From: Sycon ciliatum
Lineage: Eukaryota; Porifera; Calcarea; Leucosolenida; Sycettidae
DNA: 64,000 nt
Reading direction: 5' to 3'
Assembly: GCF_964019385.1 (NCBI RefSeq)
Contig: NC_088643.1
Span: 9,975,909 to 10,039,908, forward strand
Below, piece by piece: positions 1 to 64,000 of this stretch. The translations under genes and the position numbers were made by a program. How positions within the stretch are numbered: position 1 is the first letter of the stretch; each line of letters begins with the position of its first letter. The notes below the pieces were generated by a model, which worked only from the letters and a program-made list of their open reading frames with translations, was not told the DNA's origin and searched no databases.

Positions 1-160
1 AATGTGAACGTCTCTTAGAGGATGTCTGGTTTGCGATCCACTTTTGTATCCCATACGGCCACCATCTTTGTCGGGATGGCGGGTTGAACTTCCGTCACTA
101 CGGCTCTCCTTCTGGAGGGTATTCGTTCCTCAGACAATGTCTAAGCCGGGTTTTTGACAC
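1..160. other. Intron sequence, nothing recognised
   Basis: No recognisable gene or repeat. It precedes the LINE endonuclease remnant and may be more of the same decayed element. It would lie inside an intron of the SGTA-like gene if that gene continues past the left edge. Confidence 0.3.
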
Positions 161-583
161 ATGACTAGTGATAGCCTGAGATCTGGGCTTATTTTCACTG
201 GAGAGATGAAAGAGCTGGAGCGCTGTAGTGCCGTGTGGGCACATTCAATATTCGTTCGCTTGCGGAGTAAAATCAAAAAGCAACAAATAATTCAAGACTT
301 CGATGCCTACCACCTGGATGTCCTCGGCCTGACTGAAACATGGATTGAAGGCAACGGCATTGTTGTGTTGGACAATGTCCACACATTGTGTCGTTCTGGA
401 GGCACTTCGTCCTCAGCAGCTGGAGTAGGAATTTTCATGGTGCGGAAATCGGATGTGTCCATCGTCACGAATGCGCGGTCGTATGGAGGCTTCATCACTC
501 GATCTGACCATCATCCTGTAATAGCTGATGTTCGCCTATCTTTCAAGAAGTCGAACAATGCTCCTGAAGCCGACCATCGATGA
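161..583 (+). pseudogene. Non-LTR retrotransposon endonuclease remnant (EEP domain, internally deleted)
   Basis: The 140-residue frame contains LGLTETW, the N-terminal signature of the APE-like endonuclease (EEP family) of LINE ORF2 proteins, with conserved-looking sequence around it (residues about 45-100). It then jumps to SDHHPVIADV, which resembles the C-terminal catalytic SDH motif. A complete EEP domain is about 220-240 residues, so roughly the middle third is missing. No reverse transcriptase follows. I read this as a dead LINE fragment in an intron of the SGTA-like gene. The start codon is only the first ATG and has no meaning. The exact LINE clade cannot be assigned. Confidence 0.7.
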
Positions 584-821
584 ATCATAATGTAGCGTCA
601 CCACCACCACCACCGTCATCGCAGGGAGAAATTCTAAACTCTATGAAACAGTTGTGCGACAACTGTACATGGTGCCAGACGTACATCTTTTGGCATTCAA
701 CCTCGGCGTGCTAAGCCAACTCGGAGCACAAATCCAACTAGTATTGGGGGAAATTATACAGAACTTGACTTTGGTCAGGGTGATGAACTCTTTTCTAAGG
801 TACAGTACCAGGCAGGCACAG

Positions 822-1105
822 TGGGTTGGTCAAAGACCATGATTGAGATACGAGAGGTACCTGGTTCAAGTCCTGCCTGGGAGCGGTTTTTCCAGCCGTG
901 CTGCTACCCACAGTCAACTGGGAACTTGTGGCCAGGCACAAGGGGTACATGGATGCAGCTAATGGGGTCGTTCTCGGCACTTGTGCGAGTGGTTGTGAGA
1001 CTTATCCACTCACCCCCACCGTTAGGCGCTGCATCTGCCGCTAGGGTTCACCGGGTGTTAGCGGCCGTTGTGAGTTCCCTTCGGGAACGGACACGATAAT
1101 TTACT
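822..1105 (+). mobile_element. Probable tRNA-derived SINE
   Basis: A tRNA-like head has a perfect polymerase III B box (GGTTCAAGTCC near 869-879) and an A-box-like stretch about 35 bases upstream (TGGGTTGGTC). The body ends with a unique segment containing CCGTTAGGCGCTG and GGCCGTTGTGAGTT, followed by a T/A-rich tail. The same 3' segment recurs at about 39760-39870, so it is dispersed. Box spacing and the shared tail support a SINE; the parent tRNA is not identified. Confidence 0.6.
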
Positions 1106-1122
1106 TTTATTATTTTTTAAGG

Positions 1123-1290
1123 TACAGTACTGGCGGGTGCCGATGAACCGGGGGGGGGGGGGGGGGGGTGGTTGGGGTGGGGGGTGGCAACCTTGCAGCT
1201 TAGGCCGTTCATGTACAGCAGCCCATGCGCAGTGGAGTCAATACGTAAGTCGGTATGCTGTGTTTGGTAGAATTCTAGCCTGTTTTGTTC
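1123..1290 (+). repeat. Dispersed repeat with internal poly-G (related to 51187-51440)
   Basis: It begins with TACAGTACTGGCGGGTGCCG, runs into a G tract (about 1150-1168), and ends with a block containing CCATGCGCAGTGGAGTC and GAATTCTAGCCTG. Most of this end block recurs in reverse orientation at about 51357-51430, and the start recurs at 51187. Both copies therefore belong to one dispersed family. Confidence 0.6.
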
Positions 1291-1446
1291 TTGGACTACA
1301 TTCTTTGGCGCCCAATACTGTAGTATTTTATTACATTCTGCAAATCTATTGTATTTGGTCAGTGTACTTGTACCTGGTGAGTGACAGCCATCACGGCAGA
1401 TCACTGACCCTGAAGCAGGCCACTAGCATTGTAACAGGTTACTGAC

Positions 1447-1647
1447 CAGGGGCGTCGGACACGTTACGGTCACTGCGGTATTGACCGTACCACTCTTTGC
1501 CCCAGGCACCCCGTGAATCAATAAAATGCATTGATTTGGGCTCTACATTTCGAAACATCGTCAGTGGAGCCACCCTAACCCCACAAGTAAATAATTGTAC
1601 TTCAGTTAGCTGACCTCACCACCCTAAAGTACCTTCCGACATCCCTG
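1447..1647. mobile_element. hAT-like MITE, family CAGGGGCGTC, copy 1
   Basis: About 200 bp with imperfect terminal inverted repeats: left CAGGGGCGTCGGACACG, right ending CTTCCGACATCCCTG. Related copies lie at 2440-2625 and 37441-37635. The CAGGG termini suit a hAT-type MITE. No clean 8-bp duplication can be read because the flanks are tandem repeats. Confidence 0.6.
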
Positions 1648-1652
1648 CTGAC

Positions 1653-2081
1653 ACTGCAACAGGTCACTGGCACTGTAACAGGTCACTGACACCGTAACAG
1701 GTCACTGGCACTGTAACAGGTCACTGACACTGTAACAGGTCACTGGCACTGTAACAGGTCGCTGGCACTGTAACAGGTTACTGACACTGTAGCAGGTCAC
1801 TGACACTGTAGCAGGTCACTGGCACTGCAACAGATCTCTGACACTGCAACAGGTCACTGGCACTGTAACAGGTCACTGACACTGTAACAGATCACTGACA
1901 CTGTAACAGGTCACTGGCACTGTAACAGGTCACTGACACTGCAACAGATCACTGACACTGTAACAGGTCACTGGTACTGTAACAGGTCACTGACACTGTA
2001 ACAGGTCACTGGCACTGTAACAGGTTACTGACACTGTAGCAGGTCACTGGCACTGTAACAGGTCACTAACACTTTAACAGA
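1653..2081. repeat. 19-bp satellite array, block 1
   Basis: Tandem copies of a 19-bp unit, consensus GGTCACTGRCACTGTAACA, with scattered substitutions (A/G at position 9, T/C in the CTGT part). The two subtypes GACACTG and GGCACTG tend to alternate, suggesting a higher-order 38-bp period. The array continues in the block at 2629-3110. No coding function. Confidence 0.95.
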
Positions 2082-2386
2082 TATGTTAGGTACCTCCTCC
2101 CGTACCTTTTCTAGCTGGCCTGCATGCACTTGCGTACTCACCTTTTGGCTCCTTTTGTTCCGTTGGCCTGGGTAGCTACTTGCGCGCCCATATTTGCCAT
2201 AGCTACCGAGGCCCTTTATCTTGCCGTTCAGACTTGCTCTCTTTCTCACTCGTCAATAATCACCATGTAGTCGTTTCGTTCGTCTTGGCCTCTTGTCCCG
2301 TCTCTAATAAATGTCGTTCCACCAACCTACCTGTTCCCGTTGTAATGTCTGGATAATGTGTCGTCAGTCGTCCCTTTTCGTATTCA
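2082..2386 (+). mobile_element. Solo LTR-like insertion in the satellite, 5-bp target duplication
   Basis: Begins TATGTTAGGTACCTCC and ends TATTCA, flanked by ACAGA on both sides (2077-2081 and 2387-2391). It contains AATAAA near its 3' part. Related sequences occur at about 26463-26710 and 27465-27755; the last is preceded by a purine tract (CAGGGGAGG) just before the same start, as expected for a 3' LTR. No internal retrotransposon region is present here, so I call a solo LTR. Confidence 0.65.
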
Positions 2387-2439
2387 ACAGATCATTAAAA
2401 CACTGTAGCAGGTCACTAGCATTGTAACAGGTCACTGAC

Positions 2440-2625
2440 CAGGGGTGTCAGACACGTTACAGTCACCGCGGTATTAACCATACCGCTCTTTGCCACAGGC
2501 ACCCCATGAATCAACAAAATGACTTGGGCTCTAAATTTCGAAAATTTTCAGTGGAGCCACCCCAACCCCACAAGTTAATTCTGTTAGCTGACCTCACCAC
2601 CCCAAAGTACTTTCCGACATCCTTG
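2440..2625. mobile_element. hAT-like MITE, family CAGGGGCGTC, copy 2
   Basis: Same family as the copy at 1447-1647, with left end CAGGGGTGTCAGACACG and right end TTTCCGACATCCTTG. It is embedded in satellite units with nearly the same flanks as copy 1, which suggests MITE and satellite were amplified together. Confidence 0.6.
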
Positions 2626-2628
2626 CTG

Positions 2629-3110
2629 ACACTGTAACAGGTCACTGGCACTGTAACAGGTCACTGACACTGACACTGTAACAGATCACTTACACCGTAA
2701 CAGGTCACTGGCACCGTAACAGGTCACTGGCACTGTAACAGATCACTGGCACTGTAACAGATCACTGACACTGCAACAGGTCACTGACACTGTAACGGGT
2801 CACTGACACTGTAACAGGTCACTTGCACTGTAACAGGTCACTGACACTGCAACAGGTCACTGACACTGTAACAGGTCACTGACACTGTAACAGGGTACTG
2901 ACACTGTAACAGGTCACTGGCACTGTAACAGGTCACTGACACTGCAACAGGTCACTGGCACTGTAACAGGTCACTGGCACTGTAACAGGTCACTGACACT
3001 GTAACAGGTCACTGACACTGTAACAGGTCACTGACACAGTAACAGGTCACTGACACAGTAACAGGTCATTGACACGGTAACAGGTCACTGACACTGTAAC
3101 AGGGCACTGG
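2629..3110. repeat. 19-bp satellite array, block 2
   Basis: About 25 further copies of the 19-bp unit (consensus GGTCACTGRCACTGTAACA), ending near CAGGGCACTGGCTGG. Copies are less diverged towards the right end, where GACACTG and GACACAG variants occur in consecutive pairs. Confidence 0.95.
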
Positions 3111-3259
3111 CTGGAACATTGCGCTTTGCCTAGAGGGTTACTCCTAGTTCACATGACAAGATGGATTGATCCACAAGCGCATGCATAACACCAGGAGTAC
3201 ATAAACCCCAAGAGTGTAGAACTCCACTATCAGTGCTCTCTCGACCAAACTCCCCTTCT

Positions 3260-3436
3260 GGTCAAGCGCTTTGCAACACATTCTTGCCTGCTTTTAGCTT
3301 TACGCCCATGTTTCTGTAGCTGTGCTGGAACTGCTCTATTTCGCCTTCAAGTCAAGCACTTTGCAACACATTCTTGCTTGCTTTTAGCTTTACGCCCATG
3401 TTTCTGTAGCTGTGCTGGAACTGCTCTATTTCGCCG
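3260..3436. repeat. Tandem duplication of about 90 bp
   Basis: Two nearly identical consecutive copies, each running from AAGC(G/A)CTTTGCAACAC to CTGCTCTATTTCGCC, about 90 bp apart. A poly-C tract follows at about 3462-3478. Confidence 0.85.
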
Positions 3437-3904
3437 CCACTATTTACCATTAGCCATCTCCCCCCCCCCCCCCCCCCCTACTCCACCACCCAACACAGTG
3501 GGTCCATTGTTATTAGGCATCTGCCTGTTTTGGTTTCTCCACTATAAATAAAAGAATACTACTACTACGAACCCACACAAACCACCCCACTACAGTCAAT
3601 TCATAAAAAAGATGGGCCCTGGCTCTGTCGAGCTCCCGTATTTGGCGATTTTTCGTGATTTTATCGTACACATTGCAATGCTGCAAAATTTGAAATTTGA
3701 AAAAGGGTCCAAAAAGGGGTACCTGAATTGGGGTTTGAACCGCACAGTGCACTGTTGCGGGTGGGGTCAAATGGCCTGGATTTTTTAATAATATTAAAAA
3801 ATCCATTATTTTGATTGACTTTTTCCCAATTCAGTGCTTTTGGGGTAAAACCTGGCCGAAATGCTATTCTTGCTAGGGCTTGTTTTTTGGAGAAATTGAC
3901 TTCA
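3437..3904. other. Intron sequence with poly-C tract
   Basis: Contains a poly-C run at about 3462-3478 and A/T-rich sequence. No exon-like stretch or recognised repeat; open frames on the minus strand here show no family signature. Confidence 0.4.
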
Positions 3905-4243
3905 GAAACAGAATGGACCACTTGCGATTTGTACAGATCCACGAAATCCCGTAGACCCGGAAGGTGTTGAATGTGCAGGACCCTATTGTGTTTTCTGCTA
4001 TTTCCACTAAGAAATGGGGTCTGAAGACATTTCATACGAAAACCTTTTTCTGACAAAGATCTAGCTAGTCATTAGTTCTAACCAAAGTGAAGAAGCTGGA
4101 AAAGCGATTGCTGGTCATTGAATTATGATGCGAAAATTGGTCAAATGCGCATGCATAGCACACATTCAACACCCTTCCGGGTCTACGGGATTCTACGGGA
4201 TTTCGTGGATCTGTACAAATGGCAAGTGGTCCATTGGAAGAGG
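3905..4243. mobile_element. Foldback (inverted-repeat) element
   Basis: Two long inverted arms: left about 3912-3975 (with CACTTGCGATTTGTACAGAT) and right about 4160-4233. The right arm carries an internal 10-11 bp duplication (TCTACGGGAT repeated). A spacer of about 180 bp separates them. Probably a non-autonomous DNA element; termini and target duplication not resolved. Confidence 0.6.
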
Positions 4244-4361
4244 ATTCCATAAGGGGATTGCAGAAAAAACTTCTAAGAAAGCTCAAAGTTTGACCCATTT
4301 ATTGCCAAAAGCTAGAAGTCCATCTTTTCATGAATGGACTGTACATATGCGCACACGTATC

Positions 4362-4430
4362 TGGACAAATGCAAACATGTGCACGTACACATGCGCGTAC
4401 ACACATACACACACACATACATACACAACA
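4362..4430. repeat. Degenerate CA-rich microsatellite
   Basis: Imperfect (CA)n/(TACA)n just downstream of SGTA-like exon 5, within the intron. Confidence 0.7.
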
Positions 4431-4456
4431 CCAACTATGTGCCTGAGCGCACTCAC

Positions 4457-5826
4457 CCAAGACGAGCAATTGCAGTTGTGTACCGGGGATCCAGGGTTAG
4501 CGCCATGGCGCAATCGGACACTGCTTGCCAGGGATGCCCAAGCTTTGTGTAGGCTGCCGCTCTGCAACAATACACAACAGACAACATTGAGCAGGCGGTT
4601 TCCAACCGACTTCCCTTGATCGACACTCTGATTCGACAGTGCCTGCAGGGATATGTGCATCTAAATGTCCCGCAACTGCAGCAACTGGTGTAAACAATGC
4701 TGAAATTGACATGGGAAAAATTTCCCAGCCTGTGAAATGGTTGTTCTCAAAATAAATTTATTGACACCATCAAAAGCAATTGTAATGTTAGCCGGCAAAA
4801 ATCATCAAGCTAGCTAGGAAGGTAACGGCCCAGGACTATTCAGAGTTCGTCACAGGTGGAAGATCTCCAAATCAAAGTTAAGAAAAAAACTCCCTCGAAA
4901 TGGCCGCACATGCTCCTGTCTAAGTCTAAGTGCTGGCAACTACATCAGAAGATATTCTAGCCATGGCATATATCAGTTATAATGAGAACTGTTGGTCTTT
5001 TTTCAGCTTCACCTGGCTATAAAGTGCAAAATTCCATGCTTCACTTCTGCTCTTTCCATGGGCTGTTGGCGTGGAGTTTCATATCGAGTATGCCTTAGGG
5101 GTCGTCGCAAACATTTTTGTCGTCTCTCAAACAAACATTATTCTCTTCGTACTTGGACCCTTCCCGCCCTCCGAAACCAGCAATGAACGTAGCTTGCTGT
5201 GCTGGATGACGAAAAACCGCATGTACGTACATGTCTATGCATATGTATAGTGTCGGTCGACTTGCAATTTCGGCTCGCACCCTCCCCCCCCCCCCCCCTC
5301 CCCAACTAGTCTCACCTGTTACAGTATATGGCTGGGTTGGCAGGATCCAGGGCTTCAGCCTTTGAGTAGGTTGCCACTGCATCCTCAAATAGTCCATTCA
5401 GCAGCATGCTGTTTCCTGCAGCACGGACAGCACACCACAATCATCATGATTGCCATCAATGCCAAACACTGTGATTTCACTGCCATATGTCACAGTCAGC
5501 GGCGGATCCAGCGATCTCTACAGGGGTTCCAGTAAAAAATTAAGAGCCGATGTACATGGACACGCATATGGTGGCAGCAGTAATTTAGGGGGTTCCCCGC
5601 GGCGGAACCCCTGCCTGGAACCCCTCCTGGATCCGCCCTTGCGTGACAGTGCAGACCAGGTACAACCCAGCACATGTACAACATACATCAGGTCATTGCT
5701 TGGGGGTAATACGACTCTGGTACTGCACCGGCGGCTTACCTTTCTCTTTCAGCCTCAGTGCATCATTCCTGGAACTTGAATTTGAAGTAATCTGCGCATG
5801 CCCACAAACACATGCACACGCACAGT

Positions 5827-5899
<73 letters not shown>

Positions 5900-8800
5900 A
5901 CACAGTGTGACTGGGTACTCAGGTTACAATTTTGGATCAAACACAATTATGGAATCAGCGACGGCACCGGCACACAGTAATGTTCCGATTAGGTTGTGGC
6001 CAGGCGGAATTACATATACAATGCGCATATTTACGCTGCGCGGAACACAAGCCAGAAGTAAAAGCTATTCTTAGTTACATGCAGTGCAAACAAAACTCCT
6101 TGCAGGTGTGCACTGGGTTTGTGAATAACGTTGAATGTACTCCAAAAGCTAGTCTGGTGCCTATGTGTCAAAGTACAGGAAAGTAGTCACCTTGGCTTGT
6201 CGGAGCTTTTCCATCCATACTTCCTGCATCGACAACACAAAACAATGTTGTAACTATCACAACGGTACTCAGTCGTAACGTAGTAGGAAGTGGCCCACGG
6301 AGTTACAAAGGACGACATCAACATCAATGAACCATCATGAACCAATGGATATATCCGACCTACGGACAGTTGACTTGTCCATACAAGCTGTCCGTTTGCC
6401 CTCTGCTTATTTGCAGCAATCCAGTATGCACTGTACGTGAAGAGAAAGCCGGTGACCTAATTCTACATTACACCTGAAACCTGGCAGGTCCGTGGCACCG
6501 AAATTTTGATGCACCTAAAATTACATGTTTTACAGTGTGCGTAGTATTATCCAGTATGCAGTGTACATTATCGGATGTGGCATGGTCCCAGAAAAATGAT
6601 CCTGGCCATCGTTAACTAGCATTGTGTCTCATTGGTGCTCTTATTATCTGCACTCAAGCTATGGTACAACGGTGTTCGAATGGGCACCTACAGACTACAG
6701 TGGTGGGGAATGGTATCCCAACCGGGCCTTTCTTTGAAGTTTTTTTATTTATTTTTTATTCTTATTTTACTAGGGAATTCCCAACAGGCGTCATCGCCTT
6801 CTTACAGGGAACCCTAAGGTGAAGTGATTTGTGAACTTCTCCAAAGGAGTTTCCTTGGAGGCAAAAAGCTACATGGTTTTCACAAGTAAACTCTCCACAG
6901 GACTATTTGTTTTTGATTTTAGTAGGTTCAAAGCTTGAAGATGTGGAGCGGATGCAACATGAACTTCCTCTCCAGTACCGCGCCATGCTCGTCTATTTGT
7001 GTCACATCACATGATTTGAATTGATTTCCTTCCTGCCGAGTACGAGGTCCACAGAGCGATATTGCACGGGCCAACCGCAGTGACAGCAGTGATTACAAAT
7101 GCAATCTAGAGTGTGCACGCGCTGCATGTAACTATCCAGAAAGCCGCATGTCGACATGAATGTGGCTCCGGTGGAAACTTTCATTCACAGGGCTGGATTT
7201 CACAGGCCATCACCGTACATACTCCACATGTGTACCGTCCGAGTGCGTTAAGTGTAGACCGTGTGTGGTATGGAGCATCTTACTTGAATTGTGTGATGTA
7301 CGTCTAATTGTATCGTTGGGGTTTCTTTGCATACACCCATAAGAGATGTTCTGCATGCACTTTCAAGCTACCGTAAAAGCCCCTGCATACGCCCATCCTC
7401 TGTGTACACGCCCAGTCAGGGGAAGTCAACACTTTTGTTTCAAAATAGCGCCCATGCACATGTATACGCCCAGGTATGCTGGCAACACCAGTACATGTAC
7501 AGGTCTGATACGCAATACTTACTGCTATCTCTATTCCAAGTATACGCCCGGTTCCAAAATAACGCCCGTGCCCTTGCAAACGCCCAGGAAATCGAGGCTG
7601 CTATTCTATACGCCTGGGGGCCTATACACGGGCTTTTACGGTACCTCGGCTGACCCCCAGTTTTGACTGTTAAAGCACCGTGTACAGAATACAGTAAAAC
7701 ATGTAATTACCGTGACTAACGACCACCCCTTGGGGCCAGAGAAAGCGGTCTTTAGTGGCAGGTGGTCTGTAGTTAGAGGTTTGCACCGCACAACCATTAT
7801 AATGAATGTGAGACCGTCCGTCCGTGCCTGGCGAAGTGGCCTGTAGTACCAGGCTGGTCGCTAGTCACGGTGGTCTTCCTGCTGTAGTTAAACTGTGGGT
7901 ATGTAATACAATATTTGCCTGCACCTTTGTGGGTTCATACATGCCTTAAAAATAGCCGGCTGGCATGGTAAAATAACATTTTCATATTTACAATGGATAT
8001 TTAGTACTTCAGAAGTATTTACCTCGGATCGGATGGTTCTTCACTTTCTGCGGCATCAGATTTTGTGGATTGAACAATAAAGATGACTACACCCAGTCAC
8101 GGTGGTCTTTAGTGACAGGGTTTACTTTACATCATGTGCGTATGGTACACGTACTATGGCCATGTGGCTTTGGGCTCAGATTTTACATGTATATATACGT
8201 GTACAGTACTTTGCTTGAAAGCTAGATAAAATCACGGCCAGTCGAGGTGCATGGATACTGGCAGGTCGTACCGAAATTTCACTGCACCATAAACCAGTCT
8301 GCAGTCGACTAGGTTAGATTGGTGAAGTGGCCGCCCACCAATGCAAACATCTTCGCTTGATGCGCTCCTCAACACATCCCGGGTGGTGCGGCCAAGAATT
8401 CAGCTAACTTTACTTTAGCTGTTGCACACCAGTTTCTAGAGTGGCCCTCTCTCACAGGAATGCACAGTAGCCGTGTACAGGGCGGCTCTCTTACCCACCT
8501 TTGGCTAGAACCCTGCCTACACATCTACACCCCTCACTTCCTAGTTCATACAAGGCAGACTACACAAACGGAACTTTTTCCGCTCTCTGCCATCGGCAAA
8601 ATTTAGCCCTCTACCGACAGTGGATGAACCCCACACGGTCTATGGCAGATAAAGATGTTATCGTGTGAGATCTATAACCAGGCATCTCTTACCTGCAGGG
8701 TGAACGGCGTGGAGAGGTCCTGCCTCGTATCCGGTGTTTCAGCAGCGGCAGCTGCTTCATCGTCGTCATCATCACCGTCACCTCCGGCGGCGGTGGTGGC

Positions 8801-10194
8801 CGCGGTGGACTCATGGTGATCTTTCTCCGCGGCTGTCGCCTGCTCAGCGCTGTCGTCCTCATCCTGGCTGTCTTCCAAGCCGTACATGTCCTTGAGGCAT
8901 TGCTCTATCACTGGCATACACACAATCCACACAATCCGCACCAGATCACCAGATTACCATCACAGGCAGCAATAGCAACAGCAACTGGCATGAACTACAG
9001 TGCCGCTCAATGAAATCCAGTCGCATCACTCGAGTTAGTTTGCGCCCTTGCACCATTTCGCAGCCCAGTCAGTGTTCGCAGGTCTAGTAGAAGTGCGCAA
9101 TGCCCGGCGCGCACTTGAGTGACGCGACTGGATTTCAGTGAGTAGCACTGTCTGTATACATGCCCCTGTGCAGCATGTACTGTAGCGGACATGGAAATCC
9201 AGTCGATGGGTTGTTTCTAACTTGTTGGTATGCCCTCAACGCGTACAGAACGCTGCGTGCAGTGCACAAGTCATGTTGATCCGATGCGACCAGGGCGCTG
9301 CAGCGCACAATGCATGTGTGTACCGCTTATGCACGGCTGCATGGCCAGTGCCCTGGGGCCCCTAGACGTGCGACCGGATTTCCATGTCCACAACAGTAGC
9401 AGCAGTTACAACAGTGAAGAATCCGACAAACATGTAGACTCTCTACGTCTTTGCCGACTTTCTGCTCTGCTAAGCCGGCACAGCAATGGTGGTTCTCCTT
9501 GCGGGGCCGTCTATTCGGACAAACCCACCTGTGCCATGGCCAAGAAATTAATTACTTGACCCAGATGGTATTCAGCTGCGCGGTGGACACAAATCCTCAC
9601 GTCCACTCCAGGTCAAACGCGCCAACTACTGGCGCAGATTACGTGTTCCTCAGCCGTTTCTCCGAGCTCCTTTACCTCTAGCTCGGACTATGCGAGGAAA
9701 TACTAGTTTACGCAATACATCAACCTACGTACACGACCAGCTACACATGTACAATGTTGACCGTGTGACTTCTTACCCTCCGCTTGGGCTTGTGCCTCCT
9801 CTTTGAGGTGAGGAGCGTCTTCCTTCAGCTGCTGCAGAAAAGCGTGCGCCAAGTGACGAGAGCCGGCCCTCAATGGCCTCAGGTCGGGCGGCTCTCCCTC
9901 TTCTTCGCTTTCTTCGTCCGTGTACGGGCCTTCGCTGTCTGACTCGTTGTCGGATTCGCTGGCCTTGTACCCATCATCTTGCTCCTCGTCGTCCTGGTCC
10001 GCTACAACAGGTCCGCCATTACTGGTTGTCGCCGCTGCCCTGGAAACTGACGCATCGCGCCCAATCATGGACGTGGTAGCGCCGCCGGTTGGCTGTTCGA
10101 CGTCCGACACAGCCCAGTCCGTGCAGTCGCTGGATGAGACGCCGGTATCGCACGCGCAGCTACTGCTGCTGCCGCTGCCGGACGAGAATGCCAT
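4457..10194 (-). CDS. SGTA: SGTA-like TPR co-chaperone, 5' part (five exons; 3' end outside window)
   Basis: Exons in gene order: 10194-9777, 8910-8693, 6223-6191, 5415-5316, 4561-4457, bounded by GT and AG. Exon 1 starts at the only plausible ATG and encodes an unusual acidic Ser/Glu-rich extension of about 110 residues. Then comes RHLAHAFLQQL...EVIEQCLKDMYGL, matching the SGTA homodimerisation domain that contacts the UBL domains of the GET/BAG6 pathway. Exon 2 is an acidic linker. Exons 3-5 give TPR1 (KLRQAK, then GNSMLLNGLFEDAVATYSKA, then NPAIYCNR) and TPR2 (AAAYTKLG, then AVSDCAMAL). Known SGTA dimers pass tail-anchored clients from Hsp70/Hsp90 to downstream factors. Remaining TPRs and the glutamine-rich tail should lie left of the window. 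Four exon joins are assigned; three keep phase, but exon 3 to exon 4 is one base out of frame (see findings). Confidence 0.85.
5831..5905. repeat. (CA)n microsatellite
   Basis: About 70 bp of almost pure CA repeats in the intron between SGTA-like exons 3 and 4. The open frames across it encode Thr-His or Val-Cys repeats and are not genes. Confidence 0.98.
6234..7368. other. Intron sequence of the SGTA-like gene
   Basis: Contains a dispersed segment at about 6457-6535 (with CCTGGCAGGTCCGTGGCACC) that recurs inverted at about 53805-53870. No exon signatures are visible in the rest. Confidence 0.4.
7371..7641. mobile_element. Mariner-like MITE with TA target duplication
   Basis: Terminal inverted repeats CCGTAAAAGCCC / GGGCTTTTACGG flanked by TA on both sides (7369-7370 and 7642-7643). 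Internal sequence has many copies of a short ATACGCCC-like motif. Length 271 bp, no transposase. Confidence 0.8.
7690..8124. mobile_element. Possible Tc1/mariner-like MITE
   Basis: Left end TACAGTAAAACATG with GTGACTAACGACCACC and right end containing GGTCTTTAGTGACAGGGTTT are rough inverted relatives, and GTCACGGTGGTCTT occurs twice near the right side. Ends are diverged, so boundaries are approximate. Confidence 0.4.
8125..8692. other. Intron 2 remainder of the SGTA-like gene
   Basis: Unique-looking sequence up to the exon 2 donor. I see no further exon or clear repeat. Confidence 0.35.
8998..9150. mobile_element. Short MITE, GAAATCCAGTCG family, copy 1
   Basis: Inverted termini CAGTGCCGCTCAATGAAATC and GATTTCAGTGAGTAGCACTG, with GCATCACTCGAG / CACTTGAGTGACGC just inside. 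A related copy lies at 23799-23951. Confidence 0.75.
9187..9389. mobile_element. Short MITE, GGAAATCCAGTCG variant
   Basis: Inverted termini GGACATGGAAATCCAGTCG and CGACCGGATTTCCATGTCC. It lies 37 bp from the related element at 8998-9150 and shares its inner GAAATCCAGTCG. Confidence 0.7.
9390..9776. other. Intron 1 remainder of the SGTA-like gene
   Basis: No recognised repeat. Contains the exon 1 donor at its right end. Confidence 0.35.
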
Positions 10195-11395
10195 GCCGGC
10201 CCCGTCTCCGCTTTACTTGCTTGTGTCGCGTCAGCTGGTAACTCAGTGGTCAACGCCAACGGTACGGGCCTACTGCTTGAAACACGGACCAGCACTTGGT
10301 GTAGTGGCGCAAGAATAATGATGATACTGAGAGTGAGAGGAACGGACAAACTATTGCCTTGGAGGATCGGATGACAACGACCTCACGCTCAGGCTTTGCA
10401 CAAAAGATTGCACAGACTATTTTCTACAGCGTCGGTTGGAAGCGATGCTCGACAGCAAACCATTCTCGTGTCTCACTGTGGTGGAGAAGTAAGGACGAAG
10501 TGAACCTTGCCACAGCTTGTTTACCTAGTGTTGTGCAAGTCTATTCCGCTCTTCTGGGATATCTCGCTCCAGTACGGGAGCCTTTATCACGAGCTTCAGG
10601 GTGAGAGTTTTCTGATTCTAGCGTCGACGTCACAACAGAACTGTTAGCTAGCCGGGGAGTGCTGATGGGACACCCCTGCCCTGGACATGGCCTTTATTAG
10701 CCATTAATCATTACGCTGGGCAAACCAACAGCTGGATGGACTTATGCTTGCCCAGCCATGGGCCAATGGCTGACAAAACGTGTAGCCGTAGGGTGCATGC
10801 ATGGTGAGTGACACCACGGAAGGAAGGAACTGCGACCTTTGGTAAACAGCTAGGGATTTCCATGGATCGTAAGTAGGCACGTTCCATGACCACCCGAATT
10901 TCTTATATCGCCGCACACGTCCACCCTCATCTTCTACGCATGGGATCATTTCTGTAGTTCTAAATTTATCGCTTCAATCATCTGTAAGTGTAAGTGTAAG
11001 CAGCATCGTTAGTTAGTTTGCAAATGTTACAGCTTTCCGTTGGGAGATGGACGACTTGAGCACCGCGGTTGGCGCGTCTGAAACAGCGTCACCTGCATGA
11101 CTGTATGTCAAGTGCTCTTGACATAAGGCCATGGTAAAAATTATCCGTTCCTGGCCTGAATATTATGAACATGTGACCATATATGGCCATGTACATAATT
11201 TGTGACCCTATCTTTGGAAATAAAAAAAATTGTGGGAAATAAAATTAAAAAATCGCTCGCTCGCACCGATTTTCACAGGCTCATGACCTGAGAATCAACT
11301 TTATTTTTTACCATGGCCTAACATACTATCTTTACGTCGTATCCACACTGCCTGTAGGCTGTACGACTACAGTAGCCCACGAGCCATCTGCAGCA
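10195..11395. other. Upstream region of the SGTA-like gene
   Basis: Presumed to contain the promoter and 5' UTR near 10200-10600, where CpG dinucleotides are frequent. No TATA box can be placed with confidence. The remainder to the microsatellite has no gene-like feature. Confidence 0.35.
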
Positions 11396-11401
11396 CTTGC
11401 A

Positions 11402-11408
11402 GTGTGTG

Positions 11409-11462
<54 letters not shown>
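11402..11462. repeat. (TG)n microsatellite
   Basis: About 60 bp of TG repeats with one CG interruption. Confidence 0.97.
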
Positions 11463-11463
<1 letters not shown>

Positions 11464-11640
11464 CAGCTAGTTCGGTTGGTGGGTACACTTATGCCTGATT
11501 GTGTTGGATCTGTTGCCAACGGGCTCGGCTACTTGAAGGTGTAATGTTGTACCTGCCACCTTTGTTGGTTCCAGGGTTCATATACTTTCTGTTTGAAGTA
11601 TACATACCTGTTAACCATGGACTGCTTCTGGCTAGATTAA

Positions 11641-12490
11641 AGGGGAAGTTAAGGCAAAAATTAAAATTTCACCAGTTGTAGTCTTCGGGGTGCTGAGTCG
11701 AATGGTCTTGGTCCGAGAAAGCTGAGACGCTCCCTTCCTACTTGAATCCCAATCGAACTCGCGCACTTCCACCGAAACTGGGTGACTGCGCCCTACGAGA
11801 TGGGGATTTGTATGCAAAATGTCACTAAAAGCGCCATTTCGTTCTTATAAAAGCACGGATGACCGCGATTGGCCCATATGTTGTAGTCTTTTGGACGCTG
11901 AGTCCACTGGTTTCGGTCCGAAAAGGCTGCGATGCAGCGTTCGCCCCTAATTCCCAATCGAACATGGTTGAACAAGCGGTCACGTGCTCCTGCGTACACC
12001 AGTCAGCTGGTCACCGTGCCTGCAGGGTACAACTTACAGCCTGTTTTGACCTTTTTTGGGTGCAGTCCTGTCACTCGAGTTGAACCTTGGTGTGAAAGTT
12101 GTCGCCTGCTGGCGTGGTGACCAGGTGATTTTGGCACCCAGGAGCACGTGACCGCTTCTTCAACCATGTTCGATTGGGAATAAAGGAGGAACGCTGCATC
12201 GCAGCCTTTTCGGACCAAAACCAGTCGACTCAGCGTCCAAAAGACTACAACATATGGGCCAATCGCGGTCATCCGTGCTTTTATAAGAACGAAATGGCGC
12301 TTTTAGTGACATTTTGCGTACAAATCCCCATCTCGTAGGGCGCAGTCACCCAGTTTCGGTGGAAGTGCGCGAGTTCGATTGGGATTCAAGTAGGAAGGGA
12401 GCGTCTCAGCTTTCTCGGACCAAGACCATTCGACTCAGCACCCCGAAGACTACAACTGGTGAAATTTTAATTTTTGCCTTAACTTCCCCT
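11641..12490. mobile_element. TTAA-flanked foldback element, copy 1 (AGGGGAAGTTAAGGC termini)
   Basis: An 850-bp element flanked by TTAA (11637-11640 and 12491-12494). Termini AGGGGAAGTTAAGGC / GCCTTAACTTCCCCT extend into inverted arms of about 400 bp each, so nearly the whole element can fold into one hairpin. The TTAA duplication points to a piggyBac-like mechanism; no transposase is present. Copies or partial copies: 18306-18876, 18881-19741, 19746-20094, 28883-29737 and 62898-63758. Confidence 0.88.
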
Positions 12491-12587
12491 TTAACTCTTG
12501 TGTAATCAACGGTGCTAGTGAAGCTTATATCAGATCCACTCTGATTTAGCCACCCACACTAGTTGCAAGTATTACCTTCACTGGGGG

Positions 12588-12861
12588 CAGGGGTAACTGT
12601 AACTGCAGTTGGATCCCGGGACGGATACCCTGATGCCGTCAATCCTTTTTCTGCACCTTGTCCTCACCCACTTGCTGAGGTGTGGTGAGCCCATAAGTGG
12701 GATCATTTTCAAGTCCACCCAGAGTTTTGGGGATTTCAGGGGATGTCGGTCGTTGGGCGGTTCAATAGCCAATTGAGTCATTTTTCCAAGATTCCTCTTG
12801 AGTCTCTCTCCCCTCTCCCGGGGAGACCCACGTGACCAGTTTTGGCAGTGAGCAACAAGTA
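12588..12861. mobile_element. Dispersed repeat with GT-microsatellite tail, copy 1
   Basis: Roughly 270 bp ending in CAGTGAGCAACAAGTACAAG and then (GT)n. The same sequence occurs in reverse orientation at 52310-52553, again joined to a CA/GT tract, so the microsatellite seems to be part of the element. Class not determined. Confidence 0.75.

Positions 12862-12864
<3 letters not shown>

Positions 12865-12908
<44 letters not shown>
12865..12908. repeat. (GT)n microsatellite
   Basis: About 44 bp of GT directly attached to the dispersed repeat at 12588-12861. Confidence 0.95.
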
Positions 12909-13556
12909 ATGTGAGTACAGTCATCGGTTCACACCGAGGCCGGCTCGATCTTCGTTTTCGGATAGACCATGGCTTCCCGCTGTATTGTCATGTCCTCCCC
13001 TTGGTTCTGTCTTCCCATTCCGTTCTCTGCCGGACCATGTGGGCTGTGCACTTTAGTAATAAAAAATGGACATGGTAGTAGCAGGAAAAGCTTTCACGAC
13101 TCCTTGGTGTAGGCCATGGTCGAATGTCTGTAGTGTATATCGACTTCATGGCACGGTGTGGCCTTGTTAGCTAATTAGCCTATACATGTAGTAGTGTTGG
13201 GGGCCGCAGTCTCTCTCGGAGGCAAATGCACTCGGGTCTCACTCTCAGTGAACACACTGATAATTATCATCACTAATGATTTTTTTTAGTACTGAACTAA
13301 ACTGAATACTGAATTGAACTACATTGTAACTTTGACTGAAGTGAACGGTGATAGCAGCTTTTATAGGGTGAGCCGGAAACTGTTAGTGTAAGTGAGCTAG
13401 CCTATGGCCAGGGGATACGCAGAGCAGCAGAAGAAAGGTCACACGGAGACGTGTGCTGGGGCAGCAGAACGGGTCATTGCACAAGGAATGCCATTTGGTT
13501 ATACGGAGAAGAAGAAAACGCTGAATAGAGATGCAGGCAGTGGGCGTGAAAGGGGT
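12909..13556. other. Intergenic, no gene seen
   Basis: No convincing coding or repeat structure before the 5' LTR of the retrotransposon that follows. Confidence 0.35.
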
Positions 13557-13923
13557 TGTTGCGAAACCACAAGTTCTCGAGAGTGAAAGGCCTTCTCGCC
13601 TGTGACATTGTGTTCGTTTCAATGCAGTTGTATCCCGACTCCGCCGTACCGCTGAGGTTTACGACGTGGTATACGCTGCAGGCGCTATGTGCGGTTTGCT
13701 GTGTGCGCTGTAGTTGTATGTTGTATGTATAATATGCTTTTCTCATACATGTACATGTATACGCTGTCATTTTCACGCTATCTACCTGGTGGTTTTAGTG
13801 TTTGTTCATTCATTGTTAATTAGTAGATCGAAGTCAATATACTGTGGAAAAGAAAAGAGTGGTCCTCGTGCCGTGTGGTCGTTCGATCCTGACAATTTCG
13901 AGAATCTCAGAGGGTTCAAAACA

Positions 13924-14398
13924 TATGGCGACCACGCCAGGATACGAAGCGAGCATGGCACAGGAACTATGGATCATTGAAGCCCGTTTTATTGCCAATG
14001 GAATTCTGTTAGGATTGGAAGGAGATGAGTTGAGGGAACATGTGAAGAAGAGGCTCCGACAGTGCGAGGAGTTTGAAGAGCGCAGTGCTAGACGGCAAGA
14101 GGGTGCGCTCCGCACAGAGTTTAACGAAAAGCTCAAGAAGATGAACGAACGCATCGCCATCAGTACATATGAGGAAGCAAAGCGAGATTTGCTTGCCTCG
14201 CTCAGAAGGACGCCGGACAAGGCATGGAAGACTTTGCTTACAGACAAGCAGCGGTCAGAGGAGTATGTGAAGCCAGTGGGAGGATCAGATCCAAGGCCCA
14301 CTGCGTTGGTGCAGTGCATGGCGACATCGGTCGGAGACGCTCAGAAGCAGCTGGAGTCTCCGCCGAAGGACGTAGAGGCGCAAGACGTAGAGGCGTAG
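13924..14398 (+). CDS. Gag-like ORF of the non-autonomous LTR element (frameshifted)
   Basis: From the ATG near 13925 (MATTPGYEAS) the product is a charged, predicted helical protein of about 158 residues with KR/E-rich stretches (for example EELREH-type and RRQEGALRTEF). It lacks a zinc knuckle. It enters the VEAQD repeat and stops at TAG (14396-14398), because one minisatellite unit has lost 7 bp; the VEAQD reading continues in another frame. The upstream in-frame ATG at 13844 lies in the LTR and is an unlikely start. Function is inferred only from position between LTRs. Confidence 0.5.
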
Positions 14399-14595
14399 AG
14401 GCGCAAGACGTAGAGGCGCAAGACGTAGAGGCGCAAGACGTAGAGGCGCAAGACGTAGAGGCGCAAGACGTAGAGGCACAAGACGTAGAGGCGCAAGACG
14501 TAGAGGCGCAAGACGTGGAGGCCCAAGACGTAGAGGCGCAAGACGTAGAGGCGCAAGACCTAGAGGCGCAAGACGTGGAAGCGCAAGGCGTAGAA
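14365..14595 (+). repeat. 15-bp coding minisatellite (VEAQD)n
   Basis: About 15 tandem copies of GTAGAGGCGCAAGAC, each adding Val-Glu-Ala-Gln-Asp. One junction near 14390-14400 lacks 7 bp, which shifts the frame. Several units carry single substitutions (CACAAGAC, GCCCAAGAC, GACCTAGAG). Confidence 0.97.
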
Positions 14596-14658
14596 GCTAA
14601 GGAAATGAGAAGGGCGATACTGGTTAGCAAGGAAGAAGTGAGCGGCGAGACTGTGTGA

Positions 14659-15063
14659 AACACGGAAATCGGATGTATGTTATCGGGTCCAGCGTCCGCC
14701 CCACGAGGCAGTGGTCCAGTGACCGTGTCGTGTGTGACATCCCACAGCGGCAAGCTTCGCGTGTTGCTGGACTCGGGTGCCAAGGCGTCATTTGTGACTG
14801 CAGCATCGGTGTCCGCAATCGATGCAGAGCACGTTGGAGTTGAGAATGTTGAGGTGAAGCCGTTCGGTGCGGAATCAACCCAACAGCGGATGGACAAATT
14901 CGCTATCACGATTCTGGGTAGCTCCGCAGTCATTCCGGTATGTGCTCTCGTGAAGCCAACGTTAGAGCTTGATCTGAAGTGCGCCAGTCCGCAGACCATT
15001 GCTCAGTTGGCAGAAATGGTGAGCACTCGTAATATTCCACCATGGCCACACAGCAGTGGATGA
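14659..15063 (+). CDS. Retropepsin-like aspartic protease domain of the LTR element
   Basis: Contains LRVLLDSGAKASFV, matching the catalytic D-S/T-G loop of single-domain retroviral-type aspartic proteases, followed by hydrophobic strands (FAITILGSSAVIPVCALV). About 130 residues, ending just before the 3' LTR. It is in the same frame as the downstream part of the VEAQD repeat and is separated from it by one TGA at 14656-14658, so it may once have been made by readthrough or fusion; the first ATG is at 14677. The pol region that normally follows is absent. Confidence 0.7.
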   Translation, partial: NTEIGCMLSGPASAPRGSGPVTVSCVTSHSGKLRVLLDSGAKASFVTAASVSAIDAEHVGVENVEVKPFGAESTQQRMDKFAITILGSSAVIPVCALVKPTLELDLKCASPQTIAQLAEMVSTRNIPPWPHSSG

Positions 15064-15505
15064 CTCGTTCTGGGCGTGTAGTCAGAGCCCCGGTCGTTTT
15101 TGACTTATGAGTTGTTGTACGGCGGTGAGAAGCCCTTTGGTAGGGAGAATGTTGCGAAACCACAAGTTCTCGAGAGTGAAAGGCCTTCTCGCCTGTGACA
15201 TTGTGTTCGTTTCAATGCAGTTGTATCCCGACTCCGCCGTACCGCTGAGGTTTACGACGTGGTATACGCTACAGGCGCTATGTGCGGTTTGCTGTGTGCG
15301 CTGTAGTTGTATGTTGTATGTATATGCTTTTCTCATACATGTACACACTGTCATTTTCACGCTATAACTACCTGGTGGTTTTAATGTTTGTTCATTCATT
15401 GTTAATTAGTCGATCGAAGTCAATATACTGTGGAAAAGAAAAGAGTGGTCCTCGTGCTGTGTGGTCGTTCGATCCTGACAATTTCGAGAACCAGAGGGTT
15501 CACAC

Positions 15506-16047
15506 CACGGGGGTACTGGGGAAGATAGCTGTTGGGAAAGAGGATAAATAGGTGGTGGGTTGCAAGTGAAAGTAAGGAATTGGAAAAGGTCAGACATGCA
15601 TGACTATGAGGGAGCATGAAAACTTCATTGAAAAGGACAGCTGTAAGCATTTAGCAAACATGAATGCACTTACAGTAACACTTTCAAGTACAATCATTTT
15701 GTTAGTATTGGGTTATATAATACCAAGTATAATCATGTACAGCAAGTAGGTGATTCGCGCTGTTACGACTGTAGCTGTGTAAAAGATGTTGAGTCACCAG
15801 CGTGCCAAAGCTTCACCTCCCCTTTCACACTGTACCCCATCGTAACCCCATTCCTCCGCAATGTGTTGGCTACCTTACTTGCTAGACTGATTTTATTATG
15901 ATGTGGACAGATTCACAACTTCCATGGGCCATCGTGGAAATAAAGCTGTGTGGACCGTGGCTAGCGCCAGACGTTACTGAAGTAACGTCTTCTGCATAGC
16001 TACGGGAATAAAGAATGATAACCATCCACGGTTGCCAGGGCCCCGGT
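15506..16047. other. Intergenic, no gene seen
   Basis: No coding signature. A local stretch at about 15965-15995 has a small palindrome (CGTTACTGAAGTAACG). Confidence 0.35.
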
Positions 16048-16275
16048 CTTGCGACCATTTGAACCGTATGGGCGTTAGCCCTGGTTCTGACCCTCATTAA
16101 ACTAGGGAGTTGTTTGAGTCTTCTTACACGCCTGACAGTACAATACTAAAGCCAGTAAAGGTGAATAACAAAACAAAACAGGAAAACTCAAACAACTCCC
16201 TAGTATAATGTGGGTCAGAACCAGGGCTAACACCCAATACCGTAGGATGATACGGTTCAAATGGTCGCAAGATGG
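16048..16275. mobile_element. Inverted-repeat element, ACTAGGGAGTT family
   Basis: Arms of about 70-80 bp (16048-16118 and about 16183-16275) are inverted copies, containing TTGAACCGTATGGGCGTTAG and its reverse complement; the right arm has a small insertion (about 13 bp). Inner ends read CTAGGGAGTTG / CAACTCCCTAG, related to the CAGGGAGTCGT palindromes at 40.4-40.6 kb. Confidence 0.7.
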
Positions 16276-16282
16276 TTGTAGC

Positions 16283-16322
16283 AGGGAGTCGTATAAATAA
16301 AAGGGTGTTATACGGCTCCCTG
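16283..16322. mobile_element. CAGGGAGTCGT mini-palindrome, diverged copy
   Basis: CAGGGAGTCGTATAA ... TTATACGGCTCCCTG forms an imperfect hairpin of about 40 bp, the same family as the 38-bp palindromes at 40432 and 40528. Confidence 0.6.
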
Positions 16323-16466
16323 ATTGTTGGGGCACTGACTGTTTCGGAGCACAGTACTCCCCCGCCTTGTAACATGCATACTGTCAACCAACAATACAAT
16401 CATCATTGACATTGTACTGGTAAAGTAACAATATTTTACCAAGAGTGTAATAACAACCATGATACT

Positions 16467-16483
16467 CCCCCCCCCCCCCCCCC
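16467..16483. repeat. Poly-C tract
   Basis: Run of about 17 C bases forming the left flank of the hAT-like element; it mirrors the run at 17472-17488. Confidence 0.95.
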
Positions 16484-17471
16484 TAGGCCTGGGCGGATAA
16501 TGCTAGCATTATAAGTAGCATTATAGTGTGCGATTTGCAACGAGCATTATGCTAGCATTATAACACCACATTTCCACAAAAGTGGCATTATACTCAAATG
16601 GCCTTACTTTTGCGAAAACCAGGCTTAGTTAGGGTGAAATCATTTTTTTGAGAAAAATGATGTTTTGTAAAAAGGTTGCGTCGCGTGGACGCTCGAGTGC
16701 AGTGAAGTGGAACCAAAGAGAACCTCGCTTGTTTGAAGAAGTAGCAGTCATGGCAGGAAGGGTTTCAGCAGTCAGGGAAATCAAAGGGCTTCCGGTAGAA
16801 TATTCCCTGCTACTCCTCTAGTCACAACGAAGAGTTTTTGAGCTGATCGAACGGATTCCATCTCCTACACTCAGGGATGGCGAAATTTCTGCGCCAGCTG
16901 CTGCTTGGGGAAAATGGTGAAGAAATCGTCTCCAGTTAGAGTCGTGATGGCGATAGTGAGGAGGACCTGGACGACATCGATCCAGCCAATCGAAGTACGG
17001 AGATACTAGCTGTTTCTGGGCCTCACACAAAGGGAACACGCGCAGCAGAGCTCATACGTTTGCAGCAAGTTCACCAGGAAAAAGGCTTGAAGCGCAGTGT
17101 GAAAACTGTTTTGCATTGAAGTCCTTGGCGATGAAGTGCTACTGAATGCCAGGCGAATGAGCGAGCAGCTCGAGAGGCCTCCACTCGAGACTTTCCTCGC
17201 TGGACAGCTAGCTGCAAGGGATTGTATGGAGCAATAGCAGCATACAATTAGCATTATGATCATGATTATCTAGTATTTTCCATGCCGTCTACGTAGAACT
17301 ACGAAACGTGCACAATACTGCCCAAACCAAGCCATTTTCCATACTTACTGCTGGTGAATTGCTGGCATTACAGAGGAACAGCGGCATTATAAGTAGCATT
17401 ATGATACAGTTTTTCTGGCATTGCCATTAGCATTATCCCGCAAAATAACTAGCATTATCCGCCCAGGCCTA
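16484..17471. mobile_element. hAT-like element inserted in a poly-C tract
   Basis: A 988-bp element with inverted termini TAGGCCTGGGCGGATAATGC (20 bp or more), next to AT-rich subterminal repeats of AGCATTATAAGTAGCATTAT. Both sides are pure C (16467-16483 and 17472-17488), so the 8-bp target duplication expected for hAT would be CCCCCCCC. Internal sequence is a broken coding region. Confidence 0.75.
16670..17238 (+). pseudogene. Decayed ORF inside the hAT-like element
   Basis: Coding-like segments on the plus strand, in different frames and broken by stops: one with FEEVAVMAGRVSAVREIKG, one with GDSEEDLDDIDPANRSTEI through AAELIRLQQVHQEKGLKRSV, and one with EVLGDEVLLNARRMSEQLER. They read like one degraded acidic/helical protein. 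I do not recognise a transposase signature; it could be captured host sequence. Confidence 0.4.
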
Positions 17472-17488
17472 CCCCCCCCCCCCCCCCC

Positions 17489-18087
17489 ATAGAGTGAGTG
17501 GTTCTTGTACTTCAAGTATCATGACGTAGATCTACTATGTCCGTGGGCCGAGCCCCGAGAAGTGAATTTCTGTGCACATGTCTGGTATAGCAACTTTTTA
17601 TGATTTCATCTGAAAGACCTTGTCATGAACTACGTTTTGGTCCATGTTGGCATCTGTGGGCGTGGTCGGTTCTTGAGATATAGGCGTTTGAAATTTCAAT
17701 ATTGTTCCCATGGCAACTGCCTAGCAACTGCATAGTAACAGGCAGTTTTCTTTGTCAATACGCATTGTAAAACACGCAGAAGTGCACCAGTGGCATTTCA
17801 GCGGTGTTCATACACCTGAAGAGCCATATCAGGTATGTAAAATCCAATCCATGACAGTTTCCTATGCCATTATTATAATTATACTGTATACAACACCCAT
17901 AGTGTACAATAATACATTGCCAGTGCCAGTCCAGCCTGTGTTTCCTGATGAAGCTACAACGCCTCCAAGGCACCCAGCAGCTACAAAAGTAATGGTCTAT
18001 GTTTCCACTGCACACTTGCGTATGGCCAAACACACAGTACAAGAGCCTTTGGGTAATCCCTTTGAATAAATAAATAAATAATTATAT
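17489..18087. other. Intergenic, no gene seen
   Basis: No supported gene. A CCCAGCAGCTACAAAAG stretch near 17970 and a short AATAAATAAATAAATAA run at 18065-18080 precede the hammerhead-bearing insertion. Confidence 0.35.
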
Positions 18088-18098
18088 TAAGCTGAATA

Positions 18099-18254
18099 CT
18101 CAATCTGCCGACAGTCACTGTTTCGGGGTTTGTCCCCTCATCAGCGCAGCACAGAGTTACAAGGCCGAGCCCGAAGCAATGGAGAATAAATTCTCCAAAG
18201 CCAAATTTATATCACGCCCGAACGTACCTCCGCCAGAGTACTCAAACTACCTGG
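18099..18254 (-). mobile_element. 156-bp insertion carrying a hammerhead ribozyme
   Basis: Flanked by an 11-bp direct repeat TAAGCTGAATA (18088-18098 and 18255-18265), a likely target-site duplication. In minus orientation the element ends with the hammerhead at 18105-18150. Size, duplication and terminal ribozyme fit a severely 5'-truncated Penelope-like element or a retrozyme-type unit. Confidence 0.7.
18105..18152 (-). ncRNA. Hammerhead ribozyme (type I), minus strand
   Basis: The minus strand has the conserved core CTGATGA, stem II GGGG/CCCC with loop ACAAA, then GAAA, stem III ACAG/CTGT closed by a TGA loop, and cleavage triplet GTC. Stem I can form four pairs (CTGC/GCAG) after a G-G mismatch at the first position. 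All core nucleotides of the family are present. The stem I mismatch could slow cleavage. Confidence 0.8.
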
Positions 18255-18305
18255 TAAGCTGAATATACATGTAGCATGTAGAAGCTGCGTGAAGCGTCGT
18301 TTAAA

Positions 18306-18876
18306 GGGGAAGTATACCCTAAAATCAATTTTTCACCAGTTGTAGTCTTCGGGTTGAACAAGTGGTCACGTGCTCCTGCGTACACCAGTCACCTGGTCAC
18401 CGTGCCTGCAGGGTACAACTTACTAGCCTGTTTGACCTTTTTTGGGTGCAGTCCTGTCACTCGAGTTGAACCTTGGTGTGAAAGTTGTCGCCTGCTGGCG
18501 CGGTGACCAGGTGATTTGGGCAACCAGGACCACGTGACCGCTTCTTCCACCATGTTCGATTGGGAATAAAGGAGGAACGCTGCATCGCAGCCTTTTCGGA
18601 CCAAAACCAGTCGACTCAGCGTCCAAAAGACTACAACATATGGGCCAATCGCGGTCATCCGTGCTTTTATAAGAACGAAATGGCGCTTTTAGTGACATTT
18701 TGCATACAAATCCCCATCTAGTAGGGCGCAGTCACCCAGTTTCGGTGGAAGTGCGCGAGTTCGATTGGGATTCAAGTAGGAAGGGAGCGTCTCAGCTTTC
18801 TCGGACCAAGACCATTCGACTCAGCACCCCGAAGACTACAACTGGTGAAAATTTGATTTTAGGGTATACTTCCCCT
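18306..18876. mobile_element. TTAA-flanked foldback element, copy 2a (internally deleted)
   Basis: 571-bp member of the AGGGGAAG family with variant termini AGGGGAAGTATACCC. Flanked by TTAA at 18302-18305 and 18877-18880. It lacks about 280 bp of the left arm compared with the 850-bp members. Confidence 0.85.
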
Positions 18877-18880
18877 TTAA

Positions 18881-19741
18881 AGGGGAAGTATACCCTAAAA
18901 TCAAATTTTCACCAGTTGTAGTCTTCTGGGTGCTGAGTCGAATGGTCTTGGTCCGAGGAAGCTGAGACGCTCCCTTCCTACTTGAATCCCAATCGAACTC
19001 GCGCACTTCCACCGAAACTGGGTGACTGCGCCCTACTAGATGGGGATTTGTATGCAAAATGTCACTAAAAGCGCCATTTCGTTCTTATAAAAGCACGGAT
19101 GACCGCGATTGGCCCATATGTTGTAGTCTTTTGGACGCTGAGTCGACTGGTTTTGGTCCGAAAAGGCTGCGATGCAGCGTTCCTCCTTTATTCCCAATCG
19201 AACATGGTTGAACAAGCGGTCACGTGCTCGTGGGTGCCCAAATCACCTGGTCACCGCGCCAGCAGGCGACAACTTTCACACCAAGGTTCAACTCGAGTTC
19301 AACTCGTGTGACAGGAGTGCACCCAAAAAAGGTCAAACAGGCTAGTAAGTTGTACCCTGCAGGTACAATGACCAGGTGACTGGTGTACGCAGGAGCACGT
19401 GACCGCTTGTTCAACCATGTTTGATTGGGAATAAAGGAGGAACGCTGCATCGCAGCCTTTTCGGACCAAAACCAGTCGACTCAGCGTCCAAAAGACTACA
19501 ACATATGGGCCAATCGCGGTCATCCGTGCTTTTATAAGAACGAAATGGCGCTTTTAGTGACATTTTGCATACAAATCCCCATCTCGTAGGGCGCAGTCAC
19601 CCAGTTTCGGTGGAAGTGCGCGAGTTCGATTGGGAATAAAGGAGGAAGGGAGCGTCTCAGCTTCCTCGGACCAAGACCATTCGACTCAGCACCCCGAAGA
19701 CTACAACTGGTGAAAATTTGATTTTAGGGTATACTTCCCCT
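18881..19741. mobile_element. TTAA-flanked foldback element, copy 2b
   Basis: Complete 861-bp member with AGGGGAAGTATACCC termini. It shares the TTAA at 18877-18880 with copy 2a and the TTAA at 19742-19745 with copy 2c. Arms are about 400 bp and almost identical. Confidence 0.88.
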
Positions 19742-19745
19742 TTAA

Positions 19746-20094
19746 AGGGGAAGTATACCCTAAAATTTGATTTTAGATTGGGAATAAAGGAGGAACGCTG
19801 CATCGCAGCCTTTTCGGACTAAAACCAGTCGACTCAGCGTCCAAAAGACTACAACATATGGGCCAATCGCGGTCATCCGTGCTTTTATAAGAACGAAATG
19901 GCGCTTTTAGTGACATTTTGCATACAAATCCCCATCTAGTAGGGCGCAGTCACCCAGTTTCGGTGGAAGTGCGCGAGTTCGATTGGGATTCAAGTAGGAA
20001 GGGAGCGTCTCAGCTTCCTCGGACCAAGACCAATCGACTCAGCAACCCGAAGACTACAACTGGTGAAAAATTGATTTTAGGGTATACTTCCCCT
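19746..20094. mobile_element. TTAA-flanked foldback element, copy 2c (left arm mostly missing)
   Basis: 349-bp derivative keeping both termini but only the right arm. The deletion junction is near 19775, where the left terminus joins GATTGGGAATAAAGG. Flanked by TTAA at 19742-19745 and 20095-20098. Confidence 0.85.
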
Positions 20095-20098
20095 TTAA

Positions 20099-20575
20099 CA
20101 TTAAATTTTTGAATGAATAAAATAATAAATGAACATGACATTATTTTATATTCTAGATTTGTCTATGACCAGAACATACAATGCAGACATATTGTGATGA
20201 AGACGGATAAGGCACTCAAATGCAATGAGGATGTTCCGCGTTTGACTGAAGTGTTTACTGCTGCTAGCGTTCATCGCCAGACTACTCTGCGTCCGGCACG
20301 TTTCCATCTATGGCAACGTCGGGGCGATTTGTACATGAGGACGAACAAGTGCAGACATCCGTGCATGACACCTTCTCCTTGTACTACTGTACTACTACAT
20401 GTACTAGTACACTAGCACTGTCTGTAGTAATAATACTGTGATTTGGAAGTACAGTCATGTGTTACTGTGTACGTCGTCGCGGGCGCGTTACCTGGTTACG
20501 GTCACAGGCTCACAGGCAGAAACGTGTTCCGGTAGACCGTAGTGTCAGAGTACTACATCATACACGTACATGAAG
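20099..20575. other. Upstream region of the ankyrin/SOCS-box gene
   Basis: No supported ORF. Likely contains the promoter at its right end. Confidence 0.35.
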
Positions 20576-20582
20576 TATAAAT
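20576..20582 (+). promoter_or_regulatory. Candidate TATA box
   Basis: TATAAAT, 79 bp before the ATG of the ankyrin/SOCS-box gene, leaving room for a short 5' UTR. Position is suitable but there is no independent support. Confidence 0.4.
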
Positions 20583-20660
20583 CAAGTGACGTGTAGCAAG
20601 TGGTGAACTGTTCATATTTCGCTGCTGTCGACAGAAGCCTGAGAAGGACAGGTTCTCGCC

Positions 20661-22433
20661 ATGGACTACCATCGGCATCGTGGATACCTCGAGGAAGACA
20701 TAGAATTACTTCTAGAGATTGATCAAGTCAGCCAACCTGAGAATGAAATAACGCTGGATATCTGTATCGCTACTGGAGAAAATTCGGAAAGCGGTTGCAA
20801 GGATTTCTCGGAAATACTGGTCTTTCTGCGAAAGTTGGTGAGCAATGAAAACGTAGCGTCCGTCGAGCATGTCCTGCAAATTTTGAATAATTCTAAGAGG
20901 AGGGGTGGACTTGGAGAGACCGCTACCGAACCTTGGACTTCCTCAGCCTGCCCTGGAGGTGATACAACTCCTAACAGAGTGAAGTTCTGCGCAAATATTG
21001 GAGGCAAGCGTCGCATAGATAATGTGGATCCCGAACACAAAAGCAGCAGTGGCGTTCCCTGTCAGCGAGCGTTGCCCCAAGTCTCTCCGTCACCAAATCA
21101 GACGGAAAGAGTAATTTACGCTCCACCAGATATTCAAGAACTTGTGAATATGGAGTGCGGTGACGAACACAACTTCAGGTCAACATTGCTGTACTGTGCC
21201 ATCTTTACTGGTAATGAGGAGATGGTACGATGCCTGTTGAAATGGGGAGCTGATGCAACGCTGGCTTTGCACCATGTTGGAGGTCGGCAATCACACCATA
21301 GGCAGCGTTGGAAGCGTACCCCAATTTGTGTTGCAGCATGTTTGAAACACGCTGGTATAGTGAGGTGTCTTCTAACGTACGGTGCATCACCTTATCATGG
21401 TGGCAGTCGATATAGAAAAGGCCTTGGTTTCGCATTCTTCTCAACGTACACTGGATGCAGAGATGATACTACAACTTGTGAAGCTCTGTGCATGAATCCC
21501 AAGTACCCTCCACCGATCATGGAAATATGCCGGGTACAGCAAAGCGGTAATGAGGAAGGTGCAATGCGAATGATGCCGTACTGTCGCTGGGATGCAGCAT
21601 GCTGCAATTCCTCCATTGCATCTTTACTGCAGAAAGTATCCGGCCAATTACGAAGATCCCTGCTGGACATGCCTTGCTTCACAGATGCTGAACGGATATG
21701 CAAACAGTTTTGTTGTTCGCTGATAATGAGAAATGTTTGCTTAGCCAAGCACTTCAAGGACCCATCCTTGATGAACCCTACCGAACTCACTGGTATGGTA
21801 AGACATCTCCTGCAAGAGGGTGCAGAGCCTGCTTGTTTGTCCGTCTCCAACGCTGATGCACTGTGCATGGCATGGTGTAGAGTGGAGAATGCTGAGGCAG
21901 AAATGCGTGGTACACCTCCTGTCCGATTCGAGACCACAATGTCTGATCCTTTCCTCTATTGGAGTAGGGCATTATATTATGGATATCCCCTAATAGATCA
22001 TGTTCTCGCATCATGTGTCAACGAGGAGACGAGACAGCGTGTTGGTGAAATGCTCCCTCCGGGCAATAGGCATTATGGATATGGTATACCAGCCGTTGTT
22101 GACAGGCTTTTGTTATCAAGAACAACCGCTGATCCCCTTGTGCAGCTGCTGGTGAAACACGGCGGTCTACCTGGTATATCAACGGTGGATGAGATTCCAT
22201 TTGTTGATGGAAATCTTCACGATGGTCCGTCTTGCCAGTGTGATGTGGAGCTAACAGCTGTGCAGCGGAACGTGAGCTTGTTCGACGTTCTTGCCCCAAA
22301 GCCGAAGCCCAAATCGCTGGCACGTTTGTGTCGCGCTGCTATCATTGAAGCATGTCACGGTTATGGTGTGGTCAAGGCGATTCAAAGTCTTCAACTTCCT
22401 CCTAGTCTGGTTAGCTTTCTTTCGTTCGAATGA
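20661..22433 (+). CDS. Ankyrin-repeat and SOCS-box protein (ASB-like), intronless
   Basis: 590 residues; the ATG sits in a good context (GCCATGG). Residues about 170-205 (STLLYCAIFTGNEEMVRCLL, then KWGADATLAL) and 218-247 (TPICVAACLKHAGIVRCLLT, then YGASP) are ankyrin repeats, with a weaker repeat near the later HLLQEGAEP and LLVKHGGLP. The last 39 residues form a SOCS box: SLARLCRAAI fits the Elongin B/C-binding BC box (S/T-L-x3-C-x3-I/L/V) and LQLPPSL resembles the Cul5 box. ASB-type proteins are substrate receptors of Cullin-5/Elongin ubiquitin ligases. Residues about 265-360 are Cys/Met-rich and not recognised. The orthologue cannot be chosen among ASB members. Lack of introns, unlike its neighbours, could mean retrotransposed origin. 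Confidence 0.82.
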   Translation: MDYHRHRGYLEEDIELLLEIDQVSQPENEITLDICIATGENSESGCKDFSEILVFLRKLVSNENVASVEHVLQILNNSKRRGGLGETATEPWTSSACPGGDTTPNRVKFCANIGGKRRIDNVDPEHKSSSGVPCQRALPQVSPSPNQTERVIYAPPDIQELVNMECGDEHNFRSTLLYCAIFTGNEEMVRCLLKWGADATLALHHVGGRQSHHRQRWKRTPICVAACLKHAGIVRCLLTYGASPYHGGSRYRKGLGFAFFSTYTGCRDDTTTCEALCMNPKYPPPIMEICRVQQSGNEEGAMRMMPYCRWDAACCNSSIASLLQKVSGQLRRSLLDMPCFTDAERICKQFCCSLIMRNVCLAKHFKDPSLMNPTELTGMVRHLLQEGAEPACLSVSNADALCMAWCRVENAEAEMRGTPPVRFETTMSDPFLYWSRALYYGYPLIDHVLASCVNEETRQRVGEMLPPGNRHYGYGIPAVVDRLLLSRTTADPLVQLLVKHGGLPGISTVDEIPFVDGNLHDGPSCQCDVELTAVQRNVSLFDVLAPKPKPKSLARLCRAAIIEACHGYGVVKAIQSLQLPPSLVSFLSFE

Positions 22434-23798
22434 GGTGTTATACACTCCGTGTCCCTCATGATTCTGCAAGACGCCGGAATCAGGTATGAACATTGTGTGC
22501 TGTTGGTGCATGTGCGTGTTGCTGTTGTGTGGAAAAGGAACTTCTTCTTGAGGACTTGCAAATACATTCTTCATGATAATGCAATCACGTTATCCATTGT
22601 GTGAGTTTGAAGATCGCATAGGGGTGTCCCTAGACACCGTTATCACACACTAGTATCACCTGAAGCATGGCCAGTGTTATTGCTAGCAAATCTGTTGGGC
22701 GGACGTTGAGGTTTGTTTATCTCACGTTCTGCAGCAAATAGGTAAAACATTGTTTCATTGATGTTTGCTACCTCAGTTCCATATTTCTCCACTGATAGCA
22801 GAACCTGAAAATTGCAGTTCTTCAATTAAATTGGAATAGTAGCTATCACCACTTTCTCTAGAATTTGTTCGTGACATCTCGATAAAACCTTCGTAACATG
22901 ACGCTTCAGCTGATTCTGTTTATTGCCATCCTTGAACTTTTGTCACCTCGCCGCCTGTTCTAATAGTAGTACTTGAAGTAGTTTCGTTTTTTCTACTCGA
23001 TTGCATAACCTGTGCCCACAATTTCCAGGTTACAAGTAATTCATTTGCAATAAGAGCCCATCATTTGCTTCGATTCTCCTTAGGGCTTTAATAGTAGTAG
23101 TACTCAGTTCTGTTGAGTAATAATTATGGCGGTGCTGTATGTTTCGGGGTAAACAAGTTAATCCTATGAACCCGAACATCTAAAAAGGATGCTGCATGAA
23201 AGTAGGCAGCCGCGAGATGCGTATCTCGCGCATGCTCTTGCATGGCTACGTAATGCATTACATCATAATACAACACTGTACAGTCATGGTACATGTGATC
23301 ACTGCCACATGCATGATGCACAGCCATGCACTGCAGCACACACACTGGCACTGAAACCCAAGCACACTGACATATCGCATATCACTGAACTGTACTAAGT
23401 CTTGCTGCGTAATCAAGTGAATCATTAAAAAAATCCCGACGGCACTCTGATGAATGCAAGGTACTAAACATGTGCATAACCCAATCAGGGAATCAAAGCC
23501 TGAGACTGGCCTCTGTCCTTGTTCTTCTTCCCGTGACAGTCAATTTGCACATTGAACATGACCGGGAAATATCCATGTGCTCTGAACCAAACTTCCAGAC
23601 CAATTATTTTGAACAAAAGCTGCCGTGACGAAATGCAACGTGCATGTAGTCGTAGAGTACTGCATGTGTGCATGCGCCTGCACTTCGATCACGAATACCG
23701 ATATGCAGGAATTTACGGGCTGCTTCTGCCGGATGCTGTAAAGCAAAATTCACTGACTAGAATAATGACTGTGTGTGAGGACATCAACATAATAGTAC
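22434..23798. other. Intergenic between convergent genes
   Basis: A weak polyadenylation variant ATTAAA lies at 22825-22830 for the upstream gene. No other gene supported. Confidence 0.35.
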
Positions 23799-23951
23799 CA
23801 GTGCTGCTCCACGAAATCCAGTCGCGTCACTCGAGCACGCGCCGGGCGCCGGGCAGCCCTACACACCGGACTGAGAACTGATGCCAATGACATGATGGTG
23901 TAAGCCGGCGCAAACGTGAGTCACATGACTGGATTTCATTGAGCAGCACAG
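23799..23951. mobile_element. Short MITE, GAAATCCAGTCG family, copy 2
   Basis: Left CAGTGCTGCTC...GAAATCCAGTCGCGTCACTC, right GTGAGTCACATGACTGGATT...GAGCAGCAC. Flanked by AGTAC on both sides (just before 23799 and at about 23951), a possible target duplication. Same family as 8998-9150. Confidence 0.75.
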
Positions 23952-24205
23952 TACTTCTAGAGTATCACTGTTTTCTTCCAAGCATCTCCCCTTGTTCTGG
24001 CTTCCACCTGCCCGCGTACTACTACTAGTAGTTTCCCCCTTATAGAAAGCCTGACCCAGCATGGTGACACACTTCCTGCCAGGTGTGCCCCGTTCAGGAA
24101 TGCCCGCACACATATTGGCTACGAACCGTTGCACAGTTACAAACAGGGGACACTGGATGGTGTCGAACACAGTACACATCCGGTGCAAGCACATCAATGC
24201 ACGTG

Positions 24206-24223
24206 TGTGTGACTGTGTGTGTG

Positions 24224-24261
<38 letters not shown>

Positions 24262-24277
24262 GGTGTGTGTGTGTGTG
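24206..24277. repeat. (TG)n microsatellite
   Basis: Imperfect TG repeat in the 3' flank of the PEAK-like gene. Confidence 0.95.
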
Positions 24278-24711
24278 CACAAATGGGGCAGCAAACAAAA
24301 CCTTCGACACGAGGCGCAAACAGCACCCACCCACTAAACGAGCGGAGGACCACAAAAGGAACATTGTGCACACACTGAAGCTGACTCGATCCTGCTATAC
24401 TGACATGCACACCCCATTGCATCAATACTGCACAGCCACTCCCATCCAACACTACCCGCCACCAGATAACGAAGTGACAAACATTTTTTGTCATAATTTC
24501 ACAAATAGCTCTAGCACCGGCATTAAGGCGGCGGAATCCACCGGCGTGATGAATTCATGACATAAACAGATTGTCCGAAAGGGGACTGACAGGGAGAGAC
24601 CCAGTGGTTTTTTAGAAAATAGCTGTCTGCGAAAATAGGTTAAAGCGCAAATACAGGCCGGGCTGAATTTCCAATAGCTTGGCAATATTTCAATCTTTTT
24701 TTTTTTAAGAA

Positions 24712-24717
24712 TTTAAT
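24712..24717 (-). terminator. Candidate polyadenylation signal of the PEAK-like gene
   Basis: ATTAAA on the minus strand, about 250 bp after the stop codon. It is the only such hexamer noticed near the stop; a weak call. Confidence 0.3.
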
Positions 24718-24962
24718 TTTTTCTGGTGCACTTGGTAAGTTGGTGAGTTCAAGGCTGTATGCTATGCATCAGCTGTGTCTAGAAATAGAATGACCATCTC
24801 CGGGGCGAAATTCCGAAAGGTAAAACTTAACGGCCGCAGCCAACAGATGTGGCATGTAGCAATCACATTGACAAGTACAGTACATCACTCACGGCACAAC
24901 ACCTCACCACACTGGCAGGCGAGCGCCGTAGAACAACCACAGGACAAAGATCTATGCCGTGG

Positions 24963-25569
24963 CTACGTTCCGATGAAGAAGGTTTCCTGCACGATGAGCA
25001 GCTCGTCCATGGTAACAGTGCTCAGGAAGAGGCACTGTAGATAGTCTTCTAGGGAGATCTTGAAGCGGCACAGCTTCAGCGTGAGCGCACCGAGACGCTC
25101 GCTTCTCTGCATGTCCAGCCAGGCGCAGAGCCGGTCCCGGTCCAACGGCGCCGCCTGGTTCGTCCAGCCGGGCACCTCCGCCTCGGTCGGTCCCCACAGC
25201 GTACACTGGAAAGCCCGCAGCGCTTCCTTCACCGTTGCCCGTTCGGAGAGCTTGGGCATGCACAGGCGCCTGCACACGCGCTGGAAGACGGCCAGCACGG
25301 AGATGTCGATGACGCTGCGCATCAGCATGCCCAAAGAGTAGGCGTCGCATCCCGAATAGTCCAGCTCCTCGGCGCGAAGGTGCAGGCGGATCTCCGGCGG
25401 CAGTATGTCCGTTCGGCGTGGCGTGACAACGGTCTGCTGTGCGGAGCGCTTGAACACGAGCTTCTTGGCCTGGTCTGAACCGCCCTGGCCGGAATTGGGC
25501 GAGGATGGCAGTGAGAGAGCATGGCCGAAGCTGGTGAGCAGCACGCGGTCACCATTGCGGATTGGCGAC
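24963..25569 (-). CDS. PEAK1: PEAK-like exon 3: pseudokinase C-lobe and SHED helices
   Basis: Acceptor TGTATCAG; stop TAG at 24965-24963. The DFG motif is replaced by SFG (residues about 1406-1408). PPEI stands at the APE position and DAYSLGMLM in the F helix. TLWGP, LCAWLDMQRS and ISLEDYLQCLF are hallmarks of the PEAK C-terminal dimerisation helices. With exon 2 this removes all three canonical catalytic residues. Confidence 0.92.
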
Positions 25570-27603
25570 CTGATACAACAGGGAGAACAAAGAAAGAAAC
25601 ACACCTACTATAATCACCTATTGTATACGTGCATTAATCAGCTTTCATAAGCACAATCATGTTGCATCCTGCCGTCGACACAAAGTGAACCTTAAGTCAA
25701 AAGATGGTTGATAAATATGGTGGTAAAGACACACCTGGCAATATGGCGGTAAACACACGCCTGCTCACACACGCTCTCTAAGCGGCAAGGTTCTAGCACA
25801 GAGCTCTCCTTCTCACCACCACCACCATCAGTTCGCGCCTGGCGTATTTCCATATTTATCAACCATAAGTACAGCTGCAGTGGTGTCTTCAACTTCATTC
25901 TCCCGAGTCCAGCTCCGTATGAAGACATCCAAGAAGAAGATTGCCTGATGAGTCCAGCGGGGACGAAACGTACGTCGCAATTGAGCTATGTCGCTGCTGT
26001 GTCATCTTCTATGTGCCATGCGCTACTTGATGTACCAGCCTGCTATGTCGGATACCGCTAACCATGCATCGACTAGGCGCCAGGCGCGAACTGATGGTGG
26101 TGGTGGTGAGAAGGAGAGCTCTGTGCTAGAACCTTGCAGCTTAGAGAGCGTGTGTGGGCAGGCGTGTGTTTACCGCCATATTGCCAGGTGTGTCTTTACC
26201 ACCATATTTATCAACCATAAGTACAGCTGCAGTGGTGTCTTCAACTTCATTCTTAAGTCTAAAGAGCTGCATCAATATCCAAGCTGCTGTACGCAGAACA
26301 TTTTGCATTGTTCCATTTGGAGTTGCTTAAGCAAAATTAAGGGGATGGCAAAGGAAATTGAGAGGAGATCATCGCTCTTACAATCCAATGTTAAAAAGCT
26401 CTTTGTGTTTGTATAAAATAACGAGAGTGATTGAAAGCCCATGAGCTCTCGCTATGCTTTTTTTTAGGTATGTACCTCCTCCCGTACATTCTGCAACCTT
26501 TTCCAGCTGGCTTGTAATGCTGTATGCACCCCGTACGCACTGACCTTTTGTTCCATTGGCCTGGGTAGCTTTATGTGACTCATCATTGGCGCCCGACTTT
26601 TCGCTCGAACCCACAACCCTGTGAGTTCAACCCACGACCCTCAATTCATCGTCCCGTTCGTCCTCAGCAACCGCCGTTCGTCTAGTTATCAATAATCCTC
26701 GTCTCGTCTACCGTATTTCCCCGATTATAAGTCGCACTTGATTATAAGTCGCAGCCCATTCTCACGTCCGAACCAAATCGTCTCAATGCATTCACATAAG
26801 TAAGAAGTCACACTCGATTGTAAGTCGCACCCCCTTCTTTGCCCTTGACGTTTAGTGTCAAAAGGTGCGACTTACAATCGGGGAAATACGGCATGTCAAC
26901 CTCGTCTCGTTTAACCATGCAGGTCAGCTGTTTTCTTTGTTTCTCCCTTTCTTTTTCATGTGTCCTTCTTCGTCCATTTTTTGTGTTTTTTTTTGCGATT
27001 ATTTTATTGTGGTGTGCATGCATGTACACGTGTGTCCAATCATGTAATCTTAGTGGTCTGATCATGGTGATCCACACTCTATTATTCATGTTGGCGGGCC
27101 GGATTAGAAGTGTAACCATGCTGCTGTAGCCGTGCCACGCAGTATGCAATGCTCCTTGTCAAGTCTAGGTGTTTCAGTTGTACTTCGAAGCACCATTTTT
27201 TTTGAAGGGGTGTCTGGCCCGCCGTTGTTGGGAACTACATTTGTATTGTTTACGCTATCTTGGATGATGCGCGTACCTACTTTTTTAAAAGTACAGGAAT
27301 AAGATAATTGGTGTGCCTGTTGGTATAACACTTTTATGTGATCCGTGCATTGTGTGTGTGTGTGTGTGTGTTTTCTCTTCATCCTCAATCATTTTTTTCT
27401 CTATCTTCTCATCGTCTTATTATTGTCCGCAAGGTCGCGGTTCTTGTTTTTTGCGCAGGGGAGGTATGTTAGGTACCTCCTGCCGCACATTCTACAACCT
27501 TTTTCCAGCTGGCCTGTAATGACGCACTCATCTTTCGTTCTGTTGGCCTGGGTAGGTACTTGCGCGCCAATATTTGCCATAGCTCCCCAGGCCCTTTATC
27601 TTG

Positions 27604-27690
<87 letters not shown>

Positions 27691-30600
27691 AATGTAGTCG
27701 TTTAATCGTTGGTCTTTTTCTCCGTCTATAAGGTCTTCCCACTACTAGTACCTGTCATAAGTCGTTCCTTTGTGTGTGTGGGATGATTCCTTTTGTGACT
27801 CTACATTTTGTTTATACCTAAGTCACTAGGTGTGCTATTCGAACTGATAGAAACATCATCTCTGCAATACAAAAACATGCATCCGATAATCGTGTTGCAA
27901 AGACGTTTCTATCAGTTTGAATAACACACATGGGGCGAGAGATCGCTTTGTTTTGGTGAGCTCAACACAACCAGCACAGTGCTTGTCTCCTCTCCCTTAT
28001 TAGTACAGTGGAGATTGGATATAACGACACTCCTTCGGGAGAGAACAAAATGTCACTATATTCGATCTGTCACTAAACCTGATCTTCACAAAGGACTTAC
28101 TAAACGACTTGGGCAACGAAATTGTGTCGCTAAACTCAATCTGTCGTTATAGTCGTCGTAATATCCGATCTCCATTGTACCTAATGTGTGTATATGCACA
28201 GCGTTTGTAACTGTTTGCAAGCTTCCCATTTGCAACAAGAAGCAAACCTTTGTAAATTCGACTCCGGAAAGGCACCTGCAGTATGCGCAGTAGCAACATA
28301 TATGGCAGTCTAGTAGTCAGAAATCGATATACAGTGAAACCTTGTTAGGAAGAACACTGATAAGACAAATGTTTGTTAAGAAGAACTAGTATTCGTAACT
28401 CCATTGGATAAATCACGGTGTATTCAGTGGGTATAACATACGGATAAGAAGAACTCCCGATAAAGCGAACAAATATCATCGATCCCTTGGTGTTGGTCCT
28501 AAAGAGGTTTGACTATACTTATTATTGGGTTGCAGGCCTGTACGACCTTTACGAATATTTTTTAAATGTGCTTATGAACAATCGTTGGTTTCCAGTGCAT
28601 TTACAGTACTGTAAGACCGGATATTTTAACACCAATTAAAGTTAGCGATCCCCGGATTTTTGTTGGTTTATACTTTATAGCATGATGAAATGCTTACGAA
28701 TTCTGTCTGTCAAAATCGGCAAATGACTGCAGATGCCCATACCATTTTGCACCTAACGACGTCAAATTTTAACGATTTTTCAAATTTGTTAAAACGTTAG
28801 AATTAAATGCTTGTTGACATTAGTGGTCTTACAGTACTGTAAGACCAGTAATGTTAACGAACATTTAATTCTCACGTTTTAAAGGGGAAGTTAAGCCTAA
28901 AATCAATTTTCACCAGTTCGAGTCTTCGGGGTGCTGAGTCGAATGGTCTTGGTCCGAGGACGCTGAGACGCTCCCTTCCTCCTTTATTCCCAGTCGAACT
29001 CATGCACTTCCACCGAAACTGGGTGACTGCGCCCTACTAGATGGGGATTTGTATAAAAAATGTCACTAAAAGCGCCATTTCGTTCTTATAAAAGCACGGA
29101 TGATCGCGATTGGCCCATATGTTGTAGGCTTTTGGACGCTGAGTCGTCTGGTTTTGGTCCGAAAAGGCTGCGATATAGCGTCCGTCCCTTATTCCCAATC
29201 GAACATGGCTGAACAAGCGGTCACGTCACAGTGTTCGTGCGTACACCAGTCACCTGGTCACCGTGCCTGCAGGCTACAACTTACAGCACGTTTGAGCGAG
29301 TTTCTGTCACTCGAGTTGAACCTTTGAACCTTTGAGTTGAACCTTGGTGTGAAAATTGTCGCCTGCTGACGCGGTGACCAGGTGACTGGTGTACGCAGGA
29401 GCACGTGACGGCCATGTTCGATTGAATAAGGGCCGAACGCTGCATCGCAGCCTTTTCGGACCAAAACCAGTCGACTCAGCGGCCAAAAGACTACAACAAA
29501 TGGGCCAATCACAGTCATCCGTGCTTTTATAAGAACGAAATGGCGCTTTTAGTGACATTTTGCATACAAATCCCCATCTAGTAGGGCGCAGTCACCCAGT
29601 TTCGGTGGAAGTGCGCGAGTTCGATTGGGAATAAAGGCGGAAGGGAGCGTCTCAGCTTCCTCGGATCAAGACCATTCGAATCAGCACCCCGAAGACTCGA
29701 ACTGGTGAAATTTTGATTTTAGGCTTAACTTCCCCTTTAACGAATTAGAAAAATGGGTTAACATTTGAAGTCGTAATGTGCAAAATGGTATGTACATGTA
29801 CATTCTCCAGTTTTGAGACAGAATTAGTCAGAATTTCACCTCGCTAACTCACAAAAATCGGGAGATCGCTAACTTTAATTGACGTTAAAATATCTGGTCC
29901 TACCGTACTTGCAGTTACGTTCCAAACACAATTACTTGAAGAGTACGACTTACATCTTGTCGTTGACTGGTCCGATCATGATGGACGGCGCCACGACGTT
30001 GCGGTGGACGATGCCGTTGACGGCGAGATGCTGCAGCGCCGAGCAGATCTGCACGAACACGAATGCCGTCTGACTGATCACCTCCTGCGCCGGCATGTCC
30101 TGATCGGTCAGAGACGAGAAGAACACCTCCGCGTCGGTGTAGTCCGCCGTCGACTCCGTCATGTACGACGAGCACTCGGTGGCCGGTGAAATGCCCAGTT
30201 CCAGCATCTCGTGCACCAGCTCCGGCACCGTCTCGGTGAACTTCGCCTGCGTGCGTATGACGTTGAAGTGCGGCGGTATGCTCTCTCGCACTGCGCAGTC
30301 GCGCGTGTACAGCAGGCCGTCTTCGTCGTTGCCAGTCAGCAGTGGCTCCAGCTGCGGAAAGACACAACACCGGCGCCACAGCAAACAAAACATGAACGGA
30401 TCGTATACATTTAAACGGCGGTGGAGAAGTTTGTATGTACAGTAAAACCTGTGAAGGCAACCACTCGGATAAAGTGACCACCTGTTCAAGAAGACCACTA
30501 CAACCAGGACTAAGGGATGCTATTCTCAGTCAAATAACCCTGAATAAGGAGGCCACCTGGTGACTGGCAAAGACTACGTTTGGAGGATCTCTTGAGCGGT

Positions 30601-31073
30601 CGCCTTAGACAGGTTTCACTATAATACTTCAGAACAGCCTGTGCTTGGTCACATGCCCTGCTGTCTGTTCACCAACCGCACACATCCGGTACCGATCATA
30701 AATGTAGTGAGCTCACTGACTAAGATGTGTACCTCGCCATCTCACGGTATTCGTTATTCTATTCTCTCACAGTCTGATATACTCAGAGCAGTCCAGTGGT
30801 GCTACTAAACACTACAAGACTCAAGAGCCATGCAAGTTTACAAATTAGGCTCCCCCACAGCCTTTGTTAGCAGTCCCAAGGCCTAGCCAACAGCACGCAC
30901 ATGTGCACAGACTGCATACATGCAGTTACTTTTGCAACATGAAGGATGGGGCTACATGATTGTTGCAAGCACCTAAAAAACCCAAGCATCTTACACATAC
31001 AAGCACACACACACACAACACATAACACACATACAATGCAAAAACACACGACGCAAACGCACACACCACGCGA

Positions 31074-31105
<32 letters not shown>

Positions 31106-34100
31106 AGATGCACTCTTTTATTTCGACTGCGCAAGCAGCCCAACTTCTGCTGTTAAAATCAAAATCGCCAGTGCCACCACGTGTGCAAGTATTATAGTAG
31201 GTCTCAGTCACCTATGCCACCATACAACTCTCACCTGCGCTGTCATAGGTATCTTGCCGTCTCGGCTCTTGAACAGCACGTGTATGCTGCACGTTCCGTG
31301 CGGCCCATCGTCCTCGCAGCCCAGCACCTCGATGTGCGACCAGTTCTTGGGAACACTGCTGGACTTGAAGCGCTCCTCGCACACGCACCGGCCCAGTCGT
31401 TTCACCACACTGCCGAGGCTACGGTGCACAGATCTGGTCAGACCATGATAGTCACTTCTCATCAACGACAGCTCTCTTTCCAGTTCTTGTTCGATGGACG
31501 GGGGAACCGGAGCGGACGGTGGGAAGTGCTGGCCGGGTGTTGAGGCCTTTTGCGCGGGGCTCTTCTGAACAGGCCCGTTTGTGGCAGGCAGCTGAGAATT
31601 CGTCCCTTTCACCGATTTGGTTCTGGGTAGGACTGTGGGCGCGCCAGGAGATGCTGGGTCGGGCTGGCGCGGCGGCAGAGCAGGTGCATCTCCGGCTGGT
31701 TTGCTGGCAGGTCGCGAAGGCTTTGGCGGCAGCGGCAGCACATTGCTGTGCATCGGCGGTGGCAGCGAGTCGCCGATACCCGCCAGCGACGCGTCGATGA
31801 GACAGCGAAGAGACTGCGTGGACGACACAGACTCGCCGCTCTGACTCCCGGTCGTGTTGTTGCTACTAGTTCTGTCTATCGTCGTACACGGTGACTCTAG
31901 GCTGGACCCGGTGTTATCTCCTGATGCGTCCGCCGGTAAGATAAGGTTCCTGCGGTTGCGCCGGAAGCTGCTCGCCGTACGCAATGGCTTTCGAGGCGGA
32001 GTGGACTTGGTCATCTCCGGACTTGTATCGCTGTGCGGTTCCGTGTCATCACAAGTGTAGTCACCCGGTGTTGGCGTCCGGCATGTTTCGTCCTCGGGCG
32101 AGTCCATGACCGAAGGAGCACGCGACGGATCTCTGCTTGTGCCAGGCGAGTGCTCGTCATCGGACGTGTCAAATTGCGATACGGAATTCTTACGGCCGGG
32201 TCGCCGCTGACGGATCATCGACATCGTGCGCTCGTGAGTCTTTCGCAGGTTTTTCCAGACCTTGCTGCCAATCTTCGGCGAGAGCTTGCCCACCGAGCTG
32301 CCTGCATCGGTAACCGACTTCATGAGTGTTTCCAGTGCCGCCGGCGCCGTGCCACTGCCGGTGATCTTTCGCTGCGGCGGCGGAGTGCAGATGCTACGCC
32401 TTCGCTCGCCGCGCGGAGATGCATCCTGCTCCTCGGCGGGTCTGGTTCCCGGCGGCGGTGGAGGTGGGATGCGGTGCGGCTTGCCGGATATCGTGTGTCG
32501 CTTTGTCCGCTCCATGGTATTCCTACGTACAAGCTGAGGACTGACGTCATCGGCGGCGGATGGCTTTCTCAGCACAACCGACACATTGCCATCCACCCTA
32601 ACCTCCGTAGGGGAGTAACCGCCGTCCGCAGTAGCCCTGCCCGCTGGCGGCGGTGGAGGGGGAACACTGGGTCGAGACACTGAACTCCGTGACTTGGATC
32701 TTGCCGGCGGCTGCGGGCGCGGCTGCTGCACGGACACCACTGCCTCGCTGACACAACGCTGCATCGCACTGCCACCGCCAGTACTGTTGCTGCTGCCGGT
32801 GGTCGCAGTGTGCAGGGATGCCGACGAGACGGGACGCGGTACGTTGTAGTCGGACATCTTGCGTGGCGACTTGTACTCACCTGTGCTGCCACTGCCATCT
32901 GCTTCGTCCATCTCTGACGGGCTGAACGGTCGGATATCGCCGGGCACGGAGTATATCGACTCGGTCTCTGCTTTAGCCAAGCTGCCAGCATCGGTGCTGG
33001 TGTTTCCGTCAGCCCCACCTTTCACTGACACCCTGGCTGCTTCGGTGTAATTGTGCACCGGTGGAACGCTGGGCTGTGTGTCCTGCCGCTGCTGACCTTT
33101 CAGCAGTGTGCTGTCGGCACCTGCTCTCCGAGATGCAACAGCGTTCGGCCGCTTCTGACCAGATATGATGGCGTCCAGGTCTGTCGATGTGCCCGACATC
33201 ATCTTATCGAGATCGCTGGACGACGGCGAGAGAGGAGAGCGTGATTTTGCCTGCGGCTTGGAACCGGCTGCTACACCGGTGCCGGCCGTGCCGTTCTCTT
33301 TTCCGGCATTTTTACCGGAGGCTGCCGTTTTCGTCGGCGTCCAGATGTCCTCGTACGCTGTGCGTGCGGGAGAAGCGGCGGGCGTAGTTTTCTCCGTCTT
33401 GCTGGCATGTGCCCGCAGCAGGTCGGGAGACGCGCTGTAGCTCAGCTTGCTTCTACTGGGTTTGGCCGGAGCTAGTTTCTTTTCTAGACTGTCATCACTT
33501 CCAACAAGCTGGGCTGTGATCTCTGTGCTGCTTTCTCTGCTTGCTTCAGCTTTCCTGCCTGTTGATGCAGAGCCAGCAGCAGCAGCAGCAGCAGCAGGAG
33601 ACTCTCTACTCCCTTGGTGACCATTCACAACTGCAGTGCTGCTCATGCTGGCAGGCTGGCTAGCGTTGCTGCTGCTGCTGGCTGACGACGGTGATGAGGC
33701 CAAAGATGACGCTGACACAGTGCTAGTACCTTGGTCTCCGCGAGCCGTTGCAGTGCCTGTGCTACTATTACTACTACCACTGCTGGTGGCGATGCTGTTG
33801 CTGCCACTGTTCGGTGATCGTGTTGCTACATTTCTACCAGTAACACGAGCTCCAGATTTTTTGTCTTGTGCTGCTGCTGGCGAGCTACTGGAAGTATTTT
33901 CAGCTCGCTTGCCGGTCTCTACAGTTCCTCTGCTGCTGTGATTGCTGCCACTCGCTGCTGCCTTTGCAGTCACACTAGCGTTAGACGCAGCACTAGTTGA
34001 GGACACCAGCGTTCGGTCATCTGTAGATCTTCCAGCACTTCCGATTTTCAACACTCCTACTCCTACACTTTCCCCTGCTGAAGCGGTGCCCACGGTCGTC

Positions 34101-35014
34101 ATCGATTCGACTCGACTGCTGCCAGTTACCTGCGGTGGTCGCATTGCGCCAGGTGACGCTGCTTGAACTACAGTGCTAGTAGTGGGTTCGTGCCTTCCTC
34201 GACCGTCGGCGCAGGAACGATCGACGGCTGCCGAACGAACGGGTGACGCTAATATGCTGCTGTCATCGCTAGTGGGAGTCGAAGCAGAGGTGGGGGACTT
34301 TCTTCTGGACGTTACTGCTGGTTTTGGTGGTGGAGGCTTTGGTCCAGCAGCATCCCCGATTACTCCTGTGTCGTGCTGTTTCGATACAACCCTGCCGCTA
34401 GAGGGCTTTGATGGAACAGCAGTTCTGGCAGGATTTACTCGCAGGCTAGCCGCTCCGGGTTTACGAGCCGTCGGCGGCTTTGCTGGCGGAGGCTTCGAAG
34501 AGTCCATTGAGGTGGTTGTCGATTGGCTGCTGGACTCACCGTTGGTTCTGGCTCGTGTCAGCACAGTTGGAGGTGATGAACTACTTGTACTTGTAGGTGG
34601 TGTCCTGGCAGGAACAGAAGAGCCAGCACTGCTGCGCAGTGTCGCTGGTGAGCTGGCCGCTGTCTCTTTTGTCTCGTCGCATTCTACTTCGCTGCCGCCC
34701 TGAGCAGGCTTCCGCAGTGCGGAGGGTGATGACTTGGACAGATCCGTTGATGAACGCGTGCTGGATACAGAACTGTTGCTGCGCTCTAGGCCAATGGAAG
34801 CAGCGCTGATGCTACTGCCGGAGGAGTAACGATTTGAGTGACGATTGGGCAGCGTCGCTGACGTTCGCTTCACCTCCCAACTTTCCGATCTGGACATGGT
34901 GCCTCGACCTTCGCGCTGGGTCGTCCCAAAGTTCGAATGGGAGCTCTTCGCCTGGAAGCAGTTGGCACATGTATTTTTTCTCCATTTGCTCTCCTTGTAC
35001 TCGCATCCGTCCAT
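24963..35014 (-). CDS. PEAK1: PEAK/PRAG1-family pseudokinase scaffold (three exons, 1594 aa)
   Basis: Exons 35014-31235, 30351-29954 and 25569-24963 join in phase to give 1594 residues. The N-terminus has W11, C16, C19, F20 and H26, matching the short Cys motif at the start of vertebrate PEAK1/PRAG1. A long Ser/Pro-rich disordered region follows. The C-terminus is a pseudokinase with family landmarks: PPHFNVI, the LQHLAVNGIVHRN loop, PPEI, DAYSLGML, TLWGP, WLDMQRS and LEDYLQCLF. The last two belong to the split helical dimerisation (SHED) region. Known PEAK proteins are catalytically dead scaffolds linking Src-family kinases, Grb2/Shc and Crk to cytoskeletal signalling. Which of PEAK1, PRAG1 or PEAK3 this matches cannot be decided; it may predate their split, so the symbol is a family label. 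Confidence 0.9.
25703..26253. mobile_element. Palindromic Penelope-like/retrozyme-type structure around a hammerhead
   Basis: Inverted arms of about 145 bp (25703-25845 and about 26072-26215) flank a centre with the hammerhead. A direct repeat containing TATCAACCATAAGTACAGCT occurs at about 25850-25902 and 26203-26253. Such mixed direct and inverted partial copies are typical of Penelope-like insertions; no coding part remains. Confidence 0.6.
25939..25982 (+). ncRNA. Hammerhead ribozyme (type I), plus strand
   Basis: Core CTGATGA (25945-25951), stem II GTCC/GGAC with loop AGCGG (25952-25964), GAAA (25965-25968), very short stem III ACG/CGT with a TA loop, cleavage triplet GTC ending at 25976, and stem I GATTGC (25939-25944) paired with GCAATT (25977-25982, one G-U). 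Every core base is intact. The tiny stem III is the form known from Penelope-like elements, which cleave best as dimers. It lies antisense in a PEAK intron, so cutting would not affect the PEAK pre-mRNA. Confidence 0.85.
26463..26710 (+). mobile_element. LTR-like repeat, TATGTTAGGTACC family, copy 2
   Basis: Shares TACCTCCTCCCGTAC and GGCCTGGGTAGCT with the solo LTR at 2082-2386; the first few bases are altered (TATGTACC). It lies about 1 kb left of another copy at 27465, so the two could be the LTRs of a small element. Confidence 0.55.
26711..26891. mobile_element. Mariner-like MITE (CCGTATTTCCCCGAT termini)
   Basis: Termini CCGTATTTCCCCGATTATAA / GATCGGGGAAATACGG-type with internal repeats of the TAAGTCGCA motif. 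TA on the left; the right TA has mutated to CA. Length 181 bp. Confidence 0.75.
27465..27755 (+). mobile_element. LTR-like repeat, TATGTTAGGTACC family, copy 3 (with preceding purine tract)
   Basis: Starts TATGTTAGGTACCTCC directly after CAGGGGAGG, a polypurine-tract arrangement marking a 3' LTR. It is interrupted by the (TC)n tract. The internal region to the left (26892-27464) shows no retroelement protein. Confidence 0.55.
27607..27684. repeat. (TC)n microsatellite
   Basis: About 78 bp of pure CT repeat within the LTR-like copy 3. Confidence 0.98.
28006..28177. mobile_element. Mariner-like MITE, CAGTGGAGATTGG termini
   Basis: Termini CAGTGGAGATTGGATATAAC and CCGATCTCCATTG with TA on both sides (28004-28005 and 28178-28179). 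Length 172 bp, no ORF. Confidence 0.8.
28332..28513. mobile_element. Mariner-like MITE, CAGTGAAACC termini
   Basis: Left CAGTGAAACCTTGTTAGGAA, right AAAGAGGTTTGACTA with TA flanks; several internal GATAAG(A/C) repeats. A Tc1/mariner-type signature. Confidence 0.65.
28604..28850. mobile_element. MITE with CAGTACTGTAAGACC termini, copy 1
   Basis: Left CAGTACTGTAAGACCGGATA, right end GGTCTTACAGTACTG, about 240 bp. Its right terminus is shared with the left terminus of the adjoining copy 2. Confidence 0.75.
28836..29915. mobile_element. MITE with CAGTACTGTAAGACC termini, copy 2, interrupted
   Basis: Left CAGTACTGTAAGACCAGTAA and a diverged right end ATATCTGGTCCTACCGTACT. The middle is split by the TTAA foldback element at 28883-29737. 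Without it the MITE would be about 220 bp, like copy 1. Confidence 0.65.
28883..29737. mobile_element. TTAA-flanked foldback element, copy 3 (nested)
   Basis: Member of the AGGGGAAG family with TTAA on both sides and termini AGGGGAAGTTAAGCC / GGCTTAACTTCCCCT. It has diverged more from the other copies (for example GTTCGAGTCTTC in place of GTTGTAGTCTTC) and lies inside the MITE at 28836-29915. Confidence 0.85.
29954..30351 (-). CDS. PEAK1: PEAK-like exon 2: pseudokinase core to catalytic loop
   Basis: Acceptor TTTCCGCAG, donor GTAAGT, phase 0 in and phase 2 out. Encodes SIPPHFNVIRTQAKFTETVP, typical of PEAK proteins, and the degenerate catalytic loop IVHRNVVAPS (residues about 1374-1383), where the HRD aspartate is Asn and the downstream metal-binding Asn is missing. 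The beta-3 lysine position at the exon 1/2 join reads Gln (MTAQ). Confidence 0.9.
30440..30621. mobile_element. Mariner-like MITE, CAGTAAAACCTGTG termini
   Basis: Left CAGTAAAACCTGTGAAGGCA, right CGCCTTAGACAGGTTTCACT, TA flanked. It sits about 90 bp upstream of PEAK-like exon 2 within intron 1. A half-copy with CGCCTTGACAGGTTTTACT occurs near 55765-55785. Confidence 0.75.
31060..31110. repeat. (CA)n microsatellite
   Basis: Imperfect CA repeat in PEAK-like intron 1. Confidence 0.9.
31235..35014 (-). CDS. PEAK1: PEAK-like exon 1: Cys motif, disordered scaffold, pseudokinase N-lobe start
   Basis: 1260 codons ending CAG with donor GTGAGA. Besides the N-terminal Cys motif it holds many proline-rich SH3-type sites (PPPAKPP, PPPPKP, IPPPPPPG, LPPKPSRP), an alanine tract near residue 475, and tyrosine motifs ESIYSVP (Tyr688) and SDYNVP that resemble SH2-binding sites of PEAK proteins. 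The last 85 residues (ELSLMRSDYHGLTRSVHR through SIHVLFKSRDGK) align with the N1 helix and first kinase strands. A CAG repeat lies in the presumed 5' UTR (about 35018-35038). Open frames on the other strand are shadows. Confidence 0.9.
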
Positions 35015-35038
35015 TGAGCTGCTGCTGCTGCTGCTGCT

Positions 35039-37318
35039 TGCGCTGCTGTTTGCTTACTACCTAGCCTGTGCCCACAGCAAAAGCGTCAGTAAACAAACTG
35101 GATAAAGTCACAACAGGTCGTGGCGGCGGGCGTGCAGTGTCGCGCAGTGTCGTGCTGCAGTGCTGGCAGTGCTGCGCCTACGCTCGTTTGATACCTCAAG
35201 ACACCTTCTCATCCGGACAGGCAGAGCGTGTACGAAGCCGATTGGAAGGGGCAAACTGCTCGGTTCCAGCAGAACCCGTTCACAGACTTCATCGGCGTGT
35301 CGAGCACGCAGAGTGAGTACGAGATACTGCGTTCGAGCGCGCACAGCAGCTAGCAAATGGCAGGAAAGATTTCTTGGTTTATCTGTGCATCTGCATGTAA
35401 GCTCCCCGCAAACTGAACGCCGCGGCTTGTGCTACAACATAACTCTGCGATTAGCTAACACCACCCTCACTAGGATGCGTTCTAGAGCGTGCAGGACAGC
35501 TGCGCGGGCCTGTAGCCTTGAGTGGCTGGCTGATTTAGGGTCTCAAAGCAAGACGCTCCGACTATAATCACCGCGTCAGCAAAGACAACGCGGGCAAGAA
35601 ATCACATCGAATGAAGCCCCGACAGTCATGCCTTGCTTCCTGCACTGGTGGTACGGTGCCAGGCTAGCTCTAGCTCTGTGAAGATTCTCGAGTCCGGACG
35701 AAATACTGACTCAGTGACGGACGGCTGCCGGCCTGCAGAAACAGCGCTGAGCCCTGGCCTAGCACTAGTAGCAGGGTTCTACTTGTCCGCTAGGGTGCAA
35801 CTGTTACCGTAAGAATCAACACATCCACTGCACTGGGTGTTTGGTAGGTCGAAAAAATCCGTCTTTGACAGGTCGCCGATTGTAGATCTGCGGATAGTGC
35901 AGTGATAGGTGAGGTTGTTGAAGTCAAAATGAAGATTCGCAAAACACGATCAGCTGTTCGACTGCGGGTGTGCGTGTGCGTATGCTACTAGCCTGCCTAC
36001 AACAGTACAAGTACAGTAGTCATTAGATCTAGACTACGGGCATATAACAGTCTTTAGGAGTCTTTGAAGTGCAGGATTGACGCTGGCGTCTTTGGCGACG
36101 AGCGATCGGTGTCCGCGAAATGCCTGCATTTGAGCTTCCGACGTTCCGTACCCGTACTAGACTGCTATGCCTCACAACCTGGGCACAAGCCGCGTCGATC
36201 AAGCGCATATGCAAAAAAAAGGCTGCCTGTCAACATGGCTATATGGTCAACGCACGACCAGAGTGCATGCATGGTCAACTCGATCGCAGACATTGTTGTT
36301 CGTGTCACGCGAGTCTTCTTGATTGCTGCATGGTACGGGGACGTCCCGTTTACTTCGCAAATGGAGGTGCGGTCGAAAATAGAAAGAGAAGTGGAGTTCT
36401 CATTCATGGTTGTGGCTTCACAGTGATTCACTGAGTGATGTGACTACTTGTAGGTGGTTCGTGTCATGAAAGGAGCATTGAGCATTGTTCTGATCGCCAG
36501 AGCTACACAGTGTACACGTGTGAGTCGTGTACCAACCAACTTTGTGTGTCAGCTACGTAGATCTACACAGTCGAGTCATGATCGTAGTTTTCACCGCAGC
36601 TCGCCGCTCTGCTGCGTCAAACCGAGTCTGAGTGCAGTTATGGATAACCACGATAACACAATGCACACAGAAAAAATAGGATTGATTTGTGTTGGAAGAA
36701 TGATTGAGCTTGTTATGTAACATGTAGCCGTTTTAACGGTTATTGTATTCAGAAAGTCTGCAAGCTGCCCACCCGGTCATGGTCAGTCATCAACAGATCA
36801 TAGCTGAGCGCCACCGACCCGTTTCTGATTTGCATCAAGATACTGATTCAGCGAACGATTGTGCATTGGCAACCGGCAGTGGCTGACTCCACTGAACGGA
36901 CATCGACCGTCCCTCCACTAAACGCCTGCCGTTCCTTCCCGCGGCGCTAATGCCGCTGAGAAATGAAGTAAAACTGACCAACGAGCAATTAGCGGTAAGA
37001 ACCAGGCCTCGTAGTCGTTACACATGTAATACAGAAGTACAGGACTGAGCTAATTTAGTAATTAAATTAGACGGTAAAGCATGGTGAAGTTTCTAGTTTT
37101 AGTCATTGCTTCGAATACAGTGAAACTAACTATTATAATTTAATAGTAATCATGTGACTTCAGTATCGTACATCCAATGCAATGGCCATACAAATCTGTA
37201 CTACTATTACTACTACTACTACTAGTACGAGAACATAGAGAAATCCGCAGATTGAGTACTACATGTAGTAGTAATAATTTTATAAATTGTAGCCTATGTA
37301 CTGTACTATGCGGACCTG
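35039..37318. other. Upstream region of the PEAK-like gene
   Basis: CpG-rich near 35.0-35.7 kb, consistent with a promoter; otherwise no ORF with a family signature and no clear repeats. Confidence 0.35.
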
Positions 37319-37418
37319 ACAAGTGAGTCAGTGCAGGGGAGAGGGGATAAGTCTCTCAAACAAACGGGCGTGTAAAGCCCCTCTCCCCTGCACTCACTTG
37401 TGAGGTCTGCATTCAACT
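37319..37418. mobile_element. Short inverted-repeat element (GTGCAGGGGAGAGGGG arms)
   Basis: Arms of about 30 bp: TGAGTCAGTGCAGGGGAGAG and its near-complement ending CACTTGTGAGGTCTGCATTC. Half of it, with the same right flank, recurs at about 54253-54292. Confidence 0.7.
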
Positions 37419-37440
37419 CAGAGGATATACCGGTACTGTC

Positions 37441-37635
37441 CAGGGGCGTCGGAAGGTAATTTAGTGTGGTACGGTCAGCCATCTGAAGTACAATTTACTC
37501 GTGGGGAGGGGTGGCTGAGCCTAAAAATTGGAAAATTAGAGCCCAAATCAGTGCATTTTATTGATTCACAGGGTACTTGGGTCGAATAGTGGTACGGTCA
37601 ATACCGTAGTGACCGTACCGTGTGCGACGCCCCTG
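37441..37635. mobile_element. hAT-like MITE, family CAGGGGCGTC, copy 3
   Basis: Best-preserved termini of the family: CAGGGGCGTCGGAAG on the left and CGACGCCCCTG on the right. Lies in reverse orientation relative to copies 1 and 2. Confidence 0.75.
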
Positions 37636-38489
37636 CTGCACATGTATGGGCGAAGTGGTGGCCCGCCGATGCGAACGTCTTTGCTTGGTGTGTTCCAAAA
37701 CACTTCAGGGAATCCGGGTGACTTTTACTTTCCTTTTTGATTTTACTGTACTATCCAAGGGCATGGTCAAATGACTGGTATCAAGTGTGAATGTAGATAA
37801 GGGGCATCAAAATAGTAACTTCATGTAGTCTATGCATGGCCATGGTGTGTTTTAAGTTAACGTTATCAATAACAAGAGCTCTTTCAAGTTTCTGACTTTT
37901 CACTGTACTAGAAATGCCCCCCCCCCCCTTGTGGACTGCCGTAGATGTACACTGTTCACTGCCATGCCATGATGCAGCCTTTTAAAATTGTTGTGAAGTG
38001 GTGTCATTAGTTGTGAGTCCAATGCACATGTCTGTGCATTTGTAGTGCACATTTCCTGTCGCCGGTCTGCCAACCACTACATGTATAGTATAGTAACTAC
38101 TATTAGTACTAAGTCTCACTTGGCCTGAAAGCACTACATGTATGGTATAGTGACTACTAAGTCTCACTTGGCCTGAAAGCACTACATGATTGTCCAGCAG
38201 CAGTACAATCTGTATTCACTCAAGTGAGACGGTGGCTGGGAGCAGAAGTAAACAAAGTTATGTTGACTTGCCACTGCCAGTGGTTGAGTTTGACTGTAAT
38301 GAAACGTCATGTACATGTACATGCGCATGACTGTATTGATGCTGGTGCCCTGGCCTTGGAGGATGTGCTGGACTTAACTGTAATTATGTGTGGGTAGATC
38401 TCATCCATGAATCATAAAATAAAATAGTAACTGGGTCATAAATACTAGTAGTGGCTTGGTGAGAAACATGAAACATGGTTGTGATGGAC
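37636..38489. other. Intergenic with short duplications
   Basis: Includes a C tract at 37917-37928 and a local direct duplication around 38090-38185 (CTCACTTGGCCTGAAAGCAC repeated). No gene. Confidence 0.4.
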
Positions 38490-38553
38490 AGTGCGGAGGT
38501 AGACTGCACAGTGCGGAGGTAGACTGCACAGTGCGGAGGTAGACTGCACAGTG
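38490..38553. repeat. 20-bp tandem repeat
   Basis: Three to four copies of GTGCGGAGGTAGACTGCACA. Confidence 0.95.
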
Positions 38554-38762
38554 TACTGGTGAATAACTCCTCCGTAGGTGATGTGCCGGCAGAATCTGGC
38601 TCTTTTTTTCTGGCATGTTCCAACTGCCATGCATGTTTGGCACATGGATAAAGAGGAGGAGCAGAACTCCGAGGAATTGCCTAACATAAGTGCTGTATGA
38701 CTCTGGCTCTGTCAATTTCAATGCTTTTCTAGCCGTATCTGCCACTTTTCTTGACCAAGGCT

Positions 38763-38778
38763 GGGGGGGGGGGGGGGG
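38763..38778. repeat. Poly-G tract
   Basis: Run of about 16 G bases. Confidence 0.95.
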
Positions 38779-38950
38779 TAGTGTCTTCGTTATGGGTGGT
38801 ACTAAAAACACCAATGTCTAATGATTGAGCACAACCACATCATGTACATTGCACATTGTGCATGTCACTGTGCATGTCACTAGACTCACTATGCATGACA
38901 TCACACACATGTACAGGCATGTACATGTACATGATTGTCAATGACATCAC

Positions 38951-39030
38951 ATACATGTACAGTCATGTACATGTATTCCCAGATGAACTAAGGTTCATCT
39001 GGGAATACATGTACATGACTGTACATGTAT
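38951..39030. repeat. Perfect 38-bp inverted repeat with 4-base loop
   Basis: Arms 38951-38988 and 38993-39030 are exact reverse complements around TAAG. Arms contain ACATGTACAGTCATGTACAT and ATTCCCAGATGAAC; the outer half is copied again to the left (near 38900-38935) and the inner half to the right (39028-39042). Confidence 0.92.
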
Positions 39031-39647
39031 TCCCAGATGAACCTTTAGTGTCTTAGACTAACTAACAATACTTCAGAATCAGAACTTACTTACTTTAGAA
39101 TGTTCAGTTGGGAGAGTTGGCAGAACAATGCACCAGCCTGTTGATCAATCGTGCATGATAGGAAGTAACTGCCAACAGACGAGTTCCTGCCTGTTTACAT
39201 GCCAGGCATTGTATGTGACAGGAACTGGGTGTACAGTCAGCGGTCAAGCTGAAGGTGGGAGAGCCTAGTAGTAGTACACATGGCAACACGTGTAGTACAT
39301 TCACACCGTTCAGTGGCGAACAGATGTCCACCACCAGGCAGGCTGCGCACAAACTACAAAACAGCAGAGACTGAACCTTTAATACCGTTCACACTCACTC
39401 AGACGAAGACAGTTTGGGGAATGTCATCACACAGGAAAACAACACATCACTTTACAACACATTGTACAGGTGTATGCAGCTGAGAGAACCTGTATTTAGC
39501 GAGCACTGCAGTAAGGTCACTGGTGTCCTTGGTGAGAGGCAGCTCCTCTCAGGTACCCAACAGCCGAGCATGTTTACCATGGGATTTAAAGCCCTATTCT
39601 CAAGATCTTGCAACACTATACTACAGTCACTTGACCCCGGATATCCA

Positions 39648-39671
39648 TGTGTGTGTGTGTGTGTGTGTGTC

Positions 39672-39744
<73 letters not shown>
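39648..39744. repeat. (TG)n microsatellite
   Basis: About 95 bp of TG with a few CT and TT interruptions. Confidence 0.97.
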
Positions 39745-39746
<2 letters not shown>

Positions 39747-39754
39747 CTTAGGCT

Positions 39755-39880
39755 TTTAGTGCTTACCCCCACTGTTAGGCGCTACGTGCTTGAAGTACAT
39801 GTATGCCGCTGGGTTATTCCGGGTACTGGCGGTCGTTGTGAGTTACTTTGGGAAGGGAAACGAATAAAATGGTTCAGCTT
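39755..39880 (+). mobile_element. SINE tail fragment
   Basis: Shares CCCCCACTGTTAGGCGCT and CGGTCGTTGTGAGTTA with the SINE at 822-1105; no tRNA-like head here. It directly follows a (TG)n tract. Confidence 0.55.
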
Positions 39881-40431
39881 TTTAAAGTACAGATTTTATG
39901 ACCCTTCACCATAATTATACTCATTTGAACCTGGGGAGAGAGACCACCTGTCTGTCAGTGAGTATACGTGTACAATGATTAGCAAAGTCTAACCCTGGTC
40001 TAGGCATGCTGGTAGGTGAATGAAACACTCTCACTAGCTACCCCTCCCTGCTACATTGTATCACTATGCTTGGGGTGATGACGGCTGATTTCATCACTCC
40101 CATCCCATAGTACTGCACTGTACAGCTTGGGAGAGATAATAGAGAGATAATTGCATTACTCGGCATAAGCAGCTGCTACCAGTACCCACTGGCCTAACAC
40201 ATTTAGATGTCTGAGATGTATGGAGTTGTATCGTTAGGCCAGTTAGGGATTGATGGCCCAGTTGATTTTCCTGTTACAGGATGTACAACGTCACGTAGCG
40301 CTTGATGGTTACACGATCCTGTTATGGTCTTCTATGCTAGATCATGAGTCTTTCCAGCACAAGGTGCCCGGCCTTTTGATAATTTTGATTATCAGAAGGC
40401 CTGCCATTGTAGAAATCGTGTGTGATGTCAC

Positions 40432-40469
40432 CAGGGAGTCGTAAAATACCGGTATTTTACAACTCCCTG
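40432..40469. mobile_element. 38-bp palindromic hAT-like micro-element, copy 1
   Basis: CAGGGAGTCGTAAAATACC joined to its near-perfect reverse complement (one mismatch), flanked on both sides by the 8-bp direct repeat GATGTCAC (40424-40431 and 40470-40477). An 8-bp duplication with CAGGG termini is the hAT pattern. Confidence 0.8.
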
Positions 40470-40527
40470 GATGTCACTGATTCTGATCATGTGATTAATT
40501 TTGTGATGCTTGTAGTCATGTACCCAC

Positions 40528-40565
40528 CAGGGAGTCGTAAAATACCGGTATTTTACGACTCCCTG
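40528..40565. mobile_element. 38-bp palindromic hAT-like micro-element, copy 2
   Basis: Perfect palindrome with the same CAGGGAGTCGTAAAATACC half. Left flank GTACCCAC (40520-40527) recurs just after the right side as GTAC then GTACCCAC, a duplication with a 4-base offset. Confidence 0.75.
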
Positions 40566-40907
40566 GTACGTACCCACGTTGTGTCACTTACTAGTATACT
40601 ACGTACTGTACTAAAAAAAAGTTACTTCAAGTATTAATTTAGAATGTGTGAAAATACCCAGTGCGTGACACTGCAATCCACCAATCCAAGCTCTGCAAAC
40701 ACGCCAGATGATGACATGCTTGAGATAAGCAGAAAGATGTGCCCAATGGGCCATGGCTCACTGCCTGACATAATCCTATGTGCGTGAGCACAAGTGCCAT
40801 TGGCAATACAAGTGAGGAATAATGACTGAGTCATGTACATGTAGAAGTACAATCCTGAAAATCACTGGTGTGTGTGTGTGTGTGTGTGTGTTGTGTGGTG
40901 TGTTTAA

Positions 40908-40931
40908 GGGGGGGGGGGGGGGGGGGGGGGA
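40908..40931. repeat. Poly-G tract
   Basis: Run of more than 20 G bases next to a short (TG)n. Confidence 0.95.
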
Positions 40932-41134
40932 CAGAGTTTTGGTGCATGCATGGTCTACCGGGCACAATCAAAATTCAGTTTATCACCAGAACTGATCAAG
41001 TAACGTTAGCCATGCATGCAGTAGCGTGCATGAGCTGCCATGGTTCAGTGCCCTAGTATTGTATAGTGTAGTGGTGGGTAGACCTGGAGCGAAATAATTA
41101 TGGTCTCAGTGACCGCCTATGGACTAGGAGGAGG

Positions 41135-43181
41135 CTACATGTATGGTAGATCCACGGCCCTACACAGCGGGTGATCTTTCACACCAGGGTGCCCGCTGCA
41201 CCAATACATCAGAAGTAATAGTTTGTTAATCAGCATGTAGTGGCCTCCCGGATCCCTGATTAGATCCAGCAGAATCCAGGTCACATGATCACTGAGCCCA
41301 GTGTATGCAATGTAGAGATGCAGTGGGTGACTACTACTGCAAATGTGCCCAATCTTTTTTTCCCTGCTGCCCCGCCTCACTGATGACAGTGCAGTGGAGC
41401 ACTGTCTGTGCTATCTTCATGATCCTGGGTACTGCTGCTGCAGTCAGGCGCCGTATGTCAATGTCACAGCCACAGTCATGCATACATGAGCAGCAGAGCA
41501 AGGGATTATTATCACTATCAGCATCACCACTCAAACTCAGATAATTGCATCAGAGCTACACACTGAGTGTGTACATGTACCAGTATCAGCTACAAAACAT
41601 GATCAAGAAGGTAAACTGACTGGTTGCAAGCAGGCCAGCTACATGACTGTGCATAACACTGTAGGTCCCAATAACACAATACATGTAACAGTACTCCGTT
41701 AATACCTGTATTGCCTTCAACTACATGTACATGACTATTACTTTAAAGTGTGTGTTCCTAGCTGGCATAGTGTTGCACATCAAGTATCACTATCTATCAC
41801 ATGAACGGTACTTAGAGAGGGGGGGGGGTAAGAGTGCTTACTGGTATGAAGACCTCACTGAAAAGTAAAAATAATCATGGGTACGCACTTACTTAGCACA
41901 TGCACTGGCACAACCATGGTGGCTGAGTTTACCCTCAGCCCTGCTGGGTCCTGGCCCCATGATCATTGCCAGGTCTGAGGGCAGTAACGTTACTGCAGTA
42001 TTGTACTCTCACTGTGACCAGGGACAGGGGAAATAAATAAATCAAATAATTGGTTTTAGTAGGTGCTTGGCAGTCCTGTAATGGTCACGCATTTACATAC
42101 TCACGGTCTCAATTGCTGACAAGTGCCTTTGTGCCACTCCCAGCATGGAGCAGGTGACAAAAGACCTGTTTTAGGGAGCCAGCCTTGCCAGCACAGCAAT
42201 ATTCACCATTCGTTGACTTGCCCCAGCCTCTAAGTTTTCCTGTGGATCCTGGTGAAGTGGGTCTTTCTTACACCATCAACTATGTGACAAGTACACCCAC
42301 CACATGCACAGACACATGCAGCTGCTCCAGTAACCAGACCCACTACTGCAGGCAGAAGCAACACTGGCTGAGCAGATCATCTATTTCCTGTGACAGCATG
42401 ATGAAGACTGTCACACACGTACACCAGAATAATTAATTGACAATGCCAAAAGCACTTCAAGTAGATGGTGTCCTCCATGATCCAAGGCAAGAGATTAGTC
42501 ACAGCTCTGGCACAGCTGAGCAGAGATTCACCAGCACAGTGACTAATCCTATTGTGTGCCGGCATGACTGGAGCACAATGCTGTGGGTTAAGTGCTGACA
42601 TTTATTATTGTTCCGTCACCACCCAGTCAGTGGTGTAATGCCTATCCAAGTGCTAGGGATGGTGCCAAATCTGCTTCAGTGACAGTAGCTACATGCACAA
42701 TTGCACATTGAAATCGACTTCCAAGTATATGTATGTAAACCAGGGAGTCGCAATAATTATACTGATATTTTACGTCTCCCTGATGGTTACCTAGAAACTA
42801 CACATCAGCCTGGGACCAGGTGTAATACTTTATTGTGTGTCTTTGCACAAAGCTCACCCCCCCCCCCCCCCCCCCTCCACACACACTTCCTCAAGTTCAT
42901 GAGAAAGGCAAGGACCGTGAAAATTAATGATAGAGAGTGGTGCATGTAGGGGCCACACAGAGTCAATAAGAATTGAATACGTATGAGCACTTCACCTTGC
43001 CTTAGAAGAGCCCAGCTTAGCCTCCAGCTCCAAGGACACCCAGCATAAACTGCGCATGAAGAGGCCAGACATGCTGCAGTGCTCGGCGAGGCTGATTACC
43101 GGGATGCACCAGGACTGCACCAACAGTCTGCATTGCTGCACCTGAACTGGAGTGGAATTCTCTGGAAAAGCAGACTCAATG
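41135..43181 (-). CDS. Possible unknown gene, two 3' exons
   Basis: Two stretches look like spliced coding sequence. Exon A, about 43181-43002, follows TCTGCTTTTCCAG and ends before GTGAAG, encoding QCRLLVQSWCIPVISLAEHC and a leucine-rich continuation to LELEAKLGSSKA. Exon B, about 41341-41135, follows ATTTGCAG and encodes HPLHLYIAYTGLSDHVTWIL, then LDLIRDPGGHYMLINKLLLL, then a short tail and TAG. Phases agree (2 into 2). The pattern suggests an alpha-helical protein, but no family is recognised and no first exon was found. It could equally be chance open frames. Confidence 0.3.
41382..42740. other. Intergenic or intronic, no supported gene
   Basis: Contains a poly-G tract at about 41819-41828. 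A Cys-rich 83-residue frame at 42185-42436 lacks a recognisable domain and is not called. Confidence 0.35.
42742..42783. mobile_element. CAGGGAGTCGT mini-palindrome, diverged copy
   Basis: CAGGGAGTCGCAATAATT ... ATTTTACGTCTCCCTG, an imperfect member of the 38-bp palindrome family. Confidence 0.55.
42859..42875. repeat. Poly-C tract
   Basis: Run of about 17 C bases. Confidence 0.95.
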
Positions 43182-44634
43182 ACAGGAAGAACAACACACG
43201 CATGCATGACACCGCCGACGTGCTCCCAGTCAGAGATTCTCAAACACTGTTCGTTTTATGACTCCGCGTCTATAGCCTAGGAACACAGCTAGACAGAGCC
43301 AGTCCAGTTCTCCGGAAGAGCAGGTCAATGGCGCAGGCAGGCAAAGCAACACGCGACGCTTCCAGTTGATGACAAAGGCACACAGACAGACACACAGACG
43401 GACAGCACGTGCCACGTGACTGGAACACCACAACAATCACAGTACGCATTGATGGAGCGTCTCATATTCCCTTCCAAAAAGAAACATATAATTTTAAATT
43501 GCCAGAATAGACAATGAATGAGTGGAAAGGGATTTTAAGGTTCATGAGAAAACCAAAGTCGCCAGCTAGCACACACCTCACACATATCTCGTGAGTTGGC
43601 TGTCCCACACTCAACAGCATGAAAATGGAAATAAAGGACGTGGGTATCATGGCGGATTGCCATGAATAAAATTTCCCTAAAAAAAGTAACGTTAGTTGTA
43701 GGCAAGACTCCGTTCAGTCTCTGCCTAACTGGCGGAAAATATAACACACAAAGGTGAGTAAAAGAGCAATGCTGCGATGAAACGTGAGAGCACCAGAGAA
43801 TAAAATCCACAGGATGATAATAAGAACAGGTCGGGAGCGCCGACTTATGCTTGCGGTGTTAGCCAAAATCGGAAAGTCCGCTCTCTGGAGATTCCCGCCC
43901 GGGTTCAGGCACATAAAAACCAAAGCGGAGGCGAGTTTTCTGTCTGAGGTGAGCCGGGCGCCAACTAAAATAATGGACAATGATAAAAGAAAAGTGCAGT
44001 GGAGCTGAGGCCGAGCTTTGCACAGGATAAAACCAGAATATGACTGAAGGATGGGCGATAATGATGACGATGATTGGGGTCATGCTCACGATGAAGACTT
44101 TGAAGAGCGCTAAAATAATAAGCATCGCCGCAGTACATGTCCTATGACGGGAAATAATGTACCTCTACCAGCGAAGGCTGGTGGCGGTCTCAAGACGGTG
44201 TGCCATGGCGTGTACACAAAGCGAAACTAGATTGCGAGTAGCAGCACTGAAGGCTGCATGCTCGCCGAAAAGCGCATGTTTTACGGGATGTGTACGTCAC
44301 GGTAGCACACCGAGCTATGCATAATGTCGTGGAGAACGTTGGCCGGCACAACCAGAACAATACTATCTAACTAGGGAGTTGCCATGGTGACCTACATAGT
44401 TGATACTACTACTAGTACTAGTGTGTGATAATAATGTTGCCTATGAATAACTGCGTGAAAACGCGACATTAAAGAATAATGGCGTGAATGTGTAACCTAT
44501 GCGTGGGTGCACTGTTGCTCAGACCATGTGCGTTATTGCATGTCCTTGGTCTGTGGCATGCGTGCCCGGGCCTAAACGAAACCGGTATTTGATGGGGAGC
44601 ATATTGCTATTAAAATACTCTCCATCTGTGTGCG
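43182..44634. other. Downstream of PICK1, no supported gene
   Basis: Presumably includes the PICK1 3' UTR at its right side. A CTAGGGAGTTG motif near 44370 resembles the mini-palindrome family ends. Confidence 0.35.
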
Positions 44635-44646
44635 TACGTGTGTGTG

Positions 44647-44702
<56 letters not shown>
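44635..44702. repeat. (TG)n/(AG)n compound microsatellite
   Basis: TG repeat of about 50 bp followed by AG repeats, about 75 bp after the PICK1 stop codon. Confidence 0.95.
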
Positions 44703-44775
44703 TTGCATTTGCAAATATCAAACTGGTTGTCTCTGTTTCTCGTCTTGTTGTTGCACTACAGGTATACTGTACCTA

Positions 44776-45054
44776 CTACTCAAGCTGCAGTAACACGGAA
44801 TCGGCGTCGCCTGCCCGTCGTGGCAAGTCCTCACCTCTACCGCTGTCCGTGCGCTCAACGAACTCCCTGCCGGCATTGCTGAGCGAGGAGCCACCGGCCA
44901 GGCTGCTGCCAGATTCCGACACACCGCCGGGCATGTAGTGACTCGCTGCCGACGATGAGCAGCCAGCGTCGTCGTCGTGTCCGCTGTCGGTGTCGTAGAG
45001 AGCCGCCGCCATGCGCTGTGCGGCCGACTTGAACACACCGCGGTCCAGATCCAG
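44776..45054 (-). CDS. PICK1: PICK1 exon 15: acidic C-terminal tail
   Basis: Begins LDLDRGVFKSAA (equivalent to VDLAHTTL in vertebrates), then a Asp/Ser/Gly-rich region with DTDSGHDDDAGCSSSAAS and a second acidic patch RTDSGRGEDLPRR. Vertebrate PICK1 also ends in an acidic tail, so charge is conserved but sequence is not. Confidence 0.93.
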   Translation of the reverse strand: MDLDRGVFKSAAQRMAAALYDTDSGHDDDAGCSSSAASHYMPGGVSESGSSLAGGSSLSNAGREFVERTDSGRGEDLPRRAGDADSVLLQLE

Positions 45055-46843
45055 CTGAAGATTGCACAGCACAGCACAGAATGTTGCACAAACAAATCCA
45101 GATGCCCTCAGGGTTTAAAGAAAACTAAAATCACAGACATCACACCCAAGGCAGGATAAAAGCGACCCTTCCACCTCTGTGGTCTACTCACACCCAAACT
45201 GGAGACTCTTCGGAACCATGAATGCACTCGTCACCATCGGAGACAACTAAATATGGGGGTGGCTACTAGGAATCCCTGGATCTGGTGTTGGTATTCAGGG
45301 GTAGAGCACGGACGGTACTCACTGGAACTAGTCCACTTGCCCGTTCTAGTATTTGTGCATGCATGGGCACTCAGTTATGCATCACATACTCACACACACA
45401 GACACACACACACACGCACAGACACAGACACAGACACACACACACACACTGAGAACGAATACACGTCAGGGGAGCTCTCACCTCGATGGGAAAGACGTCC
45501 AGGCCTTTGTGATAGATCAGGCACCGCTGCGAGCAGTGCTCCATGGCCGAAATGAAACGCTCCAGCTGAAAGCTGATGTCTTGGACTGGCAACACAAGAC
45601 GCAAAACAGATGGCAGCAGTCACAGCATCAAGCGACACATCGGAATGCAAGCATGTACACTGTACACCAGTGCATGGCAGCCACAGCGGCCTTGCCGTCT
45701 CAGGCAAGGACGATCACAAAATCAAGCTACGTATTTTCCGGAGAATAAGCCACACCCAAATTTTTTTGTCACGAAATACAGACATCTTCCCTATTTATCA
45801 CCGTTAATTTGATCATCGTAGCATAAGCTGCACCGACTTTTTTTCAGTGAATCACTAGTGTTTAAAGTGCGGCTTCTACTTAGAAAATACAGTCAGACCT
45901 CGTTTTTCCGGTCCTCGTTTATCCGGATCCCTCGCCATCCGGACGAAAAAAGCTGGTTACATATTTACAGCATACGTGATGCATCCAACATAAACGGTGT
46001 TCGGTTATCCGGTTCCCTCGCCTATCCGGATATTTTGTTGGAAAACGGACGTGTGCGGTTAAGCGAGGTCGGACTGTACAGTACTTCAAAGTACATTTGC
46101 GTGACATATCTATTCAGCATAGCGACATGGAAAGAGTTATAATTATTTGAAACAGTGATTTGAGCGCTCCACACATTAACTCTATTATCTGAAAACCGCA
46201 GAGCACGTGTAATCGAGATCTTCTACTGTTGTTAGTTCGAAGAATGCATGCGCATTCACACCAGCAACAAAACTCCTCGCATTTTCACGTGCAATGTGGT
46301 GCATGATCCCTCCTATCACCCCCCCCCCCCCACACACACACACTCCCTCTCCTCTACAGAGGTGCAGGCCAGACTCACTTCTCTTGTTCTCCAGCAGTTG
46401 CAGCTTCTCGCTGACACTCTTTCTCAGCGCAGCAAACTGGGTCCGTGCTATGTGTCTGCAGCGCAGCGTCAGCCTGCAGGAAGAGCAGGCAGAGCAGGGA
46501 GAGAAAGAGAAAGTACCAAGCATCTCCCGTTAATTAAACGTACCAAAAAATACCTTCCTCGTGAAACCACTTAGAAGTGAAAACACCTTCCTCGTGAAAC
46601 CACTGAACTAGCATTTAGAAGTGAAAATACCTTCCTCGTGAAACCACTGGACTAGCATTTAGAAGTGTTCCACGGAGCATAGTGTATGAGCCCCGGAACT
46701 GTTGCCCCAAAAGAAATCGCACACTTGAGGCACTAGTAGTAACATTGAAAGCTTGTAGAGAAAAAGTCAAAAATCATCTATTTTGAATGGTTTGTAGACT
46801 CCAACGAAACTATTTACACATCAATCATTTCTCTCTCTCTCTC

Positions 46844-46938
<95 letters not shown>

Positions 46939-48475
46939 GTCTCTGTCTCTCTCTCTCTCTCCCCCTCTCTCTTGAACAAAGGAGCAGGGTATCATAGGAT
47001 GGCAGGCATTGATCAAGACGTCCATAAGATGACGAGGGCTGCCACTCTGATAGGACATGCAACCCAACGGATACACTGCATCCAGAAAACATGACCAGCC
47101 ACTTGAACACATCACTGGCTGAAGAACGAAAATAAGAGCCCAGCTTTTTTCTCCTCAGAAAAGAACATCCGGTCTGGACACGAGGTCGCTACATTCTTTG
47201 AAGTGTAAGCTAACTGCAGTTTTTCCAAGCAGTAACAGTGACGGAGCGAGAAACTAACCGGTACTCCATGTTGCCGGTGTAAACACGATACAGGGGCTCG
47301 TGCATAGCCTGCAAGGGCATAGGAACGCACACACATACATTGGTACAGAAACATGCGTATGCAGACACATACAAACACAGGAACACACACACACACACAC
47401 ACACACAGACACATACATGGGTACACAAACGTGCACATACAGACACGTATACAGACACAGGAACACACACACACACACATTCTTGTGCAACGAGCCCTAC
47501 TCACAGTAGCATACTGGTAAAGCAATCAGCCGTGGTCAACGCCGTGCATGCCAAGCAATTGCAACAAAGCTACATGTACTTCAGTAGTGGGTTAAGATTC
47601 ACTATGCCTGGTATTAGAGACCGTAGATAGTGGTGCAGACATAAAGAAATGTAACTGCTAGAAATTTCTATTGGAGACAGTGCAATGGGGGGGGGGGGGG
47701 GGCAGAACACTGACAGGCACAGACTTACATAGTATGTGGCTTCCTCGTCATCCATTTCTTTTGCTTTTAAGCAATACGACTGCATACGGCACGTACGGGT
47801 ACACACACACACACACACACACACACAAGCACAGCAAAAATAGAAGCAAGAATGAGCGACAATACCGACTGCTGGCCTGGGAAATCAAATCAAACATCCG
47901 AGAGAGAAGAAGTAACGTTACGTGCCGACATCACCATCATACTTACTAAATACTCAAATTTGATATTGGCATATTTCTTCACCGTCAACCTTGTGTCTGG
48001 TATAGCCTGTGTAACAAGAGAGAAGAAAGCGAGTAAAAAATCACGGGGGAAATTCCCATTTTCAACTTCAATGATGCCCCCCCCCCCCCCACAAAGCAGA
48101 GTTCGAGGACAAAAATGACCCGAGTTTGCCATTGGTTGGTACACTTGTTGTGTGCCTGTGTGTGTGCGCGCGCGCGTGTGTGTGTGCACATGTGTTCGTG
48201 TGTGTTTGTGTATGCACGCGGGGGTGCAAAAGCCGCTTCAATCAGTTGTGTGGAGGAGACCAGGCTAAATTTAGTGTTTGTCAATTCATCAGCCTTGCAA
48301 GCTGTTGAATGGTGTAATGATTACACCCAGCAGAAATGTATCAGGGCACCATGGCTCGGCCCATAGCGAACATAAACCAGTGATGGTGTAGCAGGTAGCC
48401 GTGCGTACCTTGGTGAGAAACGTGTGCATATCGGATAGTAGCTGTGGACAAACACAGAAGCACACAGGCACACAA

Positions 48476-48520
<45 letters not shown>

Positions 48521-50656
48521 CACACACACATAAGATCCAGCACAACGACAAGATCACTAGCCGCTAGTGATGCAACAAATGGTGTTTTCTTCAAACGAAT
48601 ATTCTCTCGAATGTTGCTTTGACGAACTAACAAATACTATTATGCTTCTGATGTGCGTAATCACTTCACTCAATTAGACTCAGCACTCATGTTGCATACA
48701 GAGCACGTCAAAGTGTCGTATCCATGCTATCGACAGGTGGCCTTTTAAGTCTCCACATGACTAGATTGCCTAACCCACTTTATTCTATGTTTTCACCCAA
48801 GGCCTGGCGCCTCCTTATTTCGTACACCTGGTTGGAACTTTAGCTGGCACTCACTCTTTCAGGGGAAGCCGCAAGGGAAACTTCCACTGACCGGCATACG
48901 GTGTAGTGATGCCGGTCAGCTAGAGAGACCCCCCAGGCCCTCAGCCCGCCCCCAAGGATTGACAGCAGAGCAGACCAGGGCGTTAGACGCCATAAGACAT
49001 CTTATGACTGCTACGCCAAGGGAGACAACTACTGTTGTTTCTGCGGGGGACAGGAAACCGGAGGTCCTGGTAGAAGAACCTGTGTGTAACGACTATCAGC
49101 TGCCCAATCCTTGTGTTTTGTCTTGTTCGGATGAATATGCGAGTGACCGTTTGGATATGCTGGTGCCTGGAGCGGTGAATGGATGTCCAGTGGACGCTCT
49201 AATTGATACAGGATCCGCCGCTACCTTGTTGTCAGAGGATTCTGTCGACTGCCTGACTAAAGAGCTGGACAAGGAAACCTCTGACCAAGGCCCGAAACTA
49301 ATTGGAGCAAATGGACAACCATTAGAAGCCGTGGCGTCAGCTGTAATTCAATTGGAACTCGGGGATGCAACTTGTTGGCACCGGGTAAGAATTGTTATGG
49401 GGCTGCCGCGTGACTGTATTGTTGGCGGGCACGTATTATCCCATTTCTTCGTTTGGCATGTGGAAAAAAAGAGCAGATTTGATCTAAGAACAAGCTTCAC
49501 AGTTCCCAGAATATAATTTTTACCCTATCATTCTCAAGAGTGCTCAGGAGATCAAGCCTCATTCAAGTTTGGAGCTAAATAACACAACGATAAAGTGTGA
49601 ATTTTTAGAATTTTCGAATTGCTGCCTGTACTTGAATATTCTTTCTGGTGCCGGTATTCTAGAGTACTCGAATAATTCGAAAATTTCTTGCATCACTACT
49701 AGCCGCACACCGTACATATACGTCAGCGTGGCACTACAGTCTACAACCATCGTGTACCGGCATCAGTAAATTATCGATGCACGATGAACTCACCGGTTTG
49801 GCTTCCTGAACAAATTCCAGTCCAGTCTTGCTAAATTGCCTAAACAGAGAGGCGAAACCAGTCAGAAAAGATGTATTGGTATTGGTAAGGTGTATTGGCA
49901 CCACAGAAGTACAGGATCGTGGCATTGTTCTAGGAAGTTACTTGTTTTTCATTTTTATCGCAGGACCAAACGAGCAGAGATGCTGAATAACAAGGCAGCG
50001 GGTTCACCCCCGCGCTCACCACCCCACTTAGCACAGCATAAACCACCACACATAACCAGCAGCCCAGACGTCCCGAAACACCCCGCCACGTGCACACACA
50101 GTTCTACAATCCAGCCTATGAAGATGAACACAGTGCCAGCGTTGGAGAGATTTCACAACATGAAAACTCGCCGTAACACGCGTGTAACGTTACTTGCTGA
50201 AAGCACGCCATTTCATGTCACTCCCATTTCGGAGCAAGAAAGAAATCGGCCCGGACGCAAAAGGAAATTTCCTGTGTCACACACTCTCTCCGCCAGGGAT
50301 TGGCCATCAACTGAACCATACTATCTTTCCGGGAATTTCTACAAAACAACTTTTCATGACAGGTAACAAATTATATTTGCGGCTGATGCCACAGACATTT
50401 CCGGGAGCTTTCGCTATGCTGAATGTCTTTAGTACTACGATACGCAAGAGGACAATAGCACATTCCTTGGTATAACCTACCGGTGGGATTCGCCGACCAG
50501 AGTGAATGCCTTGCTTGCATTGGGCTGTACTTCGTGCACCGCAAGCTCAGCAAAAATATCACCAATCTCTGCAGAATAGGAATGAAGATAAGCAAAAAAA
50601 CGTAACTTTTGGGAATATATTTAGAATATAGGAACACCAGAAAGAGAAAGACGTAG

Positions 50657-50746
<90 letters not shown>

Positions 50747-52289
50747 GAACTACTTGTACAAGTACAAAAGGGAACGTGCAAGACAGAATTCACGCAAGCC
50801 CAACATTATTTACACACGCCGTCAGAGCGTGCATGAGCTGGTCCACAGCTTCTGCGCATGTACATAAACAATACACTCTAGATGAACATACGCATTACTA
50901 GTGACCCCCTGGGCGCACTCAATACACGCGCTACAAACAGATGCACATACTGACCTCGGTTGAGTGTGGCTTGCTCCTTGTACACAACTAGCGCACCGTG
51001 AATTCGCTTGGCGAGCTCTGTAAAAGCCGCAGACAAAGAAGGTGATAGCACCACAAGTCACAACTTATATCCTTCTTGCGTCAAGTTCAAGCGCACTGGT
51101 CACAAACGGACTACGAGTACATTGTATTTTATTGCGAGCACTGCAGTCTGCACACCCCGTGAGTGGGTATACTAAGTTATTAACTATGGGTACAGTACTG
51201 CCGGGCGCCGAAGAACAGAGCGCCGAAGAACGGTGCGCCGAAGAACGGAGCGCCGAAGAACGGTGCGCCGAAGAACGGAGCGCCGAAGAACGGAGCGCCG
51301 AAGAACGGAGCGCCGAAGAACGGAGCGCCGAAGAACGGAGCGCCGAAGAACGACCAGGCTAGAATTTCACCAAGCACAGCATACAAATCAAAACCAATGT
51401 ATACACGGCGACTCAACTGTGCATGGACTGCAATACATGAAAATAAGAACAGTCTAGGCTAGGAGGCTGACCCTCTAGTTCTTCGGCGACCGACATCAGT
51501 GCCGTAGGGTTGTCCATGAACATACCTACACATGCCTGCATGTGCCTTCCACCTAGTAGTCTCATGTATAGGCCATGTGCGTGTATGCCAGCGAGGTACA
51601 CAAACATACTGTATAAGTAGAAATATTCGTCTGGAATTTAATTTCGTCTTTTTCGTCCAAGGAGCTTTTCGACTAAATTAAATGCCGGACTAATGTCGAT
51701 TTGTCCAGCTTTTCAATACACTCTTATGATCCATGGGCGAAATTTTCCACCGGACGAACTCCCTTTCTTTGGAGTGGGACGAAATTATTGACCGACGAAA
51801 TGTTCTGCCTGTACAGTATCAGAAACTAGCATAATTATGTAGTTCAAACTAGCGCATGCACGCACACACACGTGCGCGCGCACACGCACACACACACACA
51901 CCATTTGACCATTGGACGCCCATCGCCAGAGACGACGATAGCGATGCTACAGCAGAAGCCATAGCAACTTGTGCTGGGATTGCACCATTCAACAGCTTGC
52001 AAGACTGAAGAATTGGCCGCCACTATTCAGCCTGGTCTACACCACACAGCTATGAAGTGGCTTTTTCTGGCCAGTGAATCCCTACTTTTGGTCTTTTTTA
52101 TTTTTTTCCCGCACACACATCACACCACATACTCCGGCATGCACTGGCTGTTGGTAACCACCCAGGAGAATGAAAGAAAAGTCAGGAAGAGGCTGAGAAA
52201 GAGAAGAAAGACGTGTGTGACCATAATCGTCGGGAATCGAACCCGCAACCTATCGATTGGAAATCGCTACACATACCACTGCACCATAT

Positions 52290-52341
<52 letters not shown>

Positions 52342-52551
52342 TACTTGTTGCTCACTGCCAAAACTGGTCACGTGGGTCTCCCCGGGAGAGGGGAGAGAGA
52401 CTCCAAAGGAATCTTGGAAAGATGACTCAACTGGCTATTGAACCGCCCAACGGCCGACACCCCCTGAAATCCCCAAAACTCTGGGTGGACTTGAAAATGA
52501 TCCCACTTATGGGCTCACCACACCTCAGTAAGTGGGTGAGGACAAGGTGCA

Positions 52552-52614
<63 letters not shown>

Positions 52615-52684
52615 TGACCTTGCCCATGTTATTTCTCCAGTCCACCACAGAATGGCTGATGGCGTTTCAGGTCGCCGCTTCAGA

Positions 52685-52723
<39 letters not shown>

Positions 52724-55700
52724 CACGCGCACACACACACACGCGCACACACACATACACACACGCCACAGCCCCGGGTGCTTGATAGCACCGCCATTCG
52801 GTCATTGGTCAGCCTGTCCCTTTCACGCACATACATCTGCACCGCGGCCACCACTTACCTTGGTATGCTTTGGTGTTCTTTTCCAAATGCTGTAACTTCT
52901 GAATCATGTCATCTGTCAGCAAGCACACAACAACACAGCCAAGCAGATGGACACTGTACTGCACGAGTCATGACCACGCACACCATGCACAGTGAAACTA
53001 CACTAAAACATACTTTGAAGTACGGTGTTTTCCAGAATATACGAACCACCCAGATGTTTTTGTCACGAACATACAGACATCCACCCTGTTTATCATGGTT
53101 AATTTGACCGTTGTATTTGTAGTATAAGCCTCGCCGACTTTTTCGGGCGAATTGCTGGTGTTCAAAGTGCGGTTTATACTCTGTAAACTATGGCAGCTCT
53201 CAAGGGATGTAGAGCAGCATCAGCAACAAACTCTGAAGGCTACGGAGGAAGTGAGGCACTGCCGGCGACAAGGAAAAGAACTGCCCTTACCGTTGACAAG
53301 AATGGCGCGGCTCAAGCCCAGAGTGTCCGCAGTCTGCTGCGACATGGACTCCACTACTCGATGCTTGATATTCTTCAATGCTGTATATGCACAAAAGCAC
53401 GCAAACGAGCATCCACACACACATCCACATGCGCACAAACACCCACACAGGCAAAATTTACATTTTTGTTGAGCGTACATATGCAGCACATTTTCTAGGA
53501 TTGGTGCTTCACGCTTCTTGCAACGGTACGAAATACAGGTGCACGGTGTTGTACTGTTGTACCCAGCGCGGTTTTGCGACTAGCTGGTCAGGAGAGAAAC
53601 AACATTGTGAATGGCCAGCGGTCCTTAGCGCTTGTTGTTCGCACCTCCATGGGGTATACTGGCTCATGCTGTTGCGTGAAGTGACTGAAACCCGGTACAC
53701 CAGCTATATTTCAACTATTGACATTTTCTCTCCAACACAAACCTGTTCTTGACCCTCCACCAAAAACGAAAGTTCTTAGTTTCGTGACCATCAATGAATA
53801 CTGCAAAACATGTAATTTTAGGTGCATTAAAATTTCGGTGCCAGGGACCTGCCAGGTTTCAGGTGTAATGTAGATAGGTGACCAGCGTTCCGTTCACATA
53901 CAGTGCATACTCTAGTGCCTTTTAGGTGAAATTTAAATTATTTAGGTGCCTGGTTTCTCTACCGAAATCACCGAAATTAAAGTTACACAGACAATTACAT
54001 GTTTTACAGTGTCCCCTTACTCAATATGGCACCAATAATAATAATAATAATATAATAATATTCGCGGGATCCGCGTTTAGCATCACTTGAATGTTCAGAA
54101 ACACACAAGGTATAGTCTTCGCTTCCTTTTCACCTTAGTGAACTGCGCCGACACCCAAGGTCAACTGGGTACTCACAGCTCGGAGTGAGGATAACAAGGA
54201 TGCAGTTTACAGGGTTATGGGCCGTTACATGCCCGATTGGTTGAGAGATTCACCTCCTCTCCCCTGACTCACTTGTGAGGTCTGCATTCGCCACTAAGGT
54301 GAAAAGGCACCAATAATAGCAACTTTTAAACAAGGCAAAAAGAGAGGACGCCACACGGTCAAGAGCACACTTACCAATGTCCAGTGATTTGTACTCTTTC
54401 GGGTCCGTCTGCAGCTTTCGGATTTCCAGGTGGACCGGTGACTGTGGAGAAGAATTGAAAAAGAATCGCAAGCCACATCGGACTGCTTAGCCTATACTAT
54501 AGTGTAGTGGTGCAGACCTATGATGAAAACAAACTTGCTCAGTCTGTTCACGGGAGTCCGACTCGGTGGGCGCCAGCAATTTTACGGTTCAGGGGAAAAC
54601 TGGTCACGCGACCACCTGCTTTCAGCAGCCACCTGCTTTCAGCAGCTACCTACTTTTAGCAGCCACCTGATCTGTATGACCATTAATGCATCGTAGAGTG
54701 GTTTCACTTTTGCTTATCCTGAATTCCTTATAAGGCACCCTTTGAAACACGGACGCAATTTTGGACCCAACTCGACTCCAGACCAGGGAAATGGCGGTAC
54801 CGTAAAGTACCGCCCCGGCAGAGCGCCCCACCATCTCGTCCTTTCGTGGTCGTCTTGCGGAGGTGGTTTCCTGTCTGTAGGTTATATACGACACGGACCT
54901 TGTACACACATTGCACACTGTGCAGTCAATCCGTACCCAGTTTACCTTTGAACGGATGCGAGCTCCACATAAAAAACATGCTAAGTGTGACCTTAGTACA
55001 CTAAGTTTCCCATACTGTACAAACTTACAAAGCACTCTGCCATATGATGTTCTTCCCTTGGCTGTAAAATTAAGGTGGGGCGCTCTGGCGAGACGGGGCG
55101 CTCTCGCGGTACTTTACGTTAATAGGGCATTCACACTACGGTCACCCGATCACACGTTTCACTCGACTGGCTGCCGTTCATGTAAAAACATGTCCACACT
55201 GTACACTTCACTCACGTCTCAAGTACTCATTTTGACGAAGGATTCTCATCATTACTATGGCAACGGGCAGAGGCTCTCAGCTTGTTCGAAAAAGTTCAAA
55301 CTCAAAGATCAGGAAAGAAGCAAGCTTGATGGAACGAGGAAAATAATTGCTTCATGGTTGAAGTTCTTATCTCATGGTGTAGATGTACCATCGAAATGTC
55401 GCGTCTGCTTTTCAACTGGAGGACATTGTCAAATATCTTGAACGTTGCTAATTGCCGGAGACTGAATGTGAGCCATCGTCAGGATTGTAACCAAGATGTA
55501 AGGTGGACCGGCGTTTCTCGGTGTTGACAATGTAGGCGACGTGATGTAATGTCCGGGGCCTCTAACTGCGCAAGTACGGCCTGCGTGATAAAGGTGCATA
55601 CAGTGAAGCCAGCCTACAAGCCGACTGCCCAAGGGACCTTGCAACTGGGGTCTCCGGGTACAGGTGGCCTTCTTATCCAGGGTCATTTCCCTGGAAATAA

Positions 55701-56165
55701 CACCCCTTTGTCCTAGTTGTAGTGGTCCTCTGAGGTACTAGTAAGTGGTCGCCTTATCAGAGTGGTCGCCTTGACAGGTTTTACTCTACATGTACGCGTA
55801 CCTGTTTTATTCACAGCTAAAATGATTGGCTCTTGCAGCAGTACAGTTTAACGTCCTGATAAAACTGGCTAATGGGGAATTCGGGGTAAATGTACTTCAA
55901 TCAATACTTCATGCATAGTTCTTAGGATTGCACTTACTCCCATCGACTTGATTTTCTTCGCAATTTGCGTTTTGGTCATACCAGTGACGGGTTTCCCATT
56001 CACACTGAGGAGTTCATCACCGGGCTCAAGCTGGCCGCTCTTTTGCGCTGGCGTGTTATCGAAGACTTGGACGATGTACACCACTGGACAAAGTGGAGGT
56101 CCGCCACCAATGGTGATGCCCACGAGTCCATTTTCTCCTTTGTCAATTCTGACGGAAATCGACAT
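44776..56165 (-). CDS. PICK1: PICK1: PDZ and AH/BAR-domain adaptor, 15 coding exons (453 aa)
   Basis: Exons: 56165-55938, 54441-54375, 53380-53291, 52912-52859, 51525-51472, 51017-50955, 50568-50481, 49839-49794, 48441-48409, 48006-47947, 47779-47729, 47308-47259, 46473-46379, 45585-45482, 45054-44776. All joins use GT/AG and keep one frame to 453 residues (human about 415). PDZ: residues about 1-85 with carboxylate-binding loop VGITIGGG and YIVQVFDNTPA. AH/BAR: about 115-361, with AIPDTRLTVKKYANIKFEYL, KAKEMDDEEA, EPLYRVYTGNMEYR and VFPIE as strong PICK1 matches. Known PICK1 dimerises through BAR, bends membranes and carries PDZ cargo such as receptor tails and kinase C alpha; ICA1 is a BAR partner. 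The C-terminal 92 residues are Asp/Ser-rich and differ from vertebrates. Start: the first in-frame ATG after a stop; vertebrates have about 15 more N-terminal residues, so a short upstream exon may be missing. Confidence 0.96.
45390..45450. repeat. (CA)n microsatellite
   Basis: CA repeat with CAGA interruptions in the intron between PICK1 exons 14 and 15. Confidence 0.93.
45730..45889. mobile_element. Mariner-like MITE (CGTATTTTCCGG termini)
   Basis: Left CGTATTTTCCGGAGAATAAG, right CGGCTTCTACTTAGAAAATA. A related copy lies at about 53021-53190 in the same gene. It abuts the pogo-like element that follows. Confidence 0.65.
45890..46076. mobile_element. pogo/Tigger-like MITE (CAGTCAGACCTCG termini)
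   Basis: Left CAGTCAGACCTCGTTTTTCC, right AAGCGAGGTCGGACTG, TA at 45888-45889 and 46077-46078; internal ATCCGG repeats. 187 bp. Confidence 0.82.
46550..46668. repeat. Approximate 50-bp tandem repeat
   Basis: Three copies of a unit with CCTTCCTCGTGAAACCACT and TTTAGAAGTGAAAA, in PICK1 intron 12. Confidence 0.9.
46829..46974. repeat. (TC)n microsatellite
   Basis: About 145 bp of CT with a few GTCT interruptions, in PICK1 intron 12. Confidence 0.98.
47325..47482. repeat. CA-rich imperfect microsatellite
   Basis: Mixed (CA)n and (CAGA/CATACA)n immediately upstream of PICK1 exon 12. Confidence 0.9.
47687..47702. repeat. Poly-G tract
   Basis: Run of about 16 G bases (poly-C on the PICK1 sense strand) 27 bp after the exon 11 donor. 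Confidence 0.95.
48078..48090. repeat. Poly-C tract
   Basis: Run of about 13 C bases upstream of PICK1 exon 10. Confidence 0.95.
48477..48530. repeat. (CAGA)n microsatellite
   Basis: About ten tandem CAGA units followed by (CA)n, in PICK1 intron 8, about 35 bp before exon 9. Confidence 0.97.
48947..49516 (+). pseudogene. Gypsy-type retropepsin remnant in PICK1 intron 8
   Basis: Plus-strand frame of about 185 residues with ALIDTGSAATLLSEDSVDCL (catalytic DTG), IGANGQPLEAVASAVIQLEL and MGLPRDCIVGGHVLSHF, the strand and flap order of Ty3/Gypsy retropepsins. It stops at TAA before any reverse transcriptase and there is no clear gag zinc knuckle upstream. Antisense to PICK1 and bounded by its exons 8 and 9, so it is an inserted fragment. 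The frame is unbroken, suggesting fairly recent arrival. It has no convincing ATG near the start. Confidence 0.78.
50659..50745. repeat. (AG)n microsatellite
   Basis: About 87 bp of pure AG in PICK1 intron 6, about 90 bp upstream of exon 7. Confidence 0.98.
51187..51440 (-). repeat. Dispersed repeat expanded into a 15-bp minisatellite
   Basis: Starts TACAGTACTGCCGGGCGCCG, then about ten units of GAAGAACGGAGCGCC-type 15-mers (51190-51352), then a block (reverse of that at 1204-1280) with GCTAGAATTTCACCAAGCAC. Lies in PICK1 intron 5. The repeat could be read as (AEERS)n but has no start context or conserved ends. Confidence 0.85.
52213..52292 (-). mobile_element. tRNA-like SINE head or tRNA pseudogene
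   Basis: Minus strand has an A box (TGGTGCAGTGGT) and B box (GGTTCGATTCC) at tRNA spacing, with a loop that would give anticodon TCC (Gly). The acceptor stem does not pair, so it is not a working tRNA. It adjoins a (CA)n tract. Confidence 0.6.
52294..52338. repeat. (CA)n microsatellite
   Basis: CA repeat between the tRNA-like head and the dispersed repeat copy 2. Confidence 0.97.
52310..52553. mobile_element. Dispersed repeat with GT-microsatellite tail, copy 2 (inverted)
   Basis: Reverse-orientation copy of 12588-12861, from CTTGTACTTGTTGCTCACTG to GTGAGGACAAGGTGCAG, with CA tracts on both sides. Confidence 0.75.
52553..52612. repeat. (CA)n microsatellite
   Basis: About 60 bp of pure CA in PICK1 intron 4. 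Confidence 0.98.
52686..52765. repeat. (CA)n microsatellite with CGCA interruptions
   Basis: About 80 bp in PICK1 intron 4, close to exon 4 (52859-52912). Confidence 0.97.
53021..53186. mobile_element. Mariner-like MITE, relative of 45730-45889
   Basis: Contains TTTTTGTCACGAACATACAG and GTGCGGTTTATACTCTG, parallel to the copy at 45730-45889. In PICK1 intron 3. Confidence 0.6.
53381..54374 (-). other. PICK1 intron 2
   Basis: Contains an inverted copy (about 53805-53870) of the dispersed segment at 6457-6535, and an (ATA)n run at about 54030-54060. No gene. Confidence 0.6.
54442..55937 (-). other. PICK1 intron 1
   Basis: Contains a duplicated CCACCTGCTTTCAGCAG motif (about 54610-54655), the segment CGGTACCGTAAAGTACCGCC with inverted partner near 55080-55125 (GGGGCGCTCTCGCGGTACTT), and a mariner half-copy near 55765. 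No exon found. Confidence 0.55.
55938..56165 (-). CDS. PICK1: PICK1 exon 1: PDZ domain
   Basis: Encodes nearly the whole PDZ core: VRIDKGENGLVGITIGGG, then VYIVQVFDNTPAQKSGQLEP, GDELLSVNGKPVTGMTKTQI. The lysine before the loop (DKG) is in the place of Lys27 in mammalian PICK1, but the following Asp28 is Gly. Phase 0 donor GTAAGT. Confidence 0.95.
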
Positions 56166-56825
56166 TCTAGTAGCTCCAGCTCAGACCAGGGATTCTTCAG
56201 CACTTTCTGGCAAACCAAAGCACGAGTTTATATGATTAGTTGCGTGGAAGGTGAGATCGACGGCTGAAATGGTAGCATTCTGAAAATTTGGACCAACAGA
56301 TAATAATATTATTGCTTCTCGAAGTTATGTTCAAGAGCTAGCTAGCTACAACAGAATGATCATTAATTTTTCGAAAATCAGCTCGAGAAAACCAGACGAT
56401 GACGATGATGCATGACGTCGCCCAAACTCACATGAACTGATGGAAAGGCCAAACTACAACTCTCTCGTCCGCGTCCGCGCTAGCGACTAGCGTCCGTAGA
56501 TCTACGTAGAATCTACGTACCGGTACGACTCGTACCCCGTCGACGCGTCGTTTCGGTCAGATCAGATCACGCACGTGGCGCACGTGCACTTCTTGTGTAC
56601 TGTGCGCTAGCGCGCTGTGCAATGCATGCATATGTGTAGAACCACATGTGACATACAGACAGTGTACGAACCGGTACGCGGTAGTTTCTAAATAATAATA
56701 TTTTCTGCACCGCAAAAACAAAACAAAACAAAAACATTCTTTTTTCAATTTTTTTAATTTTTCAATGAGGTCGAGAGTTGAATACTGCACTGATGAGAAT
56801 AGTAACACAAATGCAGTAAACAAAG
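56166..56825. promoter_or_regulatory. Divergent PICK1/SON promoter region
   Basis: Only 660 bp separate the start codons of two divergently oriented genes. The middle (about 56455-56640) is CpG-rich and has two CACGTG E-boxes (56572-56577 and 56581-56586), one inside GGCGCACGTGC. No TATA box is apparent. The arrangement suggests a shared CpG-type promoter, but start sites are unknown. Confidence 0.6.
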
Positions 56826-59800
56826 ATGGAAAAAAGAGATGATGAGCAGAGAGACGACGCCATTGCCAGTAGAAAGAGGAAACACCGCAGAGATAAGTCC
56901 CCAGGTGAGGAGAAAGAGGAGAAAAATGACGACGAGAGAGTGAGGCGTCATCACAAGAAAAAACACCACAAGAGGAGACACGACCCTGAGAAGACTGCGT
57001 CAGACGGAGAGGACTCTCTCAGTCGTCGGCGGAAGAAGAAGAGACGGCATCACCACAGGAGACAGAGACAGCTAGATTCTTCAGAAGAGCGAGCTGGGGA
57101 GCGAAGCGTTGGAAACAGCAGCCACGAAGAAGTTGAGAATAATACTGGTGATGAGGATGACAATAATGATGTCGTGCCTGTTGTAGACACCGAGGCGTGT
57201 GCTGTGGATCCACACGCGGTAGAAGTTAAAAGTGATGACACATACACGGTAAAAGAGCCGCAGGAGGCTGTAGACCCAACACAGCCAGAGCCGGAAACCG
57301 CAAAAAGTGTTGGTGGTGATGAAAGAGCGGAGCTGGCCTCTAACGATGCAGCGGGTCCAGCTCGTAAGATGGCAGGATTCTTGCCGGCTAGGCTGTCATT
57401 GCCAAAGGCAGTGGTCGAGCCCATCTCACAGGAGACGGACGACGTGTGGAACGATTGCGTCACCGGCGTCAGCCTCAGCGACCTGGAAAAGCCGGCAGAG
57501 GACGGCACACGGACGCAGGGCGCGGACACGAGCAGCAGTCCCACGGAAGTGACGCGTTCCGTCGGCGCTTGCACGCCGGATTGCAACAGCGCGTCGCCCG
57601 TGCACGCCAGCAGTTGCCAGGGGAATCACCACCACCCGCGCTACCACGAGCACGGTGACGAAAGCGGCAAGGCGTCCAGCAGTCGCCATCGCCACAGACC
57701 CCGTACCCGGTCGTGTTCGTGCGAGAGCTGGTCGGCTTCGCCGTCGCCCAAGTCTCGCAGCAGTAGAGGCCGACGCGGTGATCGCCGCTCTAGATCTCCG
57801 CGCCATCGCGGCCGACGGAGACACGCTCCCGCAGCAGCAGCAACAGCAGCAGCGGAAACTGACGCTCCCGGTGCCAGTCCGCAGCGGGGTAGCCATCGAG
57901 TGTCGTCGTACCGCTCCGGTCATCGGTCCTCGCCGCCACGACAACGTACTTCTAGGTCCTCGAAATCCTATCGTTCCCGCTCGCCTTCGTACCGCCGGCG
58001 ATCATCGAGATATCGCAGCAGCTCGCGTACCAGACACACCAGAGATAGGTCTCAGTCCCCTCGCCGATACCGATCCCGTTCGCCGCGCCGGAACAGATCC
58101 AGATCACCGAGGAGATACCGCTTGCGGACGCCTCGTAGAAGTAGATCCATCTCGCCGCGGCGATACAGATCTCGGTCTCCACGACGACGGCCGGAAAGAT
58201 CCAGGTCACGATCGCCGAGGCACTCTTCACCTAGGTCTCCACGAAGATATCGCTCTCAGTTCTCCAGGAGTCCGCCGGGTAGAAGCCGTTTTTTGGCCCG
58301 GTACGGACGTGACTCGCCACCAGCATCACCGAGCCAAGGTAGCTCTAAGGTGCAGAGTCCGGAAAGGCAGGTGTTTGCAACGAATACGGACAGTGCCCTT
58401 GTAGCAACCAGCCAGCAACAGGACAGTGCAAGTAGCGGTGTGGTCGGCCAGGTTGTACTGCCGACCGGCCTGGCTCGCTTTACCAACCTCTGCTCCAAGA
58501 TCAGCAGTAAGAGAAGCGACGATGAGCATAGCTCTGACGGTGAGACGTCTCGGCCTGTCCGTCATCCGTTCGCGCTGCCCAGTGTCAGCAGCCTTGCCAA
58601 GGCCAAAGCCGGGGCCTTGAACCGCTCTACAGACACGCAACTAGCAATTACAGCCGGCAACTCCACGCAGACCGGATCATCGTCGTCGTCGTTGCCGTCC
58701 GGCTTCGTCAACATCAGCGAGATCGTGGCTCAGGTGAGGGCTCGGAACCCGGTCGTTCTTAAACAGTCGTTCCCCGTGTCGACCGGCGTGAAGCACGTGC
58801 AAGCTGAGGAGTCACCGGCTACCGACAGTGTTCAGGTTGATCCCAGTGCGCCGAGTGGACGGCCGGCCGCACCGCTTCCACCCGTGGTGAGTCGTGCAAT
58901 CTGTCTGTAAATTTAATTTTGAAGTTAGGGGTCGTCCATAAATATCGAACTTCTTCGCGAAACAGAATATCTTCGTTATGGGGTGGGAGGGGGTTGGCCA
59001 ATTTCGTTCCAGAAAACATTGATACATGTACATGGAAGTAGGAGCAGTGACACGCGTGCGACTTTTGTTGTATAATTAATAATTATGCATGTATATGTAT
59101 ATGCATGTATATGTTAACTGGTATAATGTCAAGATTTTTTACGTTCTGAGGGGCAGGGAGGAAGGGGTTGAGTTGAAACGAAATTAATTTGCTTCATGAT
59201 AAAAAATATCGATATCTACCGACGGCCCCTTATGAGCTTGTAGCTGCAGCACACATTGCTATGGTACACACGGTTTCAGAAAGCCAGTGCCCACGGGCCC
59301 AGATTTGACGAATGCACTACAGTTTGTGTGTGCCGGCAACAACCTACAACCAGCATAACCCCCCCCCCCCCCCCACGGGCCCAGATTTGACGAATGCACT
59401 ATAGTTTGTGTGTGCCGGCAACAACCTACCACCAGCATTAGTTTGAAGAACTCTGCATTGAAATCCACTGTATGAGATGCACTTTTTGTGTTGGTAGCCC
59501 CACTCTGTAATGAATTCTTCAATGCTTTGGTTCTAATGCTCTGGCTCCTGTATGATTGCTACAATGGTGTGTGTACAGCCCCAGCTGGATACCAGGCTAG
59601 TGATTCGCCACGGTGAGCTGCAGAAGCGCCTGGAACTCAACCCGCACGACTTCGGCGCCATTTCGGAACTGGCGAGAATCAAGGCAGAGGTATGTGACAC
59701 CTACGTTTGGTCAGGAGTGTTCACTCTCGCCCATTAGTTTCGCTTGGGGGGAGCGTTTTATTGCTTGCCTTGAAACAATATGGCTTGCATACGAATCAAT

Positions 59801-60936
59801 CAGACTGACCTGGAGTTGAAAAAATGCTCATTTTATAAAATTTATCATATAAACTATGGTGGACATTCCAGCAGACTTGAATTGGAGCTGGCGAGGTACT
59901 AGTAGTGTGTATCATTTCTGTTCAACATTACTTCAGTGGTATGATTGCAAGTCAACAGGCGAAGGCACCGTTGCAGCCTGTCAAGGCGACTGCTAGCTGT
60001 AGTGTCTCTCGTCAGGCTTAATTAACAGCGGCACAGCTGTACGTCTGCTTGCCTATGCTGGTGCTATCTTTTAACTGCACTCTATGACACCATCGATTAA
60101 AGGCTAAGGGTACTCATCCAGGGCTCGCCACGTTTGGCCGAGGAGAGTGAGAAATCTCTTGTGTCCTTGTCCTTTGGTGCCATGGGCCTGGGCAAGGCTA
60201 GCTTTCAAAGGCATGTAGCTCCCAACCATGCGTTTCTTGCTCGTGTTGGGTTATTTATTTGAGCTGCTTATCAGGCTTGCAGCAATGGAACCATGGCTGT
60301 GTACTGTGTTGCGGACTGCTTTTATTGACAAACATTTCAATTTATCGATTTAACAATCTTGAATCATGTGCGAGAAACTCGCCTACACTCAAAAGTTACC
60401 TACACTAAAGTATGCACTGCATTGCGCACATAATCCAGGATTATGTCAACGTTTGGTCTTGTGAAGCTGCGTGAGGCGTCCTTTAGAATTTTGAACTTGT
60501 CACCGGCATGTGCGAAAGCGATGCACATGTATGTAATATGTACAGTCATGTGCCGGTTTTGACTGCCAGACTTCGTGATCATTTCACCTCGCTGACCATC
60601 AAAAATCCGGAGATTGTTAATATTTTTAAAATGACATCGAGATACGTGGTCTTTCAGTATGCAGCCCTTCGTTGTCCCTTTTGGGATTGTGTGTTAGTTC
60701 AAGATGCGTTGATCTTGTTGCGCATTGCATTGTTCACTTTCCTCTTGCATACCATTGCATCTGCTGATGATCGTCATTGTTGCGATTGTTCTCCTCATTG
60801 CTGCCTGTAGCTGTCCCAGTTTGCCGTCGCTGCCACGCGGCATAGGGAACAACAGATGGAGAAAGGCCACCTGCAGCCCCTGCAGCCGCTGCCAAAGTCG
60901 CAGCTCGAGGCCGGAACGCCAGCCTGGGCCAGGAAG
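56826..60936 (+). CDS. SON: SON homologue, 5' part (three exons; G-patch and dsRBD outside window)
   Basis: Exons 56826-58886, 59579-59689 and 60811-60936 (acceptor at 60820 also possible), all phase 0, 766 residues so far. Residues 1-85 are Lys/Arg/His/Glu-rich, 190-240 acidic, and about 295-510 an SR domain with RYRSRSPRR-type repeats. ARFTNLCSKISSKRSDDE...RHPFALP and LKQSFPVSTG match the conserved segments before the C-terminal module of vertebrate SON. Exon 2 ELQKRLELNPHDFGAISELA and exon 3 PKSQLEAGTPAWARK match the region leading into the G-patch. SON is a nuclear speckle scaffold needed for splicing of weak introns. The G-patch and double-stranded RNA-binding domain should lie right of 64000. 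Confidence 0.9.
59297..59437. repeat. Tandem duplication split by a poly-C tract
   Basis: Two copies of about 60 bp (ACGGGCCCAGATTTGACGAA to ACCAGCAT) at 59296-59357 and 59377-59437, separated by about 16 C bases, in SON intron 1. Confidence 0.9.
59690..60810 (+). other. SON intron 2
   Basis: No recognised repeat. One AT-rich portion; no exon with SON-like sequence. Confidence 0.6.
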
Positions 60937-61414
60937 GTAAGCTGAGAAGTGAGCCGCTGAGCTGCTGGATGATTACCACTGGTCAGTTTGACTCAGCCTG
61001 GCTTTAATTTCTAGAACTTGAAACTTATAGCTGGCTCTACCGCTCCACACTGCTCTTCTTTTGGTCAGTCCCCTCCCCCCCTTACACATCACCACTATAG
61101 GAGTGTCGCAACTTATCATTAGCTTGAGAGTTTACTTAGTATAGGAAAACGGTTTCAGAGCAGACCGCTCTTTTCCATTCACTCTGCAATATCGAACTCT
61201 ATTGTCAATCAGTTATTATTATTAAGTACTGCCGTGTTCAAGTCGGTGGATCGATTAGGTCCACCCACAGGTTTGCTCGTGCCGGATAGATTAAAGTAAG
61301 GGGATAATGATTTGATGATGTTGAGCTACGTGATAAAAGAATACTTTTTTTGAAGTAGTTTCCAAAAAGATACACTCGGTGTGACAAGGGTGAAGACTGC
61401 TCGCAAGGCAGTGT

Positions 61415-61455
61415 CAAGCAGTTAGTACGTTTCGGCAAACTGCCCTCATCAGGTA
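61415..61455 (-). ncRNA. Degenerate hammerhead motif of the Penelope-like element
   Basis: Minus strand has CTGATGA, a short GC-rich stem II with loop AGTTT, and GAAAC, but the cleavage triplet GTC is absent (GTACTAAC follows) and stem I does not pair. It lies about 300 bp after the GIY-YIG stop, where Penelope-like elements carry hammerheads. I regard it as a relic. Confidence 0.5.
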
Positions 61456-61751
61456 TACAATGATATGCAAGCTTGCGAAGGAGCAGTTATATGTTACTAC
61501 TACAAGTATGCTGTGCTACATCGAACCCGCTGTGACGTATTCTGACCATAAAACCTAAAAGTGTGATGCCCTAAACAACAACAAACAAAAACGTGCAAAA
61601 TTGAATTATCAATGTGGTGATAACTTCACGCAAGTCAGAAGTGCTTTCACACGTGCGAGCTTGCGCGTGCACAACGCAGTGTCAAATGTCACCCAAGTGC
61701 ACACTGTAATATGTTCGTAGTTAAGATGTGAGTAACACTGAGCTGCCATGC

Positions 61752-62281
61752 TCAAAGAAATCCCCAGCCAGCATTGGTGTTGATTTGAGGTCCCAAGGTC
61801 CTTATCTCCACAGCTTCTCGCAACTTTCTGCTCGCTCGGTCACCTTCTCTTGCTAATACCGACATGTCCGCAAATACAGCGTCCCCCAGCGCTAGTCGCT
61901 TCCGGGCATGCTTGGTGCGCATGTGCTCACCCCACGGTTTGTCACGGGTACGGCGGCGTGCTTCTCCATTATGCTCAATCAGTCTAGTTTCCAAAGATCT
62001 CTCAGTCTCCCCAACATAATTTTCTGTGCACCACTTGCATCGCAGATGGTAGAGAACATTCTTTTGCATGCATGCTTGCTCTCCTCCGGACTTACAAGTC
62101 AAACACGGACCTAGTGGACGGCCTCGTCTCCTGCCTTGAGTAATATTTGGCTCCTTGACACATGTGGGTGGTGACTGTGCAGAGTGACACAGTTGGCGAC
62201 GGAGACCGCCTGAAGGTTCATAAACAACCCTCACCGGTAATTTATACCTCCGAATGGCTTTACTGACCTCATGATGGATTT
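61752..62281 (-). pseudogene. GIY-YIG endonuclease domain of the Penelope-like element
   Basis: Frame reads KLPVRVVYEPSGGLRRQL, then a Cys pair (PCLTCKSGG), then LYHLRCKWCTENYVGETERS and LETRLIEHNGEARR, the GIY-YIG signature (YxL...YVGET...RxxEH) with the CxxC type zinc motif seen in Penelope endonucleases. Continues EHMRTKHARKRLALGDAVFA to the stop at 61752. A TAG stop lies just upstream (about 62286-62288), so the polyprotein is dead even ignoring insertions. The apparent start is not real; the domain was part of a fusion with reverse transcriptase. Confidence 0.88.
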
Positions 62282-62305
62282 GATCAGACTAGAGTGGCAG
62301 TTTAA

Positions 62306-63766
62306 CCCTTTAACCGTCAGACCATACATTTGTGGGTCGAATTCGACCCATCATTTGAAATACTCGCACTGGATTGATTTTTTACCCACGATAGAAAATT
62401 TACTATCGATTCGGTCGCGAATTTTCCAGGCTTTCTGTTGCAGAAATCCGCGTTGAGCTACGATGTAGTGGAGCAGAGTTATCAAGCGCTGAGTACTGCA
62501 CGCTTGTCACTTCCGCTGCGCTGGGCGCGCGGCTGACGTCGTCACGGGATTTCCCCGTTTCTTCACGCGCTCTGTGACTTTTGCTCGCGACCAACGTATT
62601 CCTCACGAAATGCTCGATCTCTCAAAAAAATTTGAACACTCTACGATGAAGGAGACGGCCATGGCGGAGTTTTGAACTTGTCATTTGCATGCCTGGCGTT
62701 GAGACGACGTCGCTGCGTTCCAGCGCTGGTTGTGTGACTGCTGAGGCGAAGAATGTGGTATCATCGTGCTGGTCTCGTCCAGAGCTTTCCAACGAGCCCA
62801 AGATTATAAAAATCGAGTGAGTACAACTACAGTTATGACCTGGCAAAGTTGAAATTTCGTTCGGCGTTTCAATGGGTGACATTTATATGACGGTTAAAGG
62901 GGAAGTTAAGGCAAAAATTAAAATTTCACCAGTTGTAGTCTTCGGGGTGCTGAGTCGAATGGTCTTGGTCCGAGGAAGCTGAGACGCTCCCTTCCTACTT
63001 GAATCCCAATCGAACCCGCGCACTTCCACCGAAACTGGGTGACTGCGCCCTACTAGATGGGGATTTGTATGCAAAATGTCACTAAAAGCGCCATTTCGTT
63101 CTTATAAAAGCACGGATGACCGCGATTGGCCCATATGTTGTAGTCTTTGGGACGCTGAGTCGACTGGTTTTGGTCCGAAAAGGCTGCGATGCAGCGTTCC
63201 TCCTTTATTCCCAATCGAACATGGTTGAAGAAGCGGTCACGTGGTCCTGGGTGCCCAAATCACCTGGTCACCACGCCAGCAGGTGACAACTTTCACACCA
63301 AGGTTCAACTCGGGTTCAACTCGAGTGACAGGACTGCACCCAAAAAAGGTCAAACAGGCTAGTAAGTTGTACCCTGCAGGCACGGTGACCAGGTGACTGG
63401 TGTACGCAGGAGCACGTGACCGCTTCTTCGACCATGTTCGATTGGGAATAAAGGAGGAACGCCGTATCGCAGCCTTTTCGGACCAAAACCAGTCGACTCA
63501 GCGTCCAAAAGACTACAACATATGGGCCAATCGCGGTCATCCGTGCTTTTATAAGAACGAAATGGCGCTTTTAGTGACATTTTGCATACAAATCCCCATC
63601 TAGTAGGGCGCAGTCACCCAGTTTCGGTGGAAGTACGCGAGTTCGATTGGGATTCAAGTAGGAAGGGAGCGTCTCAGCTTCCTCGGACCACGACCATTCG
63701 ACTCAGCACCCCGAAGACTACAACTGGTGAAATTTTAATTTTTGCCTTAACTTCCCCTTTAAAGGG
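62306..63766. mobile_element. piggyBac-like MITE interrupting the Penelope-like element
   Basis: Termini CCCTTTAACCGTCA (62306-62319) and TGACGGTTAAAGGG; the last is split by the inner element so that AGGG lies at 63763-63766. TTAA flanks at 62302-62305 and 63767-63770. Without the inner insertion it is about 596 bp. CCCTTT ends with TTAA are the piggyBac pattern. Confidence 0.82.
62898..63758. mobile_element. TTAA-flanked foldback element, copy 4 (nested)
   Basis: 861-bp member of the AGGGGAAG family with termini AGGGGAAGTTAAGGC and TTAA flanks (62894-62897, 63759-63762). It used the TTAA inside the terminal repeat of the outer piggyBac-like MITE. Confidence 0.9.
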
Positions 63767-63771
63767 TTAAT

Positions 63772-63963
63772 AAATGCACAACTTGGATTTCCTCGGCGTC
63801 TCGGCTTTCGGGCTGCTTCACGTGCCTCAGCTATGATATTCTCGGGATAGTGATTGATGCGTAATTGGCGCTGTATCTTGTTGTCGCTCTCAGCACGCAT
63901 CTCGGCATCAGATGACAGTCGCTGCGCCCTCAGGAATTGCGACTTGGCTACTGCCATCTTCAC
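63772..63963 (-). pseudogene. Penelope-like reverse transcriptase C-terminal fragment
   Basis: About 60 residues on the minus strand, with FLRAQRLSSDAEMRAESDNK, RQLRINHYPENIIAEAREAA and RRRGNPSCAF. The pattern of a helical thumb followed by an NxYP motif resembles the end of Penelope-type reverse transcriptases. The catalytic palm would lie right of the window. Confidence 0.65.
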
Positions 63964-64000
63964 ATGATGAGGGACTGCTGACGAGTAATCTATCAGCAGC

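Follow-up and report, generated by a model that had tools for sequence, protein, structure and literature searches.

The locus described here raises the question of how a hammerhead ribozyme came to lie inside a palindrome, beside an exon of a protein-coding gene, in the sponge Sycon ciliatum. The question extends to the route by which Penelope-like elements (PLEs) insert, to the origin of their inverted repeats and one-end tail, and to the enzyme that moves retrozymes; these matters are addressed here through the window, the whole 64,000-nt stretch of DNA analysed, and through related copies elsewhere in the 538-Mb genome. It was already known that retrozymes exist and may use PLEs. Arrays of tandem units that each contain a hammerhead are given as the hallmark of animal retrozymes in passages of PMC7229834, and PLEs are called strong or likely candidates to move them, from co-occurrence and likeness, in parts of PMC7229834 and PMC7761336. 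An excerpt of a PLE curation guide (PMC8969392) describes tandem copies, inverted pLTRs and 3′ extensions, and states that retrozymes may rely on PLEs.

At 25939-25982 on the forward strand, the window holds a full-length match to the Rfam model of the type I hammerhead (RF00163), which scores 34.0 bits, equal to the gathering score, with E values of 6.9e-6 in a 4-kb search and 1.1e-4 when the whole window was searched. The earlier note had described a well-formed hammerhead with all core bases, and the model match bears this out: the core (CTGATGA, GAAA and GTC) is complete, and both the 6-pair stem I (GATTGC/GCAATT) and the 4-pair stem II (GTCC/GGAC) are present as described. The outermost pair of stem I is a G.U in the window copy, because the last ribozyme base is T instead of the C carried by the majority of the family. 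The known hammerhead rule places the predicted cut at 25976/25977. A minimal 3-pair stem III had also been proposed; a short stem III is present (ACGTACGT) but is better read as two pairs with a palindromic GUAC tetraloop, since a third pair would leave a 2-nt loop, and in a dimer this stretch could form eight pairs. Folded alone, the 44-nt ribozyme has a minimum-energy structure that is not a hammerhead and whose energy is no better than that of shuffles; because fold energy gives no support, the assignment draws on the covariance model and the other copies, which confirm the hammerhead as real at the level of sequence.

The surrounding palindromic element, as it had been called, exists as such, with inverted arms of 141 nt at 25704-25844 and 26078-26218 (99% complementary) and an exact 52-nt direct repeat, but the palindrome proves to be the two arms of one retrozyme insertion. 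This insertion occupies 25704-26251 (548 bp) between 13-bp target duplications with one mismatch, CTTAAGTCAAAAG on the left (25691-25703, 12 of 13 bases matching the right copy) and CTTAAGTCTAAAG on the right (26252-26264), neither of them assigned a strand. The 352-nt spacing of the direct repeat defines a full unit at 25850-26201 (+), which we number from 25977, the first base past the predicted cut. BLAST against the unit places the left arm at 25704-25844 on the minus strand, where it runs from unit position 242 to 102 in reverse, lacks the hammerhead and has its outer end at site A, one of the two fixed end positions defined below. The right arm (25850-26251, plus strand) comprises ~1.14 tandem units, from unit position 226 to ~275, and has its outer end at site B, the alignment overrunning the first 2 nt of the duplication (to 26253). 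A 5-nt filler without strand (25845-25849) separates the arm alignments, and an internal copy of the A-to-B interval, or tail, its bounds taken from the outer ends of 28 insertions, is found at 25866-25901 (+). From this layout, the insertion is a copy of an animal retrozyme with a 352-nt unit, and a non-autonomous one, because such a unit has no room for a protein gene; the reverse transcriptase and GIY-YIG domains by which PLEs are recognized are accordingly missing. Since the window copy has only one hammerhead, its transcript could be cut once but should release no unit-length RNA on its own.

The placement in a PEAK-family intron agrees with the neighbouring open reading frame at 24963-25604 (−), which matches the PEAK1, SgK223 and PRAG1 chains (E 6.5e-6, 1.8e-4 and 8.3e-4); the insertion adjoins this exon of a minus-strand gene and is intronic by the order of the reading frames. 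The ribozyme lies on the opposite strand, antisense to the PEAK-like gene, and so would not be expected to cut its pre-mRNA. A short inverted repeat at 26711-26891, with TATAAGTCGCAC motifs and 27-nt arms (96%), probably marks a further small mobile element in this intron.

A DNA search of the genome with the unit gave at least 168 matches from the best 40 of 1634 candidates, many of them spaced 352 bp, which bears out the expectation of copies elsewhere. The same family form is seen in 60 of 75 complete hammerhead copies. We compared the window copy with 37 loci (L052-L088) from these best 40 candidates, weaker copies lying outside the sample, and obtained 37 insertions; L069, L070 and L071 are one insertion and were counted once, L087 holds two, and a third fragment at L079 was excluded from the end counts. 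Neighbouring hammerhead cores in the compared loci are 352 nt apart in 59 of 67 spacings, and at least two cores stand in one arm at 23 of 36 loci (strict pattern, with the second L087 insertion excluded). The earlier suggestion of a circular-RNA-producing family is thus supported by the retrozyme mark of 352-bp tandem hammerhead arrays, for the family though not for the window copy with its single hammerhead.

What sets these insertions apart is the regularity of their ends. Target duplications of 10-18 nt (median 13) flank 32 of the 37 insertions. When flanks were swapped between loci, only 4 of 1332 pairs scored 9 or more, a cut-off equal to or slightly lower than the score of the weakest of the 32 duplications; without six loci at or near simple repeats, 0 of 930 pairs scored as high. 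Two arms are present in 30 insertions and a single arm in seven. The two-armed form is head-to-head, a minus array followed by a plus array with the 3′ ends outward, and in BLAST of the arms against the unit the outer ends behave like 3′ ends of cDNA. All 28 two-armed insertions with a duplication have one end at site A, ~241 (ends at unit 231-243), and one at site B, ~277 (270-287), with no A/A and no B/B pair; were the ends independent and even, the chance of this would be 2^-28. BLAST ends put the two sites 27-53 nt apart (median 37.5), so that the Penelope-type pattern of two sites ~30-40 nt apart, one per outer end, recurs in 28 of 28. Site A is on the left in 15 and on the right in 13, and inspection by eye of 32 target sites, with base counts from 28, revealed no rule for the side that receives A. 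The ranking of loci favoured a 404-nt match, whereby at least one long arm per locus was partly selected; we see no way in which it could have selected one A and one B end.

The remaining two-armed loci, L059 (no duplication) and L086 (a 5-nt match only), each combine an A end with an odd end. The seven one-armed insertions end at B in five cases and at A in two, and four have duplications; two arms are therefore the rule, not a necessity. When the unit is folded as a circle, a CAACC loop holds or adjoins site A, though a single fold is weak evidence; the tail stretches fold no better than shuffles, and we make no structural claim about the tail.

The window also contains a candidate for the type of helper. 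A fragment at 61752-62288 (−) matches the GIY-YIG domain (PF01541, E 0.0011) with 19.7 bits, below the curated cut-off of 22.6, and would represent the GIY-YIG end of a PLE. A minimal hammerhead-like core of this copy (CTGATGAG..GAAACGTA) was recognized by eye at 61426-61452 (−), its stem I seemingly decayed; the Rfam search of the whole window did not report it, and many other copies align to this stretch (query 829-894 or 835-894). By eye, a ~1.4-kb insertion with a long palindrome (62330-63760) interrupts the fragment between its apparent linker and GIY-YIG parts. Relatives of the PLE, scored for the best 40 of 463 candidates, form head-to-head arrays with a period of ~2935-2938 bp (~2.94 kb), such as three minus followed by three plus copies at C1:97.53-97.54 Mb.

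We examined the ends of five loci of the 71%-identity subfamily that have pieces on both strands among the matches listed (C1:2.62, C1:97.5, C14:5.23, C1:30.9 and C8:10.98 Mb, the left end of the last by eye); seven loci of this subfamily with one visible strand and six both-strand loci of other subfamilies (C3, C4) lie outside this set. All five are head-to-head, with one end at ..CTGTAATT(C) and the other past ..CACCGCTTC, 31 nt apart by script motifs and 34-36 nt with the bases up to the duplication included (by eye). Duplications are 12 nt in four (three by script, C8 by eye), and the fifth locus lies in a (TAA)n repeat. By sequence, then, the five PLE insertions follow the same end rule as the retrozyme. 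The retrozyme unit is ~8 times shorter, and its tail sequence differs from that of the PLE examined; both contain CTGCAG, which we judged likely to be chance, and a kinship of the tails was set aside. Since the tails are not clearly alike, this PLE stands as a candidate for the type of helper and does not point to a helper family. Elsewhere on C1 (G000:C1:78524351-78539579), six PLE copies stand in a row at 2935-bp spacing with equal match scores, as if the autonomous element were likewise copied round a circle.

Variants within the arrays speak to the template. Sixteen columns vary in eight or more unit copies. After removal of duplicates, and with insertions treated separately, units of one arm differ in 63 of 3456 cells and units from the two arms of one insertion in 43 of 2213, as against 46231 of 154567 between insertions. 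The two arms carry an identical haplotype in 22 of the 25 two-armed insertions that share at least three variable columns (five of the 30 share too few), the exceptions being L084 with one differing column, L069 with two and L082 with a gap; by comparison, identity over ten columns or more is seen in 42 of the 666 pairs drawn from different insertions. Among variants private to one insertion, at positions with at least two units, 14 occur in all units, 151 in one and 6 are intermediate; four of the 14 fill every unit of both arms. Each insertion was thus copied from one template sequence, in both arms and as a rule repeatedly.

The hammerhead itself differs less between insertions (7 of 1628 cells, against 156 of 11497 elsewhere, p 0.0007), whereas within insertions the differences are alike (17 of 5489 and 136 of 44332; both contrasts jointly p 0.03). 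This contrast is weakened because related insertions repeat the same variants. Distinct variants shared by at least two insertions number 0 in the 44 hammerhead columns and 20 in the other 308 (p 0.15), and all distinct variants number 7 and 57 (p 0.84); the pattern is suggestive, and we do not claim selection on the hammerhead.

Tandem hammerhead units, target duplications, outward arms, A-plus-B ends, a single haplotype and the shared PLE rule, all read from the genomic sequence itself, fit a mobile repeat that probably spread as an RNA circle. We consider it probable that each two-armed insertion arose by twin priming, a PLE enzyme starting at two fixed sites on one circular RNA, with the palindrome as its scar. 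Transcripts of arrays with at least two hammerheads would cut themselves into unit RNAs, which would be closed into circles. A PLE protein, combining GIY-YIG endonuclease and reverse transcriptase, would then make a staggered cut in the target; one target strand would prime from its 3′ end at site A, and the opposite strand from its own 3′ end at site B of the same RNA circle. The cDNAs would make between 0.1 and 9.3 circuits each (9.5 in L086). Their inner ends would be joined with little or no homology, and the product would be an array in head-to-head form, flanked by target duplications. The window copy would accordingly represent a short twin-primed product of 0.4 plus ~1.1 units.

The inner ends are consistent with such copying. 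They are scattered over the unit and show no excess at the predicted ribozyme cut (2 of 63 lie within 10 nt of it, where 3.8 would be expected), a site that copying passed in 19 of the A arms and 25 of the B arms (28 of each), bearing in mind that one long arm per locus was partly selected. The lengths of A and B arms are uncorrelated (Spearman −0.12, p 0.54), and joints have 0-4 nt of overlap in 16 of 28 cases and 1-14 nt of filler in 12. Inner ends are over-represented at unit positions 189-202 (11 of 67 in this 14-nt window, P 0.01); might this be a pause or drop-off site?

Some observations sit less easily with this scheme. Three of the 25 arm pairs differ in haplotype, and L059 and L086 have their odd ends. 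In vitro, the Anolis PLE protein cuts both strands of its target and extends each of them, with two adjacent start sites bounding the tail, but its start sites are alike on top and bottom strands and hammerhead mutants still insert (PMC11167929), so that the in vitro work would predict neither strict A/B pairing nor circles. The twin-primed template could instead have been an uncut linear multimer transcript, the hammerhead serving other steps only. Insertion by hammerhead mutants fits this, as does the lack of excess ends at the predicted cut, and a long multimer transcribed from a uniform array could itself yield uniform arms. An aged array, however, should place unit-specific variants in both arms, and none of five testable variants (those carried by several units but not by all, where both arms cover the position) occurs in both; nor does a linear template explain the origin of uniform arrays of up to 9.5 units. 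We regard it as unlikely.

A different explanation comes from rotifer Penelope, which has inverted pLTRs, one of them with a tail; palindromes at head-to-head joints led to the proposal, in passages of PMC3846280, of self-priming with an antisense template, in which a cDNA end folds back and copies itself into an inverted arm. This predicts arms mirrored at the joint, yet paired inner ends fall within 10 nt of each other in only 1 of 28 insertions (1.7 expected), and it predicts no second fixed 3′ end, whereas A and B occur together in 28 of 28. Fold-back is largely refuted for the sampled copies and seems to us very improbable, and the insertion signature favours twin priming on one circular RNA over self-priming. 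Hardly any credence is left for ordinary satellite expansion, in which unequal exchange and rearrangement would have enlarged and inverted insertions that were short at first. Although tandem arrays can grow in this way and a variant in three of ten units of L075 hints at some exchange, in 32 of 37 insertions the duplications lie directly at the outer ends of the complete array, the ends are fixed sites, and scattered loci as well as PLE arrays repeat this form.

The family shares with animal non-LTR retrozymes, as portrayed in parts of PMC7229834, the type I hammerhead, tandem units of 150-450 bp (here 352), target duplications of more than 4 bp (here 10-18 nt in 32 of 37) and the company of PLEs bearing minimal hammerheads. 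Those passages describe tandem repeats, whereas the arrays here are mostly head-to-head with two fixed end sites, and they give a G+C content typically 'below 50%', against 51.7% in the window unit; we take low G+C to be a usual, not a defining, retrozyme trait. With PLEs the family shares head-to-head inverted pLTRs and a 30-40-nt tail at one end (PMC11167929 and parts of PMC3846280 and PMC8969392), as well as, on the proposed reading, the cutting and extension of both target strands seen in vitro (PMC11167929). Target duplications are put at 8-10 nt for rotifer PLEs in a portion of PMC3846280, compared with 12 nt in the PLE copies here.

There is an even chance, in our estimate, that retrozymes of this kind and autonomous PLEs alike insert by regular, site-specific twin priming on circular RNA with both cDNAs rolling, in which case the PLE tail would reflect the distance between start sites in an asymmetric enzyme dimer, and pLTRs and tandems would derive from the ribozyme-made circle. 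In LINE-1 twin priming, the same RNA also serves the second target strand as template, which leaves an inverted 5′ part; there the second start is variable, whereas here both starts are fixed and the template appears to be read round repeatedly.

Our literature search found neither the A/B end rule nor the one-template result in print, nor any paper combining 'retrozyme' and 'head-to-head'; papers with 'twin priming' and 'Penelope' concerned other matters, judging by titles and abstract openings. A paper from 2021 on green-algal and invertebrate PLEs reportedly discusses related non-autonomous elements and may overlap with the present findings. The family amounts to a natural record of insertions on a 352-nt template, with 37 compared and further candidates at hand, in which each two-armed insertion displays both start sites, the cut and both cDNA lengths; the one-A-one-B rule is sharp and can be counted in other genomes.

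A second hammerhead family (L001-L021) has a longer stem III (CAGUUCUG) and was rejected as the same element, its unit being different. It resembles 20 of the 21 loci that an Rfam search of the genome listed from the best 74 of 76236 candidates, the window hammerhead not being among them. This family may use a different helper and may offer an internal contrast. At L014, ~125 bp from its hammerhead, lies a one-armed copy of the window retrozyme family (833-1375), of 1.5 units and ending at site B, without a clear target duplication abutting it; this copy is outside the counts of the 37 insertions. Tandem second-family units of ~226-228 bp are found at L002, L003, L004, L017 and L019, with a 281-bp spacing at L017, and the copies at L003, L004 and L019 end just past the ribozyme at GATTGA. 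The one two-armed second-family copy seen, at L019, has both ends at approximately the same site, counter to the A/B rule.
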